Of a stretch of DNA of 64,000 nt, positions 1 to 64,000 are shown in pieces. The notes below the pieces were generated by a model. It did no database searches, had not been told where the DNA came from, and saw only the letters and a program-made list of their open reading frames with translations. The stretch is taken from positions 62,001-126,000 of the forward strand of contig WFUF01000025.1 of the NCBI GenBank assembly GCA_015485155.1. Reading direction: 5' to 3'. A program made the translations under genes and the position numbers. This DNA comes from Robiginitomaculum sp. (GTDB lineage Bacteria > Pseudomonadota > Alphaproteobacteria > Caulobacterales > Maricaulaceae). Position 1 is the stretch's first letter, and each line of letters begins with the position of its first letter.

Positions 1-37
1 GCTGGCACGGTGTGAATTTCGGGTTTAAGCTCTCTTC

Positions 38-397
38 ATGACAAATGAGTTCGGGCAAAAAGTATATAGACTCTGTTCTTTATCAGAATGGGAAGCAAGT
101 GTGCGAAACGGGATTTTAATTGCTAATAAGGATGATAAGAGAGACGGCTTTTTACACCTGTGTAACGAGGAGCAGGTATCGCGATCTGCCCTAAAACACC
201 ATTCTCACATAAATAACTTGCAGGTTTTGGGAATTTTTGCCCATGACATTAAAGACATTCTAAAATTTGAACCGAACAGGAGTGGCGAGTTGTTTCCGCA
301 TGCCTATGGCGTTATTTCATATAGTTCTGTAATCTTTGCCAGACCCGTTCCTGTGAACAATGGTGTCTATTTTTTCCCAAAAGAGCTGTTTTCATGA
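38..397 (+). CDS. DUF952 family protein
   Basis: A 119-residue soluble protein that fits the DUF952 family, small proteins of unknown biochemical function. The visible family signature is an early tyrosine/tryptophan-containing start (VYRLCSLSEWEAS) followed by RDGFLHLCNEEQ near residues 35-47, where the family usually reads DGFIHLST. There is no signal peptide or membrane segment. The stop codon overlaps the pyrD start by 4 bp (ATGA), so the two are probably one transcript; DUF952 genes commonly sit directly before pyrD in alphaproteobacteria. No clear Shine-Dalgarno sequence precedes the ATG. The family assignment is fairly secure and the role is unknown. Confidence 0.8.
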   Translation: MTNEFGQKVYRLCSLSEWEASVRNGILIANKDDKRDGFLHLCNEEQVSRSALKHHSHINNLQVLGIFAHDIKDILKFEPNRSGELFPHAYGVISYSSVIFARPVPVNNGVYFFPKELFS

Positions 398-1458
398 GCT
401 TGTTGCACAAGTTTGGCCACAAAACCTTGCGATTGCTTGAAGCCGAGCGGGCCCATAAGCTTACCGTGTCGGCTCTGCGTGCAGGACTTGGCTCATCACA
501 ACCCCAAAAACCCGACCCCATTTTATTAACCAAAATTGCCGGACTGACCCTGCCCGGCCCAGTGGGACTGGCCGCCGGGTTTGATAAAAATGCCGAGGTT
601 CCTAATGCCATGGCCAATTTTGGCTTTGGCTGGATCGAGTGCGGAACCGTTACCCCAAAGCCACAATCAGGAAACCCCAAGCCCAGACTGTTTCGCTTGC
701 CCAAAGATAAAGCCGTGATCAACCGTATGGGGTTTAACAATAAGGGACTGGATGTTTTTGAACAAAATCTGCGCCGAGCCATAAATGCCACGCCCGCTTG
801 TTTAATTGGCGCAAATGTTGGAGCCAATAAGGATAGTCCCGATCGCATCAATGATTATTGCAGCGCATTGCGCCGCTTATGGGGACTGCCCAATTGGTTC
901 ACCATCAATATATCCTCACCAAACACGCCGGGACTTCGGGATCTGCAAGGCGCATCAGCACTGCATGACTTATTGCAGCAAATAGCACAAACCCGGCAAG
1001 AATTAATAAAAACACAAGCCGATACCCAGATTTTCCTGAAAATAGCGCCGGATCTCGATGAGCGACAAATTGAAGATATATGCCAGGCAACCAATAGCTT
1101 TGGTCTCTCAGGGCTTATTATCTCCAACACCACGCTGGCCAGACCAAGTTCGCTGCGATCTCGTCATAAATTTCAAAGCGGCGGGCTTTCCGGACAGCCA
1201 CTATTTGAAGCCTCAACACAGGTTCTGCGACTATTTTATGAAGCAAGCAACGGACAAATTCCGCTAATCGGTGTTGGTGGCATCAGTAATACAGAACAAG
1301 CCTGGCAAAAAATAAAGGCGGGAGCCAGCGCCATACAGCTATATTCTGCACTGGTTTATCAGGGCCCATTTCTGGCAAAAAAAATTCACAGGGAATTAGC
1401 TGAAAGAATGCGCGCTTTGGGAATACCCTCAATACAGGACATAGTTGGTACTAATTAG
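394..1458 (+). CDS. pyrD: Dihydroorotate dehydrogenase (quinone), class 2
   Basis: Oxidises dihydroorotate to orotate in pyrimidine synthesis and passes electrons through FMN to membrane quinone. The 354 residues match class 2 length. Visible landmarks are GLAAGFDKNAEVP, NRMGFNNKG, the catalytic serine segment NISSPNTPGLR, ISNTT, GGLSGQPL and the FMN phosphate site GVGGIS. The N-terminal helix typical of the membrane-associated class is present. It is coupled to the upstream DUF952 gene by a 4-bp overlap. Its stop codon overlaps the stop of the convergent MATE gene (1455-1458), leaving no room for a separate terminator. Identification is confident. Confidence 0.96.
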   Translation: MSLLHKFGHKTLRLLEAERAHKLTVSALRAGLGSSQPQKPDPILLTKIAGLTLPGPVGLAAGFDKNAEVPNAMANFGFGWIECGTVTPKPQSGNPKPRLFRLPKDKAVINRMGFNNKGLDVFEQNLRRAINATPACLIGANVGANKDSPDRINDYCSALRRLWGLPNWFTINISSPNTPGLRDLQGASALHDLLQQIAQTRQELIKTQADTQIFLKIAPDLDERQIEDICQATNSFGLSGLIISNTTLARPSSLRSRHKFQSGGLSGQPLFEASTQVLRLFYEASNGQIPLIGVGGISNTEQAWQKIKAGASAIQLYSALVYQGPFLAKKIHRELAERMRALGIPSIQDIVGTN

Positions 1459-2798
1459 AGTCTAACCTTAAGGTCAGGAACCGAATGGCGCAAAGCTGGA
1501 AATACGACCGCCAAAGTGACACCGCGCAGAACGTAATAAAGCAAAAAGGCTGACCACACCCCGGCATTGCCATAGGTCGGGGCCAGAAAATAATCCGCAA
1601 TCAGATAGAGCGTCACGGATATTATGGCTGAATTTCTCATTGATGCGCTGCGGGTTGCGCCAACAAAAATACCATCTAATTGCCATGCTGCCACTCCCAA
1701 GACCGGCACTGCAGAGCACCATGGCAAAAACGCAAGCGCTGCGGCCAAGGCCTCGGAATCGCTGATAATTGCATGTAAAACCCACGGCCCGGCAAACAGG
1801 CTTATACCCGAACAAACCAAAGCTGTTACAAATGCATATTCTGAAGTAAGCAAAACCGCCCTGTCCAGAGCAGCCCTTGACTTACGCCCGATGGCCCGCC
1901 CGGTTTCTGCCTCGGCAGTAAAAGCAAAAGCATCAAGCACAAACGCCCATACCGTGATAAACTGCAGTAAAACCTGATTGCCGGCCAATATTGCATCGCC
2001 CTGACGCGCCCCTGAGTTTATAAACCATGTAAACCCTATGATCATACACCCGGAGCGGATAAATAAGTCCCGATTCACCGACAATAAATGTACAAATGGC
2101 AAGACATGAAAAATATGAGCCGGACTGACAACCACAGAATAGAACCCGGTAGTGCGGCTAATGTGGCGCAGCAATATACCTGCCGCCAAGATCATGGCCA
2201 GCCATTCTGCTATGGCAGTTCCTGCCGCCACTCCCGCCGGGCCCCAACCCAGACCAAGAACAAACCACAGATCCAAAACCCCGTTTATCACAGCCAGGAA
2301 CACCTGTACGAACATTGCTGCCTTGGTGAGGCCAACCCCGATCATCCACCCGGTCAACGCAAACAGGGCAATAGCTGCAGGCATTCCATAAAACCGCCAG
2401 TGAACATAGCTTGCGCCTACAAATTCTGCGTCCTGACTGCCTTGCATAATGCGAAAACTAAGCTCGCTAAGTGGTGATTTCAGCAAAACAAGTATACCAC
2501 CAAGCAAAAGTGCCAACATAAGTGACCTGATAAGAACCAGTTGACTTTGCTTATGATCCCCCGAACCAACAGCCTGCGCAGCAAACCCGGTAGTGCTTTG
2601 GCGTAATGAATACGCGCCCCAGTAAAAAATCGCAAACACGGCACTGCCAAGCGCAACGCCCGCCAGATCAACAGCAGAACCCGACACCCCGATTACCATA
2701 GTATCAACAACGCCAACCAACGGGATCAGCGCATTGGCAAAAATCAAGGGCCAGCTTTTTGACCAGACATGACCACGAGTAAGCTGAATGGGACTCAA
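1455..2798 (-). CDS. MATE family efflux transporter (DinF-like)
   Basis: A 447-residue integral membrane protein with about twelve hydrophobic segments in two homologous halves, as in the multidrug and toxic compound extrusion family, which exports substrates using a Na+ or H+ gradient. The N-terminal sequence (WPLIFANALIPLVGVVDTMVIG) and the residues LAGVALGSAVF resemble the DinF/NorM start. The apparent start is TTG, in a TTGA overlap with the arsC stop, so translation is probably coupled. It is the last gene of a leftward group of CoA lyase, secreted protein, arsC and MATE. The substrate cannot be read from the sequence; proximity to arsC does not by itself make it an arsenic exporter. Confidence 0.85.
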   Translation of the reverse strand: MSPIQLTRGHVWSKSWPLIFANALIPLVGVVDTMVIGVSGSAVDLAGVALGSAVFAIFYWGAYSLRQSTTGFAAQAVGSGDHKQSQLVLIRSLMLALLLGGILVLLKSPLSELSFRIMQGSQDAEFVGASYVHWRFYGMPAAIALFALTGWMIGVGLTKAAMFVQVFLAVINGVLDLWFVLGLGWGPAGVAAGTAIAEWLAMILAAGILLRHISRTTGFYSVVVSPAHIFHVLPFVHLLSVNRDLFIRSGCMIIGFTWFINSGARQGDAILAGNQVLLQFITVWAFVLDAFAFTAEAETGRAIGRKSRAALDRAVLLTSEYAFVTALVCSGISLFAGPWVLHAIISDSEALAAALAFLPWCSAVPVLGVAAWQLDGIFVGATRSASMRNSAIISVTLYLIADYFLAPTYGNAGVWSAFLLYYVLRGVTLAVVFPALRHSVPDLKVRL

Positions 2799-3145
2799 CC
2801 TAATATGCGCAACAGGTTTTCGGTTGGCCGCCCGATGGCCGCCCCGTCGGGCCCAAGCAAAATAGGCCGCTCGATCAGTATTGGGTTAGCGCTCATGGCC
2901 TGAACAAGAGCTTCCTCATCTGTTTCGCTGGCAAGGCCCAATTCCTTATAAACGCTCTCACCTCTTCGCATAAGATCGCGGGCACTTGACAGGCCAAGCA
3001 AAGCAATAATCCGCTTTATCTGATCCGTGGACGGAGCGTGGTTTAAATATAAAACCGTTTCAAAAACCTCCCCCCTTTCTTCAAGCAGGGAAAGGGCGGC
3101 GCGGGATTTGGAACACCTAGGATTATGATATAATTGCAAACTCAT
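2795..3145 (-). CDS. arsC: ArsC family arsenate reductase (glutaredoxin type)
   Basis: A 116-residue protein of the thioredoxin-fold ArsC family that reduces arsenate using glutathione/glutaredoxin. The N-terminal catalytic cysteine lies in NPRCSKSRAALSLL (Cys10), and the C-terminal family signature ANPILIERPILLGPDG followed by GRPTENLLRIL is present, including the conserved arginine. Many close homologues (YfgD type) are labelled arsenate reductase without proof. No arsR, arsB or acr3 is nearby, so this may be a housekeeping member. It overlaps the MATE gene by 4 bp and lies 22 bp after the secreted-protein gene. The start is ATG. Confidence 0.88.
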   Translation of the reverse strand: MSLQLYHNPRCSKSRAALSLLEERGEVFETVLYLNHAPSTDQIKRIIALLGLSSARDLMRRGESVYKELGLASETDEEALVQAMSANPILIERPILLGPDGAAIGRPTENLLRILG

Positions 3146-3167
3146 GATACAGACACCTTCTTTATTT

Positions 3168-3767
3168 TCATTCTTCTACAGGGACAGCAGAATCATCTTT
3201 CTTTTCAATGCATGATGGATCAGTTTCAATAGACGAATATGGGCGCGCATAACAAAGTAAAAAGCGCTTTGCTGCAATCAGATTTGGCTTAAAACCACTG
3301 GTATTTTCTTTTTGCTGTTCTAGGCGCTGAATACTTGCGCGCAAATCTGCAAGATCACGGCGCAACCATGCAGAAAAAGCATCAATATATGAATTCCAGT
3401 CTTGTTCTGCGTCATCTTGCTGATTCGGGTTTTTAGCATTTTGCAAATGAATAAGCGCAATGTCAGCGCGCCCCGCCATGGCAAACACCCGGGCCGCATG
3501 ATAGCGTAAAGTTCTGCTTTGAGCGTCCGTTACATCATCTTGATGCGCAGACAGCCATGCTACTATTGAACTGCCCGCCGCAAAAAAACACTTCTTGCCG
3601 GCAAGGTTTCGCCATCCCAATTGTTCAAACTGTGCATAATCCCAACCTGCAACCTGCTGACTGATCTTGTTGCCATACTCAAGACATTGACCCTCCTGTG
3701 ATGCGGTTTGTGCTGTAGCGCTTGTCGCAAACCACAAGAAGAAAACGACAAAAACCCTAAGTTTCAT
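3168..3767 (-). CDS. Secreted protein of unknown function
   Basis: A 199-residue protein I do not recognise. The N-terminus MKLRVFVVFFLWFATSATA-QT is a clear Sec signal peptide with cleavage after residue 19, so the mature protein should be periplasmic. The mature part contains cysteines (GQCLEYG, KKCFF, LLCYARP, PSCIEKK) that could form disulfides, and a helical middle reminiscent of TPR-like repeats (AARVFAMAGRADIALIHLQNAKN). The ATG overlaps the upstream CoA-lyase stop by 4 bp (ATGA) with AAAAGG eight bases before it, so the two should be co-translated. The association with a CoA lyase and arsC gives no clear function. Confidence 0.75.
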   Translation of the reverse strand: MKLRVFVVFFLWFATSATAQTASQEGQCLEYGNKISQQVAGWDYAQFEQLGWRNLAGKKCFFAAGSSIVAWLSAHQDDVTDAQSRTLRYHAARVFAMAGRADIALIHLQNAKNPNQQDDAEQDWNSYIDAFSAWLRRDLADLRASIQRLEQQKENTSGFKPNLIAAKRFLLCYARPYSSIETDPSCIEKKDDSAVPVEE

Positions 3768-4633
3768 TTTGAACCTTTTCCTTTATCCATCTTAGCCAGC
3801 AGCTCTTTTGCTGCCTGCAGGTGCAGCCGCTCCACCATTTGCCCGCCCACATTTATCGCCCCTTTATCGGCATTTTTCTTGTAAGAATAGGACCTAACAA
3901 TAGCTTTGGCTTGTTTTATTTGTTCTTCGCTTGGACTAAAGACCAAATTTGCAGGTTCAATCTGACTGGGGTGAATAAGGCTTTTTCCATCAAAACCAAA
4001 AGCTTTTCCCTGTTCTGCCTCCTTTGCAAAACCCTCAGGATCAGAAAAATTATTATAAACGCCGTCAATCGCCACAAGGCCATGTGCCCTGGCCTGCAAA
4101 ACAATCTGTGCCAGATGACTCAACAAAGGCTCACGATCAGGCTTCACAGCGCAGCCCAAAGCCAGAACCAAATCATTTGTTCCCAAAACCAAACCCTGTA
4201 AGCCAAACAGTCGGCTATTGCTGGTAATGTTGTGTAAATTAGCAAGCCCCAACGGTGTTTCAATCATGGCCCAAAGAGCAGGAACGACTTTACCACTGCC
4301 GTGCAGGATAGACTTTATCTGTCCCTTAATTTTGTGCAAGACTTCTGTGTTCTCCACCTTTGGCACCAAAACTGCCGATGGCTGCTCTAGGGAAATAGCC
4401 CTGATGTCAGCGCCTAAAACGCCTTCCTTATCATTGTTTACACGAACCAGCACCGGGGTTTGCATGTTCCTGTTTTCTCGTAAAAACCGAATTGTAGCGG
4501 TGCGGCCTTCATCCTTTTGCTCAGGAGCCAACCCGTCTTCCAGATCAATAATGATTGCATCAGCACCCAAAGATGGGGCTTTGGTCATTGCTTTGGCATT
4601 CGCAGCAGGGACAAAAAGCATGGAACGATACAT
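3764..4633 (-). CDS. HpcH/HpaI aldolase family CoA-ester lyase (CitE-like)
   Basis: A 289-residue TIM-barrel enzyme of the CitE/malyl-CoA lyase family, which cleaves or hydrolyses (S)-acyl-CoA esters such as malyl-CoA or citramalyl-CoA with Mg2+. Visible motifs are MYRSMLFVPAANAKAM, the metal-binding DLEDGLAPEQK, VRVNN, the glutamate in AMIETPLG, LVLGTNDL and FDGKSLIHPSQI. No citDF partners are present, so true citrate lyase is unlikely. Malyl/methylmalyl-CoA lyase, or a thioesterase relative, fits better. The start is ATG with AGGAT about ten bases upstream. It heads the leftward operon and diverges from the kinase-DUF429 fusion. Confidence 0.88.
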   Translation of the reverse strand: MYRSMLFVPAANAKAMTKAPSLGADAIIIDLEDGLAPEQKDEGRTATIRFLRENRNMQTPVLVRVNNDKEGVLGADIRAISLEQPSAVLVPKVENTEVLHKIKGQIKSILHGSGKVVPALWAMIETPLGLANLHNITSNSRLFGLQGLVLGTNDLVLALGCAVKPDREPLLSHLAQIVLQARAHGLVAIDGVYNNFSDPEGFAKEAEQGKAFGFDGKSLIHPSQIEPANLVFSPSEEQIKQAKAIVRSYSYKKNADKGAINVGGQMVERLHLQAAKELLAKMDKGKGSK

Positions 4634-4738
4634 TAGCAGATATCCTATTGGCTGCCAGCTTCGCTGTGGGTCAGTGTCTGATCATACACCGTCTTTTTTG
4701 CATGGCCAGCCGGTTTATTTTCTGACACATTGCCCGTC

Positions 4739-6298
4739 ATGAAAACCGTATTGATAATCAATTCGCAAGCTGCAAGTAGCCAAATAGGTGGCTCTGCCGG
4801 CAGTTTCATTCTGCAAAGAATGGGCATCTCGGTAATTCACCTGCCAACCCTACTGCTTGGGCGTCATCCTGGCTGGGGAGATCCGGGTCAGGTAAATATC
4901 AGTGCTGATGATCTGGCAACCTTGTTTATGGCCGTGCGTGAACAAGGCCTGCTCGGGCAGATAGATGGTGTTTTGACAGGATATTTTCGCTCGGTTCGCC
5001 AGATTACCGCCGCTTGTGCAATCATAGACCAGATTCGCGAACAAAACTCAGAACTGTTGGTGGCCGTTGATCCGGTCATGGGTGATGAGCCCAAGGGAAG
5101 ATACATATCTGAAGCCGTAGCTCAGGCCATTGGCCGCGAACTGGTGCCACGGGCAGATCACATAACACCCAATCGCTGGGAAATGGAGCTTCTTTCTGAT
5201 CGCACACTGTTTGATGATGCCTCTGTAATATCCGCTGCTGCCGGACTGGCCCCGGAATGGGTTTTTCTTTCTGACTCACCTTCGGAAACCAGCTGGGCTC
5301 ATATGGCGGTTCACCAGAAAGAACAATGGAAAATTGAGTGCCCGAAATTATCTGCTGCTCCGAAGGGTACGGGTGATGTATTGGCAGCATTGCTGCTTGG
5401 TCAAAGGCTTTTGGGCTTGTCTCCACGAAATGCTTTTGAGGCTGCGATAAATTCTGTTCAGGACATTCTGTCAGAAGCTTTGCGGCTTCAGGCTAAAGAG
5501 CTGCCACTGGTTCAAGCGCAAGAAAGAGTAATCACGCCACGTTCCAGCTTAACTGCCCGCCCTCCGGAAATACAGGCCAGACAATCAAAATGGGTTGCAG
5601 GTATTTCAGGCTGCAAAAATGGATGGCTTGCCGTGTTGTTGGATGTTACCGGGCAGAACGCGCCCATACTGCAACCCTTATTGTCATTCTGGGATGTTTT
5701 GAATGTTTCTGAACAACCGGAAAAAATAGCCGTTGATATCCCAATAGGCTTTCCCGATTTTGCTTCCAAAGGTGGCCGAGCCTGTGACAGGGCGGTGCGC
5801 AAACTGCTAGGCTCGCGCAAATCTTCCGTGCTTTCTTCTCCGTGTCGCGCAGCACTGATTAAAACCAAATATGAAGAAGCAAACCATGTCAACGTAACCA
5901 GCGCCAGCAATGCTCCCAAACTATCCCGGGAAATGTTTGGGCTATTTACAAAGATACGAGAAATAGACACCAGAATTACACCCAAATTACAGGAGCGGGT
6001 TTTTGAAACCCACCCGGAACTGGCATTTGCCGTCATTAGAAATCAAAAACCCTGCAACCACCCAAAAACCACCAAAGATGGCATTGAAGAAAGAATTACA
6101 GAATTGCGCAGCGTTGGGTTTCGTAATGAGTTTTTAGGGCAAGACCTGCCTTCTAATGTTAAAGCTGTTCGCGAAGATGTCTTAAATGCCTGTGCTTGCG
6201 CATGGGTTGCACAGCGAGCCTTGTTGGGAGCCGCCCAACCGCACCCGCAAAAAGCTGAAAAAGACCGGCGAGGATTGCAAATGGTGATTTTAGCGTAA
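4739..6298 (+). CDS. Pyridoxal kinase (PdxY-like) fused to a DUF429 domain
   Basis: A 519-residue two-domain protein. Residues 1 to about 255 are a ribokinase-fold pyridoxal kinase, with the GYFRSVRQ region, VAVDPVMGD, ADHITPNRWEMELL and the catalytic GTGD, expected to phosphorylate pyridoxal to PLP. From about residue 285 to the end is a DUF429 domain (predicted RNase H-like nuclease family), with VAGISGCKNGW, AVDIPIGFPD, GGRACDRAVRKLLGSRKSSV, KIREID, ETHPELAF and a C-terminal helix. The reading frame is continuous through the linker. An ATG nine bases after a TTG is taken as the start; no strong ribosome site is visible. PdxY and DUF429 are normally separate proteins, so the linkage is unusual. 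Confidence 0.85.
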   Translation: MKTVLIINSQAASSQIGGSAGSFILQRMGISVIHLPTLLLGRHPGWGDPGQVNISADDLATLFMAVREQGLLGQIDGVLTGYFRSVRQITAACAIIDQIREQNSELLVAVDPVMGDEPKGRYISEAVAQAIGRELVPRADHITPNRWEMELLSDRTLFDDASVISAAAGLAPEWVFLSDSPSETSWAHMAVHQKEQWKIECPKLSAAPKGTGDVLAALLLGQRLLGLSPRNAFEAAINSVQDILSEALRLQAKELPLVQAQERVITPRSSLTARPPEIQARQSKWVAGISGCKNGWLAVLLDVTGQNAPILQPLLSFWDVLNVSEQPEKIAVDIPIGFPDFASKGGRACDRAVRKLLGSRKSSVLSSPCRAALIKTKYEEANHVNVTSASNAPKLSREMFGLFTKIREIDTRITPKLQERVFETHPELAFAVIRNQKPCNHPKTTKDGIEERITELRSVGFRNEFLGQDLPSNVKAVREDVLNACACAWVAQRALLGAAQPHPQKAEKDRRGLQMVILA

Positions 6299-6324
6299 AA
6301 GAATAAAAGCCCTTAAGCAAAAAC

Positions 6325-6347
6325 AGGCGCTACCAATACGAGCGCCT
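6325..6347. terminator. Hairpin downstream of the kinase-DUF429 fusion
   Basis: A perfect 7-bp inverted repeat (AGGCGCT, 9-nt loop, AGCGCCT) lies 26 bp after the fusion gene stop. Read on the minus strand the stem is followed by GTTTTTGCTT, so it looks like an intrinsic terminator for leftward transcription, although the flanking genes run rightward. On the plus strand no T-run follows. Function is uncertain. Confidence 0.4.
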
Positions 6348-6460
6348 TGGCAAAGGACAAAGACAAACGACTTGCAAGCCGCAGTTTCACGTCTAGAATT
6401 GCATAAAGACCTCGGCAGAACATTTTGTTTTATCGCAGGCCAGCGGCGGATTCTTTGATA

Positions 6461-8194
6461 ATGAGCAAGCCAAAACTTGCAGACTATTTTCGCGGTGGCT
6501 TGTTGCGTTTGCGTCAGGCCGCCAGCGACGAGCTGCATGCCATGCCCGCGTATCGTTCTTTAACTTTTTCCGGAGCCGCCCCCCTACTGCAAAAACCCTG
6601 GCCTGAGCGGCCGCAAACACCGGATCCGCAATTAGGCAATGATATTGCAAAGGGCATATTTCAACTGGCCGGAAAACAAGTTGGATTTACAGATATTGAT
6701 CAATTATGGGCCAGCACCTATCCGACCCGCGAATTTGCCCGTTCTCTACATGAATTTTCCTGGATGACAGACCTCTTGTCTATTCAAGACAAAGATCAGG
6801 CCAGAACCCTTGCCCGTAAACATGCCGATGCATGGATAAGGAATTTTGGCAATTGGAACCGTTTTGCCTGGAGCAAGGAAATAACAGCCGAACGATGTCT
6901 GGCCTGGCTGTCTGCCTCCAAAGTGCTGTTTAGTGGTGATGCCGTCGCCGCAAGTACGCGGCTGGACGCTCTTGCCCGGCAACTTCGGCACCTAAAATCA
7001 ATAGTTCATGTCTGCCAGCCCGGAGAGACAAGATTATGGATTGCCATTGCACTGGCCACTGCGGGAACCTGTTTTTATGAAATGAAAAGCTGGCAAAAAT
7101 CCGGCTTAACCCTGTTAGAGCGTGAATTAAGCCTGCAAATTCTGCCTGATGGCGGCCATATAAGCCGAAACCCGCAAATTGCCGCAAGGTTGTTGTTTGA
7201 ATTAAATAACCTTGAAGCCCTGCTCAAGGGCTATGAACAGGTTAGGCCTGTGTTTTTACAACAAACAAAAGATCGCCTGCTGCCGTTTGTTCGGTTTGCA
7301 ACCATGCCGAATACAGAGCTGGCGCCATTCAATGGCGGAGGAATTGGTGATAAGGCCCTCTTGCAGCAACAGGTACAAACTCTTGATCCTGCCCAAAAGC
7401 CGTTTTTAATAGCTCCTCATTCCGGTTATCACAGATTACAGGGGGCGGACTCTGCGCTGATCTTGGACTGCGGCGGAGAAATACCCGCGCTTTATTCCCG
7501 CAATGCTCATGCTGGAAGCTTAGGTTTTGTGTTTACCACAAAATCAGGAACTCTCGTTACCAATTGTGGCTGGTCAGATACCCTTGACAGCAAGTGGCGC
7601 GGGCCAAGTCGCACCAGCGCGGCCCATTCGACACTAATTATTGATGATGTGTCCTCCAGTCATATCAGCACAAATAAATTAGCCACGACAATTCTTGGGC
7701 CGGTTGTTTATAATCGTGAACCCCCGGTTCGTGTTCGCAGAACCGAAGAAGAAGCGGGAGTTTGGTTAACCGCCAGCCATCTGGAATATGCAACCCGCTA
7801 TGGCCTGCAACATACACGTCGGTTGTTTTTGCTACGCTCTGGTACTGATTTGCGTGGAGAGGATACGCTGGAAAGACCAATTGGTTTTTCGAAAACAAAA
7901 GACCTGCGCCCAATTCCTTTTGCTATTCGGTTTCATTTGCACCCAAAAGTGCGCGCTTCTGCATCCCGGGATGGAACAAGCGTGCTTTTGCTGTTTCCCA
8001 ATGGTGAAGGCTGGCGTTTTATATGTGACTGTGGGCCGATTTCTCTGGAACCATCAGTATATCTGGCCGCTGGGTCGCCGCCTAAACGCAGTCAACAAAT
8101 TCATATTGCAGGAGCGGCGGCACCAAATGGCACCGGAGAGGAGCCCTCCAACAAAATTCGCTGGTCGTTTCGTAAAATTGAATCAAAACATTGA
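6461..8194 (+). CDS. Heparinase II/III family protein
   Basis: A 577-residue protein with the layout of the alphaproteobacterial heparinase II/III-like family: an N-terminal alpha-helical toroid region (about residues 60-330) followed by a beta-sandwich domain beginning near [19 protein letters not shown] and including [13 protein letters not shown]. Homologues sit directly before purH in many alphaproteobacteria, but their substrate is unknown and they are not proven polysaccharide lyases. No signal peptide is visible. A TTG 36 bases further upstream is also in frame; I prefer the ATG, which gives a family-like N-terminus, though its ribosome site is weak. The stop lies 68 bp before the preferred purH start. 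Confidence 0.85.
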
Positions 8195-8262
8195 TATTTT
8201 CCTTGTCAAATTCTGTGAATCCACAGACACCGGCAAAACATCTTGCAGACAAGAGTTTACTC

Positions 8263-9855
8263 ATGACCGGCCATTCTTTACAAATTTTACGTGCCCTTGT
8301 TTCAGTATCTGACAAGCAAGGACTAACTGAACAAGTTAAGCGACTAAGCGCCCTTGGGGTGGAGCTGGTCTCTACCGGCGGAACAGCCCGCGCCATAAAA
8401 GCTGCCGACGTTCCGGTAATGGATGCAAGCAAGCTAACAGGATTTCCCGAAATGATGGATGGCAGGGTTAAGACCTTACATCCTGCCATCCATGGTGGTC
8501 TGTTGGCGTGTAGGGATATTCCTGAACATGTAAAATCCATGAGCGAACACAACATCGTACCGATCGACCTTTTGGTCGTAAACCTGTATCCATTTGAAAG
8601 AACAATGGGTGCAGGAGCTGATTTTGATACCTGCATTGAGAACATTGACATTGGCGGCCCTGCAATGTTGCGCTCTGCGGCCAAAAACCATGCTTTTGTT
8701 ACTGTTTGTACCGATCAGGATGATCTGGAAAAAGTACTGGAAGAGATGGAGAATAACTCTGGTCAGGTCTCTGCTGCCTTACGAGCAGAACTGGCGGCCA
8801 AAACTTTCTCACGAACCGCCCAATACGATGCGGCCATTGCTAACTGGCTAACCGAACAAACCACCCAAAACACCCCAAAATACCGCAGCTTTGCCGGTAT
8901 CCTGCAACAAGAGCTTAGATATGGCGAAAACCCACACCAGCAGGCAGCCGTTTACAAAACCAATGATTTGACACCCGGAGTGGTCAGTGCCAGACAAATT
9001 CAGGGAAAAGCCCTAAGTTACAATAATTTCAACGATGCCAATGCTGCTTTTGAATTGGTCAGTGAATTCCCTGAGGATCAAGCAGCCATTGCCATTATAA
9101 AACACGCAAATCCGTGTGGCGTTGCAATAGCAGATAAACAATTAGACGCATGGCATGCCGCTTTAGCCTGTGATCCGGTATCTGCTTTTGGCGGGGTAAT
9201 TGCCCTTAATCGCGAAATCACCCCCGATACCGCCGAGGCTATTTGCAGGCTGTTCATTGAGGTGGTTATCGCACCTGCGGCAAGCCAGCAGGCTCTGGAT
9301 ATTTTTGCGAGCAAAAAGAATTTGCGGCTTTTACTTACAAAACACATGCCAAACCCGGATCGCAACATGATGGAAGTAAAGGCTATTTCAGGGGGGCTAC
9401 TGGTACAAGAGCAGGATAATGGACAAGTTGATCCCAAGTCTGATTTTAACTGTGTAACCAAAATCAAGCCAACGCGCGCGCAACTTGCTGATATGGCATT
9501 TGCATGGAAAGTGGCCAAACACGTAAAATCCAACACCATTGTTTATGCAAAGAACGGATCTACTGCCGGGATTGGCGCCGGACAAATGAGCAGGATAGAT
9601 GCGGCAAGGATTGCATCAATAAAGGCCAAGGATGCCGCAAAAACAGCAGGCTGGAGCCAGCCGCGCACCATTGGCTCCGTTGCCGCTTCCGATGCTTTTT
9701 TTCCATTTGCCGACGGGCTGGAGGAAATTATTGCTACAGGAGCCACGGCAGTTATCCAGCCTGGCGGCTCCATACGGGATAATGAGGTAATTGCTGCTGC
9801 TGATGCCGCAGGCATTGCCATGGTGTTTACCGGAATGCGACATTTTCGCCACTAA
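8263..9855 (+). CDS. purH: Bifunctional AICAR transformylase/IMP cyclohydrolase
   Basis: Catalyses the last two steps of IMP synthesis. The N-terminal IMP cyclohydrolase (MGS-like) domain contains [18 protein letters not shown] and [14 protein letters not shown]. The C-terminal transformylase contains [30 protein letters not shown], the AQ(L)[16 protein letters not shown] region and [15 protein letters not shown] start at 8191 would add 24 residues; the ATG at 8263 gives 530 residues, the usual family length, and a typical N-terminus. It follows the heparinase-like gene, a conserved pairing. It ends 6 bp from the convergent gloB stop. Confidence 0.96.
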
Positions 9856-9861
9856 GTGTCC

Positions 9862-10626
9862 CTAAAATTCATCTTTGCGGCGGCGGATTTCTGCGAACAC
9901 CTCCCAGTTACTGGCTTCTTGCAACCCCAGATGTTCTCTTATTTTTGGGTCTGATGCGCGCAAAAACGGGTTAGTTGCAATATCTTCAGCCAAAACAAAC
10001 GGTATTGTCCACTTTCCAGCCGCGCGAAGCGATGTAATTTTTCCACCGCGGGTCTTCAGCTCTGCATTTTGCGGATCCACGGTTTGTGCAAACCTTAAAT
10101 TACCTTCCGTGTACTCATGGGCACAATAGATTTTAGTTTGCGGATCAAGCGCAGACAGCTTTTGTAAGGAGCGCCACATGTCCTTTGGCCCACCTTCAAA
10201 CAGACGCCCGCAACCCAATGCAAACAACGTGTCGCCCACAAAGGCTATTTTTTTATCCTTAAACACATAAATAACATGACCCATTGTATGGCCAGGAGTA
10301 TGTATAATATCGGCTGTAATATTTCCGATTTTCAGCTTGTCTCCATCTCCAACCCAATGATCTGCATGCTCAATGTGAGCAGCATCTCCTTTTGGGGCAA
10401 TAATTTCGCAGCCCCATCTTGTCTGCAGGGCGGCATTTCCTCCCACATGATCAAAGTGGTGGTGGGTGTTCCAGATGGCTGATAGTGACCAATTACGTTG
10501 CTCCAGAGCCATAGAGATAGCCTGTGCGTCCGGGCTATCTATTGATATGGTTTGCTTGCTTGCCTCATCATGAACCAAAAAGCCATAATTATCCGATAAA
10601 CACGGTATTTGTACCACCTTGAGCAT
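9862..10626 (-). CDS. gloB: Hydroxyacylglutathione hydrolase (glyoxalase II)
   Basis: A 254-residue metallo-beta-lactamase-fold enzyme that hydrolyses S-lactoylglutathione to lactate and glutathione in methylglyoxal detoxification. Metal ligands are visible in NTHHHFDHVGGN (the THxHxDH motif), TPGHTMGHV, FVGDTLFALGCGR and CAHEYTEGN, the last being characteristic of glyoxalase II. The ATG has AAGGA seven bases upstream. It is divergent from the methyltransferase gene, an arrangement common in alphaproteobacteria, and the start codons are about 60 bp apart. Confidence 0.95.
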   Translation of the reverse strand: MLKVVQIPCLSDNYGFLVHDEASKQTISIDSPDAQAISMALEQRNWSLSAIWNTHHHFDHVGGNAALQTRWGCEIIAPKGDAAHIEHADHWVGDGDKLKIGNITADIIHTPGHTMGHVIYVFKDKKIAFVGDTLFALGCGRLFEGGPKDMWRSLQKLSALDPQTKIYCAHEYTEGNLRFAQTVDPQNAELKTRGGKITSLRAAGKWTIPFVLAEDIATNPFLRASDPKIREHLGLQEASNWEVFAEIRRRKDEF

Positions 10627-10684
10627 TTAATTTCCTTTGCCATCATGCTTTGGTTTCGGCATGCTGGATTTTGAGAGAAGCAAC

Positions 10685-11392
10685 ATGCAACCAGATGTTC
10701 GCCATTTAAGCAGATTTTATCAAACCCGTCTTGGGCAAATGTCAAAATTGTGCATTGGGCGAAGATTGTCCAGCTTGTGGCAAAACATGGCTGGCCTGGA
10801 TGTTTTATCACTGGGATATGGTGCGGTTTATGCTGATCAATGGAAAAAAAGCTCTAGGCGATTGGTTTGCGCAATGCCGGCAAAACAGGGCGTTGAGCAA
10901 TGGCCTCCAAATGGCCCAGTTCAATCAACATTAGTAGACCCAGAAGCACTGCCCTTTGCTGAAAACTGTTTTGACCGGATTTTGGTTATCCATTTTCTGG
11001 AAGAGGCCGCAGATCCACTGCAAAGCTTGATTGAGATAACCAGAACCTTAACCGCAAGCGGACGCTTAATACTGGTGGTGCCCCATCGTATTGGGCTGTG
11101 GTCGGCCAGCAGCAATACTCCCTTCGGTCATGGCCGGTCTTTTTCCGGGTTTCAAATTCTTGAGCTGGTAAATCAGGCAGGCCTAACCGCCACCGCTCGC
11201 ACTCAGGCGCTGTTTGCCCCGCCACACCGATGGTTTGCTAGTCCGGGAAGCTCTCATGCATGGGAAAGAACCGGAGAAACCTTCTGGCCATTCTTTGGTG
11301 GGGTGCTGTTGGTAGAGACAAAAAAGTTACGCATGATAGACCCTAGAACAAAATCACCGCGCCCTGTTTTTTGCCCGGAGCCACGACCATGA
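10685..11392 (+). CDS. Class I SAM-dependent methyltransferase
   Basis: A 235-residue methyltransferase of the family found next to gloB in many alphaproteobacteria. Substrate is unknown. Features are the N-terminal LSRFYQTRLGQM, a SAM-binding strand with DVLSLGYGAVYA, DPEALPFAENCFDRILVIHFLE (the motif II/III region) and RLILVVPHRIGLW. The motif I glycines (LGYGA) are slightly off the usual GxGxG but in the expected place. Earlier in-frame starts exist at 10637 (TTG) and 10661 (ATG); I chose the ATG at 10685, which is preceded by GAGAGAAG and gives the family-typical N-terminus. It overlaps the chorismate mutase start by 4 bp. Confidence 0.82.
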   Translation: MQPDVRHLSRFYQTRLGQMSKLCIGRRLSSLWQNMAGLDVLSLGYGAVYADQWKKSSRRLVCAMPAKQGVEQWPPNGPVQSTLVDPEALPFAENCFDRILVIHFLEEAADPLQSLIEITRTLTASGRLILVVPHRIGLWSASSNTPFGHGRSFSGFQILELVNQAGLTATARTQALFAPPHRWFASPGSSHAWERTGETFWPFFGGVLLVETKKLRMIDPRTKSPRPVFCPEPRP

Positions 11393-12132
11393 AGCCCACA
11401 GAAAAAGAATTGTCAGAAGTGCGCAAGGCTATTGATACCATTGACAATCAAATGCTGGCTTTGATTGACCAGAGGCTGGCACTGGCTAAAAGCCTGCGCG
11501 CTCTGAAACCAGCCAGTCAGGCTGCATGGGCACCGGCCCGGGAACACGCCTTGCTGCAGCGCCTGCTTGACCAAAAATCCGAAGCCTTCCCGGCCAAAAC
11601 CATGGTTGCCATGTGGAGCGCTCTGATCACATGTTCGTTAATGACTCAAGGGCCATTTGTTCTGCTTTGCGCCAGCGACAAAACCAGGGCGCTGGCCAGA
11701 AGTTCTTTTCCCGGAGCACCCGTTGAAACCCTGGACATTAAAAACTGGCAGGCGCAAACCGCAAATACGCCGGGCGCAGTTGCTATTATGGACCTTCCCG
11801 GTCCGGAACAAAACTGGTGGCTTGACCTTGCCAAAGCATCACGACAGGTTTTTGTTCAAACTCTTTTGCCAAAATGGCCACCACAGATACAATCTGCCTG
11901 CTGTGTAAGCGTGGGCAGGCCTGCGTTTAAGAGCGGGCAGGTTTGCTGGACCATAATTCCAGCGCACACCGCCCCAAAAGTAACGGGACGGATCGTTGCA
12001 CAGGAAAAAGAGCTGATATTATTCGAAAGTAATGAGCCGGTTGATTTATCCTCCGGTTCAGTTTCTAACCGGTTAGATCATTTTCACATTGGTAGTTTTT
12101 TTCCATCCCTGCTTACAAGAAAGTCCCCATGA
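11389..12132 (+). CDS. Chorismate mutase with a C-terminal extension
   Basis: The first ~90 residues form an AroQ-type chorismate mutase (VRKAIDTIDNQMLALIDQRLALAKSLRALK), an all-helical domain that converts chorismate to prephenate. The remaining ~150 residues (starting LLCASDKTRALARSS) show no prephenate dehydratase or dehydrogenase motif that I recognise; a similar extension is common in alphaproteobacterial chorismate mutases located before hisC. The ATG at 11389 has GGAG at good distance and forms an ATGA overlap with the methyltransferase stop; a TTG six codons earlier is less likely. It also overlaps hisC by 4 bp. Together with hisC it can support aromatic amino acid synthesis. Confidence 0.85.
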   Translation: MKPTEKELSEVRKAIDTIDNQMLALIDQRLALAKSLRALKPASQAAWAPAREHALLQRLLDQKSEAFPAKTMVAMWSALITCSLMTQGPFVLLCASDKTRALARSSFPGAPVETLDIKNWQAQTANTPGAVAIMDLPGPEQNWWLDLAKASRQVFVQTLLPKWPPQIQSACCVSVGRPAFKSGQVCWTIIPAHTAPKVTGRIVAQEKELILFESNEPVDLSSGSVSNRLDHFHIGSFFPSLLTRKSP

Positions 12133-13223
12133 CCAACCAACCAGAACCACGGCCCGGCCTGCTTGATATAATGGCCTATCGAGGCGGAATTGCAGATGCC
12201 CCGGGATTCAAAGCGCCGGTTAAGCTTTCCTCAAATGAAAATTGTTTTGGCTATTCTGATCAAGTCAGACACACCATTGCAGATGCAAGCGCCAGTCTGG
12301 AAAGATATCCAGATGGCGGAGCGCTGAACCTGCGGGAGGCATTAGCAAAAAAACACAATCTGGACAAAGAAAGAATTGTCTGTGGCTGTGGCTCTGATGA
12401 AATTTTACAATTGATTGGGCGTAGCTATTTGCGGCCGGGCGATGAGGTTTTGTTCTCAGCCCACGGGTTTTTAACCTACAAATTAATAGCCCTGCAAAAC
12501 GAAGCTGTGCCTGTCATGGTGCCAGAAGATAATTTATGTGCAAATGTCGACCGCATGTTAGCAGCGGTCACCACTAAAACCCGCCTTGTATTTGTAGCCA
12601 ATCCAAACAATCCCACCGGATATATGATGCCAAAAGCAGACCTTGTGAAGCTGCATGCAGGCTTGCCCAAGGAGGTGTTGCTAATAGTGGATGCCGCTTA
12701 TGCTGAATATGTGGATGACGATAATTATTCCTGCGGCATGGAATTGTCACGCAAATTCGATAATGTGCTCACCACCCGAACTTTTTCAAAAGTTTACGGA
12801 TTGGCCGGCTTACGTATTGGCTGGGCCTTCGGCCCGCAACAGGTCATTGACGTGCTAAACCGGGTCCGCTCACCGTTTAATGCCAACCGGCTGGCGCAAG
12901 CGGCGGCAATTACCGCTTTGGGCGATGAACAATTTGTACAAAAATCTGCTGAACATGTAAGAAAATGGCGCAAATGGCTCACTGATGAAATCGGCAAAAC
13001 CGGTATTAATGTTTATCCAAGCGCCGGGAACTTTGTATTGCTGGGTTTTAACAATGATGCGAAAAAAGCTGATGCAGCTGAAAAGTTTTTAATGGATAGA
13101 GGCTTGATATTAAGAGGCATGCGGGGCTTTGGCCTGCCCGGGTTTTTACGCCTTACCATTGGTCTGGATGAACAAAACCGCACCTTTGCTAATGCTTTAT
13201 CCGAATTTATGGCAAGCTATTGA
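12129..13223 (+). CDS. hisC: Histidinol-phosphate (aromatic) aminotransferase
   Basis: A 364-residue fold-type I PLP aminotransferase of the HisC family. Visible are VKLSSNENCFG, CGCGSDEILQLIGR, NPNNPTGY, DAAYAEY and the PLP lysine in TRTFSKVYGLAGLRIGW. In this context, behind a chorismate mutase, it may serve aromatic amino acid as well as histidine synthesis. It starts in a 4-bp overlap with the chorismate mutase gene. Its 3' end overlaps the convergent DUF2125 gene by 7 bp. The prephenate/arogenate dehydrogenase (tyrC) often found next in Hyphomicrobiales is not here. Confidence 0.93.
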   Translation: MTNQPEPRPGLLDIMAYRGGIADAPGFKAPVKLSSNENCFGYSDQVRHTIADASASLERYPDGGALNLREALAKKHNLDKERIVCGCGSDEILQLIGRSYLRPGDEVLFSAHGFLTYKLIALQNEAVPVMVPEDNLCANVDRMLAAVTTKTRLVFVANPNNPTGYMMPKADLVKLHAGLPKEVLLIVDAAYAEYVDDDNYSCGMELSRKFDNVLTTRTFSKVYGLAGLRIGWAFGPQQVIDVLNRVRSPFNANRLAQAAAITALGDEQFVQKSAEHVRKWRKWLTDEIGKTGINVYPSAGNFVLLGFNNDAKKADAAEKFLMDRGLILRGMRGFGLPGFLRLTIGLDEQNRTFANALSEFMASY

Positions 13224-14221
13224 AGCACTTGCACCGAATCCCCTACCCGCATTGGCCCCATATAAAGTCCGCCTTTGCGCAGCTTAAAAGACAGCTCGGT
13301 TTCCTTGACCCCCCCGATCAGCAATGAAATTGCCAGCACCGTATTACGAGCTTCATCGGTAATATTATCAGTATTTAGCGCCGCCAGAAAATCAGCCGGA
13401 GACACAAACCTTACCTTTACCGGGCCTCTAAGATAGCCAGCCTCGTCAACCTGAACTGACCCGGTTATTTCTGCACTGGATTTCCCGGAAACCATCAGGG
13501 CCTGATTTATTTTAAGCCTCCCATCTGGGGCGCGAAATGCCTGTAAACCCTGCTCCCTTAACGAGCTCCACAAAAATACTTCTGCCTGCAATTTAAACTC
13601 GTCCAGAGGGCTTATTGGCATTTCCGGCCATACCGGCACCCGGGCAAGGGCAAAAATCATGCGGCTGTCTTTATCAGTTCCGGCCCTTAAATGAGCCTCC
13701 AGCATGTTCGCTGACAAGAGGGTTTCCCCGGCAATTGTTTGCAAAACCGGCTCTTTTATTTCCAATGATAATCTAGCCAGATCACCATCTGCAAAAACTA
13801 GGGATGACCGGGTCAATTGCGCCGAATAAATAAGCTCTTCACCCTGTGGAGCCAATATCCGAACAGGCTGCGGCACCTCAATAATTAAGTGCGACAAGTT
13901 CCAGGCCATTGCATGAACCCGTAACAGGCTGGTGACCAACCCTAATGCCTCGGCGCTTGCCGGCATTGCTCCTTTAGCCTGGGTTATTTGTAAATTTGAG
14001 GCCGTTAGAACAAACCTATATGGCCAACCACTAACCCCTAGATCAGAAAAGCTGACATCATATCCCTTTTTTTGTAGCAGTTCGGCCTGTTGATGAGCCT
14101 TATTCTTCACCACATTGGCAGCAACAAACCAATAACCACTCCACGCCAGCAATAAAAGCACAGCAAATACAACCGGAAGGAAAACCTTTTTTCTTCTTAT
14201 TGCTGATAATTTCGTTATCAT
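13217..14221 (-). CDS. DUF2125 domain-containing envelope protein
   Basis: A 334-residue protein with one N-terminal membrane anchor (VFLPVVFAVLLLLAWSGYWFVAA, residues about 13-35) and a periplasmic beta-rich body. The DUF2125 signature is visible in GYDVSFSDLGVSGWPYRFVLTASNLQI and the following WNLSHLIIEVPQPVRILAPQG segment. The family is mainly alphaproteobacterial and its function is unknown. It is the last gene of the ftsE-ftsX-ydcF-plsC-DUF2125 run, joined to plsC by a 4-bp overlap, which suggests an envelope role. Its end overlaps the convergent hisC gene. Confidence 0.85.
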   Translation of the reverse strand: MITKLSAIRRKKVFLPVVFAVLLLLAWSGYWFVAANVVKNKAHQQAELLQKKGYDVSFSDLGVSGWPYRFVLTASNLQITQAKGAMPASAEALGLVTSLLRVHAMAWNLSHLIIEVPQPVRILAPQGEELIYSAQLTRSSLVFADGDLARLSLEIKEPVLQTIAGETLLSANMLEAHLRAGTDKDSRMIFALARVPVWPEMPISPLDEFKLQAEVFLWSSLREQGLQAFRAPDGRLKINQALMVSGKSSAEITGSVQVDEAGYLRGPVKVRFVSPADFLAALNTDNITDEARNTVLAISLLIGGVKETELSFKLRKGGLYMGPMRVGDSVQVLQ

Positions 14222-14940
14222 TTGTGGGGCCTTGTGTTTTTCATCAAATCATCGGTTGCGGTTTCTATTTTTGTCTCCAGCTCCGTCATAAAAGATCGTC
14301 GATCCAGACCTGGGTCAATTTGTGGTAAAATTTGTACCGTTATTTGCCCCGGGTTGAACCTTATTCCACGGGCAGGCCAACATACTCCTGAATTTAAGGC
14401 AATGGGCACACAAGGAACGCCCATTTCCTTGTACAGTGCTGCAACTCCTGGCTTATAAGCGGCACGCTCTCCGGGGTTAACTCTTGTGCCTTCCGGGAAA
14501 ATTAAAATTTGGCGGTTACTCGATGCCAGTTCCGCGCTTTGCCGCAACATTTTGCGTAAAGAGTTGGCCCCGCCGCTTCGATCTATTGCCACATTGCGCA
14601 GCTTTAGGGCATACCAGCCAAAAATCGGTAGCCATGATAATTCCTGCTTCAGGATCAGGGCGGGAAAAACAAATAACTGCCATGGAATTAAGACATCAAA
14701 CATACTTTGGTGCTTGGAGGCTATCAAAACCCCGCCTTGCGGCAAAAACTCTCTGCCCTTTATCTCAACCGTAATTCCAGCAATTACCCGCAGGCCCCAA
14801 AATACCAGTTTTATCCAAATATCCACCGGAAACCTGGCCATAGATACAGGCAACAATAATGCTGGCAAAAATAATATGCCAAGCACCAGCATAATACCGT
14901 ACATCCATATCAGAAACACCAACCCGCGCACTGAGTTCAT
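14218..14940 (-). CDS. plsC: 1-acyl-sn-glycerol-3-phosphate acyltransferase
   Basis: A 240-residue membrane-associated acyltransferase that converts lysophosphatidic acid to phosphatidic acid. The acyltransferase HX4D motif is seen in SKHQSMFD, with the second block in RNVAIDRSGGANSLRKML and the FPEGTR motif for glycerol phosphate binding. An N-terminal hydrophobic stretch (VFLIWMYGIMLVLGILFLPALLLP) anchors it. It is coupled by 4-bp overlaps to the YdcF gene before it and DUF2125 after it. Confidence 0.93.
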   Translation of the reverse strand: MNSVRGLVFLIWMYGIMLVLGILFLPALLLPVSMARFPVDIWIKLVFWGLRVIAGITVEIKGREFLPQGGVLIASKHQSMFDVLIPWQLFVFPALILKQELSWLPIFGWYALKLRNVAIDRSGGANSLRKMLRQSAELASSNRQILIFPEGTRVNPGERAAYKPGVAALYKEMGVPCVPIALNSGVCWPARGIRFNPGQITVQILPQIDPGLDRRSFMTELETKIETATDDLMKNTRPHK

Positions 14941-15515
14941 GTGATTTGCTTTTTGGATAAAGGTTTGAAGAATAAAACCACGAGAAACTTTCCATATTCA
15001 ACAAATGTTCTGCGATATGTATGCTGTTTTGCTGCCCCTGTATTGCGCGCTGGAGCAAAGACAAGCTGCGCATTTGGCAATGCAGAACGCAACAAGAACT
15101 TTGTCCGTGGCATATGATAGGTTGTTGTTACCACCAGCAAGCGGTAATAGCTGTTACTTTTTGCCCAGACAGAAATTTGGTTGGCATTTTCCAGCGTGTT
15201 TCTTGATTTTATATCCAAATCTACGCAACAGTGTAGGTCTGCCTTTGACAGCCCCAATAATTCTAATAGATCCTGCTCAGAAACCTGCGGGTTTACCCCG
15301 GAAACCAAAAGCCTTTGCGCCGCTCCTTGCTGATAAAGCTCTCCGGCATAACGCAATCGCTCGCCTGATCCACCTGTTAACACTACAATTGCATCTGCCT
15401 TCGTAAGCTGCGCTGTAGCAGCAATTTTCTCTGCTGCCATAGCAAACCCTACAAGCCCGGCGATCAAATTAGCGGCCATCGAAACAAAAAGCCAGAAAAC
15501 GAATACCCTAATCAT
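14937..15515 (-). CDS. YdcF family (DUF218) membrane protein
   Basis: A 192-residue protein with an N-terminal membrane segment (FVFWLFVSMAANLIAGLVGFAMA) and a DUF218/YdcF domain beginning ADAIVVLTGGSGERLRYAGELYQQGAAQRLLVSG, followed by SRNTLENA and TTTYHMPRTKFLLR. Members bind SAM or act on envelope glycans (ElyC/SanA relatives); the exact activity here is unknown. The ATG overlaps the ftsX stop by 4 bp. The position between ftsX and plsC supports a role in the cell envelope. Confidence 0.87.
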   Translation of the reverse strand: MIRVFVFWLFVSMAANLIAGLVGFAMAAEKIAATAQLTKADAIVVLTGGSGERLRYAGELYQQGAAQRLLVSGVNPQVSEQDLLELLGLSKADLHCCVDLDIKSRNTLENANQISVWAKSNSYYRLLVVTTTYHMPRTKFLLRSALPNAQLVFAPARNTGAAKQHTYRRTFVEYGKFLVVLFFKPLSKKQIT

Positions 15516-16384
15516 TGATGGTGCTTTCTTAAATTATTCAAAACCGAATAGTGTGCCGTCCAGCCCCCAACAATAGCCATAACCAAAGGCACCAGCAACA
15601 GCACCCAAAGCTGCCCAAAACCAACTTGTGCTTCAACCTGCATGAATGAGGAGGCACCAACGCCTCCAACTATCAAACCAGCTATGCTTATTGCTGCCAG
15701 GCCGGCCCCGAAAGCCCCTGACTTTAGCCCAAGAATTATAAATTTTTGCCCAAACAGGCGTGCAATAGTCCTGTCCTTGGCCCCAACCAGATGCAAAACC
15801 TCCACCAGATCCTTATGGGCCGCCAGTCCTGCCCTGGTTGCAAATCCGGTAATGGCAATCATGGCCGTAAACAGCAAAGCTAAAACTGCAACCGACAGCA
15901 ATTGTACCGATTGTGCAGATCTGGATAAGGCCTTGGCCCACCTTTGGTGATCGTCAACACTGATATTAAGACCGGCCCCGGCGAGAGCGCCTGACAGCTT
16001 TGAGGAATCCGGGTAGCCCGTATCTTCTAACTGCACATACACCAGTACCGGTATCGGCAAATCATCAGGTATATTTTGTGAGCCCAGCCATGGCTCTAAT
16101 AATTGCTTGGCCTCTTCGCGCGTACCAGCATAAGCGCTCTTGACCCCAGCCATATTGCGTAGAATTTCGACCGCCTGTTGCGCTGTTTCCGGATTTCCGT
16201 TTTTTACCTGTACTGTCATCTCACTGCGTAAGGCCTGCTTCCAGTGAGCAACGCTTTGCACAGCAATTGCCGCACTTACTGCCGACAATGACGCTAAAAA
16301 AACAATAATGGTCATAACAAAAAATAACGGGCCATCGCGCTCATCATTGTTTGGAAGCAAAGCAGATTTCTTACGCTCTGCCAT
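15512..16384 (-). CDS. ftsX: Cell division ABC transporter permease FtsX
   Basis: A 290-residue membrane partner of FtsE that links the divisome to peptidoglycan hydrolase activation. It has the FtsX layout: a cytoplasmic N-terminus, TM1 (FFVMTIIVFLASLSAVSAAIAV), a periplasmic domain (about residues 55-155), then three TMs separated by a LVEVLHLVGAKDRTIARLFGQKF loop. An in-frame ATG at 16432 exists, but the ATG at 16384 has AAAGGGGG eight bases upstream and I prefer it. It overlaps ftsE by 14 bp and the YdcF gene by 4 bp. Confidence 0.92.
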   Translation of the reverse strand: MAERKKSALLPNNDERDGPLFFVMTIIVFLASLSAVSAAIAVQSVAHWKQALRSEMTVQVKNGNPETAQQAVEILRNMAGVKSAYAGTREEAKQLLEPWLGSQNIPDDLPIPVLVYVQLEDTGYPDSSKLSGALAGAGLNISVDDHQRWAKALSRSAQSVQLLSVAVLALLFTAMIAITGFATRAGLAAHKDLVEVLHLVGAKDRTIARLFGQKFIILGLKSGAFGAGLAAISIAGLIVGGVGASSFMQVEAQVGFGQLWVLLLVPLVMAIVGGWTAHYSVLNNLRKHHQ

Positions 16385-17075
16385 CACGTTCGCCCCCTTT
16401 GTTTTTTCCTGCCCGAAAGGAAAGCCTGCCATCTACAAGAGTATATACATCTACCGGGAAGGTTTCGATCAAACCAATATCATGACTGGCAATGAGCACC
16501 GTTGTTCCCAAACGGTTTAATTCGGAAAAAAGCCGCATCAGCCTCTGCCCCATTTGCGGATCAACATTTCCTGTTGGCTCGTCTGCAATTAAAAGATCTG
16601 GCTTGGCAACAACCGCTCTGGCAATGGCCACTCTTTGTTTTTCACCTCCAGAGAGAGTGTCTGGTAAAGCATCGAGCATTTTACCAAGGCCAACCCAGCT
16701 TAAAAGATCTTCAACATCCCGTTTATAGCTATCATGCTGTTTCCCTGTGAATCGTAAGGGAAGAGCAACGTTTTCAAAAACAGATAAATGGTTTAATAGC
16801 TCAAACCCCTGGAAAACAACACCTATTCTACGACGCAACAAAGCCAATTCGTCTCTGCTTGCCAAGGAGGCGTCCCTGCCAAACAATTGCACAAAACCCC
16901 GGCTTGGCCGCAGCGCCAGATATATAAGCCGCAAAAGTGAGGTTTTTCCCGCACCAGATGGTCCGGTTAAAAACTGCATTGAGCCTTGCTGTAACTCAAG
17001 ATTAATATCTTGCAACACCTCAGGGCCATTACCATAGCGCAAGCCAATATGAGACAGGCTCAAAATGGGGCTCAC
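16371..17075 (-). CDS. ftsE: Cell division ATP-binding protein FtsE
   Basis: A 234-residue ABC ATPase. Walker A is GPSGAGKTSLLRL, the signature is LSGGEKQRVAIARA, Walker B is LLIADEPTGNVD, and a switch histidine is in VLIASHD. Its position directly before ftsX defines it as FtsE. The start appears to be GTG, with AAGG very close to it, so the exact start is uncertain. It begins the overlapping envelope operon ftsE-ftsX-ydcF-plsC-DUF2125 and diverges from the zinc-ribbon gene, as is common in alphaproteobacteria. Confidence 0.94.
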   Translation of the reverse strand: MSPILSLSHIGLRYGNGPEVLQDINLELQQGSMQFLTGPSGAGKTSLLRLIYLALRPSRGFVQLFGRDASLASRDELALLRRRIGVVFQGFELLNHLSVFENVALPLRFTGKQHDSYKRDVEDLLSWVGLGKMLDALPDTLSGGEKQRVAIARAVVAKPDLLIADEPTGNVDPQMGQRLMRLFSELNRLGTTVLIASHDIGLIETFPVDVYTLVDGRLSFRAGKNKGGERDGRA

Positions 17076-17181
17076 AACCTTGTTATGTGGCTTCTCCTGG
17101 TCGCTGAGACTTGATCTGGACTGGGCGGTTGGAATAAGAGACTCCTATGGCTTGTTGTTTTAACTTGATTCGGGTTACTTA

Positions 17182-17916
17182 ATGATCGTTACTTGCCCAA
17201 ACTGCTCCGTTCGTTATTCTGCCAGTGCTTCTGCCATTGGATCTGAGGGCCGTAAAGTACGGTGTGCCTCGTGCGGACACAATTGGCTGGTTGATGCTTC
17301 TGGAAAAGAACGGCTCCCTGATGATTTGACTGTTGCAACATCCGCAAATATTCCCTCAGAGAACCCTTCTACACAAGATACATCAGCAGAGCCAGAGCCA
17401 GAAATTCGGCGCGATCCAAAAGTTGCCATGGCTTTGCGGGCAAGGCGCGAAGCTGAACGCAAAAAGCAACAACGCACAAGGGCGGCAGGAAGCTGGGCTG
17501 CTGTCATCTTTAGTTTGCTAATAGCTATAACTTCAATCTGGATTTTCCGAGATGGCGTTGTCAGAATATGGCCAAACACGGCCAGCGTATTTGCTTTTTT
17601 TGGTGCAAAAACAAATATTTATGGCCTTGAGATTCAACGATTAACCGCAGTTAGGAAAATGCATGGAGGCAGCAGTGTTCTTGAAATCAATGGTGATGTA
17701 CAGAATATTTCAAAAACAGGGCAAAGTGTTTCGTTTTTGAACTTTCAGCTTTTTGACAAGGACAACAAGCCGGTTTTTTCCTGGCGGTTACAAATGGCGC
17801 CAGGCCAAATTGAATCGGGTAAAGCGCTCCCCTTTACTACCGAGGTTCGCGATCCTCCACCCGGTGCCCTGCGGGTAGATGTTTCCTTTGCAAATGACGA
17901 TTCCCCCACAGATTAA
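17182..17916 (+). CDS. MJ0042-type zinc-ribbon, single-pass membrane protein (DUF3426-like)
   Basis: A 244-residue protein. The N-terminal MJ0042 zinc ribbon has cysteines at 5, 8, 28 and 31 (CPNC...CASC). A charged linker follows, then one membrane segment (AAVIFSLLIAITSIWIF, about residues 105-121), then a C-terminal beta-sandwich-like region (INGDVQNISKTGQSVSF, WRLQMAPGQIESGKALPF) that fits DUF3426. The zinc ribbon would be cytoplasmic and the C-terminal part periplasmic. Homologues are frequently divergent from ftsEX in this class; their role is unknown. It ends 15 bp from the convergent TIGR02302 gene. Confidence 0.82.
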   Translation: MIVTCPNCSVRYSASASAIGSEGRKVRCASCGHNWLVDASGKERLPDDLTVATSANIPSENPSTQDTSAEPEPEIRRDPKVAMALRARREAERKKQQRTRAAGSWAAVIFSLLIAITSIWIFRDGVVRIWPNTASVFAFFGAKTNIYGLEIQRLTAVRKMHGGSSVLEINGDVQNISKTGQSVSFLNFQLFDKDNKPVFSWRLQMAPGQIESGKALPFTTEVRDPPPGALRVDVSFANDDSPTD

Positions 17917-17931
17917 ATCCCGTATCGGGGC

Positions 17932-20439
17932 TTAAAACCGCTCAAGAAGTCGATCCAAATATTGCAACTCTTCCGCAGGTCGCCCTCGTTCGCCCGCCCG
18001 GCGCCGAAGCTCATTAAGTATTTCCCTGGCCCGCTCAGGATCAATTAAATCCGGTACCAAAGCGTCACCTCCGGCCAAGCCGCCAGCATTCCCTGCGCGG
18101 CCAAAGGCATCTCGGCCACGGCCCTGATTGTTTTGCAAAACCTCGAGTATTTCCTGTGCCAGCGCCTCAGCGCCAGCACGCAATTGACCAAAGGCCTGCT
18201 GGCCTGAATCAAGCGCCTTCTCTGTTTGTCCCTGCTCCAGCGCCCTCTTTGCCTCTGTCATGGCCTTTTGGGCCGCATCCAGCCCTGGTTCAGCGGGTGA
18301 ACCTGCACTCAATTGCCCCGAGTTTTCCAGCTCATCTAACTTGCCTAATACGCCTGCTTGTTGCTCGGACAACTCCTTAAGGGCTCCGGGATCAACAGCC
18401 GGCGCAGCAATGCCGTCACCGTTATCTGGCTGTCCTTCTGCATTTAATTGTTGTTGAATTCGGTCCAGAATCTCACGTTGCTCCCCCAACATTTCCCCTA
18501 ATTCCTCCAGCGCTTTTCGCATTGCCTCGGCAATTATGTTTTGCTCCCCTGCGCCCTGTCCACCTCCAGCCAGTTGCATTTTCATGTTTTGTAACAACTC
18601 AGCCAGCGCCCGCAACAAGGACCTGGCATCCTTTGTTGCTCCGGTTTCGGCCAAAGCCTGCAGAGCATCAAGCATTTCCTGCAACTGGTCTGCTGACATG
18701 GCCGAGGCAGATCCGCCGCCTTGCGCCTCTTTTTCCTGTAACGCAGCTTTGGCCAAAGCCTGTAAATATCTTTTGACTGCTGCTTCGTATTTTTGGCTAA
18801 GACGCTGCAACTCAGAAGCCGGGGCCGAAAGCAGCAAGGCGTTTTGCAAAGCTTTTTCTGCAAGCTTCATTGCCGCAAGCGCACTTTCCAGCTCCCCGCC
18901 CTCAGCCTGCAAAATTATTTCCCACATTTCCTGATCAAGATCATCAAGATCACTTCTGGTTTTAGCTTTTCGCAGCCTTTCTTGAACATAAGATAAACCA
19001 ATCCACACCAGCAGGTCGTCTATCCCGCCAAACTCCGGGGCCCTCATTACTGCAGACATAAGTGCGGCTGCGCGCTGAATTTGCTCTGGGGCCTGTCGCA
19101 AACGACTCTTTGATGACTGGGTAAACAGCCTGTCATTGCCAATATAAACCGGGTCTGTATCTTCTGCCCCTTTATCAAGATACGGATTTATATCACGCAT
19201 TACCAATAGCCTCTGCTCTGCTATTGCTTTAGCCAGAGGTTTGATCAGCAGTTTCTCAGGAAGAATTATCTCTCTCGTGCTGCTTTGTCCGCTCTGCCCT
19301 GCGCCATCAACAGCCTCCAGCCGCAATTGCACCGGCATTCCAGCGAATAAATGCCTGGTAAAATCATGTTCTATTTTTTGATTCAGGTCCCTACCGGGTG
19401 AAATCGGCAGCTTTATGCGATCTGTCTTGGGAAAATTTCCTTTAGCCTTGGTTTCTAAAATCAGCCAAACCTGCTCCACAGCAAAATCATCATGAGCCGC
19501 AAGCTTAAATGCTAATTCATCTCTCTCATTAGCAATCGGATCATTGGCAAATGTAATTTGTGGTGGCAAATCTGTTCTTTGGCTAATATTCCAGGTGCCC
19601 TTTGCTCCTGCTGATAATTTAAGGAGGCTGCTTTTTTGTAAAACGACCTTGGCCTCAAAAACACCCTCACCTAATTCTGACAACCTGATTTTTTTTCGAT
19701 CATCAGCAATAATCGAAAGGTTTGGCCTTCGCCGGCTCTGACTTACCCGCACCACAAATTCGGATCCGGCCAGTGCTGCAACTGATCCGGTATCGGCAGG
19801 TGTGTTTGGCAAAAATATCGGTGGTAAGTTTGTATATTGCGGCTGATTGATCCAGGCCTCCACACTTACATTTGCCTCTGGGCCAAGCAGTAATCCTGGA
19901 TATAGTGCCAGCAAAAGACGATCTTCTGCATTTTTTCCAGCTATAACAAGCCCGGAAAAAACTGCTAAAAACACCAATACCCGCAAGGCAAGAACATCTG
20001 TTTTTGCCCAAATTGCCCGTGCTGGAAAAAACCGTAAAAAGCGCAAGTCATGTTGGGTTCTTTTTTTGTGTTCTTCCCATAATATTTGAGAATCTGTTGC
20101 TGATATTGCAGCCGGCCTGTCATACAACGAGGCTAGGCTGCCGGCAGCAAGCCGGTTTTCACTTTCAACCCGCCGTTCCGCATCAACCGAAGCAAAGCCG
20201 GTTTTTTTTGAGAGGTTTTTGCGCAAAAACCCAAAAAAACAAACCCCAGTAAAAGCCAAAGCCAGCAAACGAACCGGATCCCCTGTTTGCTCAAACAAGC
20301 CAAACCAGGCCAGCGCTATAAATGCAAACGGAAACAGGATTGCTGGAAAAAGCACAGCCAGCAGCCTCTCCCACCACAGCACTAATTGTGCCCAGCGCAG
20401 AATAAGAAACAAACGAAAACTGGTCGCAAATTTGTTCAT
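17932..20439 (-). CDS. TIGR02302 family (DUF4175) membrane protein
   Basis: An 835-residue protein characteristic of alphaproteobacteria. Three hydrophobic segments near the N-terminus (about residues 20-75 and near 155-175) are followed by a long extracytoplasmic part with beta-rich sections and helical, Gln/Glu/Gly-rich C-terminal regions (around GGGQGAGEQN and GEQREILDRIQQQLNAEG). Family function is unknown. The ATG at 20439 is used; a TTG ten codons upstream is less likely. In related genomes the gene usually follows lysA in an argH-lipoprotein-lysA-TIGR02302 order; here lysA is absent and a terminator-like hairpin separates it from the lipoprotein gene. Confidence 0.85.
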   Translation of the reverse strand: MNKFATSFRLFLILRWAQLVLWWERLLAVLFPAILFPFAFIALAWFGLFEQTGDPVRLLALAFTGVCFFGFLRKNLSKKTGFASVDAERRVESENRLAAGSLASLYDRPAAISATDSQILWEEHKKRTQHDLRFLRFFPARAIWAKTDVLALRVLVFLAVFSGLVIAGKNAEDRLLLALYPGLLLGPEANVSVEAWINQPQYTNLPPIFLPNTPADTGSVAALAGSEFVVRVSQSRRRPNLSIIADDRKKIRLSELGEGVFEAKVVLQKSSLLKLSAGAKGTWNISQRTDLPPQITFANDPIANERDELAFKLAAHDDFAVEQVWLILETKAKGNFPKTDRIKLPISPGRDLNQKIEHDFTRHLFAGMPVQLRLEAVDGAGQSGQSSTREIILPEKLLIKPLAKAIAEQRLLVMRDINPYLDKGAEDTDPVYIGNDRLFTQSSKSRLRQAPEQIQRAAALMSAVMRAPEFGGIDDLLVWIGLSYVQERLRKAKTRSDLDDLDQEMWEIILQAEGGELESALAAMKLAEKALQNALLLSAPASELQRLSQKYEAAVKRYLQALAKAALQEKEAQGGGSASAMSADQLQEMLDALQALAETGATKDARSLLRALAELLQNMKMQLAGGGQGAGEQNIIAEAMRKALEELGEMLGEQREILDRIQQQLNAEGQPDNGDGIAAPAVDPGALKELSEQQAGVLGKLDELENSGQLSAGSPAEPGLDAAQKAMTEAKRALEQGQTEKALDSGQQAFGQLRAGAEALAQEILEVLQNNQGRGRDAFGRAGNAGGLAGGDALVPDLIDPERAREILNELRRRAGERGRPAEELQYLDRLLERF

Positions 20440-20530
20440 AATGCAAACATTAGGGCAGTTCCGGTTCAAAATGAACTAAAAATGCAGTCTCCTATTATGT
20501 CGCATTTATCCAGACGTAAAACTCTGTCCT

Positions 20531-20571
20531 TAAAAATAGCAAAGCGCCTTAAACAGCTCTAAAGGCGGCTT
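20531..20571 (-). terminator. Predicted intrinsic terminator of the argH-lipoprotein operon
   Basis: On the minus strand a GC-rich stem (AAGCCGCCTT paired with AAGGCGCTT, one bulged base, about 11-nt loop) is followed within three bases by TATTTTTA. It lies just after the lipoprotein stop, so it fits a rho-independent terminator for argH and the lipoprotein gene. Confidence 0.6.
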
Positions 20572-20578
20572 GCCATTG

Positions 20579-20758
20579 TCATGATTGCTGTTCTTGTGAA
20601 ATTTTTGGCTGTGACATCTCTTGTGAGGCTGGACTGTCTCCCCACATTGGCGGTGGAGTTTGCGGATCTCCACGAACACCACATGCTCCAAGGGACAGGG
20701 CAAACATCATTGTACCTGTCAAAACAAATAGTTTTTTTGGGTGTATAACACTAATCAT
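20579..20758 (-). CDS. Small LptM-like lipoprotein
   Basis: A 59-residue predicted lipoprotein. After a short basic start (MISVIHPKK) comes a hydrophobic segment ending in the lipobox LGAC, and the mature part begins [12 protein letters not shown], the CG-x-RGD/KG-P style of LptM/YifL-like lipoproteins encoded next to argH or lysA. The ATG at 20758 overlaps the argH stop by 4 bp (ATGA), which I prefer over a TTG five codons earlier. LptM in enterobacteria assists LptD maturation; whether that holds here is unknown. Confidence 0.75.
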
Positions 20759-22152
20759 AGGCGTTTTTTCCAATTTTGAATTTGCAATTCTACCTGTGCC
20801 GGAGCAGTTCCGCCATAGGAGGTGCGGCTTTTTACAGAATTTTGTGGCGAAAGAACGTCAAACACCCTTGCCGTAATTTTTGGCTCATACCCCTGCATGT
20901 CCTGCAGGCTTAGCTGATCCAGATCACACGTCTTTTCTTCTCCCAAACGAACAATTGAACCAGAAATATGGTGTGCCTCACGAAAAGTCTTGCCAGCCTC
21001 GCGCACCAGCCAGTCTGCCAGATCCGTAGCCGTAGCAAAGCCACCTCCGGCAGCAGCTTGCATTTTATCACGGTGCATTTGAATATCGCCCACCAATGCC
21101 GTCATAACCTGCACACACAAGGCCAAAGTGTGCATGGCATCAAATACTGGTTCCTTGTCTTCTTGCATGTCTTTTGAATAGGCCAGAGGCAGACCCTTTA
21201 GCACAATAAGCAGACTTTGAAATGCCCCAGCAACTCGCCCGGTTTTTGCCCGCACCAGTTCCGCTGCATCAGGGTTGCGTTTTTGCGGCATAATAGACGA
21301 CCCGGTAGAAAACCGGTCACTAAAACTGGCAAAACCCACGGCCGTAGATGTCCAATACACCATCTCATCTGCAAGACGAGATAAATGCACTGCGCATATG
21401 CTGGCAGCAGAAAGCGCCTCCAGAGCAAAGTCCCGTGATGAAACCGCATCCATTGAATTAGCCATTGGTCGCTTAAAGCCTAAGGATTTAGCTGTTTGTT
21501 CACGATCAATTGCAAATGCGGTTCCTGCCAAAGCAGCAGAGCCAAGTGGGCACTCATTAAGCCTGGCACACGCATCCTTAAAACGCCCGGCATCACGATC
21601 CAGCATTTCAACAAAAGCCAGCAAATGATGCCCAAAAGTAACTGGTTGCGCCGTTTGCAAATGGGTAAGACCCGGCATTATGGTATCGGCATGCTCCTCG
21701 GCACGGATGAGCAATTGCCGTTGCAGGTCCTTGATCCCTCTTACCTGTTGTTCCAGGGCAGATCGCAGCCACAATCGAAAATCCGTGGCCACCTGATCGT
21801 TGCGTGAGCGCGCAGTGTGTAGCTTTCCTGCCAGCGGGCCAATTAACTCACCAAGTCTTGCCTCCACGTGCATGTGGATGTCTTCTTTTTCCGCTGTGAA
21901 CTCAAAGGTGCCAGATTCTATTTCCTGCAAGATTTGCTCTAAACCGGTTTGGATTTTTTCTGCTTCTGCCTTGCTTAAAATACCCACCGAACCTAGCATG
22001 GTAACGTGTGCTATTGACCCGGCAATATCCTCGGCAGCCATTTGCTTGTCTACATCAATGCTGGCATTAATGATCTGCATCAAATTATCTGCAGAAGCGG
22101 CAAAACGCCCCCCCCAAAGAGGATTGACTTTGTCATGGTTTTTCGGTGCCAT
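20755..22152 (-). CDS. argH: Argininosuccinate lyase
   Basis: Cleaves argininosuccinate to arginine and fumarate, the last step of arginine synthesis. The 465 residues carry the fumarase-superfamily signature [18 protein letters not shown], the catalytic region [15 protein letters not shown] and the N-terminal WGGRFAA. An ATG 39 bases upstream is in frame, but the ATG at 22152 is preceded by AGGA and gives the standard N-terminus. It diverges from the tlpA-like gene with 37 bp between starts. It is followed by the lipoprotein gene with a 4-bp overlap. Confidence 0.96.
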
Positions 22153-22189
22153 AGGATAGTTTCCTGTTTCCCTGTAATTTAGGTTTTTC

Positions 22190-22816
22190 ATGTCAAACGC
22201 ACTAAAAATCTGCCTGCTTGCTTTCGCCCTGCTTGGCTTTAGCGCTATTTCTTTCGTGGTCTACGATGCTTTGTTTAAGCCCACAAGAACCCAAAGCAAC
22301 TCAAATACCGCTGCAACAGCTCCGGTTTTGGGAAAACTGGTCACACTGAACCCACGCCCACCTCAGCCAAAATCCGTGTTCTTAGATGAAAATGGTAATG
22401 AACAGCGGTTAAGCAATTTTCATGGACAGGTTGTTTTGCTTAACATCTGGGCCACATGGTGCGTGCCTTGCGTTAAGGAAATGCCTTCTTTGGATTTGCT
22501 ACAAGGACAACTTGGCGGTGATGATTTTCGGGTTGTTGCTATTTCCGTAGATCGTTCCGTACAGGATGCTGAAACCTTTTATCGGGAAAAGGAAATTAAA
22601 CACCTTGATTTTTATCTCGATAAAAATCTGGCAATAGCTCAGGAACTGTTTGTAAAAAACTATCCGTCCGGCCTGCCTATATCTGTACTATATGATCGTA
22701 AGGGCCAAGAGCTGGCACGGCTTTCAGGCGGATTTGACTGGGTTTCCGAAACGGCTATTTCTGCGATTAAGCAAGCCATTTCAGCGCCGGTTGATGCGCC
22801 GGTGCTCACGGAATAA
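22190..22816 (+). CDS. tlpA: TlpA/ResA-like membrane-anchored thioredoxin
   Basis: A 208-residue thiol-disulfide protein. The N-terminal hydrophobic segment ([22 protein letters not shown]) is a signal anchor; the thioredoxin-like domain has the active site [12 protein letters not shown] and later VAISVDR and the cis-proline region YPSGLPISV. TlpA proteins reduce periplasmic cysteines, for example during cytochrome c or oxidase assembly. Its location divergent from argH is typical of alphaproteobacteria. Its last 36 bp overlap the convergent small membrane protein gene. Confidence 0.9.
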
Positions 22817-22993
22817 CATTACTAACGCCCCGGCAGCTATTGAAATAGCCAGCCAAGCAACATCTTCAGCCCAACCATCACGCAGGCGGGTTAACACAAA
22901 CCCTGCCACAATGCTTGCAATAAGTGTCAAAACCAGTGGCCAGCCTGCCGGTTTGGCCGCAGGTTTTTGGTTATGCCTGATTTTACTTGCCAT
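22781..22993 (-). CDS. Small two-helix membrane protein, unknown function
   Basis: A 70-residue protein with a basic N-terminus (MASKIRHNQKPAAKPAG) and two hydrophobic stretches (WPLVLTLIASIVAGFVL and [17 protein letters not shown]) ending in a basic tail (REHRRINRR). I do not recognise a named family. The ATG at 22993 has AGGA seven bases upstream; an earlier ATG at 23041 lacks such a signal. It overlaps the 3' end of the convergent tlpA-like gene by 36 bp. The good ribosome site and membrane-protein composition make it a plausible real gene. Confidence 0.55.
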   Translation of the reverse strand: MASKIRHNQKPAAKPAGWPLVLTLIASIVAGFVLTRLRDGWAEDVAWLAISIAAGALVMLFREHRRINRR

Positions 22994-23139
22994 CTCGTGT
23001 CCTGTTCTGGATCGAATAATGACTATAGCAGCAAAAATCACGCCAATCGAATCATTGCAAAGCCGTGCCAGAACCTAACCATAACACAATATGGCACCGG
23101 TTGTTTGTTCGTGCCGGTCAGACTTGCAGTTCGGTTTGC

Positions 23140-24066
23140 TTAAAGAGCGGCTTCCAGTTCTGGAAGCGCCTTAAACAAATCCATCACCAACCCGTAATCG
23201 GCAACCTGAAAAATTGGAGCCTCTTCGTCCTTGTTAATAGCAACAATGATCTTGCTGTCCTTCATTCCTGCCAAATGCTGAATTGCACCAGAAATGCCAA
23301 CAGCAATATATAGCTCCGGAGCAACCACTTTTCCGGTTTGCCCAACCTGATAATCATTGGGAACAAAGCCCGCATCAACCGCAGCGCGCGAAGCACCAAC
23401 TGCAGCACCAAGCTTGTCGGCTATGCGCTCCAACATGGAAAAATTATCTCCTGAGCCCATTCCCCGACCTCCGGAAATAATAATTTTGGCCGCTGTTAAC
23501 TCCGGCCGGTCTGATTTGGTTAGCTCCTCGGAAACAAATTCAGAGGCAAATGGCCCATCAGGAGCATCCACATTGCGAACACTTGCACTTCCACCATCTT
23601 CCGCAGCAGAAAACGCCGTTGCCCGCACAGTAATAACCTTCTTGGCATCGTTTGACTTTATTTTCTGCATGGCATTGCCTGCATAAATCGGTCTTACAAA
23701 GGTATCAGAAGAAACCACCTCGGTAATTTCAGATATTTGCATTACATCCAATTTAGCCGCAATACGCGGCAAGATGTTTTTACCCGTAGTTGTTGCCGCA
23801 GCCAAAACCGCGTCATACTCTGCCATCATTGGTACAATCAGTGCTTCCATGGCTTCGGCTATTGGTCTGGCAAGACCCGGACTATCTGCAAGCAGAACAT
23901 CAGAGACCCCTTTCAAATTAGCCGCAGCATCAGCAACCGCACGGGCATTGTGACCCGCAACCAGCACATCCACTTCTGCACCCATCGCGATGGCCGCAGA
24001 TACGGTTTTTGCAGTTGCGTCATTAAGTTCAAGATTATTGTGTTCAGCGATTATAAGGCTTCGCAT
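23140..24066 (-). CDS. etfA: Electron transfer flavoprotein subunit alpha
   Basis: A 308-residue FixB/EtfA protein. With EtfB it forms the FAD/AMP heterodimer that carries electrons from acyl-CoA and other dehydrogenases to ETF:quinone oxidoreductase. The C-terminal FAD domain is clear: SGGRGMGSGDNF, AAVGASRAAVDAGFVPNDYQVGQTGKVVAPELYIAVGISGAIQH (in segments) and the terminal ADYGLVMDLFKALPEL. The ATG overlaps the etfB stop by one base (TAATG). It is the last gene of the HIG1-cobalamin adenosyltransferase-etfB-etfA group. Confidence 0.96.
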   Translation of the reverse strand: MRSLIIAEHNNLELNDATAKTVSAAIAMGAEVDVLVAGHNARAVADAAANLKGVSDVLLADSPGLARPIAEAMEALIVPMMAEYDAVLAAATTTGKNILPRIAAKLDVMQISEITEVVSSDTFVRPIYAGNAMQKIKSNDAKKVITVRATAFSAAEDGGSASVRNVDAPDGPFASEFVSEELTKSDRPELTAAKIIISGGRGMGSGDNFSMLERIADKLGAAVGASRAAVDAGFVPNDYQVGQTGKVVAPELYIAVGISGAIQHLAGMKDSKIIVAINKDEEAPIFQVADYGLVMDLFKALPELEAAL

Positions 24067-24815
24067 TAGATCACCCCTGCTTCATTTTTTAATTTAGCGA
24101 CCAATTCATCCACACCTTCCAGAATTACCCCGGCTTTTCTTCCCTCTGGCTCCGAGGTTTCCACCACTTCCAGGCGCGGCGTAAAATCAACACCAAAATC
24201 ACCAGAGTCCTTCACATCAATGGGCTTGCGTTTGGCCTTCATAATATTGGGAAGCGATGCATATCTTGGCTCATTGAGGCGCAGATCCGTAGTAATTACC
24301 GCAGGCAGGTTTAATTTCAGGGTTTGCAGACCGCCGTCAATTTCTCTGGTCAACAGTATATGGTCGCTCTCTTTGACAAGCTCCGAAGCAAATGTGCCTT
24401 GCGGCCAACCCAAAAGCGCAGCCAGCATCTGGCCGGTTTGATTGCTGTCATCGTCAATAGCCTGCTTACCCAGAATCACCATTTCCGGAGATTCTTCCTC
24501 CACAATTTTGGCTAAAACCTTGGCAACAGCCAATGGCTCGACCATTTGATCGGTTTCAACCAAAATTCCCCGATCAGCACCCATGGCCAAAGCGGTGCGG
24601 ATAGTTTCCTGCGCCTGTTTCGGGCCAATGGAAACCACAACAACTTCCGTCACAATGTCTTTTTCTTTCAGGCGAACCGCTTCTTCTACCGCGATCTCGC
24701 AAAATGGATTCATCGACATTTTCACATTGGCCAGATCCACGCCGGAACCATCCGCCTTGACCCGTACCTTGACGTTAAAATCAACCACCCTTTTTACCGG
24801 GACCAGTACTTTCAT
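24066..24815 (-). CDS. etfB: Electron transfer flavoprotein subunit beta
   Basis: A 249-residue EtfB/FixA protein, the AMP-binding partner of EtfA. The N-terminus [19 protein letters not shown] and the signature region [24 protein letters not shown] and [29 protein letters not shown] (in segments) are typical. A strong AAGGAG lies seven to eight bases before the ATG. It follows the adenosyltransferase gene by 61 bp and abuts etfA. Confidence 0.96.
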
Positions 24816-24876
24816 TTTTTTCTCCTTCAGCGCAACCGCCGACCTGTTATCTGCCTAGCCAGTACACTGCTTTCGG

Positions 24877-25470
24877 TCAACAGGCAGATTGTCCTTTACT
24901 GCCACGACTTGCTCCTGGCTGCCACAAAACCTCATCATCGCCTGAAGCGTTTACATAGCGCGCCGCCACAAATAAATAGTCTGATAACCTGTTCAAATAC
25001 GCCAAAGCACATGGGTTTACCCATTGTTCTTTGGGTATCAATAAAGCCTCTCGCTCGGCCCGCCGACAAACTGCCCTGGCAAAATGTAGTCTGGCCCCAG
25101 CTTCTGTTCCACCTGGAAGCACAAAGCTGCGCAATGGCGATAATTGCTGGTTCATGCGATCAATATCAAGCTCCAGGTTTTTTACCTGTTGCAAAACAAT
25201 ACGTAATGGTGGCGAATCTTTCTCTTCATCGGGGCCCGGGTGCGACAAATCCGCCCCTAAATCAAACAGTTCATTTTGAATGCGAGACAAATCATCTCTT
25301 AGAGCGGCGTCTAAAACAACACGAACCGTCAGACCAAGAGCGCTGTTTAACTCGTCAACAGCACCAATAGCGGCAAATCTTGGAGAGCTTTTGGCACAGC
25401 GGCTGCCATCAGAAAGGTGCGTATCACCGCCATCCCCTGTGCGGGTATAAATTTTGTTTAGCCTGACCAT
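24877..25470 (-). CDS. Cob(I)alamin adenosyltransferase (PduO type)
   Basis: A 197-residue PduO-type ATP:corrinoid adenosyltransferase that makes adenosylcobalamin. The N-terminal ATP-binding motif TRTGDGGDTHLSDGSR is clear, followed by GAVDELNSALG, the helical core and FVLPGGTEAGARLHFARAVCRRAER. Adenosylcobalamin would serve enzymes such as methylmalonyl-CoA mutase or ribonucleotide reductase, none of which is in this window. It sits 2 bp after the HIG1 gene and before etfBA, a conserved alphaproteobacterial arrangement. Confidence 0.93.
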   Translation of the reverse strand: MVRLNKIYTRTGDGGDTHLSDGSRCAKSSPRFAAIGAVDELNSALGLTVRVVLDAALRDDLSRIQNELFDLGADLSHPGPDEEKDSPPLRIVLQQVKNLELDIDRMNQQLSPLRSFVLPGGTEAGARLHFARAVCRRAEREALLIPKEQWVNPCALAYLNRLSDYLFVAARYVNASGDDEVLWQPGASRGSKGQSAC

Positions 25471-25472
25471 GA

Positions 25473-25673
25473 CTATCCGCCTGCATTTGATTTTAGATAG
25501 AAACCTATCATCAAAATTACAATTGCCACCGCCTGCAACACAACCCGCAGGCGCATCAGCTTGTTGGAGCGCTTATCCTGCTTGCCCTTATTGCGGCTCA
25601 TGGTGATAACCCCCGCCAACAAGGTTAGCGTCACCGCAGCAAGAGCGATAAACAGCAATATATCTATAAACAT
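25473..25673 (-). CDS. HIG1-domain twin-transmembrane protein
   Basis: A 66-residue protein with two membrane helices (FIDILLFIALAAVTLTLLAGVI and LQAVAIVILMIGFYL) joined by a basic loop. The loop and second helix start RSNKLMRLRVVLQAVAI match the HIG1 (hypoxia-induced gene 1) pattern found in mitochondrial Rcf1 and in short alphaproteobacterial proteins, where a role near respiratory complexes is inferred. The ATG at 25673 has a perfect AGGAGG eight bases upstream; longer frames starting further upstream would run into the Rieske gene and are unlikely. It precedes the adenosyltransferase by 2 bp. Confidence 0.82.
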   Translation of the reverse strand: MFIDILLFIALAAVTLTLLAGVITMSRNKGKQDKRSNKLMRLRVVLQAVAIVILMIGFYLKSNAGG

Positions 25674-25705
25674 TTGGTTGCCTCCTAATCCTGACGAAAA
25701 AGCTG

Positions 25706-26743
25706 TTAACTTCTCCACTTCAGGGTTTTTGCCCGCACCGGGTTTTGAAATGGTGTGTTGTTTTCCTGTGCGGTATTCCACGCTTTTTTCAAAGCAAAGT
25801 ACCATTTGGCCTGTACGTCTGCATCATGTATAAGCATGAGCTTTGGGTCGTACGCCAGTCCCTTTTGTTGTGCGTTTACAGCATCGCGATCCTGTCCCAC
25901 AAAAGTATCAACCGCTTTTCGTAATAGGGTATTTGGCACCAAGCTCATGACCGGGTGATCCCAGTAAAGCGCAATGGTAATTTGGGTTTGCTGATCATTT
26001 ACCGGCGTAACCGCTGTAAAGCCAACTACATATTTTTTGCCAATACGAACATACTCTACTCGAATCCCCGGAAGCTGAAACCTTATTTCCGTTTCTGGTC
26101 TGGCGCCAAGAAGTTTGTATAAAAACGAATTGCTCGAAGGAACATGCGGTAACATGGAAAAGCCACGCTCTACAGGCCCAAATTTTTTTGCCTTCTCATG
26201 CATGCTTTTTTCTGTGCGCCACCACCATTGCCGATGAATAAAGGCAATATGCGCAGGATCCATCAACCCGATAACCGCATGGTCAACATAACAGTTAAAA
26301 ACCGTCTTGGTGTGGACTTTTGGGGTGGCATCCCCCACAAAATCAAGCCGGTCCGGAAGCTGGTCGGGAAGTTTCTCACCCTGGTATATCCAGATAAGAC
26401 CCTGCTGTTCATGTACAGCAAAATTTTTGGTGGAAATTTTGGACAGGTCTTTGGTCTTTTGCTGCTCTTTGGTAAGAGAGGGGATGGCAACACACTTGCC
26501 TCCAGTGCCAAATCGCCAACCATGGTATGGGCACTCCACCTCTGTTGCGTCCTTATTTTGCACAAGCTTGCCGCTGGATAGCAAAATGCCGCGATGAGGA
26601 CAGATATCCCGGAGCGCAAATACCTGGCCATCAAAGCCCCGACCCAGCAATATCGGTTGTCCCAATAATTCCAGATGCAGGTGTTTTCCTGGCTGCAATT
26701 GCTGGCTTAATGCGCCAAAATACCAAAGTTCATTTAGATACAT
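25706..26743 (-). CDS. Rieske non-heme iron oxygenase, alpha-subunit type
   Basis: A 345-residue oxygenase. The N-terminal Rieske [2Fe-2S] site is Cys48-Pro-His50 and Cys71-x-x-His74 (ICPHRGI, CPYHGWRF). The catalytic iron site is Asp162-x-x-His165-x4-His170 in LMDPAHIAFIH. This is the layout of vanillate O-demethylase/phthalate dioxygenase-like alpha subunits; the substrate cannot be told. No reductase component is adjacent. The HIG1 gene begins 32 bp downstream, so co-transcription is possible, but functional linkage is unproven. The start is ATG without a clear ribosome site. Confidence 0.88.
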   Translation of the reverse strand: MYLNELWYFGALSQQLQPGKHLHLELLGQPILLGRGFDGQVFALRDICPHRGILLSSGKLVQNKDATEVECPYHGWRFGTGGKCVAIPSLTKEQQKTKDLSKISTKNFAVHEQQGLIWIYQGEKLPDQLPDRLDFVGDATPKVHTKTVFNCYVDHAVIGLMDPAHIAFIHRQWWWRTEKSMHEKAKKFGPVERGFSMLPHVPSSNSFLYKLLGARPETEIRFQLPGIRVEYVRIGKKYVVGFTAVTPVNDQQTQITIALYWDHPVMSLVPNTLLRKAVDTFVGQDRDAVNAQQKGLAYDPKLMLIHDADVQAKWYFALKKAWNTAQENNTPFQNPVRAKTLKWRS

Positions 26744-26831
26744 GGATATAGCTTGTACCGGGCTTCTGCTTTGACGAAAAGCCCCGCAGGTGCGGCAAAA
26801 AAGAAATTAATCTCGCTTTTTGAAAAACAAC

Positions 26832-26848
26832 CCGCTACATCATAGCGG
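26832..26848 (+). other. Small hairpin in the leader of the SMP-30-like gene
   Basis: A perfect 6-bp inverted repeat (CCGCTA, 5-nt loop CATCA, TAGCGG) ends 19 bases before the preferred ATG of the SMP-30-like gene. It could affect ribosome access or be chance; no T-run follows. Confidence 0.3.
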
Positions 26849-26867
26849 CAAATATGGGATTTTAACT

Positions 26868-27929
26868 ATGAACAAGATTATAGTGCGCGGCGGCGTTGTT
26901 ATTGCAATTTTGGCGGTTTTGCTTTCCGTGTTTTGGTGGCGAACCTTATTGTGGATGGGACAGCTTGAAGGCGTAAGGGCGCACTTTGATGGACAGTGTT
27001 CAATAGCGGCGCCAATAATTGGCTCGGAAGATCTGGTAATTGATAGAACAAACCGGCTGGTTTATATTTCCAGCTATGATCGCAAAACCCCTGATACATC
27101 AGGATCAATCTGGGTGATGCCCGCCGACAGTCCTGGGCAGGCTGTACCGTTGGATATTTTGGGCATGGATGGAACCAAATTTAAACCACACGGGCTTGAT
27201 CTTTTTATTGATACTAACAAAAACCGCTACTTGTTTGTGATTGACCACGGATCGCGACCTGTTGAAAAAGTGCGTAAGTTTCTGATTTCAGAAAACCAGT
27301 TACTATTGCAAAACACCTATGAAAGCGCAGAATTCTACAGCCCCAACGATATTGCGGCAATTGGTGACAATCAGTTTTATATTACCAATGACAGGCGTGA
27401 GAAACTTGGGTCAATTGCTGAATTTTTTGGCATATTATTCAGAAAAAAAACCGGTAATGTTGTCTGGTTTTCCAACTCTAAAGCCAAAACTGTTGCAAGC
27501 GGGTTTTCCTATGCCAATGGCATCGCCGTTTCTAACGACGCAAAACAGCTTTTTGTAACTGCTACTGTGGATCAGAATTTACGAATTTTTGACCGCAACC
27601 CGCAGAGCGGTGATCTTACATTGGTTGATTCGGTATTTTTGGGTAGCGGCCTTGACAATATTGACATCAATGAAGACGGCTCGCTTTGGATTGCTGCTCA
27701 TCCGCGCCTGATGGACTTTTCAGCCCACGCCAAGAACCCCGAAAAACGCAGCCCTTCGCAAGTGTTTCGTGTCGATGTTCAAAAAAAATCCATCCAGGAA
27801 ATATATGCCTCTGAAGGTGATCCGCTAAGCGGCGCTTCGGTTGCAGCTCAGCTTGATAACAAAATTTTCATGGGAAGCGTGTTTGATCGGGCGGTTATGG
27901 CTTGTGAGCAGAAACAGGAAAAGAAATAA
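26868..27929 (+). CDS. SMP-30/gluconolactonase/arylesterase-like beta-propeller protein
   Basis: A 353-residue protein with an N-terminal signal anchor (IIVRGGVVIAILAVLLSVFWW) and a six-bladed beta-propeller-like body resembling paraoxonase/strictosidine synthase-like lactonases: GSEDLVIDRTNRLVYISSYDR, KPHGLDLFID, FYSPNDIAAIGDNQFYITND, SYANGIAVSNDAKQLFV and LDNIDINEDGSLWIAAHP. The conserved Asn/Asp residues that bind calcium in this superfamily are in the expected segments (SPNDIA, ANGIA, DNIDI). Probably a periplasmic lactonase or esterase of unknown substrate. A TTG at 26820 would give 16 more residues; I prefer the ATG. It abuts the adenosine kinase gene (TAATG). Confidence 0.75.
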   Translation: MNKIIVRGGVVIAILAVLLSVFWWRTLLWMGQLEGVRAHFDGQCSIAAPIIGSEDLVIDRTNRLVYISSYDRKTPDTSGSIWVMPADSPGQAVPLDILGMDGTKFKPHGLDLFIDTNKNRYLFVIDHGSRPVEKVRKFLISENQLLLQNTYESAEFYSPNDIAAIGDNQFYITNDRREKLGSIAEFFGILFRKKTGNVVWFSNSKAKTVASGFSYANGIAVSNDAKQLFVTATVDQNLRIFDRNPQSGDLTLVDSVFLGSGLDNIDINEDGSLWIAAHPRLMDFSAHAKNPEKRSPSQVFRVDVQKKSIQEIYASEGDPLSGASVAAQLDNKIFMGSVFDRAVMACEQKQEKK

Positions 27930-28909
27930 TGTCGCTAAATGCTAGGTTTGATGTTCTGGGTCTTGGTAATTCCATTGTTGATGTCATAGCCACCGTCCCT
28001 GATGACTTTTTGTTTGAGCGTGACATTACCAAAGGGTCAATGACTCTGATTGACGAAGAGCGGGCACAAACCCTGTATAACTGCCTGCCATCAGCAACAA
28101 AGTCCTCTGGCGGCTCTGCTGCAAATACTATTGCCGGTATTGCCGGGTTTGGCGGCAAAGCAGCCTTTATGGGAAAGGTGGCAGATGATGAGCTTGGCGA
28201 AACCTTTGCCAAAGACCTGCACAAAGCGGGCGTTCACTTTAATGTCCCCCCTCTTGTCGGCGGCCCAAAAACCGCGCGCTGCCTAATTGCTGTTACTCCG
28301 GATGCGCAAAGATCAATGTCGACATATTTGGGTGCCTCATCACTTTTTGGCCCAGAAGATCTTGACCCTGATGTGATACGCGCTTCACAAATCATCTATA
28401 TGGAAGGTTATTTGTTTGATCGCGATGCTGCCAAACGCGCCTTCGTTCAAGCCGCAGAGATTGCCAAGGCCGCAGGTCGCAAAACCGCCCTTACGCTCTC
28501 CGACCTGTTCTGTGTTGATCGGCACAGAGAGGCTTTCCTACACCTTATTCGTGGCCATGTGGACATTGTTTTTGCCAACGAAACTGAGCTTTTGTCGCTC
28601 TATCAGACCGCAGACCTGGAACAGGCGCTACAACAAGTAAAGCAAGATGCAAAATTTGCTTTGGTCACCTTAAGTGAAAAAGGCTCCCTTATTTTGGATG
28701 AAACAGGAGTTGAAAAAATTGCTGCTGTTCCGGTCGAAAATGTTGTTGATACCACGGGTGCAGGTGATCTTTATGCCTCTGGCGTATTGTTTGGGCTTGC
28801 CACCGGCATGCCGCTGGCAGCCTGTGGTGCCCTGGGCTCAAAAGCTGCATCAGAAGTTATTTCCAATTTCGGCGCAAGGCCTGCCGTGGATTTACGCTCC
28901 TTTCTTTAA
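27929..28909 (+). CDS. Adenosine kinase (PfkB family)
   Basis: A 326-residue ribokinase-like sugar kinase. The start (DVLGLGNSIVDVIATV), SGGSAANTIAGIAGFGGKAAFMGKV (in segments) and the catalytic/anion-hole motif DTTGAGDLYASG fit the PfkB family, and the overall sequence is of the type called adenosine kinase in alphaproteobacteria. It would phosphorylate adenosine to AMP in purine salvage; another nucleoside or sugar substrate is possible. The ATG overlaps the stop of the SMP-30-like gene by one base, so the two are probably co-transcribed. Confidence 0.88.
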   Translation: MSLNARFDVLGLGNSIVDVIATVPDDFLFERDITKGSMTLIDEERAQTLYNCLPSATKSSGGSAANTIAGIAGFGGKAAFMGKVADDELGETFAKDLHKAGVHFNVPPLVGGPKTARCLIAVTPDAQRSMSTYLGASSLFGPEDLDPDVIRASQIIYMEGYLFDRDAAKRAFVQAAEIAKAAGRKTALTLSDLFCVDRHREAFLHLIRGHVDIVFANETELLSLYQTADLEQALQQVKQDAKFALVTLSEKGSLILDETGVEKIAAVPVENVVDTTGAGDLYASGVLFGLATGMPLAACGALGSKAASEVISNFGARPAVDLRSFL

Positions 28910-29044
28910 GATCAGAAACAATGTTTTCATGCAAAATGGCTGGAAAAACCATGCGCTTCATCCTTAAAGTTTGCGCTGGTTCTTTTTATTACAAACCTCG
29001 CTTTGGTTAACGGCCCGGAAACGCTCCTTTGCTATTAGAGTAAT

Positions 29045-31192
29045 ATGTGTGCGAACCCTTTGGTTTGCCAAAAGGGGTTGCTGGTGGTTATTTTAGCTAA
29101 AATACAAGAAAAACTGGCCGCAAAAGCGGCCCTGCTCTTCTTTTGTGCTGTGTTGGCCTCGGCTGTGTTTTTGGTGCTTTTAGGCGCCATGGCTGACCAG
29201 CGCTTTGCCAAGAATCAAGAGATTTATAAAGCAAAAACCCTGGTTTTTTCTGCGGCATCGGCCGCTGCCGGAGCCATCCAAAATTCTGATGCCGGCGGAT
29301 TAAACAGGCTTTATTTTAATTTAGGTCAGCAAAAAGGCGTCAGCTCCATATTCATTACCGACCGCAATGCACAAGTGATTTCAAAAGCAGAACACCTGTC
29401 TCCAAACTCCCTGCAATCGGATCTTACCTTGGTAAGAGAGGCGATTCAAAAAAACCTGTTACAGTGGCGGCTTAGCAAAAACCAGCTTGGCTTTGCTGCC
29501 CCGGTACACAGCGACACAGGGGTAATCGGGGCAGTTTATTTATCTTTGCTGCCCAGCGAATTGTTTCCAGGGTTTGGCGTTTTTGTCGTAAAAAACCTGT
29601 GGAAGGGGCTTGCGCTAATTGGGGTTGGCCTACCTATGGCTTTATTGGTTTTCGGGCGTTTATTGGCACCAATAAAAGAGTTGATAATAGTTGCTAACCG
29701 GGCTGCAAACGGAGACCTGTCAGCTCGGGTTGATATTCCAGGCCGCGATGAGTTTTCTGTTCTTGCCAACAGCTTGAACCTTATGCTTGAGAGAATGAAA
29801 TCAAACATGGACAGAACCCGGTGGCTTGCCTACGGGGACAGTCTGACGGGTTTAGCCAATAAAACTGCTTTTACCGAGCGCCTGCGCATCCTTGTTGATG
29901 GCAACAAGGCTCCGGGCTCTTTGTTTTTAATTGATTTGGATGGATTCAAGCGCCTAAATGATGCTTATGGGCAGGAAGAAGGTGACTTGTTGTTGCAAAA
30001 AACCGGCCAACGTCTGCGACAGGTTGCCAGCGGTTTTATGTCAAGGTTAAATGCTGATGGAAAGGTGCCGCCGCCGGTTTTGGCGCGGCTTTCGGCTGAT
30101 GAATTTGCCTTTATTGCTCCTGGGTGTGTTTCTGCGCCAATGGCGCAAGATATTGCCAAAAATATTCTTGATGCAATTTCCGAACCCCTGGAAGCTTCCG
30201 GGCAACCGGTTCGTTTATCAGCAAGAATTGGTATTGCCATGTATCCTCATGATGCCGGAGATTCCAAAACCCTGCTAAACAGTGTAAACTTTGCTATTGA
30301 TGTTGCAAAAGAAAATGGGGGCGGCAATTGGCAATTTTTTGAACCAAGCATGACACAAGCCGCAATTCGCAGAATTACTCTGCAAAACGAAATGCGCCGG
30401 GCATTAAAAAACCGCGAGTTTATCGTGTTCTATCAGCCAAAGATAAATGTGCGCGACGGCTCTATTTCTGGCTGTGAGGCATTAGTCAGATGGCAAAAGG
30501 CTCCGGGAAAAATACTGTCTCCAGGCGCTTTTATTGATGTTGCTGAGGAAACCGGACTGATCAATGAAATCGGTGACTATGTGTTGCGCGAGGCTTGCCG
30601 GGCGGCAGCAAAATGGTCAAAAAACGGGCACCAGTGTCCTGTTGCTGTAAATGTTTCTGCCTTACAATTTTCAAGAGAAAACTTCACCCAGATTGTTGGC
30701 GCAATTCTCGAAGAAACCGGTCTTTCCCATGAATTGCTGGAATTGGAGCTTACTGAAAGCGTTGCCATGACCAATCCGGAACGCCTGATGGAACAGGTAG
30801 CGCCGTTACGAGACCGGGGCGTGCGTTTTGCCATTGATGATTTTGGCACTGGACACTCTTCTTTGGCTTATTTAACCCGCTTGCCATTTGATGTGTTTAA
30901 GATCGACCAGTCCTTTGTCCGTGAAATGACCGAGGACAAACATGCCAGAGTCATTGTACAAACGGTTTTGGCCATGGCAGAATCCCTTGGATACAGAACT
31001 GTTGCTGAAGGTGTGGAAACCCGGGAGCATTTTGCGTTTTTACAGCTTCATTGTTGTGATTATGTACAAGGATATTATTTCTCCAGACCCGTGCCAGAGA
31101 CAGACTTTATTGACCTTTTGGCTCACGACAAAAAAGGCAAGAGCCACAAACAACCAGAACAATACGATAGTGATTTGCGTCAAATTGCCTGA
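29045..31192 (+). CDS. Membrane GGDEF/EAL cyclic-di-GMP protein with HAMP domain
   Basis: A 715-residue signalling protein. TM1 lies at about 25-48, a periplasmic sensor at about 50-180, TM2 at about 184-206, HAMP at about 203-255, GGDEF at about 262-430 and EAL at about 445-695. The GGDEF active site reads SADEF (residues 350-354), a departure from GG[DE]EF. The EAL domain keeps EALVR, ELTES, the DDFGTGHSSL loop, KIDQSF and AEGVET, so phosphodiesterase activity is likely while cyclase activity is doubtful. The gene stands alone, 135 bp after adenosine kinase, and runs toward hslV. The start is ATG. Confidence 0.92.
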   Translation: MCANPLVCQKGLLVVILAKIQEKLAAKAALLFFCAVLASAVFLVLLGAMADQRFAKNQEIYKAKTLVFSAASAAAGAIQNSDAGGLNRLYFNLGQQKGVSSIFITDRNAQVISKAEHLSPNSLQSDLTLVREAIQKNLLQWRLSKNQLGFAAPVHSDTGVIGAVYLSLLPSELFPGFGVFVVKNLWKGLALIGVGLPMALLVFGRLLAPIKELIIVANRAANGDLSARVDIPGRDEFSVLANSLNLMLERMKSNMDRTRWLAYGDSLTGLANKTAFTERLRILVDGNKAPGSLFLIDLDGFKRLNDAYGQEEGDLLLQKTGQRLRQVASGFMSRLNADGKVPPPVLARLSADEFAFIAPGCVSAPMAQDIAKNILDAISEPLEASGQPVRLSARIGIAMYPHDAGDSKTLLNSVNFAIDVAKENGGGNWQFFEPSMTQAAIRRITLQNEMRRALKNREFIVFYQPKINVRDGSISGCEALVRWQKAPGKILSPGAFIDVAEETGLINEIGDYVLREACRAAAKWSKNGHQCPVAVNVSALQFSRENFTQIVGAILEETGLSHELLELELTESVAMTNPERLMEQVAPLRDRGVRFAIDDFGTGHSSLAYLTRLPFDVFKIDQSFVREMTEDKHARVIVQTVLAMAESLGYRTVAEGVETREHFAFLQLHCCDYVQGYYFSRPVPETDFIDLLAHDKKGKSHKQPEQYDSDLRQIA

Positions 31193-31280
31193 TAAAAACT
31201 CTTGATTGCGCCCCCCTTGAAATTGTGGTCTGTACGGGCCAATTGTGGTTTGTTCAGCTAGTATTTCAAAGGAAAGACTT

Positions 31281-31844
31281 TTGTCTACTCACACTCAAAA
31301 CGCCGCGGATTGGCACGGCACCACCATTTTAGCTGTTCAAAAGAACGGCAAAACAGTTATTGCCGGCGACGGACAGGTTTCCATTGGCCCAACAGTTGTA
31401 AAGGGAAATGCGCTAAAAGTTCGCAAACTTGGCAGCACAGGGCATGTAATAACCGGATTTGCCGGGGCAACAGCTGATGCAATGGCGCTGTTTGAGCGCC
31501 TGGAAAGCAAGCTGGAACAATACCCTACCCAATTGGCGCGGGCCTGTGTTGAGCTGGCCAAGGATTGGCGGACAGATCGATATATGCGGCGGCTGGAAGC
31601 CATGCTGATTGTGGCCAATAGTGAAAGTGTTTTAATTCTTACCGGTGCGGGCGATGTGCTTGAGCCGGAACATGGTATTGCTGCAATTGGCTCCGGGGGC
31701 AATTTTGCACAGTCTGCGGCCCGGGCGCTTTTTCAATATGAAGAAGACGCAGAAGTGATTGCAAGAAAAGCCATGGAAATTGCTGCTGAAATTTGTGTTT
31801 ATACAAACCGGAACCTGACCGTAGAAATTTTACAAAAGGATTAA
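31281..31844 (+). CDS. hslV: ATP-dependent protease subunit HslV
   Basis: The proteolytic subunit of HslVU, a two-ring threonine protease related to proteasome beta subunits. The catalytic threonine is expected at the second residue pair of WHGTTIL, after removal of a ~13-residue propeptide characteristic of alphaproteobacterial HslV. Also visible are [16 protein letters not shown] and [12 protein letters not shown](H)[10 protein letters not shown] take TTG at 31281 as the start: AAGGA is correctly spaced before it and the length (187) fits. A GTG 12 codons further upstream is less likely. hslU follows after 9 bp. Confidence 0.94.
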
Positions 31845-31853
31845 AAACCACCA

Positions 31854-33158
31854 ATGAGTGAATTTTCACCCAGAGAAATTGTTTCTGAGCTGGATCGGCA
31901 CATTGTTGCCCAAAGTGATGCCAAAAGAGCTGTGGCTATTGCCCTTCGCAATCGTTGGCGGCGGCGTCAAATTACCGGCCCATTGCGCGATGAGGTTACC
32001 CCAAAGAACATTCTTATGATCGGTCCAACCGGTGTGGGAAAAACCGAAATTGCCCGGAGACTGGCCAAATTGGCAGACTCTCCGTTTCTTAAAATAGAGG
32101 CAACCAAATTTACCGAGGTTGGCTATGTGGGCCGGGATGTGGAGCAAATTGTCAGAGACCTGGTGGAAACTGCAATTTTAATTGTTCGCAAGAAAAAGTA
32201 CAAGGAAGTGAAGGCCAGAGCAGAAAAAGCGGCAGAAGAACGGGTTTTGGATGCCCTGGTTGGAGATAATGCTGCCAGCAGCACACGGGAAAGCTTTAGA
32301 AAAAGATTAAGGGGTGGCGAGTTGGACAACCGTGAAATTGACATCTCCTTGCAGGTTAGCTCTTCTCCCTTTCAGAACATTGAAATTCCAGGAATGCCCG
32401 GAGCAGGAATGGGTATGCTTGATCTTGGCGAGATTTTTGGAAAAGGCGGCCCGAACCGAACCCGTTCAAAACGAATGACTGTTGCTGAAAGCTTTACCCC
32501 ATTGCTGGAAGAAGAATCAGACCGCCTGCTAGATGAGAGTCAGATTGTATCAGAAGCCATTTTACTTGTTGAAAACGATGGTATCGTTTTTTTAGACGAA
32601 ATTGATAAAATTACTTCACGTGCGAATCGTGGTGGCGATGTTTCCCGCGAAGGAGTGCAAAGAGATCTGCTTCCCCTTATTGAAGGAACTACAGTTTCAA
32701 CCAAGCACGGGTCGGTAAAAACCGATCATATTTTATTTATTGCCTCAGGCGCATTTCATGTTGCCAAACCTGCTGATTTATTGCCGGAATTACAGGGTAG
32801 ATTACCCATCAGGGTGGAGTTAAGGGCGCTTACCAAAGAAGATTTTTTGCGTATTTTAACGGAACCGGAGAATTCATTAATTCGTCAATATACAGCATTA
32901 ATGAAAACCGAGAAGGTAGACCTTGTCTTTACCGACGAGGCATTACTAGCAATTGCTGGAATTGCTGCAAACGTAAATGAAAACGTAGAAAACATTGGTG
33001 CCCGCAGACTGCAAACCGTGATGGAAAAGCTGCTAGAGGAAATCAGCTTTAGCGCCTCTGACAAGCCAGATACAACTATTGAAATTGATGAAGAATATGT
33101 TGAGCTTCGCCTGGGAGATCTGGCAAAGAACACCGATCTTTCAAAGTTTATACTTTAG
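31854..33158 (+). CDS. hslU: ATP-dependent protease ATPase subunit HslU
   Basis: A 434-residue AAA+ unfoldase that feeds substrates to HslV. The N-terminus [17 protein letters not shown], Walker [14 protein letters not shown], the pore loop region [17 protein letters not shown], the inserted I-domain (about residues 110-235), Walker [11 protein letters not shown] and sensor 2 [18 protein letters not shown] are all present. It is 9 bp after hslV, in one operon. It ends 19 bp from the convergent Smr gene. Confidence 0.96.
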
Positions 33159-33177
33159 AGGGTTTTGGGATCACAGC

Positions 33178-33672
33178 CTACTGGCGGCGGCGCAAAAAAA
33201 GATACCAGGCACCAGCTCCGCCATGCCGCCTGTGTGCTTGCGCAAAACCATAAACCATACTTGAAAACTCCGGGGACTTTAGCCAAACAGGAAGTGCGTT
33301 TCGCAAAACGCCTGCACCTCTTTCGCCTTTTCCGGTAATTACTAAAACTGTTTTACAGGCTCTGGCATCAATAAGATGGTTTAATAGTTTCTCTCTGGCT
33401 TTTTGCTCACTAAACCCGTGCAGATCAACCGTAGAATCAATTTCAACCCGGCCTCGCCTGATACGCTTGCTTGCATCAACTCTCTCAGATGAGCCCTTCG
33501 ATATCACCGGGCCCTGTGTTTGATGTTTTATAAAATCAGCATCCAGAATTGGCCGGGGTTCGTCTTTGGCTGTTTTCTCAAAATACTGTTGATTTGGAGA
33601 GGTTTTATCTTCGCGGTTGGGCAGGGGTTTGGTCTGCGACTTTATCTTCTCCCACAGGGGATCCTTGCTCAT
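33178..33672 (-). CDS. Smr domain protein
   Basis: A 164-residue protein with a disordered, charged N-terminus and a C-terminal Smr (MutS2-related) domain: VDLHGFSEQKAREKLLNHLIDA with the DLHG motif, and VITGKGERGAGVLRNALPVWL with GKG, ending in basic RR. Smr domains have endonuclease or nucleic-acid binding activity; the role of the alphaproteobacterial stand-alone form next to mltA is unknown. The ATG at 33672 overlaps the mltA stop by 4 bp; a start 17 codons upstream lies inside mltA and is not needed. Confidence 0.87.
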   Translation of the reverse strand: MSKDPLWEKIKSQTKPLPNREDKTSPNQQYFEKTAKDEPRPILDADFIKHQTQGPVISKGSSERVDASKRIRRGRVEIDSTVDLHGFSEQKAREKLLNHLIDARACKTVLVITGKGERGAGVLRNALPVWLKSPEFSSMVYGFAQAHRRHGGAGAWYLFLRRRQ

Positions 33673-34949
33673 GCGCCAATTTCTCTGGATTTTGATTGTT
33701 CCTTTGGCATCAATGTCCACCATCTGGCCGGATGCTTTTGAATTCCTGCCATTTTCCCAGCCATTCTTCCAGAACCATAGAAAAGATCGCCGCGCAAAGG
33801 CCCTTTAATTGCGCCTCCTGTGTCCTGAGCTATTGCTAGAAATTGAACCGGGGTGCCACTCCAGTCTTTTTCTGTTTTTGGCAAGCGAGTATCAATCCAG
33901 ATCGGGGAGCCAAAGGAATGATATGCTGTGTCAATAGCAATTGATGCCTTGGCTGTAAGCGCAACACCTTGTGTTCCCTTTGGCCCCAGCTTTGGATCTT
34001 TGATTGGCTGTTTTTCAAAAAAAACATATCTGGGATTGGTGTTCATCAGTTCTTGAGCAGCTTCTTCGGTTACGGTCTTCATCCAGTTTTCAATAGCAGC
34101 TTTTGATGCCTTTCCACTTTCCAGCTCACCACGCAAAATCAACTCTTTACCTATGGATTTGTATGGCTGACCATTGTGGCCAGAAAAAGCCGCCCGCGCG
34201 GCTTCTCCGCTGGAATATCTGATTCGGCCTGAGCCTTGTATCTGTAAAAAGAACACATCAATGGGCCGCCCCCATGCCAGCGCATTATTTTGGGTTTTTA
34301 GTATTTCCTTTCGAGTAAAATATGGCTGCAACTCACCGCCTACAACCCGGCCAGATAGCCTTTTGTCTGGCAGGCTTGGATCCATTCGACGCAAGGAAAC
34401 AGTAACCAGATCCTCTGGTCTGGGCAAAAGTGGTTCTGAAAAATCTTTTGTCTTAACTGCGCTTACAATAAGCTCCGGTTCATAATATGCGGTTAGTAAG
34501 CCTTCGTTTCTGTCAGCTATAGACAAGGAATATGGAACAAATTCCTGCTCAAAAAAAGAGCGATAGGCCGTAGCTTTGTCATTCGTCGCATCTTTTTCCA
34601 GTTGAAACGCCGCGCGGCAGGGCGTCTCCCATATCTGGTTTTGCTGCTTTTGTTTCATGGATTTGCGACAAGAGCCCAAAAACGCACGAAAAGCTGCGCT
34701 TACATCGCTGTTATGCCAGCCCGGCAAATCGTCAAAGCTGACTTTTTGTCGAAAAACCCCGTCTTCGTCGGCAGTTAGGGTTGCAATAGGTGGTTCTGGT
34801 GTTTGCGGGCTAGTCGGCGCGGACGGCTCTGGCAGCTTTATTGTTGATTGTTGGTTTGGGGCCGTTGACTTTGCACAAGCAAACAGAACAAAAACCGCTA
34901 AAAGCCCCGGTTGTTTTAAGCTTATTGGTAGTTTTGAAAAATTAAACAC
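33669..34949 (-). CDS. mltA: Membrane-bound lytic murein transglycosylase A
   Basis: A 426-residue lipoprotein that cleaves peptidoglycan glycan strands to 1,6-anhydro products. A short signal with lipobox LFAC (Cys25) is followed by a Pro/Thr-rich linker, the MltA domain (GLLTAYYEPEL, VFFLQIQGSGRI) and the C-terminal 3D domain with the catalytic aspartate in AQDTGGAIKGPLRGDLFYGSG. The start is GTG. It lies 14 bp after the TimA-like gene and overlaps the Smr gene by 4 bp, the standard alphaproteobacterial order. Confidence 0.94.
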   Translation of the reverse strand: MFNFSKLPISLKQPGLLAVFVLFACAKSTAPNQQSTIKLPEPSAPTSPQTPEPPIATLTADEDGVFRQKVSFDDLPGWHNSDVSAAFRAFLGSCRKSMKQKQQNQIWETPCRAAFQLEKDATNDKATAYRSFFEQEFVPYSLSIADRNEGLLTAYYEPELIVSAVKTKDFSEPLLPRPEDLVTVSLRRMDPSLPDKRLSGRVVGGELQPYFTRKEILKTQNNALAWGRPIDVFFLQIQGSGRIRYSSGEAARAAFSGHNGQPYKSIGKELILRGELESGKASKAAIENWMKTVTEEAAQELMNTNPRYVFFEKQPIKDPKLGPKGTQGVALTAKASIAIDTAYHSFGSPIWIDTRLPKTEKDWSGTPVQFLAIAQDTGGAIKGPLRGDLFYGSGRMAGKMAGIQKHPARWWTLMPKEQSKSREIGA

Positions 34950-34963
34950 GTGATGCTTCGCCT

Positions 34964-35584
34964 TTACGCGATTGCTGAAACCCCAGACAGAAGCCAGTTT
35001 GGATCCGCGCTGTTTATTTTACGACTGAATACCCATTGTTCGATAGTTTCGCTTAGTCCGGTTTCTTCTCCGTCTTTTACTTGACCGTCTTCATCTTTTT
35101 CAACTTGCGACAGATCGGTATGAAACTGAACAGTAACAAGCGCCGTTTTATCATCGATTTCTGCTTCTATAATTTTAGACTCATGCATACGGACAATATC
35201 GACTTGTATTTTGCGCCCCGCAGATTCTCTTTCCTTGATAACCTCATCATAAGCCTCGTAAACTGAATCTTCCAACAATCTGCGTAAAGTCTCCCTGTCT
35301 CCTTGCGCAAAAGCAGTTACAATCATCTCATATGCAGCTTTTGCACCGCTTAAGAAAGAAGCAGGATCAAAATTGCGGTCTGCTGCTTGCAATGCCTTAA
35401 GCCCGGGAAACTCTGGTATTTTTTGTGCTGGATCATGGATTACGGACGCAGATTCGGTAGCAAGCTCAACTTTTCGGGCCGCAGGTGGTGGTGGCGCACC
35501 AACATCCCTGCCAAGCACAGTATAGAGCCGCGCTAGAACAAATAAAGCGACCGCTGCAATGACTAACAGTACAATTAGGTCCAT
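34964..35584 (-). CDS. Tim44-domain (TimA-like) membrane-associated protein
   Basis: A 206-residue protein with an N-terminal membrane segment (DLIVLLVIAAVALFVLARLYTVLG), a proline-rich linker and a C-terminal Tim44-like domain (FDPASFLSGAKAAYEMIVTAFAQGD, VRMHESKIIEAEIDDKTALVTVQF, EQWVFSRKI). The bacterial homologue of mitochondrial Tim44, TimA, was described in alphaproteobacteria as a membrane-bound protein; its bacterial role is unclear. It has a good ribosome site (GAGAGG). It is divergent from secB and lies upstream of mltA. Confidence 0.88.
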   Translation of the reverse strand: MDLIVLLVIAAVALFVLARLYTVLGRDVGAPPPPAARKVELATESASVIHDPAQKIPEFPGLKALQAADRNFDPASFLSGAKAAYEMIVTAFAQGDRETLRRLLEDSVYEAYDEVIKERESAGRKIQVDIVRMHESKIIEAEIDDKTALVTVQFHTDLSQVEKDEDGQVKDGEETGLSETIEQWVFSRKINSADPNWLLSGVSAIA

Positions 35585-35748
35585 GTTGACCCTCTCTTAT
35601 AAACTTTGTTCGAATACTCTCTTATCTCTACCCGGTTCCGGCTGGCCTGTCAGCCCAGCCCTTGCCGTATTATCATTGCTGTGTTACCAGCCGCCAGCTT
35701 TTTCTAACGGGGTTGGCCCGGTTTTGTATTTTCTCAAAGGTTTGTTCC

Positions 35749-36261
35749 ATGTCTGATACTAATGATAGCGTCTCTGCAACAGATGCGGCCAGTGGCCCGC
35801 AATTACGAATTCTAACACAATATGTAAAAGATTTGTCTTTTGAAAACCCAAATGCACCAGTTTCCCTTCAAGGTGGTGCTGCTCCGGCTATCGATTTGCA
35901 AATTGGTGTTAATATTGACCCTGTGCAAGATGGGCTTTGGGAAGTTAGCCTGCCAATTACCATCACCGCTAAACGGGATGAAGACGTTCTGTTTTTGATT
36001 GAGTTGCTCTATTGTGGTTTGTTTGCTCTTGAAAACATTCCGGCTGAAGGCATGGAGCCAATGCTTCATATTGAATGTCCACGACTTTTGTTTCCTTTTG
36101 CCCGCCGCATTATTTCCGGCCTGACACAAGATGGCGGATTTCCAGCCTTGCCACTTGACCCAATTGATTTTGCATCCGTTTATCGAGCCCGACTCGAGCA
36201 GCTTGCAGCACAAACCGAGGGCCAAGCGGAAAAAACCAACGAAGAAACCAAAAAAGATTAA
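35749..36261 (+). CDS. secB: Protein-export chaperone SecB
   Basis: A 170-residue tetrameric chaperone that keeps preproteins unfolded and delivers them to SecA. Family features: LRILTQYVKDLSFENPNAP, the beta-sheet core (IDLQIGVNIDP...WEVSLPITITAKRDEDVLFLIELLYCGLF in segments), ECPRLLFPFARRIIS and DPIDFASVYRARL. The start at 35749 follows AAAGG at ten bases; longer upstream starts give a non-homologous N-terminus. It is convergent with dnaQ (35 bp apart). The fxsA gene often found next to it is absent. Confidence 0.95.
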   Translation: MSDTNDSVSATDAASGPQLRILTQYVKDLSFENPNAPVSLQGGAAPAIDLQIGVNIDPVQDGLWEVSLPITITAKRDEDVLFLIELLYCGLFALENIPAEGMEPMLHIECPRLLFPFARRIISGLTQDGGFPALPLDPIDFASVYRARLEQLAAQTEGQAEKTNEETKKD

Positions 36262-36296
36262 AGGCCGGGCCCCTTGCGATTATTGGCCGAGCTTGC

Positions 36297-36986
36297 CTAT
36301 TGATATTGCTTCCATATCGCAGGAGCACCTAACTCCTTTAGGAATAGTTCATGTCGCTTTGTGTCTTCCTCTGTTATCGGGTTTGGCAGCGGGCTTTTTC
36401 TTGGTGGTCTTTGCGACCATTTAATTTCGCTTTCTGATTTGTTTTCTTTGGAAAACCTTAGGTCAAGCGCACGCTCGCGACCACCATTAAGACCAAGATA
36501 AACCTCGGCCAATAATTGCGCATCAAGCAAAGCTCCGTGAAACTCCCTGCTTTCAAGAGATATTTGCATTCTTCTGCACAAAGCATCCAGAGAATTTGGA
36601 GAGCCAGGGAACATTTCCCTTGCCAAAATTAGAGTGTCGAAAAACCTGTCCTGAGGCAGAAGAGCAAGACGATGTCTTTTTAACTCAGCATTTATAAAAC
36701 CTCGGTCAAAACTGGCATTGTGTGCCACCAGCCTAGCATCACCGATAAAATCCAAAAAGCTGTCCGCTATTTCTGCAAATTTTGGTTTGTCATAATAAAA
36801 GGCTGTTCTGTGCCCGGTTATTTTTACCACTTCTTCGGGTATGTCTCGTTCCGGGTTTATATAGGTTTGCCATGTTTTTCCCGTGGGCAGAAAATTTACA
36901 ACTTCCACGCACCCTATTTCTGTTATCCGGTCCCCGGAGTTTGCATTAAAGCCTGTAGTTTCCGTATCAAAAACAATTTCTCTCAA
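36297..36986 (-). CDS. dnaQ: DNA polymerase III epsilon subunit (3'-5' exonuclease)
   Basis: A 229-residue proofreading exonuclease of the replicative polymerase. Exo motifs are visible: I FDTETTGFNANSGDRITEIGCVEV (in part), II HNASFDRGFINAEL, III HGALLDAQLLAEVYL, with the DEDDh histidine. A short C-terminal tail that binds the alpha subunit follows. The start is TTG, with GAGG six bases upstream of ACTTG, and no ATG is available nearby. It is the fifth gene of the leftward set ppsR-maf-aroE-coaE-dnaQ next to the origin. Confidence 0.95.
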   Translation of the reverse strand: MREIVFDTETTGFNANSGDRITEIGCVEVVNFLPTGKTWQTYINPERDIPEEVVKITGHRTAFYYDKPKFAEIADSFLDFIGDARLVAHNASFDRGFINAELKRHRLALLPQDRFFDTLILAREMFPGSPNSLDALCRRMQISLESREFHGALLDAQLLAEVYLGLNGGRERALDLRFSKENKSESEIKWSQRPPRKSPLPNPITEEDTKRHELFLKELGAPAIWKQYQ

Positions 36987-37007
36987 GTTTGCCTCTTATT
37001 ACTTTGG

Positions 37008-37610
37008 TTACGGTCGAATCGACCTTTGTTTTATGTGTCGTAATATTGCTTCTACTTGCAAGCGTGCATTTTCAATACCGTCACCTGTCTCAATAATATA
37101 ATCAGCCTGCTGGCGTTTTTTAGCATCTGGTATTTGCCGCAAAAGTATTTGCTCAAACTTTTTCCTTGTCATAGCTTTTCTAGCTAAAACCCGCTCTTGT
37201 TGTACGAGCTTGGGCGCGCTTGCCAGAACCACGTAATCGACAGATTTTTCCAGCTTTTTTTCAAACAAAAGCGGAATATCAAACAAAACTATCTCTGTTC
37301 CCTTTTTTCGTTGCTTTTCTGTCCACTCCTGCCGCGCTTCTGCCACCAGGGGGTGAACCAATTGTTCCAGTAAAGCAAAGTTCTTGTCATTTGCAGCCAG
37401 ATACTCTGCCAAAATCCGCCGATCAACGGCTCCGTCAACAATTGCCTTTGGAAAGTGTTCAAAAAGCACGTGTGCGGCCTTTGAGCCTTTTTCATATAAT
37501 TTGTGGACTGCCGCATCCGCATCAAAACCTGGTATGCCGGCATCCGCAAAAAGCTTTGCGGTTGTGGTTTTACCCATGCCTATTGATCCTGTAAGGCCGA
37601 TCAGGATCAT
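37008..37610 (-). CDS. coaE: Dephospho-CoA kinase
   Basis: A 200-residue P-loop kinase catalysing the last step of coenzyme A synthesis. Walker A is GLTGSIGMGKTTTAKLF, followed by the acceptor-binding DADAAVHKLYEKG, the VLFDIPLLFE strand and the lid-like VLARKAMTRKKFEQILLRQ. It overlaps aroE by 4 bp (ATGA) and precedes dnaQ by 21 bp. Confidence 0.95.
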   Translation of the reverse strand: MILIGLTGSIGMGKTTTAKLFADAGIPGFDADAAVHKLYEKGSKAAHVLFEHFPKAIVDGAVDRRILAEYLAANDKNFALLEQLVHPLVAEARQEWTEKQRKKGTEIVLFDIPLLFEKKLEKSVDYVVLASAPKLVQQERVLARKAMTRKKFEQILLRQIPDAKKRQQADYIIETGDGIENARLQVEAILRHIKQRSIRP

Positions 37611-38479
37611 GATGTTCTTCTATTATCTTCGGCAAGGGTTCGCAGAATCAGCTGCTTTGCCAATGGGCTTTCTGGGGGATTTACCCCAAAAAACGCCTTA
37701 AAACATGGTTTTGCCTGAGCGATTAACATATCCACCCCACCCAGTGTCAATAAGCGGTTCTTCTTTGCCTGCCTTAGCAGGGGTGTGTATACGGGGCGAT
37801 AAACCAGATCATAAACAAGTTTCGTTTTTTTATAAAAATCAAGGTTAATATCCAGTGGGTCAAACCCGGTCATACCGGCACTACTGGCGTTTACTATAAT
37901 ATCTGATTGATATTCAGGTGTATTTCTGTTTTGCCAGCTTAAGGTTTTTATTTTTGTGGTTTCAAGTTGCATTGACAGCTCTCTTGCCACAATTTTTGCC
38001 CGTTTATCAGACCTGTTACACAAAGTAATTTTCCTTACCCCCGCAAGAGCCAAAGCAATTAGAACCGCTCTTGCCGCGCCTCCGGCCCCAAAAACCAAAA
38101 CCGTATTGCCGGTTATTTCTTCTTTTCCCAAAACCTGCAAAAGTGGTTGTAAAAAGCCTTTTGTATCTGTGTTATATGCTATTAGTCTCTGGTCTTTTTT
38201 AATCAACAGGTTGGCCGCACCTGTTTTTTTAACAATTGGCGTCACTTCATCTACAAGCTCGACAACACGTTGCTTGTGGGGAAGCGTGACATTTGCTCCA
38301 ACAAAATCCGTATCAGCCTTAAATTTTTGTATCTGTTTTTCAAGCTCTTCTGATTTTGTGTGTAACGGCTGAAATCGACCTGTAATATTGGTCTCTTTTA
38401 ACCATGTACGGTGCAGTAGCGGAGACAAGCTGTGTCCGATGGGGTCGCCAATGACATATGCTGTTGGATTATTGTTCAA
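37607..38479 (-). CDS. aroE: Shikimate dehydrogenase
   Basis: A 290-residue NADPH-dependent reductase of 3-dehydroshikimate. The substrate-binding GDPIGHSLSPLLHR and NVTLPHKQRV (catalytic lysine), the nucleotide motif GAGGAARAV, CNRSDKRA, and the C-terminal GGVDMLIAQAKPCFKAFFG are seen. The start is TTG in a TTGA overlap with the maf stop; coaE follows with another 4-bp overlap. Confidence 0.95.
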   Translation of the reverse strand: MNNNPTAYVIGDPIGHSLSPLLHRTWLKETNITGRFQPLHTKSEELEKQIQKFKADTDFVGANVTLPHKQRVVELVDEVTPIVKKTGAANLLIKKDQRLIAYNTDTKGFLQPLLQVLGKEEITGNTVLVFGAGGAARAVLIALALAGVRKITLCNRSDKRAKIVARELSMQLETTKIKTLSWQNRNTPEYQSDIIVNASSAGMTGFDPLDINLDFYKKTKLVYDLVYRPVYTPLLRQAKKNRLLTLGGVDMLIAQAKPCFKAFFGVNPPESPLAKQLILRTLAEDNRRTS

Positions 38480-39075
38480 GATCCTAACCCGCCAAATTTT
38501 CGTAAAGCGGCAAGAACAGGAATTATAGGTAAGCCAAGCATGGCGGAGAAATCTGCGTCAATCTCCTCAAATAATTGTATGCTTTGACCTTCCAACAAAT
38601 AACAACCAACACTGGACAGGGTTTTTTCTCCGGTTTTTTCTAATACTGAATCCAGCGCTCTTTCGCTAAATTTTCGCATTTTTAAACGTGATTGATAGCT
38701 ATACTTCCATAAAGTGTTTTTATTTTGAACCAAAACACAAGAGCCAATAAGAAAATGCTCTCTTCCTCGCAAACTCCACAGACGTTGTTTTGCCTGCTCC
38801 ATGTTTTTTACTTTATCCAGAGCTTCTCCATCTACCTCTAGCACCTGATCTGCGCCAATAACCAGCGTCTGCTTGCAGACTTTTGCAGACAATGCTTTTG
38901 CTTCAGCCAAAACTTCAACCAGCTTGGTTGGTGTAAAATGTAAATTTTTTGCCTTAATTTCTGCTTCGTCTACAGGTGGGGAAATACTTGTAAAATCAAG
39001 ACCTGCCGAAGATAAAATTTTCCTGCGGATGGAACTGGAAGAAGCCAGCACAAGAGGTAATGGCTGCAGACTCAT
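38476..39075 (-). CDS. maf: Maf family nucleotide pyrophosphatase
   Basis: A 199-residue Maf-like nucleoside triphosphate pyrophosphatase, a house-cleaning enzyme that hydrolyses non-canonical or specific NTPs. Motifs are LASSSSIRRKILSSAGLDF, VDEAEIKAK, the catalytic aspartate in VIGADQVLEVDGE and the later IDADFSAMLGLPII. The YceF- or YhdE-like specificity is not certain from this. It overlaps both ppsR and aroE by 4 bp. Confidence 0.93.
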   Translation of the reverse strand: MSLQPLPLVLASSSSIRRKILSSAGLDFTSISPPVDEAEIKAKNLHFTPTKLVEVLAEAKALSAKVCKQTLVIGADQVLEVDGEALDKVKNMEQAKQRLWSLRGREHFLIGSCVLVQNKNTLWKYSYQSRLKMRKFSERALDSVLEKTGEKTLSSVGCYLLEGQSIQLFEEIDADFSAMLGLPIIPVLAALRKFGGLGS

Positions 39076-39908
39076 TCTGTTTCTTCTCTTTCTTGAATCA
39101 AAGAAATAATTTTAGCTGCAGTTTCTTCGATGGATCTTCTTGTTACATCGATAACCGGCCATTGATGTCTGGCAAATAATCGTTTTGCGTGCACCACCTC
39201 TCGTCTTACCTCTGTTTCATCTACATAAGCGGTGGTTCTTTGTTCATTTAGTGATAACAGCCTGTTTCTTCTTATTTGCACTAGGCGTTTTGGACTGATG
39301 GTCAGGCCAACTACCAGTGGTTTTTGTAAATCTTCTATTTCCAATGGTAAATCAACGCCCGGAACCACTGGTATGTTTGCCGCCTTTATTCCGCGATTGG
39401 CCAAATATACACAAGTTGGCGTTTTAGATGTGCGACTAACCCCCAAAAGAATAACCTCTGCATTATTCAATCGTGAGCCAAGCTGTCCATCATCATGAGT
39501 TGTTGCAAAGTTAAGTGCGTCAATTCTGCGATAATAATTGTCGTTTTGGGTGTGTTGCGCTCCGGTTTCATGAATAATTGGCGTTCCCAAATACTGGCTC
39601 ATCGTCTTTAATAAGGGATCTAGAACATCGGTGCACGGAGTTCCATTTTCTGCACACCAAGAAACCAGTTGCTCACGACGGCTCTCACTTACAATGGTAA
39701 ACATCACCAGTCCTGGATATTTTTCCAGCGCCTCGATAACCTGTTCCATCTGACGCTCCGAACGAACCAGAGTATGAAGGTGCTCAATCGGAATAAGTTT
39801 TGAAAACTGCGCGCAAGTGGCGCGCATTACTCCTGCCAGCGTTTCTCCTGTTGAATCAGAAACCAGATGCACGTGTAAAAACAGCCCAGGTGTTGTGGGA
39901 GAGCTCAT
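39072..39908 (-). CDS. Pyruvate, phosphate/water dikinase regulatory protein (DUF299)
   Basis: A 278-residue bifunctional kinase/pyrophosphorylase of the PpsR/PDRP family that inactivates or reactivates pyruvate phosphate dikinase or PEP synthase. Typical segments: LHVHLVSDSTGETLAGVMRA, ILLGVSRTSKTPTCVYLA (the P-loop region) and GLTISPKRLVQIRRNRL, with the C-terminal VIDVTRRSIEETAAKI. It is the first leftward gene left of the origin gap; in Caulobacter the homologue borders the origin opposite hemE. The start is ATG. Confidence 0.93.
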   Translation of the reverse strand: MSSPTTPGLFLHVHLVSDSTGETLAGVMRATCAQFSKLIPIEHLHTLVRSERQMEQVIEALEKYPGLVMFTIVSESRREQLVSWCAENGTPCTDVLDPLLKTMSQYLGTPIIHETGAQHTQNDNYYRRIDALNFATTHDDGQLGSRLNNAEVILLGVSRTSKTPTCVYLANRGIKAANIPVVPGVDLPLEIEDLQKPLVVGLTISPKRLVQIRRNRLLSLNEQRTTAYVDETEVRREVVHAKRLFARHQWPVIDVTRRSIEETAAKIISLIQEREETE

Positions 39909-39930
39909 GGTAAAACACCTTGGTTAAGTG

Positions 39931-39946
39931 TTAACAAAATGTTAAC
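39931..39946 (+). promoter_or_regulatory. Candidate CtrA-binding site in the origin region
   Basis: TTAA, seven bases, TTAAC: an exact match to the TTAA-N7-TTAAC consensus of the cell-cycle regulator CtrA. Another TTAA lies three bases upstream (39924-39927), and GTTAAC occurs twice. It sits 22-38 bp upstream of the ppsR start and at the edge of the origin. Caulobacter CtrA represses replication from comparable sites. Binding here is inferred only. Confidence 0.5.
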
Positions 39947-40148
39947 AGGATTGGGCATTTTTTATCCTTTTTATTAACGAGAAGACAGCTAACCGTTTCT
40001 TACAAGTTTTTCACATTGTTTCCACAGACAAAAAAGACAGATCATAAAACTTCTATTTTCCGTTTTTTTTGTGCATATTTTTCTTTGAACTTATCCTTTT
40101 GATATTATTATGTTTTTTTATCTTTTTTTTGAAGAAGATATTTGTTTT

Positions 40149-40157
40149 TGTGGATAA
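40149..40157 (-). promoter_or_regulatory. Perfect DnaA box
   Basis: TGTGGATAA, the reverse complement of the high-affinity DnaA box TTATCCACA, directly right of the T-rich tract in the origin gap. Confidence 0.75.
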
Positions 40158-40250
40158 AACTGTAATTTTCTGTATACCTGTGTTTTCCAAGAAGTTATCA
40201 GCTTAAAAACAATCATAACAACTTTAAATTAAGTAATTAGGTAAAAATCT

Positions 40251-41282
40251 GTGTCCCTCCCTTTGCTTGTTAAAACTTTAAATGGCCAACTGAATGAAAG
40301 GCCTCCGGTATGGATAATGCGCCAAGCTGGCAGATATCTTCCCGAATATCGAGAGTTAAGACAAAAAGCGAATAATTTTATAGATTTTTGCCTTAATCCT
40401 GAAATGGCGGCAGAGGCGACTTTGCAACCATTGCGACGATTTGATCTTGATGCAGCTATTTTGTTTGCTGATATATTGTTAATTCCCATGGCGTTTGGGA
40501 TGAATTTGCAATTCATTCCAGGAAAAGGCCCAGTTCTTGATCCGGTTTCATTTAAGGATAATCTTGATAAATATCGAAACGAATGGTCAGTTGAAAAGCT
40601 AAAAAATGTTGGTGAAACAGTCGAAAGAGTAAGGGCGGCACTACCAAAGGACAAGGCTCTTATTGGTTTTGCAGGATCTCCCTGGACTGTTGCAACCTAT
40701 ATGGTTGAAGGAGAAGGAAGCCGGGATAAATGGGAGGCAAGAGTCTGGGCATGGAAAGATCAAGAAGGGTTTGATCAGTTATTGCGCTTAATTGAAGAGG
40801 CCACAGTAGAATATCTTTTAATGCAGGTAAAATCCGGTGCCCAGGTGTTAAAGCTTTTTGATTCGTGGACAGACAATTTATCGCCAGTGCTGTTTGAGCA
40901 AGTGGTAATTAAGCCTACTTCCAGAATCATCAGGCAATTGCGAAATAAGGGTGTAACCTGTCCAATTATTGGTTTTCCAAGAGGTTGTGGCGGTTTGATT
41001 GGTAAATATGTATCGGAAACCGGTTGTACGGCCATAGGGCTTGATCAGGGACAAACGGCAAATTTTGTCGATAACTGTTTGCCGCCAATGTTTCCTGTAC
41101 AGGGAAATCTGGATAATTCCCTGTTTATGGCAGGAGGAGAACGTCTGGAGCCGGAAATAGAACGGATAATCAGTGATTTTTCTAACAGGCCACATGTTTT
41201 TAATTTAGGACACGGTATTACACCAAAAACACCAATTGCCCATATGCAAAGAATGATTAAGACCGTAAAGGGTTCAAGTTGA
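40251..41282 (+). CDS. hemE: Uroporphyrinogen decarboxylase
   Basis: A 343-residue enzyme that decarboxylates uroporphyrinogen III to coproporphyrinogen III. The signature PPVWIMRQAGRYLPEYRELR, the catalytic aspartate region LFADILLIPMAFGM, GSPWTVATYMVEG and NLGHGITPKTP are seen. The start is GTG with AGG about ten bases upstream. It is the first rightward gene after the origin and overlaps hemH by 4 bp (TTGA). HemE-HemH-HemJ form a heme operon. Confidence 0.96.
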   Translation: MSLPLLVKTLNGQLNERPPVWIMRQAGRYLPEYRELRQKANNFIDFCLNPEMAAEATLQPLRRFDLDAAILFADILLIPMAFGMNLQFIPGKGPVLDPVSFKDNLDKYRNEWSVEKLKNVGETVERVRAALPKDKALIGFAGSPWTVATYMVEGEGSRDKWEARVWAWKDQEGFDQLLRLIEEATVEYLLMQVKSGAQVLKLFDSWTDNLSPVLFEQVVIKPTSRIIRQLRNKGVTCPIIGFPRGCGGLIGKYVSETGCTAIGLDQGQTANFVDNCLPPMFPVQGNLDNSLFMAGGERLEPEIERIISDFSNRPHVFNLGHGITPKTPIAHMQRMIKTVKGSS

Positions 41283-42259
41283 ACAGATTAAACAAAAAAA
41301 TAGCCGTGGTTTTATTTAATTTAGGCGGCCCTGATGAACAAAATGACGTTCGTCCGTTTTTGAAAAACCTGTTTAGCGATCCGGCAATTATAGATCTTCC
41401 ATTTGGTTTTAGGCATCTTCTAGCAGAAATTATTAGTCGAAGACGTGAAAGAACAGCCTGTGCAAACTATCAGTTGATGGGTGGAGGATCATGTTTGCTT
41501 GAAGAAACAGAAAACCAAAGAGCTTCTTTGGAGCAAGAACTTAAAAGCAGATATCCAGATTACGAATGGTTTTGTGTTACCGCTATGAGATATTGGGAGC
41601 CTCGGGCAAAAAGCGCCTTGGAAAAGGTCATAGAATTTGCACCGGACGAGGTGGTTTTATTGCCCCTTTACCCGCAGTTTTCAAAATCTACCAGCCAGTC
41701 ATCTTTTGATGAATGGGAAAAACTGGCACAGCCTTATAATTGGAAAACCAGAAAAATAGTTTCCTATGAAACCGATGATCTTTTTATCAAGGCTCATGTA
41801 GATAGAATTATTAAAACATGGGAAAAATCAGAAAAACCAAACAATATCAAGGTGTTATTTAGTGCTCATGGGTTACCACAAAGGAATATAGAAAGGGGTG
41901 ACCCTTATCAGCAGCAAATTGAGAGCACTGTAACTGCAATTGTTAGTCAATTGCCAAAGGAACTGCAAGAAACGCAAATTTGCTATCAAAGCAGGGTAGG
42001 AAGGTTAAAGTGGATTGGCCCAAGCACAATTGAAACTATAGAAAAAGCAGGGGAAGAAAAACAAAGTGTGATGTTGGTTCCGGTTTCTTTTGTTTCTGAA
42101 CATGTTGAAACCCTAGTAGAACTTGATATTGAAATTTTTGAAATAGCCAAAAGAAGCGGGGTAAACCTGTTTTTGCGTGTTGAAGCGCTGCGAACACACC
42201 CTGATTTTATTTTGGCTTTGGCCGAGCTGGTTTTTCACAGTATGACAGAAATTAACTAA
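41279..42259 (+). CDS. hemH: Ferrochelatase
   Basis: A 326-residue enzyme that inserts iron into protoporphyrin IX. Seen are VVLFNLGGPDEQNDVRPFL, the LPLYPQFSKSTSQSS region, the catalytic histidine in LFSAHGLPQRNIERGDPY, CYQSRVGRLKWIGPST and the second conserved segment VPVSFVSEHVETLVELDIE. The start is TTG overlapping the hemE stop, so translation is probably coupled. hemJ starts immediately after its stop. Confidence 0.95.
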   Translation: MNRLNKKIAVVLFNLGGPDEQNDVRPFLKNLFSDPAIIDLPFGFRHLLAEIISRRRERTACANYQLMGGGSCLLEETENQRASLEQELKSRYPDYEWFCVTAMRYWEPRAKSALEKVIEFAPDEVVLLPLYPQFSKSTSQSSFDEWEKLAQPYNWKTRKIVSYETDDLFIKAHVDRIIKTWEKSEKPNNIKVLFSAHGLPQRNIERGDPYQQQIESTVTAIVSQLPKELQETQICYQSRVGRLKWIGPSTIETIEKAGEEKQSVMLVPVSFVSEHVETLVELDIEIFEIAKRSGVNLFLRVEALRTHPDFILALAELVFHSMTEIN

Positions 42260-42718
42260 ATGGATTTTGTGGTTGAACAATATAATTGGTGGCGGGCCGG
42301 GCACATTGTTTTTGTGATTTTCTGGATGGCAGCATTGTTGTTTTTACCGAGAAAATTTGTTTATCAGTTTAGAACCCCTGTAAACAGCGCTGCTAGTGCT
42401 GACCTGATAAATCAGCAAAAAGTTTTGATAAAGATAATTATGAACCCCTCCGGGATTGGGACATGGTTGTTTGGAATTTTGCTATTATTTGCAAATTACG
42501 GTCGCTCTGGTTCTCTAGAAACGTTTTATCACCCTGCATGGATTATAAAGCTTGTTTTGGTGCTTGTTATGAGCTATTTTCATGTATTTTACCTTATAAG
42601 CCATAAAAACTTTTGTTCTGAGAACAGAACATACAGCGAAAAATTTTGGCGGATGTTAAACGAGGGCCCTGCCATTTTAAGTATATTAATTGTTGTTGCA
42701 GCAGTAGTTTTTATTTAG
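42260..42718 (+). CDS. hemJ: Protoporphyrinogen oxidase HemJ
   Basis: A 152-residue membrane protein with four helices that oxidises protoporphyrinogen IX to protoporphyrin IX, the step before ferrochelatase. The conserved histidine is in WWRAGHIVFVIFWMAALLFLPR, with the LPR arginine and following FVYQF; the conserved lysine region HPAWIIKLVLVL and the SYFHVFYL helix are present. The gene directly follows the hemH stop codon, giving a continuous hemE-hemH-hemJ operon. No HemG/HemY is visible in the window. Confidence 0.9.
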   Translation: MDFVVEQYNWWRAGHIVFVIFWMAALLFLPRKFVYQFRTPVNSAASADLINQQKVLIKIIMNPSGIGTWLFGILLLFANYGRSGSLETFYHPAWIIKLVLVLVMSYFHVFYLISHKNFCSENRTYSEKFWRMLNEGPAILSILIVVAAVVFI

Positions 42719-42769
42719 CAGGGCTTGACGGTGGCTTATAGCTGTGGTTTTCGTAAATCCCTTCTTTTT

Positions 42770-42789
42770 GAAACAGCTTAGTCTGTTTC
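42770..42789 (+). other. Hairpin between hemJ and rho
   Basis: A perfect 7-bp inverted repeat GAAACAG, 6-nt loop CTTAGT, CTGTTTC. It lies 51 bases after hemJ and 70 bases before the preferred rho start. A CACACACACA run and an AT-rich TTTTATAAAAATAA follow. It may be part of the hemJ terminator or the rho leader; it lacks a T-run. Confidence 0.35.
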
Positions 42790-42859
42790 GCACACACACA
42801 TTTTATAAAAATAAGCCTACTTGCCAGAAAATACGGGCAGGGAGAGCATAAGGTTTAAT

Positions 42860-44197
42860 ATGAGCAATTTGGATCAAGAAGAGCAAACAGTAATTGATGA
42901 GCCTGTAAAAAAGAGCAGCAACCCATTTGGTTTGACCAAGATGACAATGGCTGAACTAAAGGAAAAATCGCCTAAGGCCCTATTGGAATTTGCAGAAAAG
43001 CTGGAAATTCAAAACGCATCAACCATGCGAAAACAAGACATGATGTTTGCAATACTAAAAGACCTGGCCGAACGGGATGTAGAGGTAATTGGGCAGGGCA
43101 CATTGGAGGTTATGCAAGACGGGTTTGGTTTTTTGCGCTCGGCAGATGCAAATTATCTGGCTGGCCCGGATGATATTTATGTCAGCCCGGCACAGATCAA
43201 AAAAATGGCCCTGCGTACAGGAGATACAGTTGAAGGCGAAATCCGTTCACCACGGGATGAAGAGCGTTATTTTGCCTTGCGAAAAGTTACACTAATAAAT
43301 TTTGAAGATCCTGAAAAAGCGCGTCACAAGGTTCATTTTGACAATCTTACGCCGCTTTATCCTGAAGACAGGATGTATATGGAAACCAAGGATCCAACAA
43401 AAAAGGACAGATCCGGCAGGGTTATTGATATTGTTGCGCCGCTTGGAAAAGGGCAAAGAGCGCTAATTGTTGCTCCACCGCGTACGGGTAAAACCGTCTT
43501 GTTGCAAAACATTGCCATTGCTATTGCAGAAAACCAGCCGGAATGTTTTTTGATAGTGTTGCTTATCGACGAGCGCCCCGAAGAAGTTACGGACATGCAA
43601 CGTTCAGTTAAAGGCGAAGTAATAGCATCAACCTTTGATGAACCGCCGACGCGCCATGTGCAAATTGCTGAAATGGTTATAGAAAAAGCAAAAAGACTTG
43701 TTGAGCACGGCAGAGACGTAGTCATTTTACTTGATTCAATCACCCGTCTGGGCCGGGCCTATAACACGGTTGTTCCGTCTTCTGGGAAGGTTTTGACCGG
43801 CGGTGTTGATGCAAATGCCCTGCAGCGCCCAAAACGGTTTTTTGGAGCGGCGAGAAACATAGAGCACGGCGGATCATTGACCATTGTTTCTACAGCTTTG
43901 ATCGATACAGGTTCACGCATGGACGATGTGATCTTTGAAGAATTTAAGGGAACAGGAAATTCAGAAATTGTCCTGGACAGGAAGGTTTCTGATAAACGGG
44001 TGTTCCCAGCAATTGATGTTACAAAGTCAGGAACAAGAAAAGAAGAACTTATTGTTGATGCGGATAAACTTGCCAAAACATTTGTATTAAGGCGCATTAT
44101 AAACCCGATGGGCACGATTGATGCTATTGAGTTTTTATTGGAAAAATTGCGTCAAACCAAAGACAATGAAGAGTTTTTTGATAGCATGAACACTTAA
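42860..44197 (+). CDS. rho: Transcription termination factor Rho
   Basis: A 445-residue hexameric RNA helicase for factor-dependent termination. The N-terminal RNA-binding domain contains [21 protein letters not shown] (in part) and [23 protein letters not shown]. The ATPase part has Walker [13 protein letters not shown], Walker [17 protein letters not shown] and the Q/R-loop region [20 protein letters not shown]. The ATG at 42860 is preceded by AAGG; an in-frame TTG 13 codons earlier is unlikely. It follows the heme operon, as is usual in alphaproteobacteria. Confidence 0.96.
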
Positions 44198-44213
44198 GAT
44201 AGCAGGTATATTT

Positions 44214-44831
44214 ATGAGCATTAAATTATATCACGCCAAACACAGCCGCTCGCTTCGTGTGTTGTGGTTGCTGGAAGAGGCAGGCCTGCCCTATACGCTG
44301 GAAGTTGTTGACCTTGCCCTTGGCAACACTGGTGGCGAAAATTATGCCAAGATAAACCCCTTGCAAAAAGTTCCTGCGATTAAGGTTGAAAATGAAGTTT
44401 TGCAGGAAAGCACGGCTATTTTGGAGTTTCTTGCCAACCGTTTTGATCTGGACAATTTGCTGGTGTCAAAAGACCATGAAGATTATGGACGATTCTTGCA
44501 ATGGCTCCACGGTGGTGAGTCAGGATTTGGGATGTATCTTTCCCTTTATTTTGGCCACACGGTTTTGTTGCCAGAAGAACAGCGAAACAAGATGATGGCT
44601 GTTTGGGCTGCAGATAATTTGAAGAAAATACTTAACCTGTTTGCAGAATCTCTGGCAAACCGAGATTTTATTGCTGCTGACAGGTTTACAATTGCCGATA
44701 TTTCAGTGGGTTATATTTTATACGGCATATCACTGCTTGGAAAACAAGAAGAAATGGCGCCAAAAAGTGTTTTGGCGTGGTGGAGGGGTATATCAGAGCG
44801 TCCGGCCCTTCAAAAAGCCATAAGCCTTTAA
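44214..44831 (+). CDS. Glutathione S-transferase family protein
   Basis: A 205-residue GST-fold protein. The N-terminal thioredoxin-like domain has SIKLYHAKHSRSLRVLWLLEEAGLPY with a serine at the usual catalytic position, VPAIKVENEVLQESTAILEFL (cis-proline and the ES glutathione-binding motif), and an all-helical C-terminal domain with FTIADISVGYILYG. It may conjugate or reduce small electrophiles; the substrate is unknown. It lies 16 bp after rho and 51 bp before mnmE, a spot where most relatives have no GST. Confidence 0.9.
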   Translation: MSIKLYHAKHSRSLRVLWLLEEAGLPYTLEVVDLALGNTGGENYAKINPLQKVPAIKVENEVLQESTAILEFLANRFDLDNLLVSKDHEDYGRFLQWLHGGESGFGMYLSLYFGHTVLLPEEQRNKMMAVWAADNLKKILNLFAESLANRDFIAADRFTIADISVGYILYGISLLGKQEEMAPKSVLAWWRGISERPALQKAISL

Positions 44832-44882
44832 GGTTAAACATTTTAACCTACAGATTAAATCAAACCTGGCAGCAGTTATAAA

Positions 44883-46226
44883 ATGGTTGATTGCGAAAAA
44901 GATACTATTTTTGCCCTGGCCAGCGCCCGGGGGCGGGCCGGCGTTGCAGTTATTCGTATTTCTGGTGACAAATCTTTATGGGCAGCGCAGACACTGACTT
45001 CCGTCGGCTCTTTTTCCGCCGGTGAGTTTCAGTTTGCCTGTTTAAGAGACCCAAAGGATGGAAGCGCTTTAGATCAGGCAATAGTTTTATTTTTTTCCGG
45101 CCCGAAAAGTTTTACCGGCGAGGATGTTGTAGAGCTGCAATGTCACGGAAGCCCGGCAGTTATAGATGCGATATTTAACGTTCTGCTGGAGATGGGATTA
45201 CGACCCGCAGAGCCCGGAGAATTTACCCGAAGGGCGTTTATTAATGGACGAATGGATCTTGTGCAGGCAGAGGGCCTGGCTGATCTTATTGATGCTCGCA
45301 CAGAGGGGCAGCGGCAGCAGGCGCTTCAGCAAATGGGGGGAAGTTTAAGTCAATATGTTGTAAAATGGCGGGCCTTGCTTTTGGAGTTTTTGGCACAGGT
45401 TGAAGCCGAAATAGACTTTTCAGAAGAGGAAGATGTTCCAGGGGCCTTAAGCGCCCGGATATTACCGGGCATATCAAGCCTCGAACAGGAACTAATGGAG
45501 CATTTACGGCATGCTGGGCGGGGCAAGAAGGTAAGAGACGGGTTTTTAATAGCCCTGATCGGGCCGGTAAACGCCGGAAAATCAACACTTCTTAATGCGC
45601 TGTCAGGAGAGGAGCGAGCTATTGTTTCAAATCAACCAGGAACAACCCGTGACGTGGTTGAGGTAGAAACTCAAATTGGCGGGTTTCTGGTAACAATTGC
45701 AGATACTGCCGGTTTGCGAAAAACCAGACAAAAAATTGAAAAAGAAGGAATTAGAAGAACAAAGATTACCGCAAATAATGCGGACTTAAGACTTTTTTTG
45801 CTGGAGTGCGGGCAAGAAAGGCCAGATGAAATGCTTGCGGTAGCAAAGGACGGGGATCTGTTTTTACACACCAAGGCTGATCTTAATGAAAAGGCTGTTT
45901 ATGATGAGGGCTGGCTCCTGATTTCTGCAAAGACCGGCTTGGGCATGGCAAAGCTACAGGCCGTTTTGCAGGAAAAAGTGGAGCAGCAATTATCCGCAAC
46001 CGAAGCACCAAGCCTGACTAGGCAGCGCCATGTCAAAGCAATTGATTCTGCGCTGGGCTTTTTGGCATCAGCAAAGACCGGATTGTGTAAAGAGGAAAAT
46101 TTGTATCCCGAATTGGTTGCCGATGATCTTCGACAGTGTGGCATTTGTTTGAGTGGGCTGTTGGGGGAGCTGGGGTCGGAGCAAATACTGGATCAGATTT
46201 TTGGTGAGTTTTGCATTGGTAAATAG
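44883..46226 (+). CDS. mnmE: tRNA modification GTPase MnmE
   Basis: A 447-residue GTPase that with MnmG places the (carboxymethyl)aminomethyl group on wobble U34 of tRNAs. The N-terminal tetrahydrofolate-binding domain (TIFALASARGRAGVAVIRISG), G1 GPVNAGKSTLLNAL, G2/K-loop GTTRDVVE, G3 DTAGLRKTRQKIE, an unusual G4 TKAD instead of NKxD, and the C-terminal CIGK active cysteine are visible. It is 112 bp before mnmG, and the gap contains a parS site. Confidence 0.95.
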   Translation: MVDCEKDTIFALASARGRAGVAVIRISGDKSLWAAQTLTSVGSFSAGEFQFACLRDPKDGSALDQAIVLFFSGPKSFTGEDVVELQCHGSPAVIDAIFNVLLEMGLRPAEPGEFTRRAFINGRMDLVQAEGLADLIDARTEGQRQQALQQMGGSLSQYVVKWRALLLEFLAQVEAEIDFSEEEDVPGALSARILPGISSLEQELMEHLRHAGRGKKVRDGFLIALIGPVNAGKSTLLNALSGEERAIVSNQPGTTRDVVEVETQIGGFLVTIADTAGLRKTRQKIEKEGIRRTKITANNADLRLFLLECGQERPDEMLAVAKDGDLFLHTKADLNEKAVYDEGWLLISAKTGLGMAKLQAVLQEKVEQQLSATEAPSLTRQRHVKAIDSALGFLASAKTGLCKEENLYPELVADDLRQCGICLSGLLGELGSEQILDQIFGEFCIGK

Positions 46227-46236
46227 AAAAGCAAAA

Positions 46237-46252
46237 TGTTTCACGTGAAACA
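46237..46252. promoter_or_regulatory. parS: parS site 1 (ParB binding)
   Basis: TGTTTCACGTGAAACA, a perfect match to the 16-bp palindromic parS consensus, in the mnmE-mnmG gap, 6.1 kb right of the predicted origin. Confidence 0.95.
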
Positions 46253-46338
46253 ATGTAAAACAGATTCGACTTTTTCCAAAAAAATAAGTACAGCACTGAG
46301 CTGCAATAGCAGAAACCACAGTTTTAATCAGGCGTGTC

Positions 46339-48204
46339 ATGCAAACCAGATTTGATGTCATTGTAATTGGTGCGGGCCATGCTGGCTGCGAGGCTGCTTC
46401 GGCATCAGCGCGCCTTGGCGCCAAGACATTGCTGTTGACGCCGTCACTTTCAAATTTGGGGCAGATGAGTTGCAACCCGGCCATAGGAGGAATGGGAAAG
46501 GGGCATTTGGTAAGAGAAATAGATGCCCTTGGCGGACTAATGGGCGAAATTGCTGATTTATCCGGGATTCAGTTTAGAATATTAAATCGGCGCAAGGGCC
46601 CGGCAGTACATGGCCCGCGTACCCAGTCAGACAGAAAGTTGTATCAGCAAGCAATAACAGAAAAAATAACAGAACAAGCAGGCCTTGAGATTGTTGCTGG
46701 TTTCGCGGAAGATCTGCTGCTGGACAAGGGGCGGGTGGCTGGCGTGGTTGATGCCGCCGGTGTCGAGTACAGGGCTGGGGCCGTGGTTATAACCACAGGA
46801 ACCTTTCTAAATGGTACGATTCACAAAGGAAACACCCGTATTCCTGCTGGGCGTCATGGAGAAAAACCGGCAATCGGGCTGGCAAAAACTCTGTATTCTC
46901 TGGGTTTTCCTGTGGGCAGGCTTAAAACAGGAACTCCGGCTCGGCTTGATGCAGCAACAATTGATTTTTCCGGAATGGACTGGCAAAAGGCCGATGATGA
47001 GCCGGTTCCGTTTTCGTTTTTGCACCAGACAATCAAGGTTCCGCAAATAGCTTGCGCCATTACGCACACCAATCTGAAAACACATGAAATCATAAAAAAC
47101 AATCTGAAATTTTCGGCGGTTTATGGCGGCGCCATTACGGGCAATGGCCCAAGATATTGCCCAAGCATTGAGGATAAGCTGCATCGGTTTGCTGACAGAA
47201 AAAGCCACCAGATATTTCTGGAGCCTGAGGGCCTGGATGACGACACAATTTACCCAAATGGAATTTCAACTTCTTTGCCCGAATCCATACAATTGGAATT
47301 TTTACGAACAATTCGTGGCTTGGAGCGTGTAGAGGTTAAACAATATGGCTATGCAATTGAATATGACTATATTGATCCAAGAGCATTAAGACCAACTCTG
47401 GAAACCAAGAAAATCACCGGGCTGTTTTTTGCCGGGCAGATAAACGGCACAACAGGATATGAGGAGGCGGCGGCGCAAGGATTGATTGCCGGGCTTAATG
47501 CGGCGTTTCAAACAGCAGGAAGCCCGGAGTTTTGTCTTGACAGGTCAGAAGCATATATTGGTGTTTTAATTGATGATTTGGTATCGAAAGGGGTTACAGA
47601 GCCCTATCGAATGTATACCTCGCGGGCAGAGTACAGATTATCATTGCGGGCCGATAATGCAGACCAGAGGCTGACCCCGCTTGCGGTGGCTGGCGGGTTT
47701 GCCGGCAGGAAGCGCTCTTCCATATTCAGGGAAAAAATCGAAAAACTCCAAATAGCGCGGAAAATGGCCAATACCAGGGCGCTCAGCCCGGCACAGATTG
47801 CTCAAAAAGGTATTCAAATAAATCAAGACGGGATTAGACGCACCGCTTTTGACTTACTGGCATATCCAAATATTTGCTGGAAAAGTGTTTGTGATTTGTG
47901 GCCTGAATTAAATTCGGTTGAACAAAGTATTGCAGCACAGATTGAAACCGATGCTGTTTATGCCGGCTATATGAAACGGCAGCAAGATGACATTGCGCGG
48001 TTTAGACAAGAGGAATCCAGGGTTTTGCCTGAGGACCTGGACTATTATTCCATTAGCGGTCTTTCTGCGGAGGCTAAACAAAAGCTTAGCCAGGTACGCC
48101 CAACAAGTCTTGGCCAAGCCAGTAGAATCGAGGGTATAACCCCAGGAGCCCTGACCATGCTGCTGCACTTTGTCCGCCATTCAGCAAAAAAGCAAAGGGC
48201 ATGA
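46339..48204 (+). CDS. mnmG: tRNA uridine 5-carboxymethylaminomethyl modification enzyme MnmG
   Basis: A 621-residue FAD protein, the partner of MnmE in wobble-uridine modification. The FAD motif is [20 protein letters not shown], followed by [24 protein letters not shown] (in segments), the [20 protein letters not shown] region with the second signature, and [20 protein letters not shown]. The start ATG at 46339 gives the usual N-terminus. It overlaps rsmG by 4 bp (ATGA). Confidence 0.97.
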
Positions 48205-48824
48205 GTGAAGCACATGCAATCGCTGCTTTAGAGAAAATTGTTTCACGTGAAACAATGCAGAAATTCTCAAAAATTCATCAAGAGCTGGTCAAATGGTCTG
48301 GTCAATTTAATTTGGTTGCACCGACCAGCCTGGCACAGTACTGGTCTCGTCATGTATTGGACAGCGCTCAATTGTTTTCTCTTGTTCCGACAAGCTCAAA
48401 AACATGGCTAGATTTTGGCTCTGGCGCGGGCTTTCCCGGCATGATATTGGCTATCATGCTCTGTGAACGTGAAGGGGCAACCATGACTCTGGTGGAATCA
48501 AACGGTAAAAAGACGGCGTTTTTACAACATTGCGCCAGAATCACCGGGGCGCCAGTAACGGTTTTGCAGCAAAGAATAGAGCAAACAAAACAACCGCCTG
48601 TTAATGTTGTTACCGCCCGTGCTGTGGCAGATTTACAGCAATTATTGATATGGGCGGATCCCCTTTGTGGCCCGGACACGGTTTTATTGTTTCCAAAAGG
48701 AAAAAACCTTGAACAGGAATTGACCTTAGCCCGTAAGCAGTGGGACATTGATTATCAGCTAATCGACAGTTGCACCGAAAGGGGCGCAAAAATTGTCAAA
48801 ATAGGAAAATTTGCTCGTGTCTGA
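48201..48824 (+). CDS. rsmG: 16S rRNA (guanine527-N7)-methyltransferase RsmG
   Basis: A 207-residue SAM-dependent methyltransferase for 16S rRNA G527. The SAM motif is [17 protein letters not shown], with [11 protein letters not shown] and VTARAVADL also typical. The N-terminal IVSRETMQK is encoded by a perfect parS site, a recurring feature of alphaproteobacterial rsmG. It overlaps mnmG by 4 bp and parA by 8 bp at the preferred GTG. Confidence 0.95.
48239..48254. promoter_or_regulatory. parS: parS site 2 inside rsmG
   Basis: A second perfect TGTTTCACGTGAAACA, in frame within rsmG codons for V-S-R-E-T, about 2.0 kb right of the first site and 0.6 kb left of parA. Confidence 0.95.
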
Positions 48825-49635
48825 TCAAAATCAAGAAACACCAAGGGTTTTAGCTGTGGTTAATCAAAAGGGTGGTGTTGGCAAAACCACAACCGCGATA
48901 AATTTGGCCACAGCTTTGGCTGCAATCGGTCAAAAAACCCTTGTTATGGACATTGATCCACAAGGAAATGCCTCAACTGGTTTGGGGGTTGGGCCAGCAG
49001 ATCGAAAGAAAACCACTTATGATGTCATTGTTGATGAGGAAAAGCTGCAAAGCACAATCTTGTCTACACTGGTGCCAAACCTTTGGCTGGTTCCTGCTCA
49101 TTACGATTTGGCCGGCGTGGAGCTGGAGTTGGCGAATGCCCCTCGCAGATCATACAGAATAAAGCAGGCTCTAGATGGTCTGACAAAAACCGGCACCGAC
49201 AAACTTGACTATATATTGATAGACTGCCCGCCTTCTTTAAATGTATTGACGGTTAATGCATTAACCGCAGCTGATGGATTGATAGTTCCTTTGCAGTGTG
49301 AGTTCTTTGCTCTGGAAGGCCTGTCGCAATTATTGCGAACCGTTGATCTGGTTCGCACCAGCTTAAATCCAAAACTAGCAATTCAGGGCATTGTTTTAAC
49401 CATGTATGATGGAAGAAACAATCTGGCGCGGCAGGTCTCAACAGATGTAAGGCAGCATTTTGGCGATCTTGTTTATAACACCATGATCCCACGCAATGTG
49501 CGCATTTCCGAAGCACCTGGTTTTGGAAAGCCGGCTTTGATTTATGACCATTCCTGTGTCGGCAGCAAAGCATATATGAAACTGGCCAGCGAATTGATAA
49601 AACGTGAAAAAATAGAGATTGAGGCTTCAGCATGA
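48817..49635 (+). CDS. parA: Chromosome partitioning ATPase ParA
   Basis: A 272-residue MinD/ParA-family ATPase that moves origin DNA with ParB. The deviant Walker A KGGVGKTTTAINLATAL, VMDIDPQGNASTGLG and DYILIDCPPSLNVLTVNAL (switch II region) are seen. Two starts are possible: TTG 48811 (AGGA only four bases away) and GTG 48817 (AGGA ten bases away, MSDQNQETP); I prefer the latter, though not strongly. parB overlaps its stop by 4 bp. Confidence 0.95.
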   Translation: MSDQNQETPRVLAVVNQKGGVGKTTTAINLATALAAIGQKTLVMDIDPQGNASTGLGVGPADRKKTTYDVIVDEEKLQSTILSTLVPNLWLVPAHYDLAGVELELANAPRRSYRIKQALDGLTKTGTDKLDYILIDCPPSLNVLTVNALTAADGLIVPLQCEFFALEGLSQLLRTVDLVRTSLNPKLAIQGIVLTMYDGRNNLARQVSTDVRQHFGDLVYNTMIPRNVRISEAPGFGKPALIYDHSCVGSKAYMKLASELIKREKIEIEASA

Positions 49636-50513
49636 CAACTACGGAAAAGAAAACAGGTTTGGGCCGAGGCCTATCTGCTTTGCTGGGAGAGCAGCCCGCC
49701 CCCCGCGCGCCGGATTCAGAAAATCAGCAGCCGATAATGCTGCCAATTGAATTTTTACAGCGCAATCCAGAGCAACCAAGGCGCCATTTTGACGATGAAA
49801 AAATGCAACAACTTGTTTCATCCATTCGCCAACAGGGTGTCTTGCAGCCGATTTTGGTTAGGAGCATTGTTGGAACAAGCCAGTACCAAATTGTTGCTGG
49901 AGAGCGCAGGTGGCGAGCCGCCGGACAGGCGGGCCTACATGAGGTTCCTGTATATGTGCGCGAGCTATCAGACCGGGAGGTGGTTGAGGTTGCCCTGGTT
50001 GAAAATATGCAGCGCTCCGACCTAAACCCCGTAGAAGAAGCGCAAGGATATCGCACCTTAATAGATCAGTTTCACCACACTCAAGAAGAGGTGGCAAAGG
50101 CGGTGGCCAGAAGCCGTTCCCATATTGCAAATATGGTACGTCTGCTTGAATTGCCTGAATCTGTACAGGAAATGCTGATCGATGGCCGGCTTTCTGCGGG
50201 CCACGCCCGAGCTATCTTGTCTGCAGAAAACCCAGTTGCAATATCAGAAACAGTCATTGATCGAGCGCTAAGCGTCAGGCAAACAGAAAAGCTGGTTCGT
50301 GATTCTTTGGGTAAGCTGGAAACAAAATCAAAAAAATCATCGAACACCAAAGTAAAAGACACCGACACGATGGCGCTGGAATCCAGTTTAAGCGAAGCCC
50401 TTGGATTAAAGGTGAGCATTTTGCAAAAAAAGGGAAATACCGGACTGCTGCAAATTGAATATTTGACACTTGAGCAGTTGGATGATTTGTGCAGAAGAAT
50501 AAACACTAAGTAA
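49632..50513 (+). CDS. parB: Chromosome partitioning protein ParB
   Basis: A 293-residue parS-binding CTPase clamp. The N-terminal ParA-interacting peptide (KKTGLGRGLSALLGE), the CTP-binding GERRWRAAGQAGL and LVENMQRSDLNPVEEAQGY, and the helix-turn-helix VAKAVARSRSHIANMVRLLELP are visible, followed by a linker and a C-terminal dimerisation domain. It is coupled to parA by ATGA and ends 2 bp from the convergent holA stop. Two target parS sites lie 1.4 and 3.4 kb upstream. Confidence 0.96.
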   Translation: MTTTEKKTGLGRGLSALLGEQPAPRAPDSENQQPIMLPIEFLQRNPEQPRRHFDDEKMQQLVSSIRQQGVLQPILVRSIVGTSQYQIVAGERRWRAAGQAGLHEVPVYVRELSDREVVEVALVENMQRSDLNPVEEAQGYRTLIDQFHHTQEEVAKAVARSRSHIANMVRLLELPESVQEMLIDGRLSAGHARAILSAENPVAISETVIDRALSVRQTEKLVRDSLGKLETKSKKSSNTKVKDTDTMALESSLSEALGLKVSILQKKGNTGLLQIEYLTLEQLDDLCRRINTK

Positions 50514-50515
50514 TA

Positions 50516-51556
50516 TCAATGCCTTAGAGTTGATATAGCCAGAACAAACCGTCCTGCCAAATATGGCTCTGTGCCAAGGGGTGACTTTAATTCCTGCTCA
50601 GCAATTGTGGCCTTCTCCAGGGCTTTTTCCAGTTTTGTTGCTGACCAGATAGAGCAGTGTCGCATGAATATATCGCGGTGCATTGCAAATATTGGCGGCC
50701 GCAAAGCAGACATTGCACTGGCAATAGATCCGCCATTTTTTGTTGCGCAGAGCACCTGGTGCATGCGGTGAAGGTGTCTGGCAACAGCGCGCACGATCAT
50801 TATTGCAGACTGTCCGCTGTCAATAAGCTGATTTAGAGCTTTATCGGCATCAGCAGCGCGGCCTTCAACACACGCAAACACCAGTTTTTCCAGTGTACTA
50901 TTGCCGGCTTCTGAAATGACATCTTGAATATGGGCTATGGTAACAGGCTGTTTTGGCCGGTCATTCAAAAAACAAATCAGCTTTTCCACCTCAAGGCTCA
51001 GAATTTTGCGATCGGGAGGAAGGCTGGAGGCCAACAGGCTCAAGGCATCGGGCTCAATTGTGTGTCCCGCCTCCAGTAATAACTGCTTGCAGACACGCAT
51101 TACATCACCGGGGCGATCCGGATAACAGGCAATAACAACAGCCTTGTCACGGTCTTTCTCCAGAGCTTTGCGCAAGAGATTGGATGTCGGTAATGGCCCT
51201 GCTTCTATGAGGAGCCGGGCAACTGGCAAATTATCCGGGTCAGAAAAAACCTTAAGTGTCTCAATAATATGTTTTGTGTCATCAGCATTAGGATTCTTAA
51301 TGTGCACAAGTCTTGGCCCGCCGGTTAGGGAATAGGCTGCCATTTCATCAACCAGGCCAATTTCATTTTTGCTTATTTCACCGGCTGTAAACCCGGAAAT
51401 GGAAAAGTCATCAGCCCTGTGATCAAGCCACTTACTGCGCAGTTTACAAACAAATTCAGATACTTTTCCGCTATCGGTTCCATAAACTAAGGCAACAAAA
51501 ACATTAGGCTCGGGCCTGCGTAAAAAAAAGTTTGCAGCCGATTGATTTAATTTCAT
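50516..51556 (-). CDS. holA: DNA polymerase III delta subunit
   Basis: A 346-residue clamp-loader delta subunit. The N-terminal segment FVALVYGTDSGKVSEFVCKLRSKWLD is typical, followed by a non-functional AAA+-like fold (RLLIEAGPLPTSNLLRKALEKD, VIACYPD) and a helical C-terminal collar domain (LSLEVEKLICFL, LISDSGQSAIMIVRAVARHLHRM in similar form). The ATG overlaps the lptE stop by 4 bp. It faces parB tail to tail. The order leuS-lptE-holA against parB is standard. Confidence 0.93.
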   Translation of the reverse strand: MKLNQSAANFFLRRPEPNVFVALVYGTDSGKVSEFVCKLRSKWLDHRADDFSISGFTAGEISKNEIGLVDEMAAYSLTGGPRLVHIKNPNADDTKHIIETLKVFSDPDNLPVARLLIEAGPLPTSNLLRKALEKDRDKAVVIACYPDRPGDVMRVCKQLLLEAGHTIEPDALSLLASSLPPDRKILSLEVEKLICFLNDRPKQPVTIAHIQDVISEAGNSTLEKLVFACVEGRAADADKALNQLIDSGQSAIMIVRAVARHLHRMHQVLCATKNGGSIASAMSALRPPIFAMHRDIFMRHCSIWSATKLEKALEKATIAEQELKSPLGTEPYLAGRFVLAISTLRH

Positions 51557-52053
51557 TGTTTATCGCGATTGGCAGCAAAATAAAATCCCAGTTGATCCAA
51601 TATGGTATCTGCCAGCGCTGACAGGGCCCGCTCTTCTGCATCTTTTTCGGCAACCTGTGAGGCATAAGGATTTGCTGGCGAGGCAAATGATGCGGTGCTG
51701 CTTGCAGTCATATTGGTAAGTGGCTTGCCCTGTTTATCCCGCAAAACCCAATTGGCCGTTAGCTGTATTTGGTAACGTGTAGCCACATTATCAGATAAAA
51801 CCCCAAATCCAAGGCGGGACGGGGAAAGCTCTATATCGAGCTGATACTTTCCGCTATTACCTGTTTGAATTCCTCCGCGTTCAAGCATTTCCTGATTAAG
51901 AAAAAACCCGGTTCTGCCCTCTATTTCATTCATTTGAATAGATGAAAAGCTGGATCTTGCGCCATTTTTTTCAGCATAAACCGGTGAGAATCCGGTGCAA
52001 GCAGTCAAAAAAGGCAAAAGAAGAAATATAACAGGTAAAAGATATCTATTCAT
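51553..52053 (-). CDS. lptE: LPS-assembly lipoprotein LptE
   Basis: A 166-residue outer-membrane lipoprotein that plugs and assists LptD. The signal peptide ends in the lipobox LTAC (MNRYLLPVIFLLLPFLTAC-TGFSPVY). The mature part has the LptE pattern: GFSPVYAEKN, LDIELSPSRLGFGVLSDNVATRY, LTANWVLRDKQGKP and ASFASPANPYASQVAEKDAEERALSALADTI (in segments). It starts one base after the leuS stop, and the gene overlaps holA by 4 bp. Confidence 0.9.
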   Translation of the reverse strand: MNRYLLPVIFLLLPFLTACTGFSPVYAEKNGARSSFSSIQMNEIEGRTGFFLNQEMLERGGIQTGNSGKYQLDIELSPSRLGFGVLSDNVATRYQIQLTANWVLRDKQGKPLTNMTASSTASFASPANPYASQVAEKDAEERALSALADTILDQLGFYFAANRDKQ

Positions 52054-52054
52054 C

Positions 52055-54631
52055 TTAAGCCGCCACTATATTGATTATTCTATCAGGAACTATAATCACC
52101 TTTTTCACCTCAAGACCAGCTATGGATTTCTGCACGGACGGATTTTTCATCGCCAGATCAGAAAGCTCATCTTTGCTAAGGCCGGCAATTACATCAAGCT
52201 GTCCCCGGCGCTTTCCGTTTACCTGTAGCGGAATTACAATTGTGTCGTCCTCGGCCAGCTCATCTTCAAAATCCGGCCATGGGGTTTGTGCAACAAGGCC
52301 CTGTTCACCAAGCTTTTCCCAGCAGCTCTCAGCTAAATGCGGCACAAACGGAGATAATAGCAAGATCAGTGTTCGGGTCGCCTGATATCTGGCGGCGAGC
52401 ATTTCACCATCAGCATCTTTTGCTTTGCGAATGGCGTTCATTAGTTCGTAGAGCCTGGCAACGGCTTTGTTAAACCCAAGCGTTTCAATATCTTGCGATA
52501 CGGATCGAATAGTTTTGTGGGTAAGGCGAATCAAAGGCTCAGAGCTTTTTATTGTAGAAGGGTTTTGAGCAATTGGCTGTTCAGAAACATCACAAACCTC
52601 GGCCCAGACCCGCTGTACAAAGCGAGCGGCTCCTTCTACTCCGGCCTCTGTCCATTGAACATCACGGGCGGGCGGGCTGTCCGAGAGCACAAACCAGCGC
52701 GCAACGTCAGCGCCATATTTTTTGATAATAACAGCAGGATCAACTGTATTTCGCTTCGACTTGGACATTTTTTCTATGGCGCCAACATGTACATGGCTAC
52801 CATTTTTGGTTTTCCAGCCTGCACCGTCCGAAATAATTTCTTCGGGAGACAGCCAATTACCCTCATCATCACGATAGGTTTCGTGGGTGACCATGCCTTG
52901 CGTAAACATGCCATCAAAAGGCTCCCCGCCAGGAAGGTCCAAAAGCCCGCTATCTCGCAAAGCCCGGGTAAAAAAGCGGGCATATAACAAGTGTAAAACC
53001 GCGTGCTCTATGCCCCCGATATATTGATCAACCGGAAGCCAGCCCCTAGCAGCATCGTTTTCAACGGGGGTGTCGGCTTTGGGTGAGCAGAACCGGGCAA
53101 AATACCACGAACTATCAACAAAAGTATCCAATGTGTCGGTTTCACGCACCGCAGGTTTTGCACATGTGGGACACTTGGTGTGTTTCCATGTTGGGTGATG
53201 ATCCAGAGGATTACCCGGCTGCTCGAAAGAAACCGTATCTGGCAAAACAACTGGTAATTCAGCCTCTGGAACCGGAACAATCCCACAAGAATCACAATGA
53301 ATCACTGGAATAGGGCAACCCCAATACCGTTGCCGTGATGCCCCCCAGTCTCGCAGTCGAAACTGTATTTTCCGTTTTCCTTTTTGAAGCTTCTCCAGCT
53401 TGGAAATGGCGATGGGAATTGCTTCTTTTACGGTTTTTCCATTTAGAAACCCGGAATTGTATAGCTTACCCTCGCCGACCCAGGCAGTATCATAAATACG
53501 GTATTCTTCGGCGTCTTCACCGGGAGGCAGCACTACCGGTAGTACCGGCAGGTCATACTTTCTAGCAAAATCAAGGTCTCTCTGGTCACCGGCTGGACAG
53601 GCAAAAATCGCGCCGGTGCCATAGCCCATTAGTACAAAGTTGGCTATCCAGACCGGCAGCCTCTTTCCCTCGATAAAAGGGTGTTCAACACTAAGGCCGG
53701 TATCAATGCCGGTTTTTTCAGCGCGCTCAATAGCTTCTTCTGAGGTTCCAGCTTGTGCGCATTTTCTCACAAAATCATCAATTTCAGTTCTGCTTTTTGC
53801 CAGCTTCAGGGTCAGCGGGTGCTGGGGAGACAGGGCAATAAAGCTGGCGCCAAACAGGGTGTCTGGTCTGGTGGTAAAAACTTCAATGCCCTTATCAAAA
53901 CCATCAGGCGCAGCCTCACCGGCAAACGCAAAACGAACCAAGGCCCCTTCAGATCGGCCAATCCAGTTGGCCTGCATGGTGCGAACCTTTTCCGGCCAGC
54001 GCGATAAATCATCAAGCGCATCTAATAAATCCTGCGCATAGGCTGTAATACGGAAAAACCATTGCTCCAGGTTTCTGGTTTCCACCAATGCGCCAGAGCG
54101 CCATCCGCGCCCATCCACAACCTGTTCGTTGGCAAGGACGGTATTTTCCACAGGATCCCAGTTAACTTGCGAGCTTTTGCGATATATTAGGTCATTTTCG
54201 AGTAGTTTCAGGAAAATTTTTTGCTGTTGGTGGTAATAGTCTTGATCACAGGTGGCGAATTCACGAGACCAGTCCAAAGAAAACCCAAGGGCTTTTAGCT
54301 GCTTTCGCATGGAGGCTATATTCTTATAAGTCCAGTCCTTTGGCTGTACACCCTTTTGTATGGCAGCGTTTTCCGCAGGAAGACCAAAGGCGTCCCAGCC
54401 CATTGGGTGAAGCACAGCATCACCTTTGGCGCGGCGATATCTTGCCAGGACATCACCCATTGCATAATTGCGAACATGCCCCATGTGCAACCGCCCGGAC
54501 GGATAGGGAAACATTTCCAGAATATACGATTTTTCTTGTCCGGGCTTCGGGTCTTTTGCGACGAAGCAAGCTTGTTCTTCCCACGCTTTTTGCCATTTAG
54601 CTTCGCTGGTTTCGTAAGGGTAGCGGATCAT
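52055..54631 (-). CDS. leuS: Leucyl-tRNA synthetase
   Basis: An 858-residue class I aminoacyl-tRNA synthetase. The HIGH motif is HMGH in [20 protein letters not shown], the CP1 editing domain runs from about residue 220 to 410 ([29 protein letters not shown]), and KMSKS is in [15 protein letters not shown]. The C-terminal domain ends normally. An ATG at 54631 with AAAGG eight bases upstream is preferred over a GTG ten codons earlier. lptE and holA follow in the same direction. Confidence 0.97.
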
Positions 54632-54721
54632 AACAAAACCTTTGGTTTTATTCACGGGCACTGTTTGGTTGTGCGAGAGAGTTTTTATTAACAGCCAGGT
54701 ACAAAGCTGTTGAACATATCT

Positions 54722-55183
54722 CTAGCGCAAGGTTCTGATTTTTAATTCACGGGCCCGCGATAAAATTGAATTCTCAATTTGAATTTCTGTATCGGGATCA
54801 ACGCTTGCTGATATCCATTGGCCATTTGCATCGCGCTCCTCCTTGAATACTGAAACTTTCAAGCCATCAGCGCGCAGCCTTGTGTCAAGAATATAAACAG
54901 TTGCTTTAAAGCGCTCATTGGGTGCTGAGGCATCAGAATGCCATCCGGTAATGATGATCCCGCCATAGGGGTCCGCAGATTCAAGCGGCATAAACTCAAG
55001 GGTTTCCAAAGACGCACGCCACAAAAAGCTATTGACGCCAATCCCTGCAATTTGGCCCTTTTTTGAGCCAGCAAAGGGGCTGGTTACCGTACCAACAGCT
55101 TTACTGGCCTGCGAACAGGCTGAAGTGGCCAAACCGGCGGCCAGCAGCACAACAACACCGAAACGAGATGATAGTTTTACCAT
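54722..55183 (-). CDS. DUF3576 family lipoprotein
   Basis: A 153-residue predicted lipoprotein of the DUF3576 family, alphaproteobacterial and functionally unassigned. The signal ends in lipobox TSAC. Family segments include IAGIGVNSFLWRASLETLEFMPLESADPYGGIIITGWH (in parts), ERFKATVYILDTRLRADGLKVSVF and the C-terminal IENSILSRARELKIRTLR. It precedes leuS in the same direction with a 90-bp gap, the standard alphaproteobacterial order. Confidence 0.87.
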   Translation of the reverse strand: MVKLSSRFGVVVLLAAGLATSACSQASKAVGTVTSPFAGSKKGQIAGIGVNSFLWRASLETLEFMPLESADPYGGIIITGWHSDASAPNERFKATVYILDTRLRADGLKVSVFKEERDANGQWISASVDPDTEIQIENSILSRARELKIRTLR

Positions 55184-55709
55184 AATTTCAACACCAAAAG
55201 CCTCTTAACCAGAACGCCCAAAAGGCGCTTATACCATGTTGTTTCGTGCTGGCTAGGGCTTGTTACCAGTTTCAAATCCTATTTAAAAATAATTGCTCGA
55301 ATAAGCAGGGTTTAGTGCACATGGCAGCGTTGCTGTAAGGACACAAGTTTTTTTAACCATCTTTAAGTTTGGTCTGCACAGCTTGACCCCGCATAACCGT
55401 TAGTACAAAAAACTTTCTGGCATCCGGGGGAAGGGGCCGATCGCGCCCGGTTACGATTGGGCAGGCAATCAACACACAGGTGTTTTGAGGCTGTGTTTTG
55501 AGACTGTCTTTCGTAGCCGGTGCGTTGTTCTTTTCTCCCGAAATGTGATAGTATGTGCAAACAGTAACGTATAAAAGAAATTAATTTTGACTCTGGTTTC
55601 TTTTTGGTAACATGTTTGTTGTAGGCTTGTTGCATGTTTTGGTGTAGTGTAGTCATCAGGAGTTGAAAATCGGGTCTGGCTTGACCAGGTAAATCAGAGG
55701 GAGATCAAG
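55184..55709. other. Intergenic region between DUF3576 and the NtrZ-like gene
   Basis: About 526 bp without a convincing gene. It must hold the DUF3576 promoter (leftward) and the promoter of the 148-residue secreted-protein gene (rightward). A 97-codon open frame on the minus strand (55363-55656) has unlikely composition and no ribosome site. GTGTTTTGAG occurs twice near 55480-55505. I see no confident -35/-10 pair, tRNA or strong hairpin. Confidence 0.5.
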
Positions 55710-56156
55710 GTGTTGAACTGGTTTCGGCACATTCTGGCGGGATTGGCTGTTTTGGCCATGTTAGGCGGCGCGGCGCTTGCCAACCCTGAGCCAAAAGAAG
55801 ATTCCCTACCCATCTCCAGCGATGAATTGCCTTGGTATCGCTCATTTACCCTTCGCAGCTCAGAAATTGATGCTGGTGCGTTTATGCCGCAAAAACAACC
55901 AGACCTTGAGTTCAGGGCCGGTGATCAGTGGGGTATTTCTGTAGGCCTTGAAGAACAAGACCCTTTGCTGGAAAGCTTTGACCGAATGAGTGCCGGCGCC
56001 TTTTATGATATTTCGCCGCGTTTTCGACTGGGCGGGGGCTTGAGCTTTGTTGCCCCTGGCGAGCTGCGAATTTCTACGCCCGAGGATCGGGTTCTGCCGG
56101 TTAGCCCGGTTGGGCAGGAGCCGGTGGTCAGAATCGAATCATCTATCAAGTTTTAA
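55710..56156 (+). CDS. Secreted protein, possibly NtrZ-like
   Basis: A 148-residue exported protein. The signal peptide (MLNWFRHILAGLAVLAMLGGAALA-NP) would leave a ~123-residue periplasmic protein. Segments DQWGISVGLEEQ, MSAGAFYDISPRFRLGGGLSF and the ending VRIESSIKF resemble, from memory, the alphaproteobacterial NtrZ family; in Caulobacter NtrZ is a periplasmic regulator acting on the NtrY/NtrX system. No ntrXY genes are in the window. The start is GTG with GAGGGAG at good distance. It ends overlapping the stop of the convergent ThiE-like gene by 4 bp. The family call is tentative, the exported nature is firm. Confidence 0.6.
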   Translation: MLNWFRHILAGLAVLAMLGGAALANPEPKEDSLPISSDELPWYRSFTLRSSEIDAGAFMPQKQPDLEFRAGDQWGISVGLEEQDPLLESFDRMSAGAFYDISPRFRLGGGLSFVAPGELRISTPEDRVLPVSPVGQEPVVRIESSIKF

Positions 56157-56797
56157 GCTCCACCACCTTTTAGGCTTACCCCTGCAGATACCAGAGCAAC
56201 GCCGCTACAAACACCTTGTAGCTTATGAGTGTTTTTCGCGGTTACGCCGCCCAAGGCAAATACCACACCATCTATGGTATCAACCATGGCCGCGAAGGCT
56301 TTAGCTCCTATTTCTTTATCAGCGCTTTGGCTGCCGGAGGAGAAAACCGGTGATAATATAACAGCATCGGCTCCGGCCAGATGTGCAGCACGGGCGGCGG
56401 CAATATTGTGTGCGGCTGCGGTTATCCACCGAAATTCGCCAGAAGCTGCAATCTCGGATATATGTCCAATTAGCCGTTGGGGCATATGGACGCCATCTGC
56501 CCCAACCTTTTGTGCAAGCTCCCAGTCTGCCCCCACCAGAAACCCGGAGCCGTTTTTTTTACAAATTTCTACAAGCTTGCGGGCTGTGGAAACGCGGGTT
56601 TTGTGGCCAAAGTGCCGGTATACCATAGCACAATCTGGCGGCAGGTTTTTTGCCAGCTCAATTGGTTCCGGGCTGCGCTTAGGATCAGTAAAAACCAGCA
56701 GGCCGGGCAGGTCAGTCAGCGCTTGTGCCCGACAAAAGCCAGGGCTGTTGCTGATACTTGCGATGGCGGACAGGGCGGTATAGAGCTGTTTTGTCAT
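56153..56797 (-). CDS. Thiamine-phosphate synthase-like (ThiE/TenI) protein
   Basis: A 214-residue TIM barrel of the ThiE/TenI family. Seen are LPGLLVFTDPKRSPEP, VGADGVHMPQRL (normally GADGVHLGQ), GADAVILSPVFSSGSQ, and FALGGVTAKNTHKL...GVALVSA. The substrate-binding QLREK strand of true ThiE is replaced by MVYRHFGHK, and the HLGQ-D loop is altered, so it may be a TenI-like relative rather than a working thiamine-phosphate synthase. Its ATG at 56797 overlaps the divergent YggS start by two bases; it has no visible ribosome site. Confidence 0.75.
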   Translation of the reverse strand: MTKQLYTALSAIASISNSPGFCRAQALTDLPGLLVFTDPKRSPEPIELAKNLPPDCAMVYRHFGHKTRVSTARKLVEICKKNGSGFLVGADWELAQKVGADGVHMPQRLIGHISEIAASGEFRWITAAAHNIAAARAAHLAGADAVILSPVFSSGSQSADKEIGAKAFAAMVDTIDGVVFALGGVTAKNTHKLQGVCSGVALVSAGVSLKGGGA

Positions 56798-57479
56798 GAA
56801 TAAAAGCTTGTCTGATATTGCGCAAAGACGCAAGAACATCACTTCCAGAATGCAAAGCGCGCTCAAGGATGCTGATAGAGCGTCAGATTCGTGCGAGCTG
56901 GTTGCTGTATCCAAGCGCCAGAGCGATATAAAAATTGATGCATTGTGGCGCGCAGGTCACCGGGTATTTGGTGAAAACCAAATAGATGAAGCAGAACGCC
57001 ACTGGTTAAACAAGCGACAGCAGGAAGAGTTGTTCAAACTGCATTTAATTGGCCATTTGCAAAGTAATAAAACCTCCCGCGCGGTTGATTTGTTTGATGT
57101 AATTGAGACGGTGGATTCGATAAAACTGGCTAGAAAGATCGACCACTGCTTACAAAAAAAACCAAAGCCATTGCAAATACTCATACAGGTAAACACCGGA
57201 GAAGAGCCACAAAAGCATGGAGTATTGCCACAAGACTTGCCGCAATTAATAAGCCAAATCCGGGAACAGACGTCATTAACAGTTTCTGGCCTTATGTGCC
57301 TGCCGCCAAAACATGATGAGCCAGGCCTGCATTTTGCGCTTTTGGCCAAGCTGGCAAAACAGCAAAACCTGTCACAATTATCCATGGGCATGAGCGCAGA
57401 TTTTGAAACCGCAATCAGGTTTGGGGCAAGCTCTGTTCGGATTGGCTCTGACCTGTTTGGTCCGCGCGAAACCGGGTGA
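56796..57479 (+). CDS. PLP-homeostasis protein YggS/PLPBP
   Basis: A 227-residue alanine-racemase-fold protein that binds pyridoxal phosphate and buffers vitamin B6 and amino acid pools. PLP lysine is Lys40 in LVAVSKRQ; also FGENQIDEAERHW, HLIGHLQSNK, GLMCLPP and the phosphate-binding SMGMSADFETAIRFGASSVRIGSDLFG (in segments). It diverges from the ThiE-like gene with start codons overlapping by two bases. Neighbourhood with DUF3576 and leuS is typical. It ends 33 bp before the convergent HD gene. Confidence 0.93.
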   Translation: MNKSLSDIAQRRKNITSRMQSALKDADRASDSCELVAVSKRQSDIKIDALWRAGHRVFGENQIDEAERHWLNKRQQEELFKLHLIGHLQSNKTSRAVDLFDVIETVDSIKLARKIDHCLQKKPKPLQILIQVNTGEEPQKHGVLPQDLPQLISQIREQTSLTVSGLMCLPPKHDEPGLHFALLAKLAKQQNLSQLSMGMSADFETAIRFGASSVRIGSDLFGPRETG

Positions 57480-57512
57480 TATTATTGTTTTAAGCTGCTA
57501 TTGGTACCCCTG

Positions 57513-58052
57513 TTACCATTTCATCATTGGTGCCGGGTTAAGCGGGTGGCGCAGAAACCATTTTGCAGCCTTTTTTATCAGCCCCTTGTGAAAACCATTA
57601 TTGGGGAAAGTTGTTTTTAGTTCTCGCAGCAAGGGGCGGCTTAACCCAAAGCCAAACAACCCCAATGAAAAATCAACAAGATCGCCTTTCCTGAACAGCT
57701 CAACCAGCATTTGCGGGTTTTCTTTGTATTCTCGCAATTTATGGTGTTCGCTGATCATCAGGCTGATTTCTTGGCTCCACTTTTCTAGACCAGTATCTTT
57801 CAGGTATTTCATGGCCGGGGAAATTGAAGGCGGTATGTAGTCAAGAGTGCTGCCAGCCCATATTCCTATATCGTGAAAGGCAGCGGCAATTTGAATTTTT
57901 TGCATGTCCTGTTCACTACAATGATGTAGCCAGAAACAACAATTCACCATGCGGTAAACGTGGTTTTTATATCCGCTATAATCTGTGCCGATAACAGGGC
58001 GCCAATCGGCTAAAATAGCATCAACAATCGGTAAGGTTTTGTATATTCTCAT
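57513..58052 (-). CDS. HD domain-containing protein
   Basis: A 179-residue predicted metal-dependent phosphohydrolase. The HD motif is His31 ... His60-Asp61 (YKNHVYRM, AAAFHDIGIWAG) with a further His pair in ISEHHKLREY, so a metal site is likely; the substrate is unknown. A 46-codon upstream extension inside the oxidoreductase is not needed. Its ATG lies two bases after the oxidoreductase stop, so the two are probably one operon. Confidence 0.8.
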   Translation of the reverse strand: MRIYKTLPIVDAILADWRPVIGTDYSGYKNHVYRMVNCCFWLHHCSEQDMQKIQIAAAFHDIGIWAGSTLDYIPPSISPAMKYLKDTGLEKWSQEISLMISEHHKLREYKENPQMLVELFRKGDLVDFSLGLFGFGLSRPLLRELKTTFPNNGFHKGLIKKAAKWFLRHPLNPAPMMKW

Positions 58053-58054
58053 GA

Positions 58055-59407
58055 TTAAATATCCGGTTTTTCCTGTAACTCCCGCTCTTCCAGAGCATCC
58101 CAGAGCTTTAGGCCGGTGCTGATTGCGCGAACAATCCCATCGCCAACCCACCCCGGAGGCCAAGCCAAAGCCTTGCGGTTTACTATCCAAAAGTCCGTAA
58201 GCTCTGTTTGGTTTTCCAAAACCAGATCAGCGATAGTGCGACCATTTAGCTGCGTAAGGGAAACTCCATGGCCAATACAACCGGCTGAATAAATAATTCT
58301 CTGGTCGCCAATAAAGCCAATTTCCGGGGTCATATCCAGGTTAACAGAAACAGGGCCGCCCCATCGATGTTCTATTTGTATGTCTTTCAGGCTCGGAAAC
58401 AGCCATTTTATGTGTCCGTGTAAGTCTTTCCATATTTTAACTGTATTCATGCTTTCCATGGTATTCTTGTTTGGGAAAGCAACATTTCCCCCGCCCATGG
58501 TCAGGCGCCCGCACCGGGTGCGTCTGAAATAATGAATTAGCTGCCGGTTATCCTCAACAGATTGGCGTTGGCTCCAGCCAATGTCATCCCATTGTTGTTC
58601 TGATAATTTTTGTGTCACCACTTGCGAGGTCCAGACCGGAGCCTGTCGAGAGCGAATGCGTGGCAGCCCGCGAACTGTGTTTGACCAGGCGTTTGTAGCA
58701 ATAATCAGCCTGTTACAAGTAACAATTCCGTCTGGGGTTTGCAGCTTTATGCTGTTGGAGCTTTTCTCTATTTTGAGAATCGGGGTGCGCTCATATATGG
58801 ATGCACCAGCATTTTTCGCAATTCTTTTTAATTCCTGTACATGCTTAAAGGGGTTTATGATTCCACTGTTTTTTTCAAAAATACCGGCCTGAAAACGTGG
58901 TGAATGTATGCTTTGCCTTATTTGTCTACTTGGTTGAAATTGATAATTTGCGCCCAAGCCCAGTTTTTGAAACAATTCCATACTGTTTTTAAGGCGCTTA
59001 ACCTGAGCAGAAGAATAAGCAACCCTAACTATGCCCGTGTGCTCATATGCGCTGTCCAGATCATATTGTTCAATCAACTCGCGCACATACTCAACGGCGC
59101 GGATCATATAATGTTGAGCTTCTTGCGTTCTTTGCTGGCCCCACCGCAAGATGGTTATTTCGGGTTCAAGCCCGAACAAGGTCATATTAAACCCGCCATT
59201 GCGCCCGGACGCTCCATACCCAACATATTGGGCCTCAAACACGGATACGGATAAGGCAGGTTCGCTGAGTTTTATCTCCCTGGCAGCAGACAGACCGGTA
59301 AATCCGCCGCCAATAATTGCAACATCAACCCGAGCCGCGCCCCGCAGCGGCTCGTCTATGACAATTTTTGGATGTTGGGATTCCCAAAAGGAGGCCGGTT
59401 TTATCAT
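58055..59407 (-). CDS. FAD-dependent amine oxidoreductase (DadA/PuuB-like)
   Basis: A 450-residue flavoprotein of the D-amino acid dehydrogenase/gamma-glutamylputrescine oxidase type. The dinucleotide motif is VDVAIIGGGFTGLSAAREI, then YGASGRNGGFN, and the C-terminal FAD segment with IIYSAGCIGHGVSLTQLNGRTIADL. The substrate is not determinable; PuuB-like enzymes oxidise secondary amines. The ATG at 59407 is preferred over a TTG 21 codons upstream that overlaps the promoter. It is divergent from a TetR regulator across a palindromic operator and is followed by the HD gene after two bases. Confidence 0.88.
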   Translation of the reverse strand: MIKPASFWESQHPKIVIDEPLRGAARVDVAIIGGGFTGLSAAREIKLSEPALSVSVFEAQYVGYGASGRNGGFNMTLFGLEPEITILRWGQQRTQEAQHYMIRAVEYVRELIEQYDLDSAYEHTGIVRVAYSSAQVKRLKNSMELFQKLGLGANYQFQPSRQIRQSIHSPRFQAGIFEKNSGIINPFKHVQELKRIAKNAGASIYERTPILKIEKSSNSIKLQTPDGIVTCNRLIIATNAWSNTVRGLPRIRSRQAPVWTSQVVTQKLSEQQWDDIGWSQRQSVEDNRQLIHYFRRTRCGRLTMGGGNVAFPNKNTMESMNTVKIWKDLHGHIKWLFPSLKDIQIEHRWGGPVSVNLDMTPEIGFIGDQRIIYSAGCIGHGVSLTQLNGRTIADLVLENQTELTDFWIVNRKALAWPPGWVGDGIVRAISTGLKLWDALEERELQEKPDI

Positions 59408-59425
59408 GAAACCTCGCTGGCAAAT

Positions 59426-59451
59426 GATTAAATATACGCGTACATTTAATC
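59426..59451. promoter_or_regulatory. 26-bp palindromic operator candidate
   Basis: A near-perfect palindrome: half-site GATTAAAT (59426-59433), core TACGCGTA (59435-59442), half-site ATTTAATC (59444-59451), with only the A/C pair at 59434/59443 not complementary. It lies between the divergent oxidoreductase and TetR genes, and its right half overlaps the oxidoreductase -10 element. It is probably the TetR operator. Confidence 0.7.
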
Positions 59452-59470
59452 GGCTGGGTCTGTTTGTCAA
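59443..59470 (-). promoter_or_regulatory. Predicted sigma-70-like promoter of the oxidoreductase-HD operon
   Basis: On the minus strand a consensus -35 TTGACA (59465-59470) and a weak -10 TAAATG (59443-59448) are 16 bases apart. The start of transcription would fall near 59436, about 30 bases before the ATG. The -10 lies inside the palindrome. A plus-strand -35-like TTGTCA (59464-59469), for tetR, overlaps the -35 back to back, with TAAATT 16 bases on. Confidence 0.6.
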
Positions 59471-59517
59471 CGGCTTGCTCAGCTATAAATTTTGTAAAAC
59501 GGGATGTCTGGGAGAAC

Positions 59518-60135
59518 ATGTTGAAAAAGAAAAAGAAGCCTGGCCGCAAAACAATTTCGAGAGGGGGGCTGGAATTAAAGCGACAGGAAATTGTAAATGC
59601 TGCTAACCGCCTGTTTATCGAGCGCGGCTATGAGGCAGTGTCAATGCGAAAGCTGGCGCAGGCCCTGCAAGTGTCAACAATGTCGCTATATCGTTATTTT
59701 CCCAGCAAGCGGGCTATTCTGGTACATATTTGGGCAAACATATTTGAGACTGTGTTTAAGAGTTGCAGACAGGCATCATTTGGTGCTGTGGGGGAAAACC
59801 AAAAGCTGATCGCCTATGCTGTAGAATTTGTTCAATACTGGCAAAAACACCCGGAACACTATCAAATGATTTACGGCCAAATAGATAAGCCAAATGCTGA
59901 AGAGCGCTTTTTTATTGATGAAGACGTGGTTCTAAGGGAAGTAAGTTTTGTTGAAGAGCTGTTGCTACGAGCTGGGGTTTCTACGGCAAGGGTAAAGCTA
60001 TCCGGGCAACAGTTCTTGTGTATCATTCATGGTGTAAGTCACTCCTTGGTAACTATACCGGAGTTGCATTGGTTGCCTCCACAACAATTGATAACAGGCC
60101 TGATCAACGGCCTGATCCAGCAGCAAAAAGAATAG
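59518..60135 (+). CDS. TetR/AcrR family transcriptional regulator
   Basis: A 205-residue repressor-type regulator. After a basic N-terminal arm (MLKKKKKPGRKTISRG) the TetR helix-turn-helix is IVNAANRLFIERGYEAVSMRKLAQALQVSTMSLYRYFPSKRAILVHIW (in segments). The helical C-terminal ligand domain (YAVEFVQYWQKHPEHYQMIYG) resembles the WHG/TetR_C_13 type. GGGAG precedes the ATG at 59518; an earlier TTG at 59464 overlaps the promoter. It is divergent from the oxidoreductase and probably controls it and itself at the palindrome. Confidence 0.9.
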   Translation: MLKKKKKPGRKTISRGGLELKRQEIVNAANRLFIERGYEAVSMRKLAQALQVSTMSLYRYFPSKRAILVHIWANIFETVFKSCRQASFGAVGENQKLIAYAVEFVQYWQKHPEHYQMIYGQIDKPNAEERFFIDEDVVLREVSFVEELLLRAGVSTARVKLSGQQFLCIIHGVSHSLVTIPELHWLPPQQLITGLINGLIQQQKE

Positions 60136-60150
60136 TTTTACCGAAAACTA
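60133..60150 (+). terminator. AT-rich hairpin at the tetR stop
   Basis: A perfect 7-bp inverted repeat TAGTTTT, 4-nt loop ACCG, AAAACTA that starts at the tetR stop codon. No T-run follows, so it is at best a weak terminator. Confidence 0.3.
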
Positions 60151-60167
60151 TGGTTTGGCTTAAAATA

Positions 60168-60244
60168 TGGTGACCCCGGCGCGATTCGAACGCGCGACCC
60201 CCAGATTAGGAATCTGGTGCTCTATCCTGCTGAGCTACGGGGCC
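60168..60244 (-). tRNA. tRNA-Arg (anticodon CCT)
   Basis: On the minus strand: acceptor GGCCCCG pairing with CGGGGTC (one G-U), D-arm GTAGCTCAGCAGGATAGAGC, anticodon stem CCAGA/TCTGG with loop TTCCTAA (anticodon CCT, reading AGG), a T-arm with TTCGAATC, discriminator A and an encoded CCA. The tRNA is 77 nt including CCA. It lies between tetR and the SNase-like gene with no sign of an integrated element at its 3' end. Confidence 0.96.
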
Positions 60245-60316
60245 AGATTTTACAGAATATACAGGATGACAAGCTACAGGCAAAGCGAATAGGGTCGTAG
60301 TGCAGGAGGCTCCTTG

Positions 60317-61099
60317 ATGCAACAAGCTAGGCGAAACTTTATTCTTGGTTCGTTGTCTTTTGGCGCTCCATTTATATTTGCCGTCTCCGGCAAGGCACAG
60401 CAAAATCAGCCGCATTTTGCCGGCGGTCGCCTGGCCCGAGTTCTCTCTGGCAATGTTTTTGAGCTGCAAGACGGTCGTGTTGTGCGCCTTGCCGGAGTGG
60501 TGGCGCCAAGACCACCAGCAAGATCCATGGTGGGCCAGCCGCTTTGGCAGGAAGCCAAAAGCCAATTGCAGGAAATTTTACAAGGGCATGATCTGATTTT
60601 TCAACAAGCAGCACACGACCGGTTTGGCAGGATTATCTCGCATGTAATGGCCGGATATGAAGAGCGTTGGGTTCAGGGGCAAATGCTAAGGCGCGGCCTT
60701 GCGCGAGTAAAAACCTCGGCACAGGATCACAGCCGCGCCCGCTTGATGTTGCGGTTGGAGAGTGAGGCCAGAGCGGCCAAAAAGAATATTTGGCAATATG
60801 AGTTTTACCGGGTACGGCAGCCAGATGACCTTGATGCGGATTTTGGCAGCTTTCAGATTGTTGCAGGAAAAATCATTTCCGTAGCCAATGGCCGCAACAA
60901 CACTTATTTGAATTTTGGGCGAAACTGGCGGCAGGATTTTACCGCACAGGCCAATCGAAAAGTTACCCGCGCCTTTACCCGCGCCGGTATTCGACTGTCC
61001 CGGCTCTCTGGCAGGCGCGTACGGGTTCGCGGCCAGATCCTGCCGCAAAATGGCGCATTAATAAAACTGGATCATCCCAGTCAACTGGAGCATTTTTAG
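60317..61099 (+). CDS. Exported SNase-like (thermonuclease family) protein, probably inactive
   Basis: A 260-residue protein with an N-terminal twin-arginine-like signal (QARRNFIL...AVSGKA), an SNase-like OB-fold domain (about residues 35-165) and a second OB-like domain (about 168-260: YLNFGRNWRQDFT, GRRVRVRGQILPQNGALI). The SNase core aligns around RVLSGNVFELQDGRVVRLAGVVAPRPP: the nuclease Asp21 position is Asn46, Asp40 position is Val62, and catalytic Glu43 is Arg65, while Arg35 (Arg57) and Arg87 (Arg105) remain. This makes staphylococcal-type activity unlikely. AGGAGG precedes the ATG. Its last codons and stop lie inside a repeat element. Confidence 0.82.
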   Translation: MQQARRNFILGSLSFGAPFIFAVSGKAQQNQPHFAGGRLARVLSGNVFELQDGRVVRLAGVVAPRPPARSMVGQPLWQEAKSQLQEILQGHDLIFQQAAHDRFGRIISHVMAGYEERWVQGQMLRRGLARVKTSAQDHSRARLMLRLESEARAAKKNIWQYEFYRVRQPDDLDADFGSFQIVAGKIISVANGRNNTYLNFGRNWRQDFTAQANRKVTRAFTRAGIRLSRLSGRRVRVRGQILPQNGALIKLDHPSQLEHF

Positions 61100-61273
61100 C
61101 AAAAGTGGGTACCGGTTTTGCGGTTGAATAAATGCGACAGATAAAGATTTAGCATTTTTAGCAAAAGTGGGAAGCTCTTTTAATGTCCTACCGCTTCGCT
61201 ACTTGAGGACTCTTTCTGTATCCTATCGCTTCGCTACTTGAGGACGGGTTTTGCGGTTGAATAAATGCGACAG
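61089..61273. repeat. Nested intergenic repeat cluster
   Basis: Three kinds of direct repeat are packed into 185 bp. A: a 21-bp unit beginning AGCATTTTTAGCAAAAG at 61089-61109 and 61151-61171 (identical). B: a 27-bp unit beginning GGTTTTGCGGTTGAATAA at 61114-61140 and 61247-61273 (identical). C: a 25-bp unit beginning TCCTA and containing CGCTTCGCTACTTGAGGAC at 61186-61210 and 61221-61245 (one mismatch). Order is A-B-A-C-C-B. A plus B carries AAAAGTGG-TACC-GGTTTT, an imperfect palindrome like dispersed repeats in Hyphomicrobiales. The first A unit contains the stop of the SNase-like gene. Confidence 0.85.
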
Positions 61274-61300
61274 GGCGGTTGTCGTATCCTGAAACCGCCC
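61273..61300. terminator. Hairpin between the SNase-like gene and carD
   Basis: A perfect 8-bp inverted repeat GGGCGGTT, 12-nt loop, AACCGCCC, directly after the repeat cluster and 15 bp before the carD stop. It sits between convergent genes, so it could stop transcription from both sides, but neither side has a clear T-run. Confidence 0.45.
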
Positions 61301-61314
61301 GGCCAACAATCTTA

Positions 61315-61836
61315 TCAGGCTGCAGCCACTGATTTGTTTACCAGCGTCTGGGTAAGGGTATCAAATGCTGCTTCACATTCAATTTTTTTAACCGCCGCCA
61401 CTTCTCGCGCCATTCTGTCAATAGCGCTTTCGTATAGTTGTCGCTCGGAGTAGGATTGCTCTGGCTGGTCATCATTGCGATGAAGGTCGCGCACCACTTC
61501 GGCAATCCAGATCAGATCTCCTGAATTGATTTTTGCTTCATATTCCTGAGCGCGGCGGCTCCACATGGTCCGTTTGACCTTTGGCTTGCCCTTTAGTGTC
61601 TCAATTGCATCCTCAAGAACCACCTGTGAGGCCAGCGCCCGCATGCCGGTGGTGCTGGCCCGGGCGGTTGGTACCCTTAATGTCATTTTATCCTGTGGAA
61701 AATCTACAACATAAACTTCAAGGTCCATTCCTGCTATATTTTCAACCTCAATAGCGGTAACCTGCCCAACACCGTGGGCTGGATAGACAATAAAATCCTT
61801 GGGTTTAAATTTTTTTGTGGATGCTTTTTTTGCCAT
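61315..61836 (-). CDS. carD: CarD family transcriptional regulator
   Basis: A 173-residue CarD/CdnL protein. The N-terminal RNA-polymerase interacting domain reads FKPKDFIVYPAHGVGQVTAIE, IAGMDLEVYVVDFPQDKMTLRVP and GMRALAS; the C-terminal helical domain has VKRTMWSRRAQEYEAKINSGDLIWIAEVVRDLHRND (in segments). Such proteins bind RNA polymerase beta and stabilise open complexes at rRNA and other promoters. It is monocistronic here; the ferredoxin gene often found upstream in alphaproteobacteria is absent. Confidence 0.94.
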   Translation of the reverse strand: MAKKASTKKFKPKDFIVYPAHGVGQVTAIEVENIAGMDLEVYVVDFPQDKMTLRVPTARASTTGMRALASQVVLEDAIETLKGKPKVKRTMWSRRAQEYEAKINSGDLIWIAEVVRDLHRNDDQPEQSYSERQLYESAIDRMAREVAAVKKIECEAAFDTLTQTLVNKSVAAA

Positions 61837-62199
61837 TTTTCTCTCTTTTGTTTTCTGTCTGTTTTCGCAGGAAAAGGCACAAATGCGCGCAGATCCAAAC
61901 GAGATCAGATGAAAGATTGGGGGTTTTGGTTTTAAAATGCGGAACGCAATACGTTAAAATTCAAAATTATCAAAACAAATTACTCACTTAATGCTCGCAC
62001 AGGTTCCGCAAGTTCTGGGCAGAACCATAACACAAATTTTGCCAAAAAGAAAGCGCCTGAATAACAGAAATCAGAAACGGGGCTTTTAAGAGGCTGTAGT
62101 TGAGTTTTTCGCGCTGTTGCGCGTTGACTTAAAAAGCAAGAGGCGTAGGTTTGCCGCTGCTTTGTTTGCATGAATGCAAATCACCTTAAGGGGCAGGAT
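61837..62199. other. Intergenic region between carD and sdhC
   Basis: About 360 bp holding the divergent promoters for carD and the sdh operon. I see no gene here. A 63-codon open frame on the minus strand (61980-62171) has no ribosome site or recognisable features. AT-rich segments occur at 61930-61985. An ATG at 62170 is in frame with sdhC but less likely than 62200. Confidence 0.45.
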
Positions 62200-62619
62200 A
62201 TGGGCGCAAAAACCAACCAGGCTAGGCCAATGTCACCATTTACCACAATTTGGCGGTGGCACATAACCATGGTGACTTCAATTTTACATCGGTTAAGCGG
62301 AATAGTTTTGGCTGGTGGGTCCTTGATATTGGTGTTGTGGCTGTGGGCCCTGTCACAAGGAGCGAAGCGCTATGAACAGGTGATGGGTATGCTGGGCTCT
62401 TTTCCCGGCAAACTGATATTGTTTGGGTTTACACTGGCGCTGTTCTTTCATTTGTTAAACGGGGTTAGGCATTTGGTCTGGGATAGTGGCCACGGCTATG
62501 AAAAACAAACCTCAAACCAAAGTGCCTGGCTGGTTATGGTTTTATCTTTGGTGTTAACGCTGGCTTTGTGGATTGCCGGGTATTGGGTGTTTGAGGCCTT
62601 CCCCGGACAAAAGGCTTAA
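62200..62619 (+). CDS. sdhC: Succinate dehydrogenase cytochrome b556 subunit
   Basis: A 139-residue membrane anchor of complex II with three helices. The family signature RPMSPFTTIWRWHITMVTSILHRLSGIVL (in segments) covers the quinone-binding Ser/Arg region, and the heme ligand histidine is in FFHLLNGVRHLVWDSGHG. The ATG at 62200 has AAGGGG and GCAGG before it and gives the usual N-terminus; an earlier ATG at 62170 is possible. It heads the sdhCDA(B) operon. Confidence 0.94.
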   Translation: MGAKTNQARPMSPFTTIWRWHITMVTSILHRLSGIVLAGGSLILVLWLWALSQGAKRYEQVMGMLGSFPGKLILFGFTLALFFHLLNGVRHLVWDSGHGYEKQTSNQSAWLVMVLSLVLTLALWIAGYWVFEAFPGQKA

Positions 62620-62634
62620 ATGGAGAAAAAGCCA

Positions 62635-63015
62635 ATGGCTCGTTTACAAACCCCGCGCGCTAAAATTACCGGTCTTGGTTCCGCAGGACACGGCAGCCGG
62701 CATTTTCTGGTGCAAAGAGTAACAGCCTTAGCGCTGTTGATACTGGTCCCTTTTGTGTTGTTTCAGTTCTTAGCGGCATTTTCTTCCGGTTATGAATCGG
62801 TGCGGATATGGGCTGGATCCCTGCTTGGTACCGGCACATTGCTGGTTTTGCTAAGCGCCATGTTCTGGCACCTGAAGCTGGGTGTGCAGGTGGTGGTCGA
62901 GGATTATTTTGGCGGCTGGGTGCGCTCGGCCCTGTTACTTATAAGTTTTTTTGGTTGTCTGGCTTTCTGGCTGGTCGGAGTTTTGTCAATTTTGAAAATT
63001 TTTATTGAAGGGTGA
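62635..63015 (+). CDS. sdhD: Succinate dehydrogenase membrane anchor subunit
   Basis: A 126-residue second membrane anchor of complex II. The N-terminus KITGLGSAGHGSRHFLVQRVTALALLILVP (in segments) and the heme-side MFWHLKLGVQVVVEDYFGG match SdhD. The ATG at 62635, with GGAG about eight bases upstream, gives the family-like start, while an ATG at 62620 directly after the sdhC stop is a less likely alternative. sdhA starts 8 bases after its stop. Confidence 0.93.
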   Translation: MARLQTPRAKITGLGSAGHGSRHFLVQRVTALALLILVPFVLFQFLAAFSSGYESVRIWAGSLLGTGTLLVLLSAMFWHLKLGVQVVVEDYFGGWVRSALLLISFFGCLAFWLVGVLSILKIFIEG

Positions 63016-63023
63016 TCCCGTAA

Positions 63024-64000
63024 ATGAGTTCCTATTCCTGGGTCGATCACAAATATGATGTTGTTGTTGTGGGCGCTGGCGGAGCCGGCCTTCGCGCTGC
63101 TTTGGGGGCTGCGCAGGCCGGATTAAAAACCGCTTGCATTTCCAAGGTGTTCCCGACGCGCTCACATACAGTAGCTGCTCAAGGTGGGGTGGCAGCTTCG
63201 CTTGGCAATATGGGCGAGGATAATTGGCGCTGGCACATGTATGATACGGTCAAGGGTTCCGATTGGCTGGGGGATCAAGACAGTATCGAATATTTGTGCC
63301 GCCATGCTCCAGATGCAGTATATGAAATGGAGCATTGGGGCCTGCCGTTTTCCCGTACTGAGGACGGGAAAATATATCAACGGCCATTTGGTGGCATGAC
63401 CACAAAGTTCGGCGAGGGCCCGGCGGCCCAGCGCACCTGTGCGGCAGCTGACCGCACGGGTCATGCCATGCTTCATACTTTATATGGCCAATCCCTGCGT
63501 CATGATGTGGACTTTTTTATCGAAGTGTTTGCTCTTGATTTGATAATGGATGATGAGGGGGCCTGCCGCGGGGTCACGGCTTGGCAATTGGATGATGGCA
63601 CCCTGCATCGGTTTAGTGCTCAAAAAGTAATTCTGGCTACAGGTGGTTATGGCCGGGCGTATTTTTCCTGTACTTCTGCCCATACCTGTACCGGTGATGG
63701 CGGCGGCATGGTGCTGCGCGCTGGTTTGCCAATGCAGGATATGGAGTTTGTGCAATTTCATCCGACCGGAATTTATGGTGCCGGAATGTTAATTACCGAA
63801 GGTGTGCGTGGCGAGGGCGGTTATCTGGTTAATTCCGAGGGTGAGCGCTTTATGGAGCGGTATGCGCCGTCGGCCAAGGACCTGGCTTCCAGAGACGTGG
63901 TGTCACGGGCGATGACACTGGAAATTCGTGAAGGCAGAGGTGTCGGTGATCGTGGCGATCATATATATTTGCATCTTGATCATCTTGATCCGGAAATGAT
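63024..64000 (+). CDS. sdhA: Succinate dehydrogenase flavoprotein subunit (partial)
   Basis: The first ~325 residues of SdhA; the gene runs off the window. The FAD motif is [20 protein letters not shown], the covalent FAD histidine is in [18 protein letters not shown], and FTxSGR-region motifs follow ([43 protein letters not shown] in segments, [26 protein letters not shown] and the catalytic arginine area RDVVSRAM). It oxidises succinate to fumarate in the TCA cycle. The start ATG at 63024 gives [12 protein letters not shown]. Confidence 0.96.

Follow-up and report, generated by a model that had tools for sequence, protein, structure and literature searches.

The closest described system for the locus studied here is Cori, the chromosomal origin of Caulobacter crescentus. 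According to the available parts of PMC1914354 and PMC4468827, Cori is flanked by hemE and a COG1806/DUF299 gene, contains an AT-rich part, DnaA boxes and TTAA-N7-TTAA motifs, and has parS close by, within 8 kb; all of these are features that it shares with our locus. The origin of Rickettsia prowazekii, 384 bp long and 82.6% AT, also has the hemE/COG1806 flanks seen here (PMC1914354, in the portion consulted). In the same portion, insect-associated Wolbachia and Rickettsia are described as usually having four to seven CtrA sites, as compared with one perfect site at our locus. In Hyphomonas neptunium, CtrA was found bound next to the origin by ChIP-seq (PMC7200025, excerpt), whereas the evidence presented here is a motif only. 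A 2015 review, in the section available, states that CtrA sites had not been seen in origins beyond the caulobacters and possibly Rickettsia (PMC4468827).

Our analysis concerns the intergenic gap between ppsR and hemE in a Robiginitomaculum sp., a genus placed by the NCBI taxonomy in Maricaulales, Robiginitomaculaceae. The window, meaning the whole stretch of 64,000 nucleotides that was analysed, corresponds to C25:62001-126000, where C25 is a 316-kb contig of a 2.39-Mb genome in 27 contigs of unknown order. We conclude that the gap is very probably a chromosomal origin of the hemE/COG1806 (Cori) type. The features on which the argument draws are as follows, in window coordinates.

39072-39908, minus strand: ppsR (PF03618 kinase/pyrophosphorylase), left boundary gene, by family match
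39909-40250, no strand: candidate origin, the ppsR-hemE intergenic gap, with low G+C, high melting rank and hemE as neighbour in relatives
39931-39945, no strand: perfect predicted CtrA-type site TTAACAAAATGTTAA, one of 16 TTAA-N7-TTAA in the 2.39-Mb genome
40007-40015, plus strand: weak DnaA box TTTTTCACA
40018-40026, plus strand: weak DnaA box GTTTCCACA, two mismatches
40070-40078, minus strand: weak DnaA box ATATGCACA, two mismatches to TTATCCACA
40076-40175, no strand: most easily melted 100 bp, likely unwinding element, rank 1 of 514,238 windows of that size
40092-40104, minus strand: possible IHF site, weak, loose consensus WATCAN5WTR
40149-40157, minus strand: perfect DnaA box TTATCCACA
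40251-41282, plus strand: hemE (PF01208), right boundary gene, by family match
42821-44197, plus strand: rho, nearest of the three genes sought (hemE, hemH and rho) past the gap in three relatives that lack a recovered hemE
46237-46252, no strand: parS, perfect palindrome TGTTTCACGTGAAACA
48239-48254, no strand: parS, perfect palindrome TGTTTCACGTGAAACA
48811-49635, plus strand: parA
49632-50513, plus strand: parB

The gap is 342 bp long with a G+C content of 27%, as compared with 41% in the surrounding 3.8-kb locus. PpsR here denotes the PF03618 kinase/pyrophosphorylase (COG1806/DUF299) and not the photosynthesis repressor of the same name. The sequence-only reading had proposed a chromosomal origin in this gap, describing it as very AT-rich, provided with one perfect DnaA box and three weaker ones, and situated between gene sets that both run away from it. 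Each of these descriptions was borne out: 11 G+C of 60 were recounted at 40081-40140, the four boxes were located within 39909-40250, and genes on the minus strand (ppsR, maf, aroE, coaE and dnaQ) run leftward to 36297, while those on the plus strand (hemE, hemH, a hemJ-like gene, rho, a GST-like gene, mnmE, mnmG, rsmG, parA and parB) run rightward to 50513. The first left-side gene against this divergent trend is secB (35662-36261, plus strand). The name hemJ is what we take PF03653 to denote. That reading had also placed parAB and parS within 11 kb, and the parS pair and parAB were indeed found 6-10 kb from the gap, the two parS sites being assigned with what we take to be the consensus letters. 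Its claim that the hemE/PpsR-family setting is that of the Caulobacter origin agrees with the mapped C. crescentus origin as given in the accessible part of PMC1914354.

An alternative is that the gap is a mere AT-rich promoter region for the divergent ppsR and hemE genes, with the true origin in another place, such as near dnaA. In its favour, any divergent gene pair must have promoters, and AT-rich spacers are, as a matter of general knowledge, common. Gene order in relatives bears directly on this explanation. Among 61 genomes, ppsR was found in 58 (twice in G009), and none was matched in G008, G019 and G036. With the next gene sought only among hemE, hemH and rho, hemE was next in 53 of the 59 ppsR loci and rho in four (G014, G027 and both loci of G009); G046 showed no hemE within 1.5 kb, though by eye there is a ferrochelatase-like frame, and for G051 the end of the contig was reached. 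When six genomes were searched for URO-D, hemE was recovered in G000, G012 and G026 and not in G014 (92% complete), G009 (73%) or G027 (100%). The rho-side gaps without hemE stay AT-rich, with 22-30% G+C. Since the AT-rich gap persists beside rho in G014, G009 and G027, where hemE was not found, the gap is not merely a hemE promoter, and this simple explanation is made unlikely. More generally, the G+C of the gap was below that of up to 800 bp of the adjoining ppsR in 134 of the 135 gaps examined.

Two side observations were made on these relatives. The hemE-hemH-hemJ block has apparently been lost in members of two genera (G014, G009 and G027; L219, L220, L221 and L222), which would suggest haem auxotrophy. 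Further, G009 has two ppsR-gap-rho loci (L220 and L221), with ppsR 78% and 71% identical to that of the window; the doubling is perhaps due to contamination, which is estimated at 4%.

The GC skew also argues against a promoter-only gap. On C25, the cumulative minimum lies at C25:101768 (window position 39768), inside ppsR and 141 bp from the gap. Between successive 1-kb steps, the skew changes from -0.034 (39001-40000) to +0.150 (40001-41000), and the window's own cumulative curve is lowest there. In 10-kb bins, eight of the 10 to the left of the gap are negative and the next eight to the right are all positive; C25 has other skew swings, such as a fall at 180-220 kb. Thus the minimum anticipated by the sequence-only reading was found, on the 316-kb contig rather than on the whole chromosome, and the case that it had set against the origin, a minimum near dnaA, is absent on C14, the contig that carries dnaA (C14:48028). 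Around dnaA (C14:45500-51000, 5.5 kb), there are only two boxes within one mismatch, with neither a cluster nor a skew minimum. A dnaA-linked origin was accordingly rejected, and the same observation weighs against a promoter-only gap.

Two complete genomes of relatives were sampled for the same purpose. For G018, of the same family, a two-switch skew model (10-kb grid, each arm limited to 30-70% of the circle) was fitted to 40 stretches (20 + 20); the origin came out at 3.12 Mb, about 30 kb from the ppsR-hemE gap at 3150716-3151125, and the terminus at 1.45 Mb. In the 20-kb block that surrounds this gap, the skew curve is lowest at 3150657, just inside hemE and about 60 bp from the gap, and the minimum of the joined 3.08-3.26 Mb is at 3115593. 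A plain interpolated cumulative curve of these 40 samples is lowest near 0.01 Mb, some 0.3 Mb away, a result that speaks against the gap in a test that is coarse. The second complete relative, G031 (about 69% G+C), had no readable skew in its 20 stretches and was dropped as a control. Taken together, the skew gives the gap strong support on the contig of the window itself and no more than coarse support in G018.

The gap also stands out in its predicted stability. When stretches of 100, 200 and 340 bp in C25 and C14 (514 kb) were ranked by nearest-neighbour energy, the least stable of each size fell in the gap, and a further 388 kb sampled from the genome contained nothing as unstable over 60, 100 or 200 bp; at 60 bp, the gap is equalled or surpassed in instability by C14:114604 within the 514 kb ranked. 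The perfect DnaA box lies inside the likely unwinding element (40076-40175), at the right end. IHF sites are a Cori-type feature, and here there is one match to the loose consensus. The strict consensus, which we take to be WATCAN4TTR, has no match in the gap.

There are 32 perfect DnaA boxes in the genome, so that one alone is unremarkable, and matches to TTWTNCACA over the whole window are at the chance level (10 observed, 8.4 expected). A perfect box and a CtrA-type site within 342 bp of each other would be expected about 0.15 times genome-wide (arithmetic from the 32 and 16 sites), which is not improbable. With 32 boxes in the genome and a tighter pair on another contig, C17, perfect boxes alone were rejected as origin evidence. 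The C17 pair consists of two inverted perfect boxes with starts 37 bp apart (L243:4126-4134 and 4163-4171; G000:C17:24126-24171) upstream of a frame that is putatively mraZ, and we take the TGGG direct repeats beside the pair to resemble MraZ boxes.

In 18 genus gaps from 17 genomes, this one included, there are 39 DnaA boxes with at most one mismatch, as compared with 2.6 in dinucleotide shuffles, and 14 perfect boxes, as compared with 0.06. Five of the 18 gaps have no perfect box and one of them (L034) has none within one mismatch. Plus-strand boxes lie towards ppsR and minus-strand boxes towards hemE (15 genus gaps, Mann-Whitney p 1e-4, with rows that are not independent). This excess of boxes, together with the melting rank, again weighs against a promoter-only gap, and we regard that explanation as highly improbable. 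The G-box, whose letters we take to be TGATCCACA, was not found in the gap, unlike in Cori. Cori has five DnaA boxes, and here there are one perfect and three weaker; Cori has five CtrA sites, and here there is one perfect CtrA-type site beside ppsR. In Cori, both G-boxes either lie directly against CtrA sites or overlap them (PMC4468827, section seen), whereas the nearest DnaA box here is 73 bp from the CtrA-type site.

The site at 39931-39945 is an addition to the sequence-only reading. The genome encodes a CtrA-family regulator (NF045991, 426.6 bits, above the cut-off), GcrA (PF07750) and a CcrM-like methylase (PF01555 and RAMA). By a simple script, 10 of the 15 other TTAA-N7-TTAA sites lie outside and five inside frames; of these five, one (L273) is at the very start of its frame and another (L276) is in a frame of 73 codons. 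Sites are found 100 bp before the ccrM-like gene (L267:1501-1515), 20 bp before ftsZ (L279:1501-1515), 63 bp before ruvC and between fliX and flgI, and another stands 53 bp ahead of a gene for the flagellar rod. Two more, however, precede a pyrophosphatase gene (by 18 bp) and a PAS-domain gene (by 55 bp). In PMC2877005 (part consulted), ccrM, ftsZ and flagellar genes are listed among the targets of CtrA, and since other sites precede such genes here, the motif at the gap reads as a predicted CtrA-type site. The pattern read in reverse, AATT-N7-AATT, occurs at 109 places in the genome as compared with 16 for TTAA-N7-TTAA.

The motif occurs in relatives more often than shuffles predict. It is present in all 18 genus gaps (2.1 by shuffle), in nine of 17 other family gaps (0.7) and, for the remaining families of the order, in 15 of 23 gaps (0.5). 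Among the best 80 of 597 stretches, which make up the named loci, it is present in 15 of 22 Caulobacterales-like loci (0.5 by shuffle) and in 11 of 55 other alphaproteobacterial loci (0.35), this split being a reading of record titles. In 11 of those 55, rho is next at 0.9-1.1 kb, with another gene possible between, and excluding them leaves nine of 44. The mirror control AATT-N7-AATT was found in 0, 0, 0, 1 and 0 gaps of the same five groups, which are not independent, as the named loci partly overlap the genomes (L144 and L210 gave identical values). Left out were L112, which shares its contig with G003, L138 and L175, beyond which no next gene was seen, L209, where the contig ends, and L079, which coincides in place with L040; L022, L023 and L044 gave way to the longer L219, L220 and L222, and for L048, where hemE was not seen, the first 600 bp beyond ppsR were used as the gap. 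Of the 15 columns that the site occupies in an alignment of 17 genus gaps, 11 are invariant, as compared with 26 of 275 ungapped columns overall; no single DnaA box position is kept across the genus, unlike the CtrA-type site. The conservation of this motif, together with the skew turn, the melting rank, the boxes and the gene setting, supports the sequence-only reading of the gap as a chromosomal origin.

With ppsR starts placed by alignment, the CtrA-type site lies 22-29 bp from the ppsR start in 16 of the 18 genus gaps and at 46 and 58 bp in the remaining two. The nearest DnaA box, by contrast, is anywhere between 55 and 259 bp away from the site. In two other members of the family (L039 and L043), it is 26-27 bp from ppsR. 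Such fixed spacing looks like that of a ppsR promoter element, and the site is similarly close to genes elsewhere in the genome, as at ftsZ (20 bp) and ccrM (100 bp). These points favour a variant inside the best explanation, in which the gap would still be the origin and the CtrA-type site would serve ppsR alone, as an operator with no control of replication. In the other motif-bearing gaps of the order, however, the site is scattered 54-478 bp from ppsR and mostly mid-gap, as would be expected if CtrA acts on the origin, and these positions look like origin control. CtrA also binds and represses Cori in C. crescentus (PMC4468827, in the part seen) and binds next to the H. neptunium origin in the ChIP-seq excerpt noted above (PMC7200025). 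We consider the operator-only variant a reasonable possibility, though one with less than an even chance. Both roles, origin control and ppsR regulation, may be served together. On the precedent of the two species, as far as the consulted parts of PMC4468827 and PMC7200025 describe it, origin control, with or without control of ppsR, would be somewhat ahead.

GANTC sites, at which CcrM methylates, add a further detail. The 18 genus gaps contain six, as compared with 20 expected from base composition, whereas in the gaps of the order's other families such sites are in excess (88, with 35 expected). Part of the shortage in the genus gaps arises because GANTC is scarce in the genome anyway, at 0.54 of expectation over C25 and C14. 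It is conceivable, though we think it unlikely, that CtrA control of the origin has shrunk in this genus to a single palindromic operator locked to the ppsR start and the CcrM sites have been cleared, with CtrA timing initiation via transcription at the edge of the gap. If true, CtrA would act through transcription instead of blocking the access of DnaA to its boxes, and the same parts would be wired in a distinct way.

The observations at this locus are the gene setting, the melting rank, the boxes, the skew turn, the conservation of the CtrA-type motif and the presence of dnaA and of ctrA-, gcrA- and ccrM-like genes. From them we infer how initiation may proceed, including the binding of DnaA and CtrA and the part that CtrA plays at the gap. 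DnaA would bind the boxes flanking the AT-rich core, with two weak rightward boxes on the left and the perfect leftward box on the right. The core at about 40075-40175 would then melt, the helicase would be loaded and two forks would depart, and ParB on the nearby parS would segregate the new origins. Active CtrA would bind the palindrome at 39931-39945 and thereby hold back initiation, regulate ppsR, or both.

In conclusion, the probable Cori-type origin described here is an ordinary case of an already described setting. The single genus-wide CtrA-type site and the GANTC shortage in the genus gaps are modest new details. A title-level literature search found no account of a Robiginitomaculum or Maricaulis origin, and we claim nothing firm about what is in print. 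A probable origin has now been placed for the Robiginitomaculum-like lineage, known here from draft genomes. Within this genus the CtrA-type site stays in place and no single DnaA box does, and with the motif present in gaps of other families and of other alphaproteobacteria, the spread of CtrA control over origins becomes testable.
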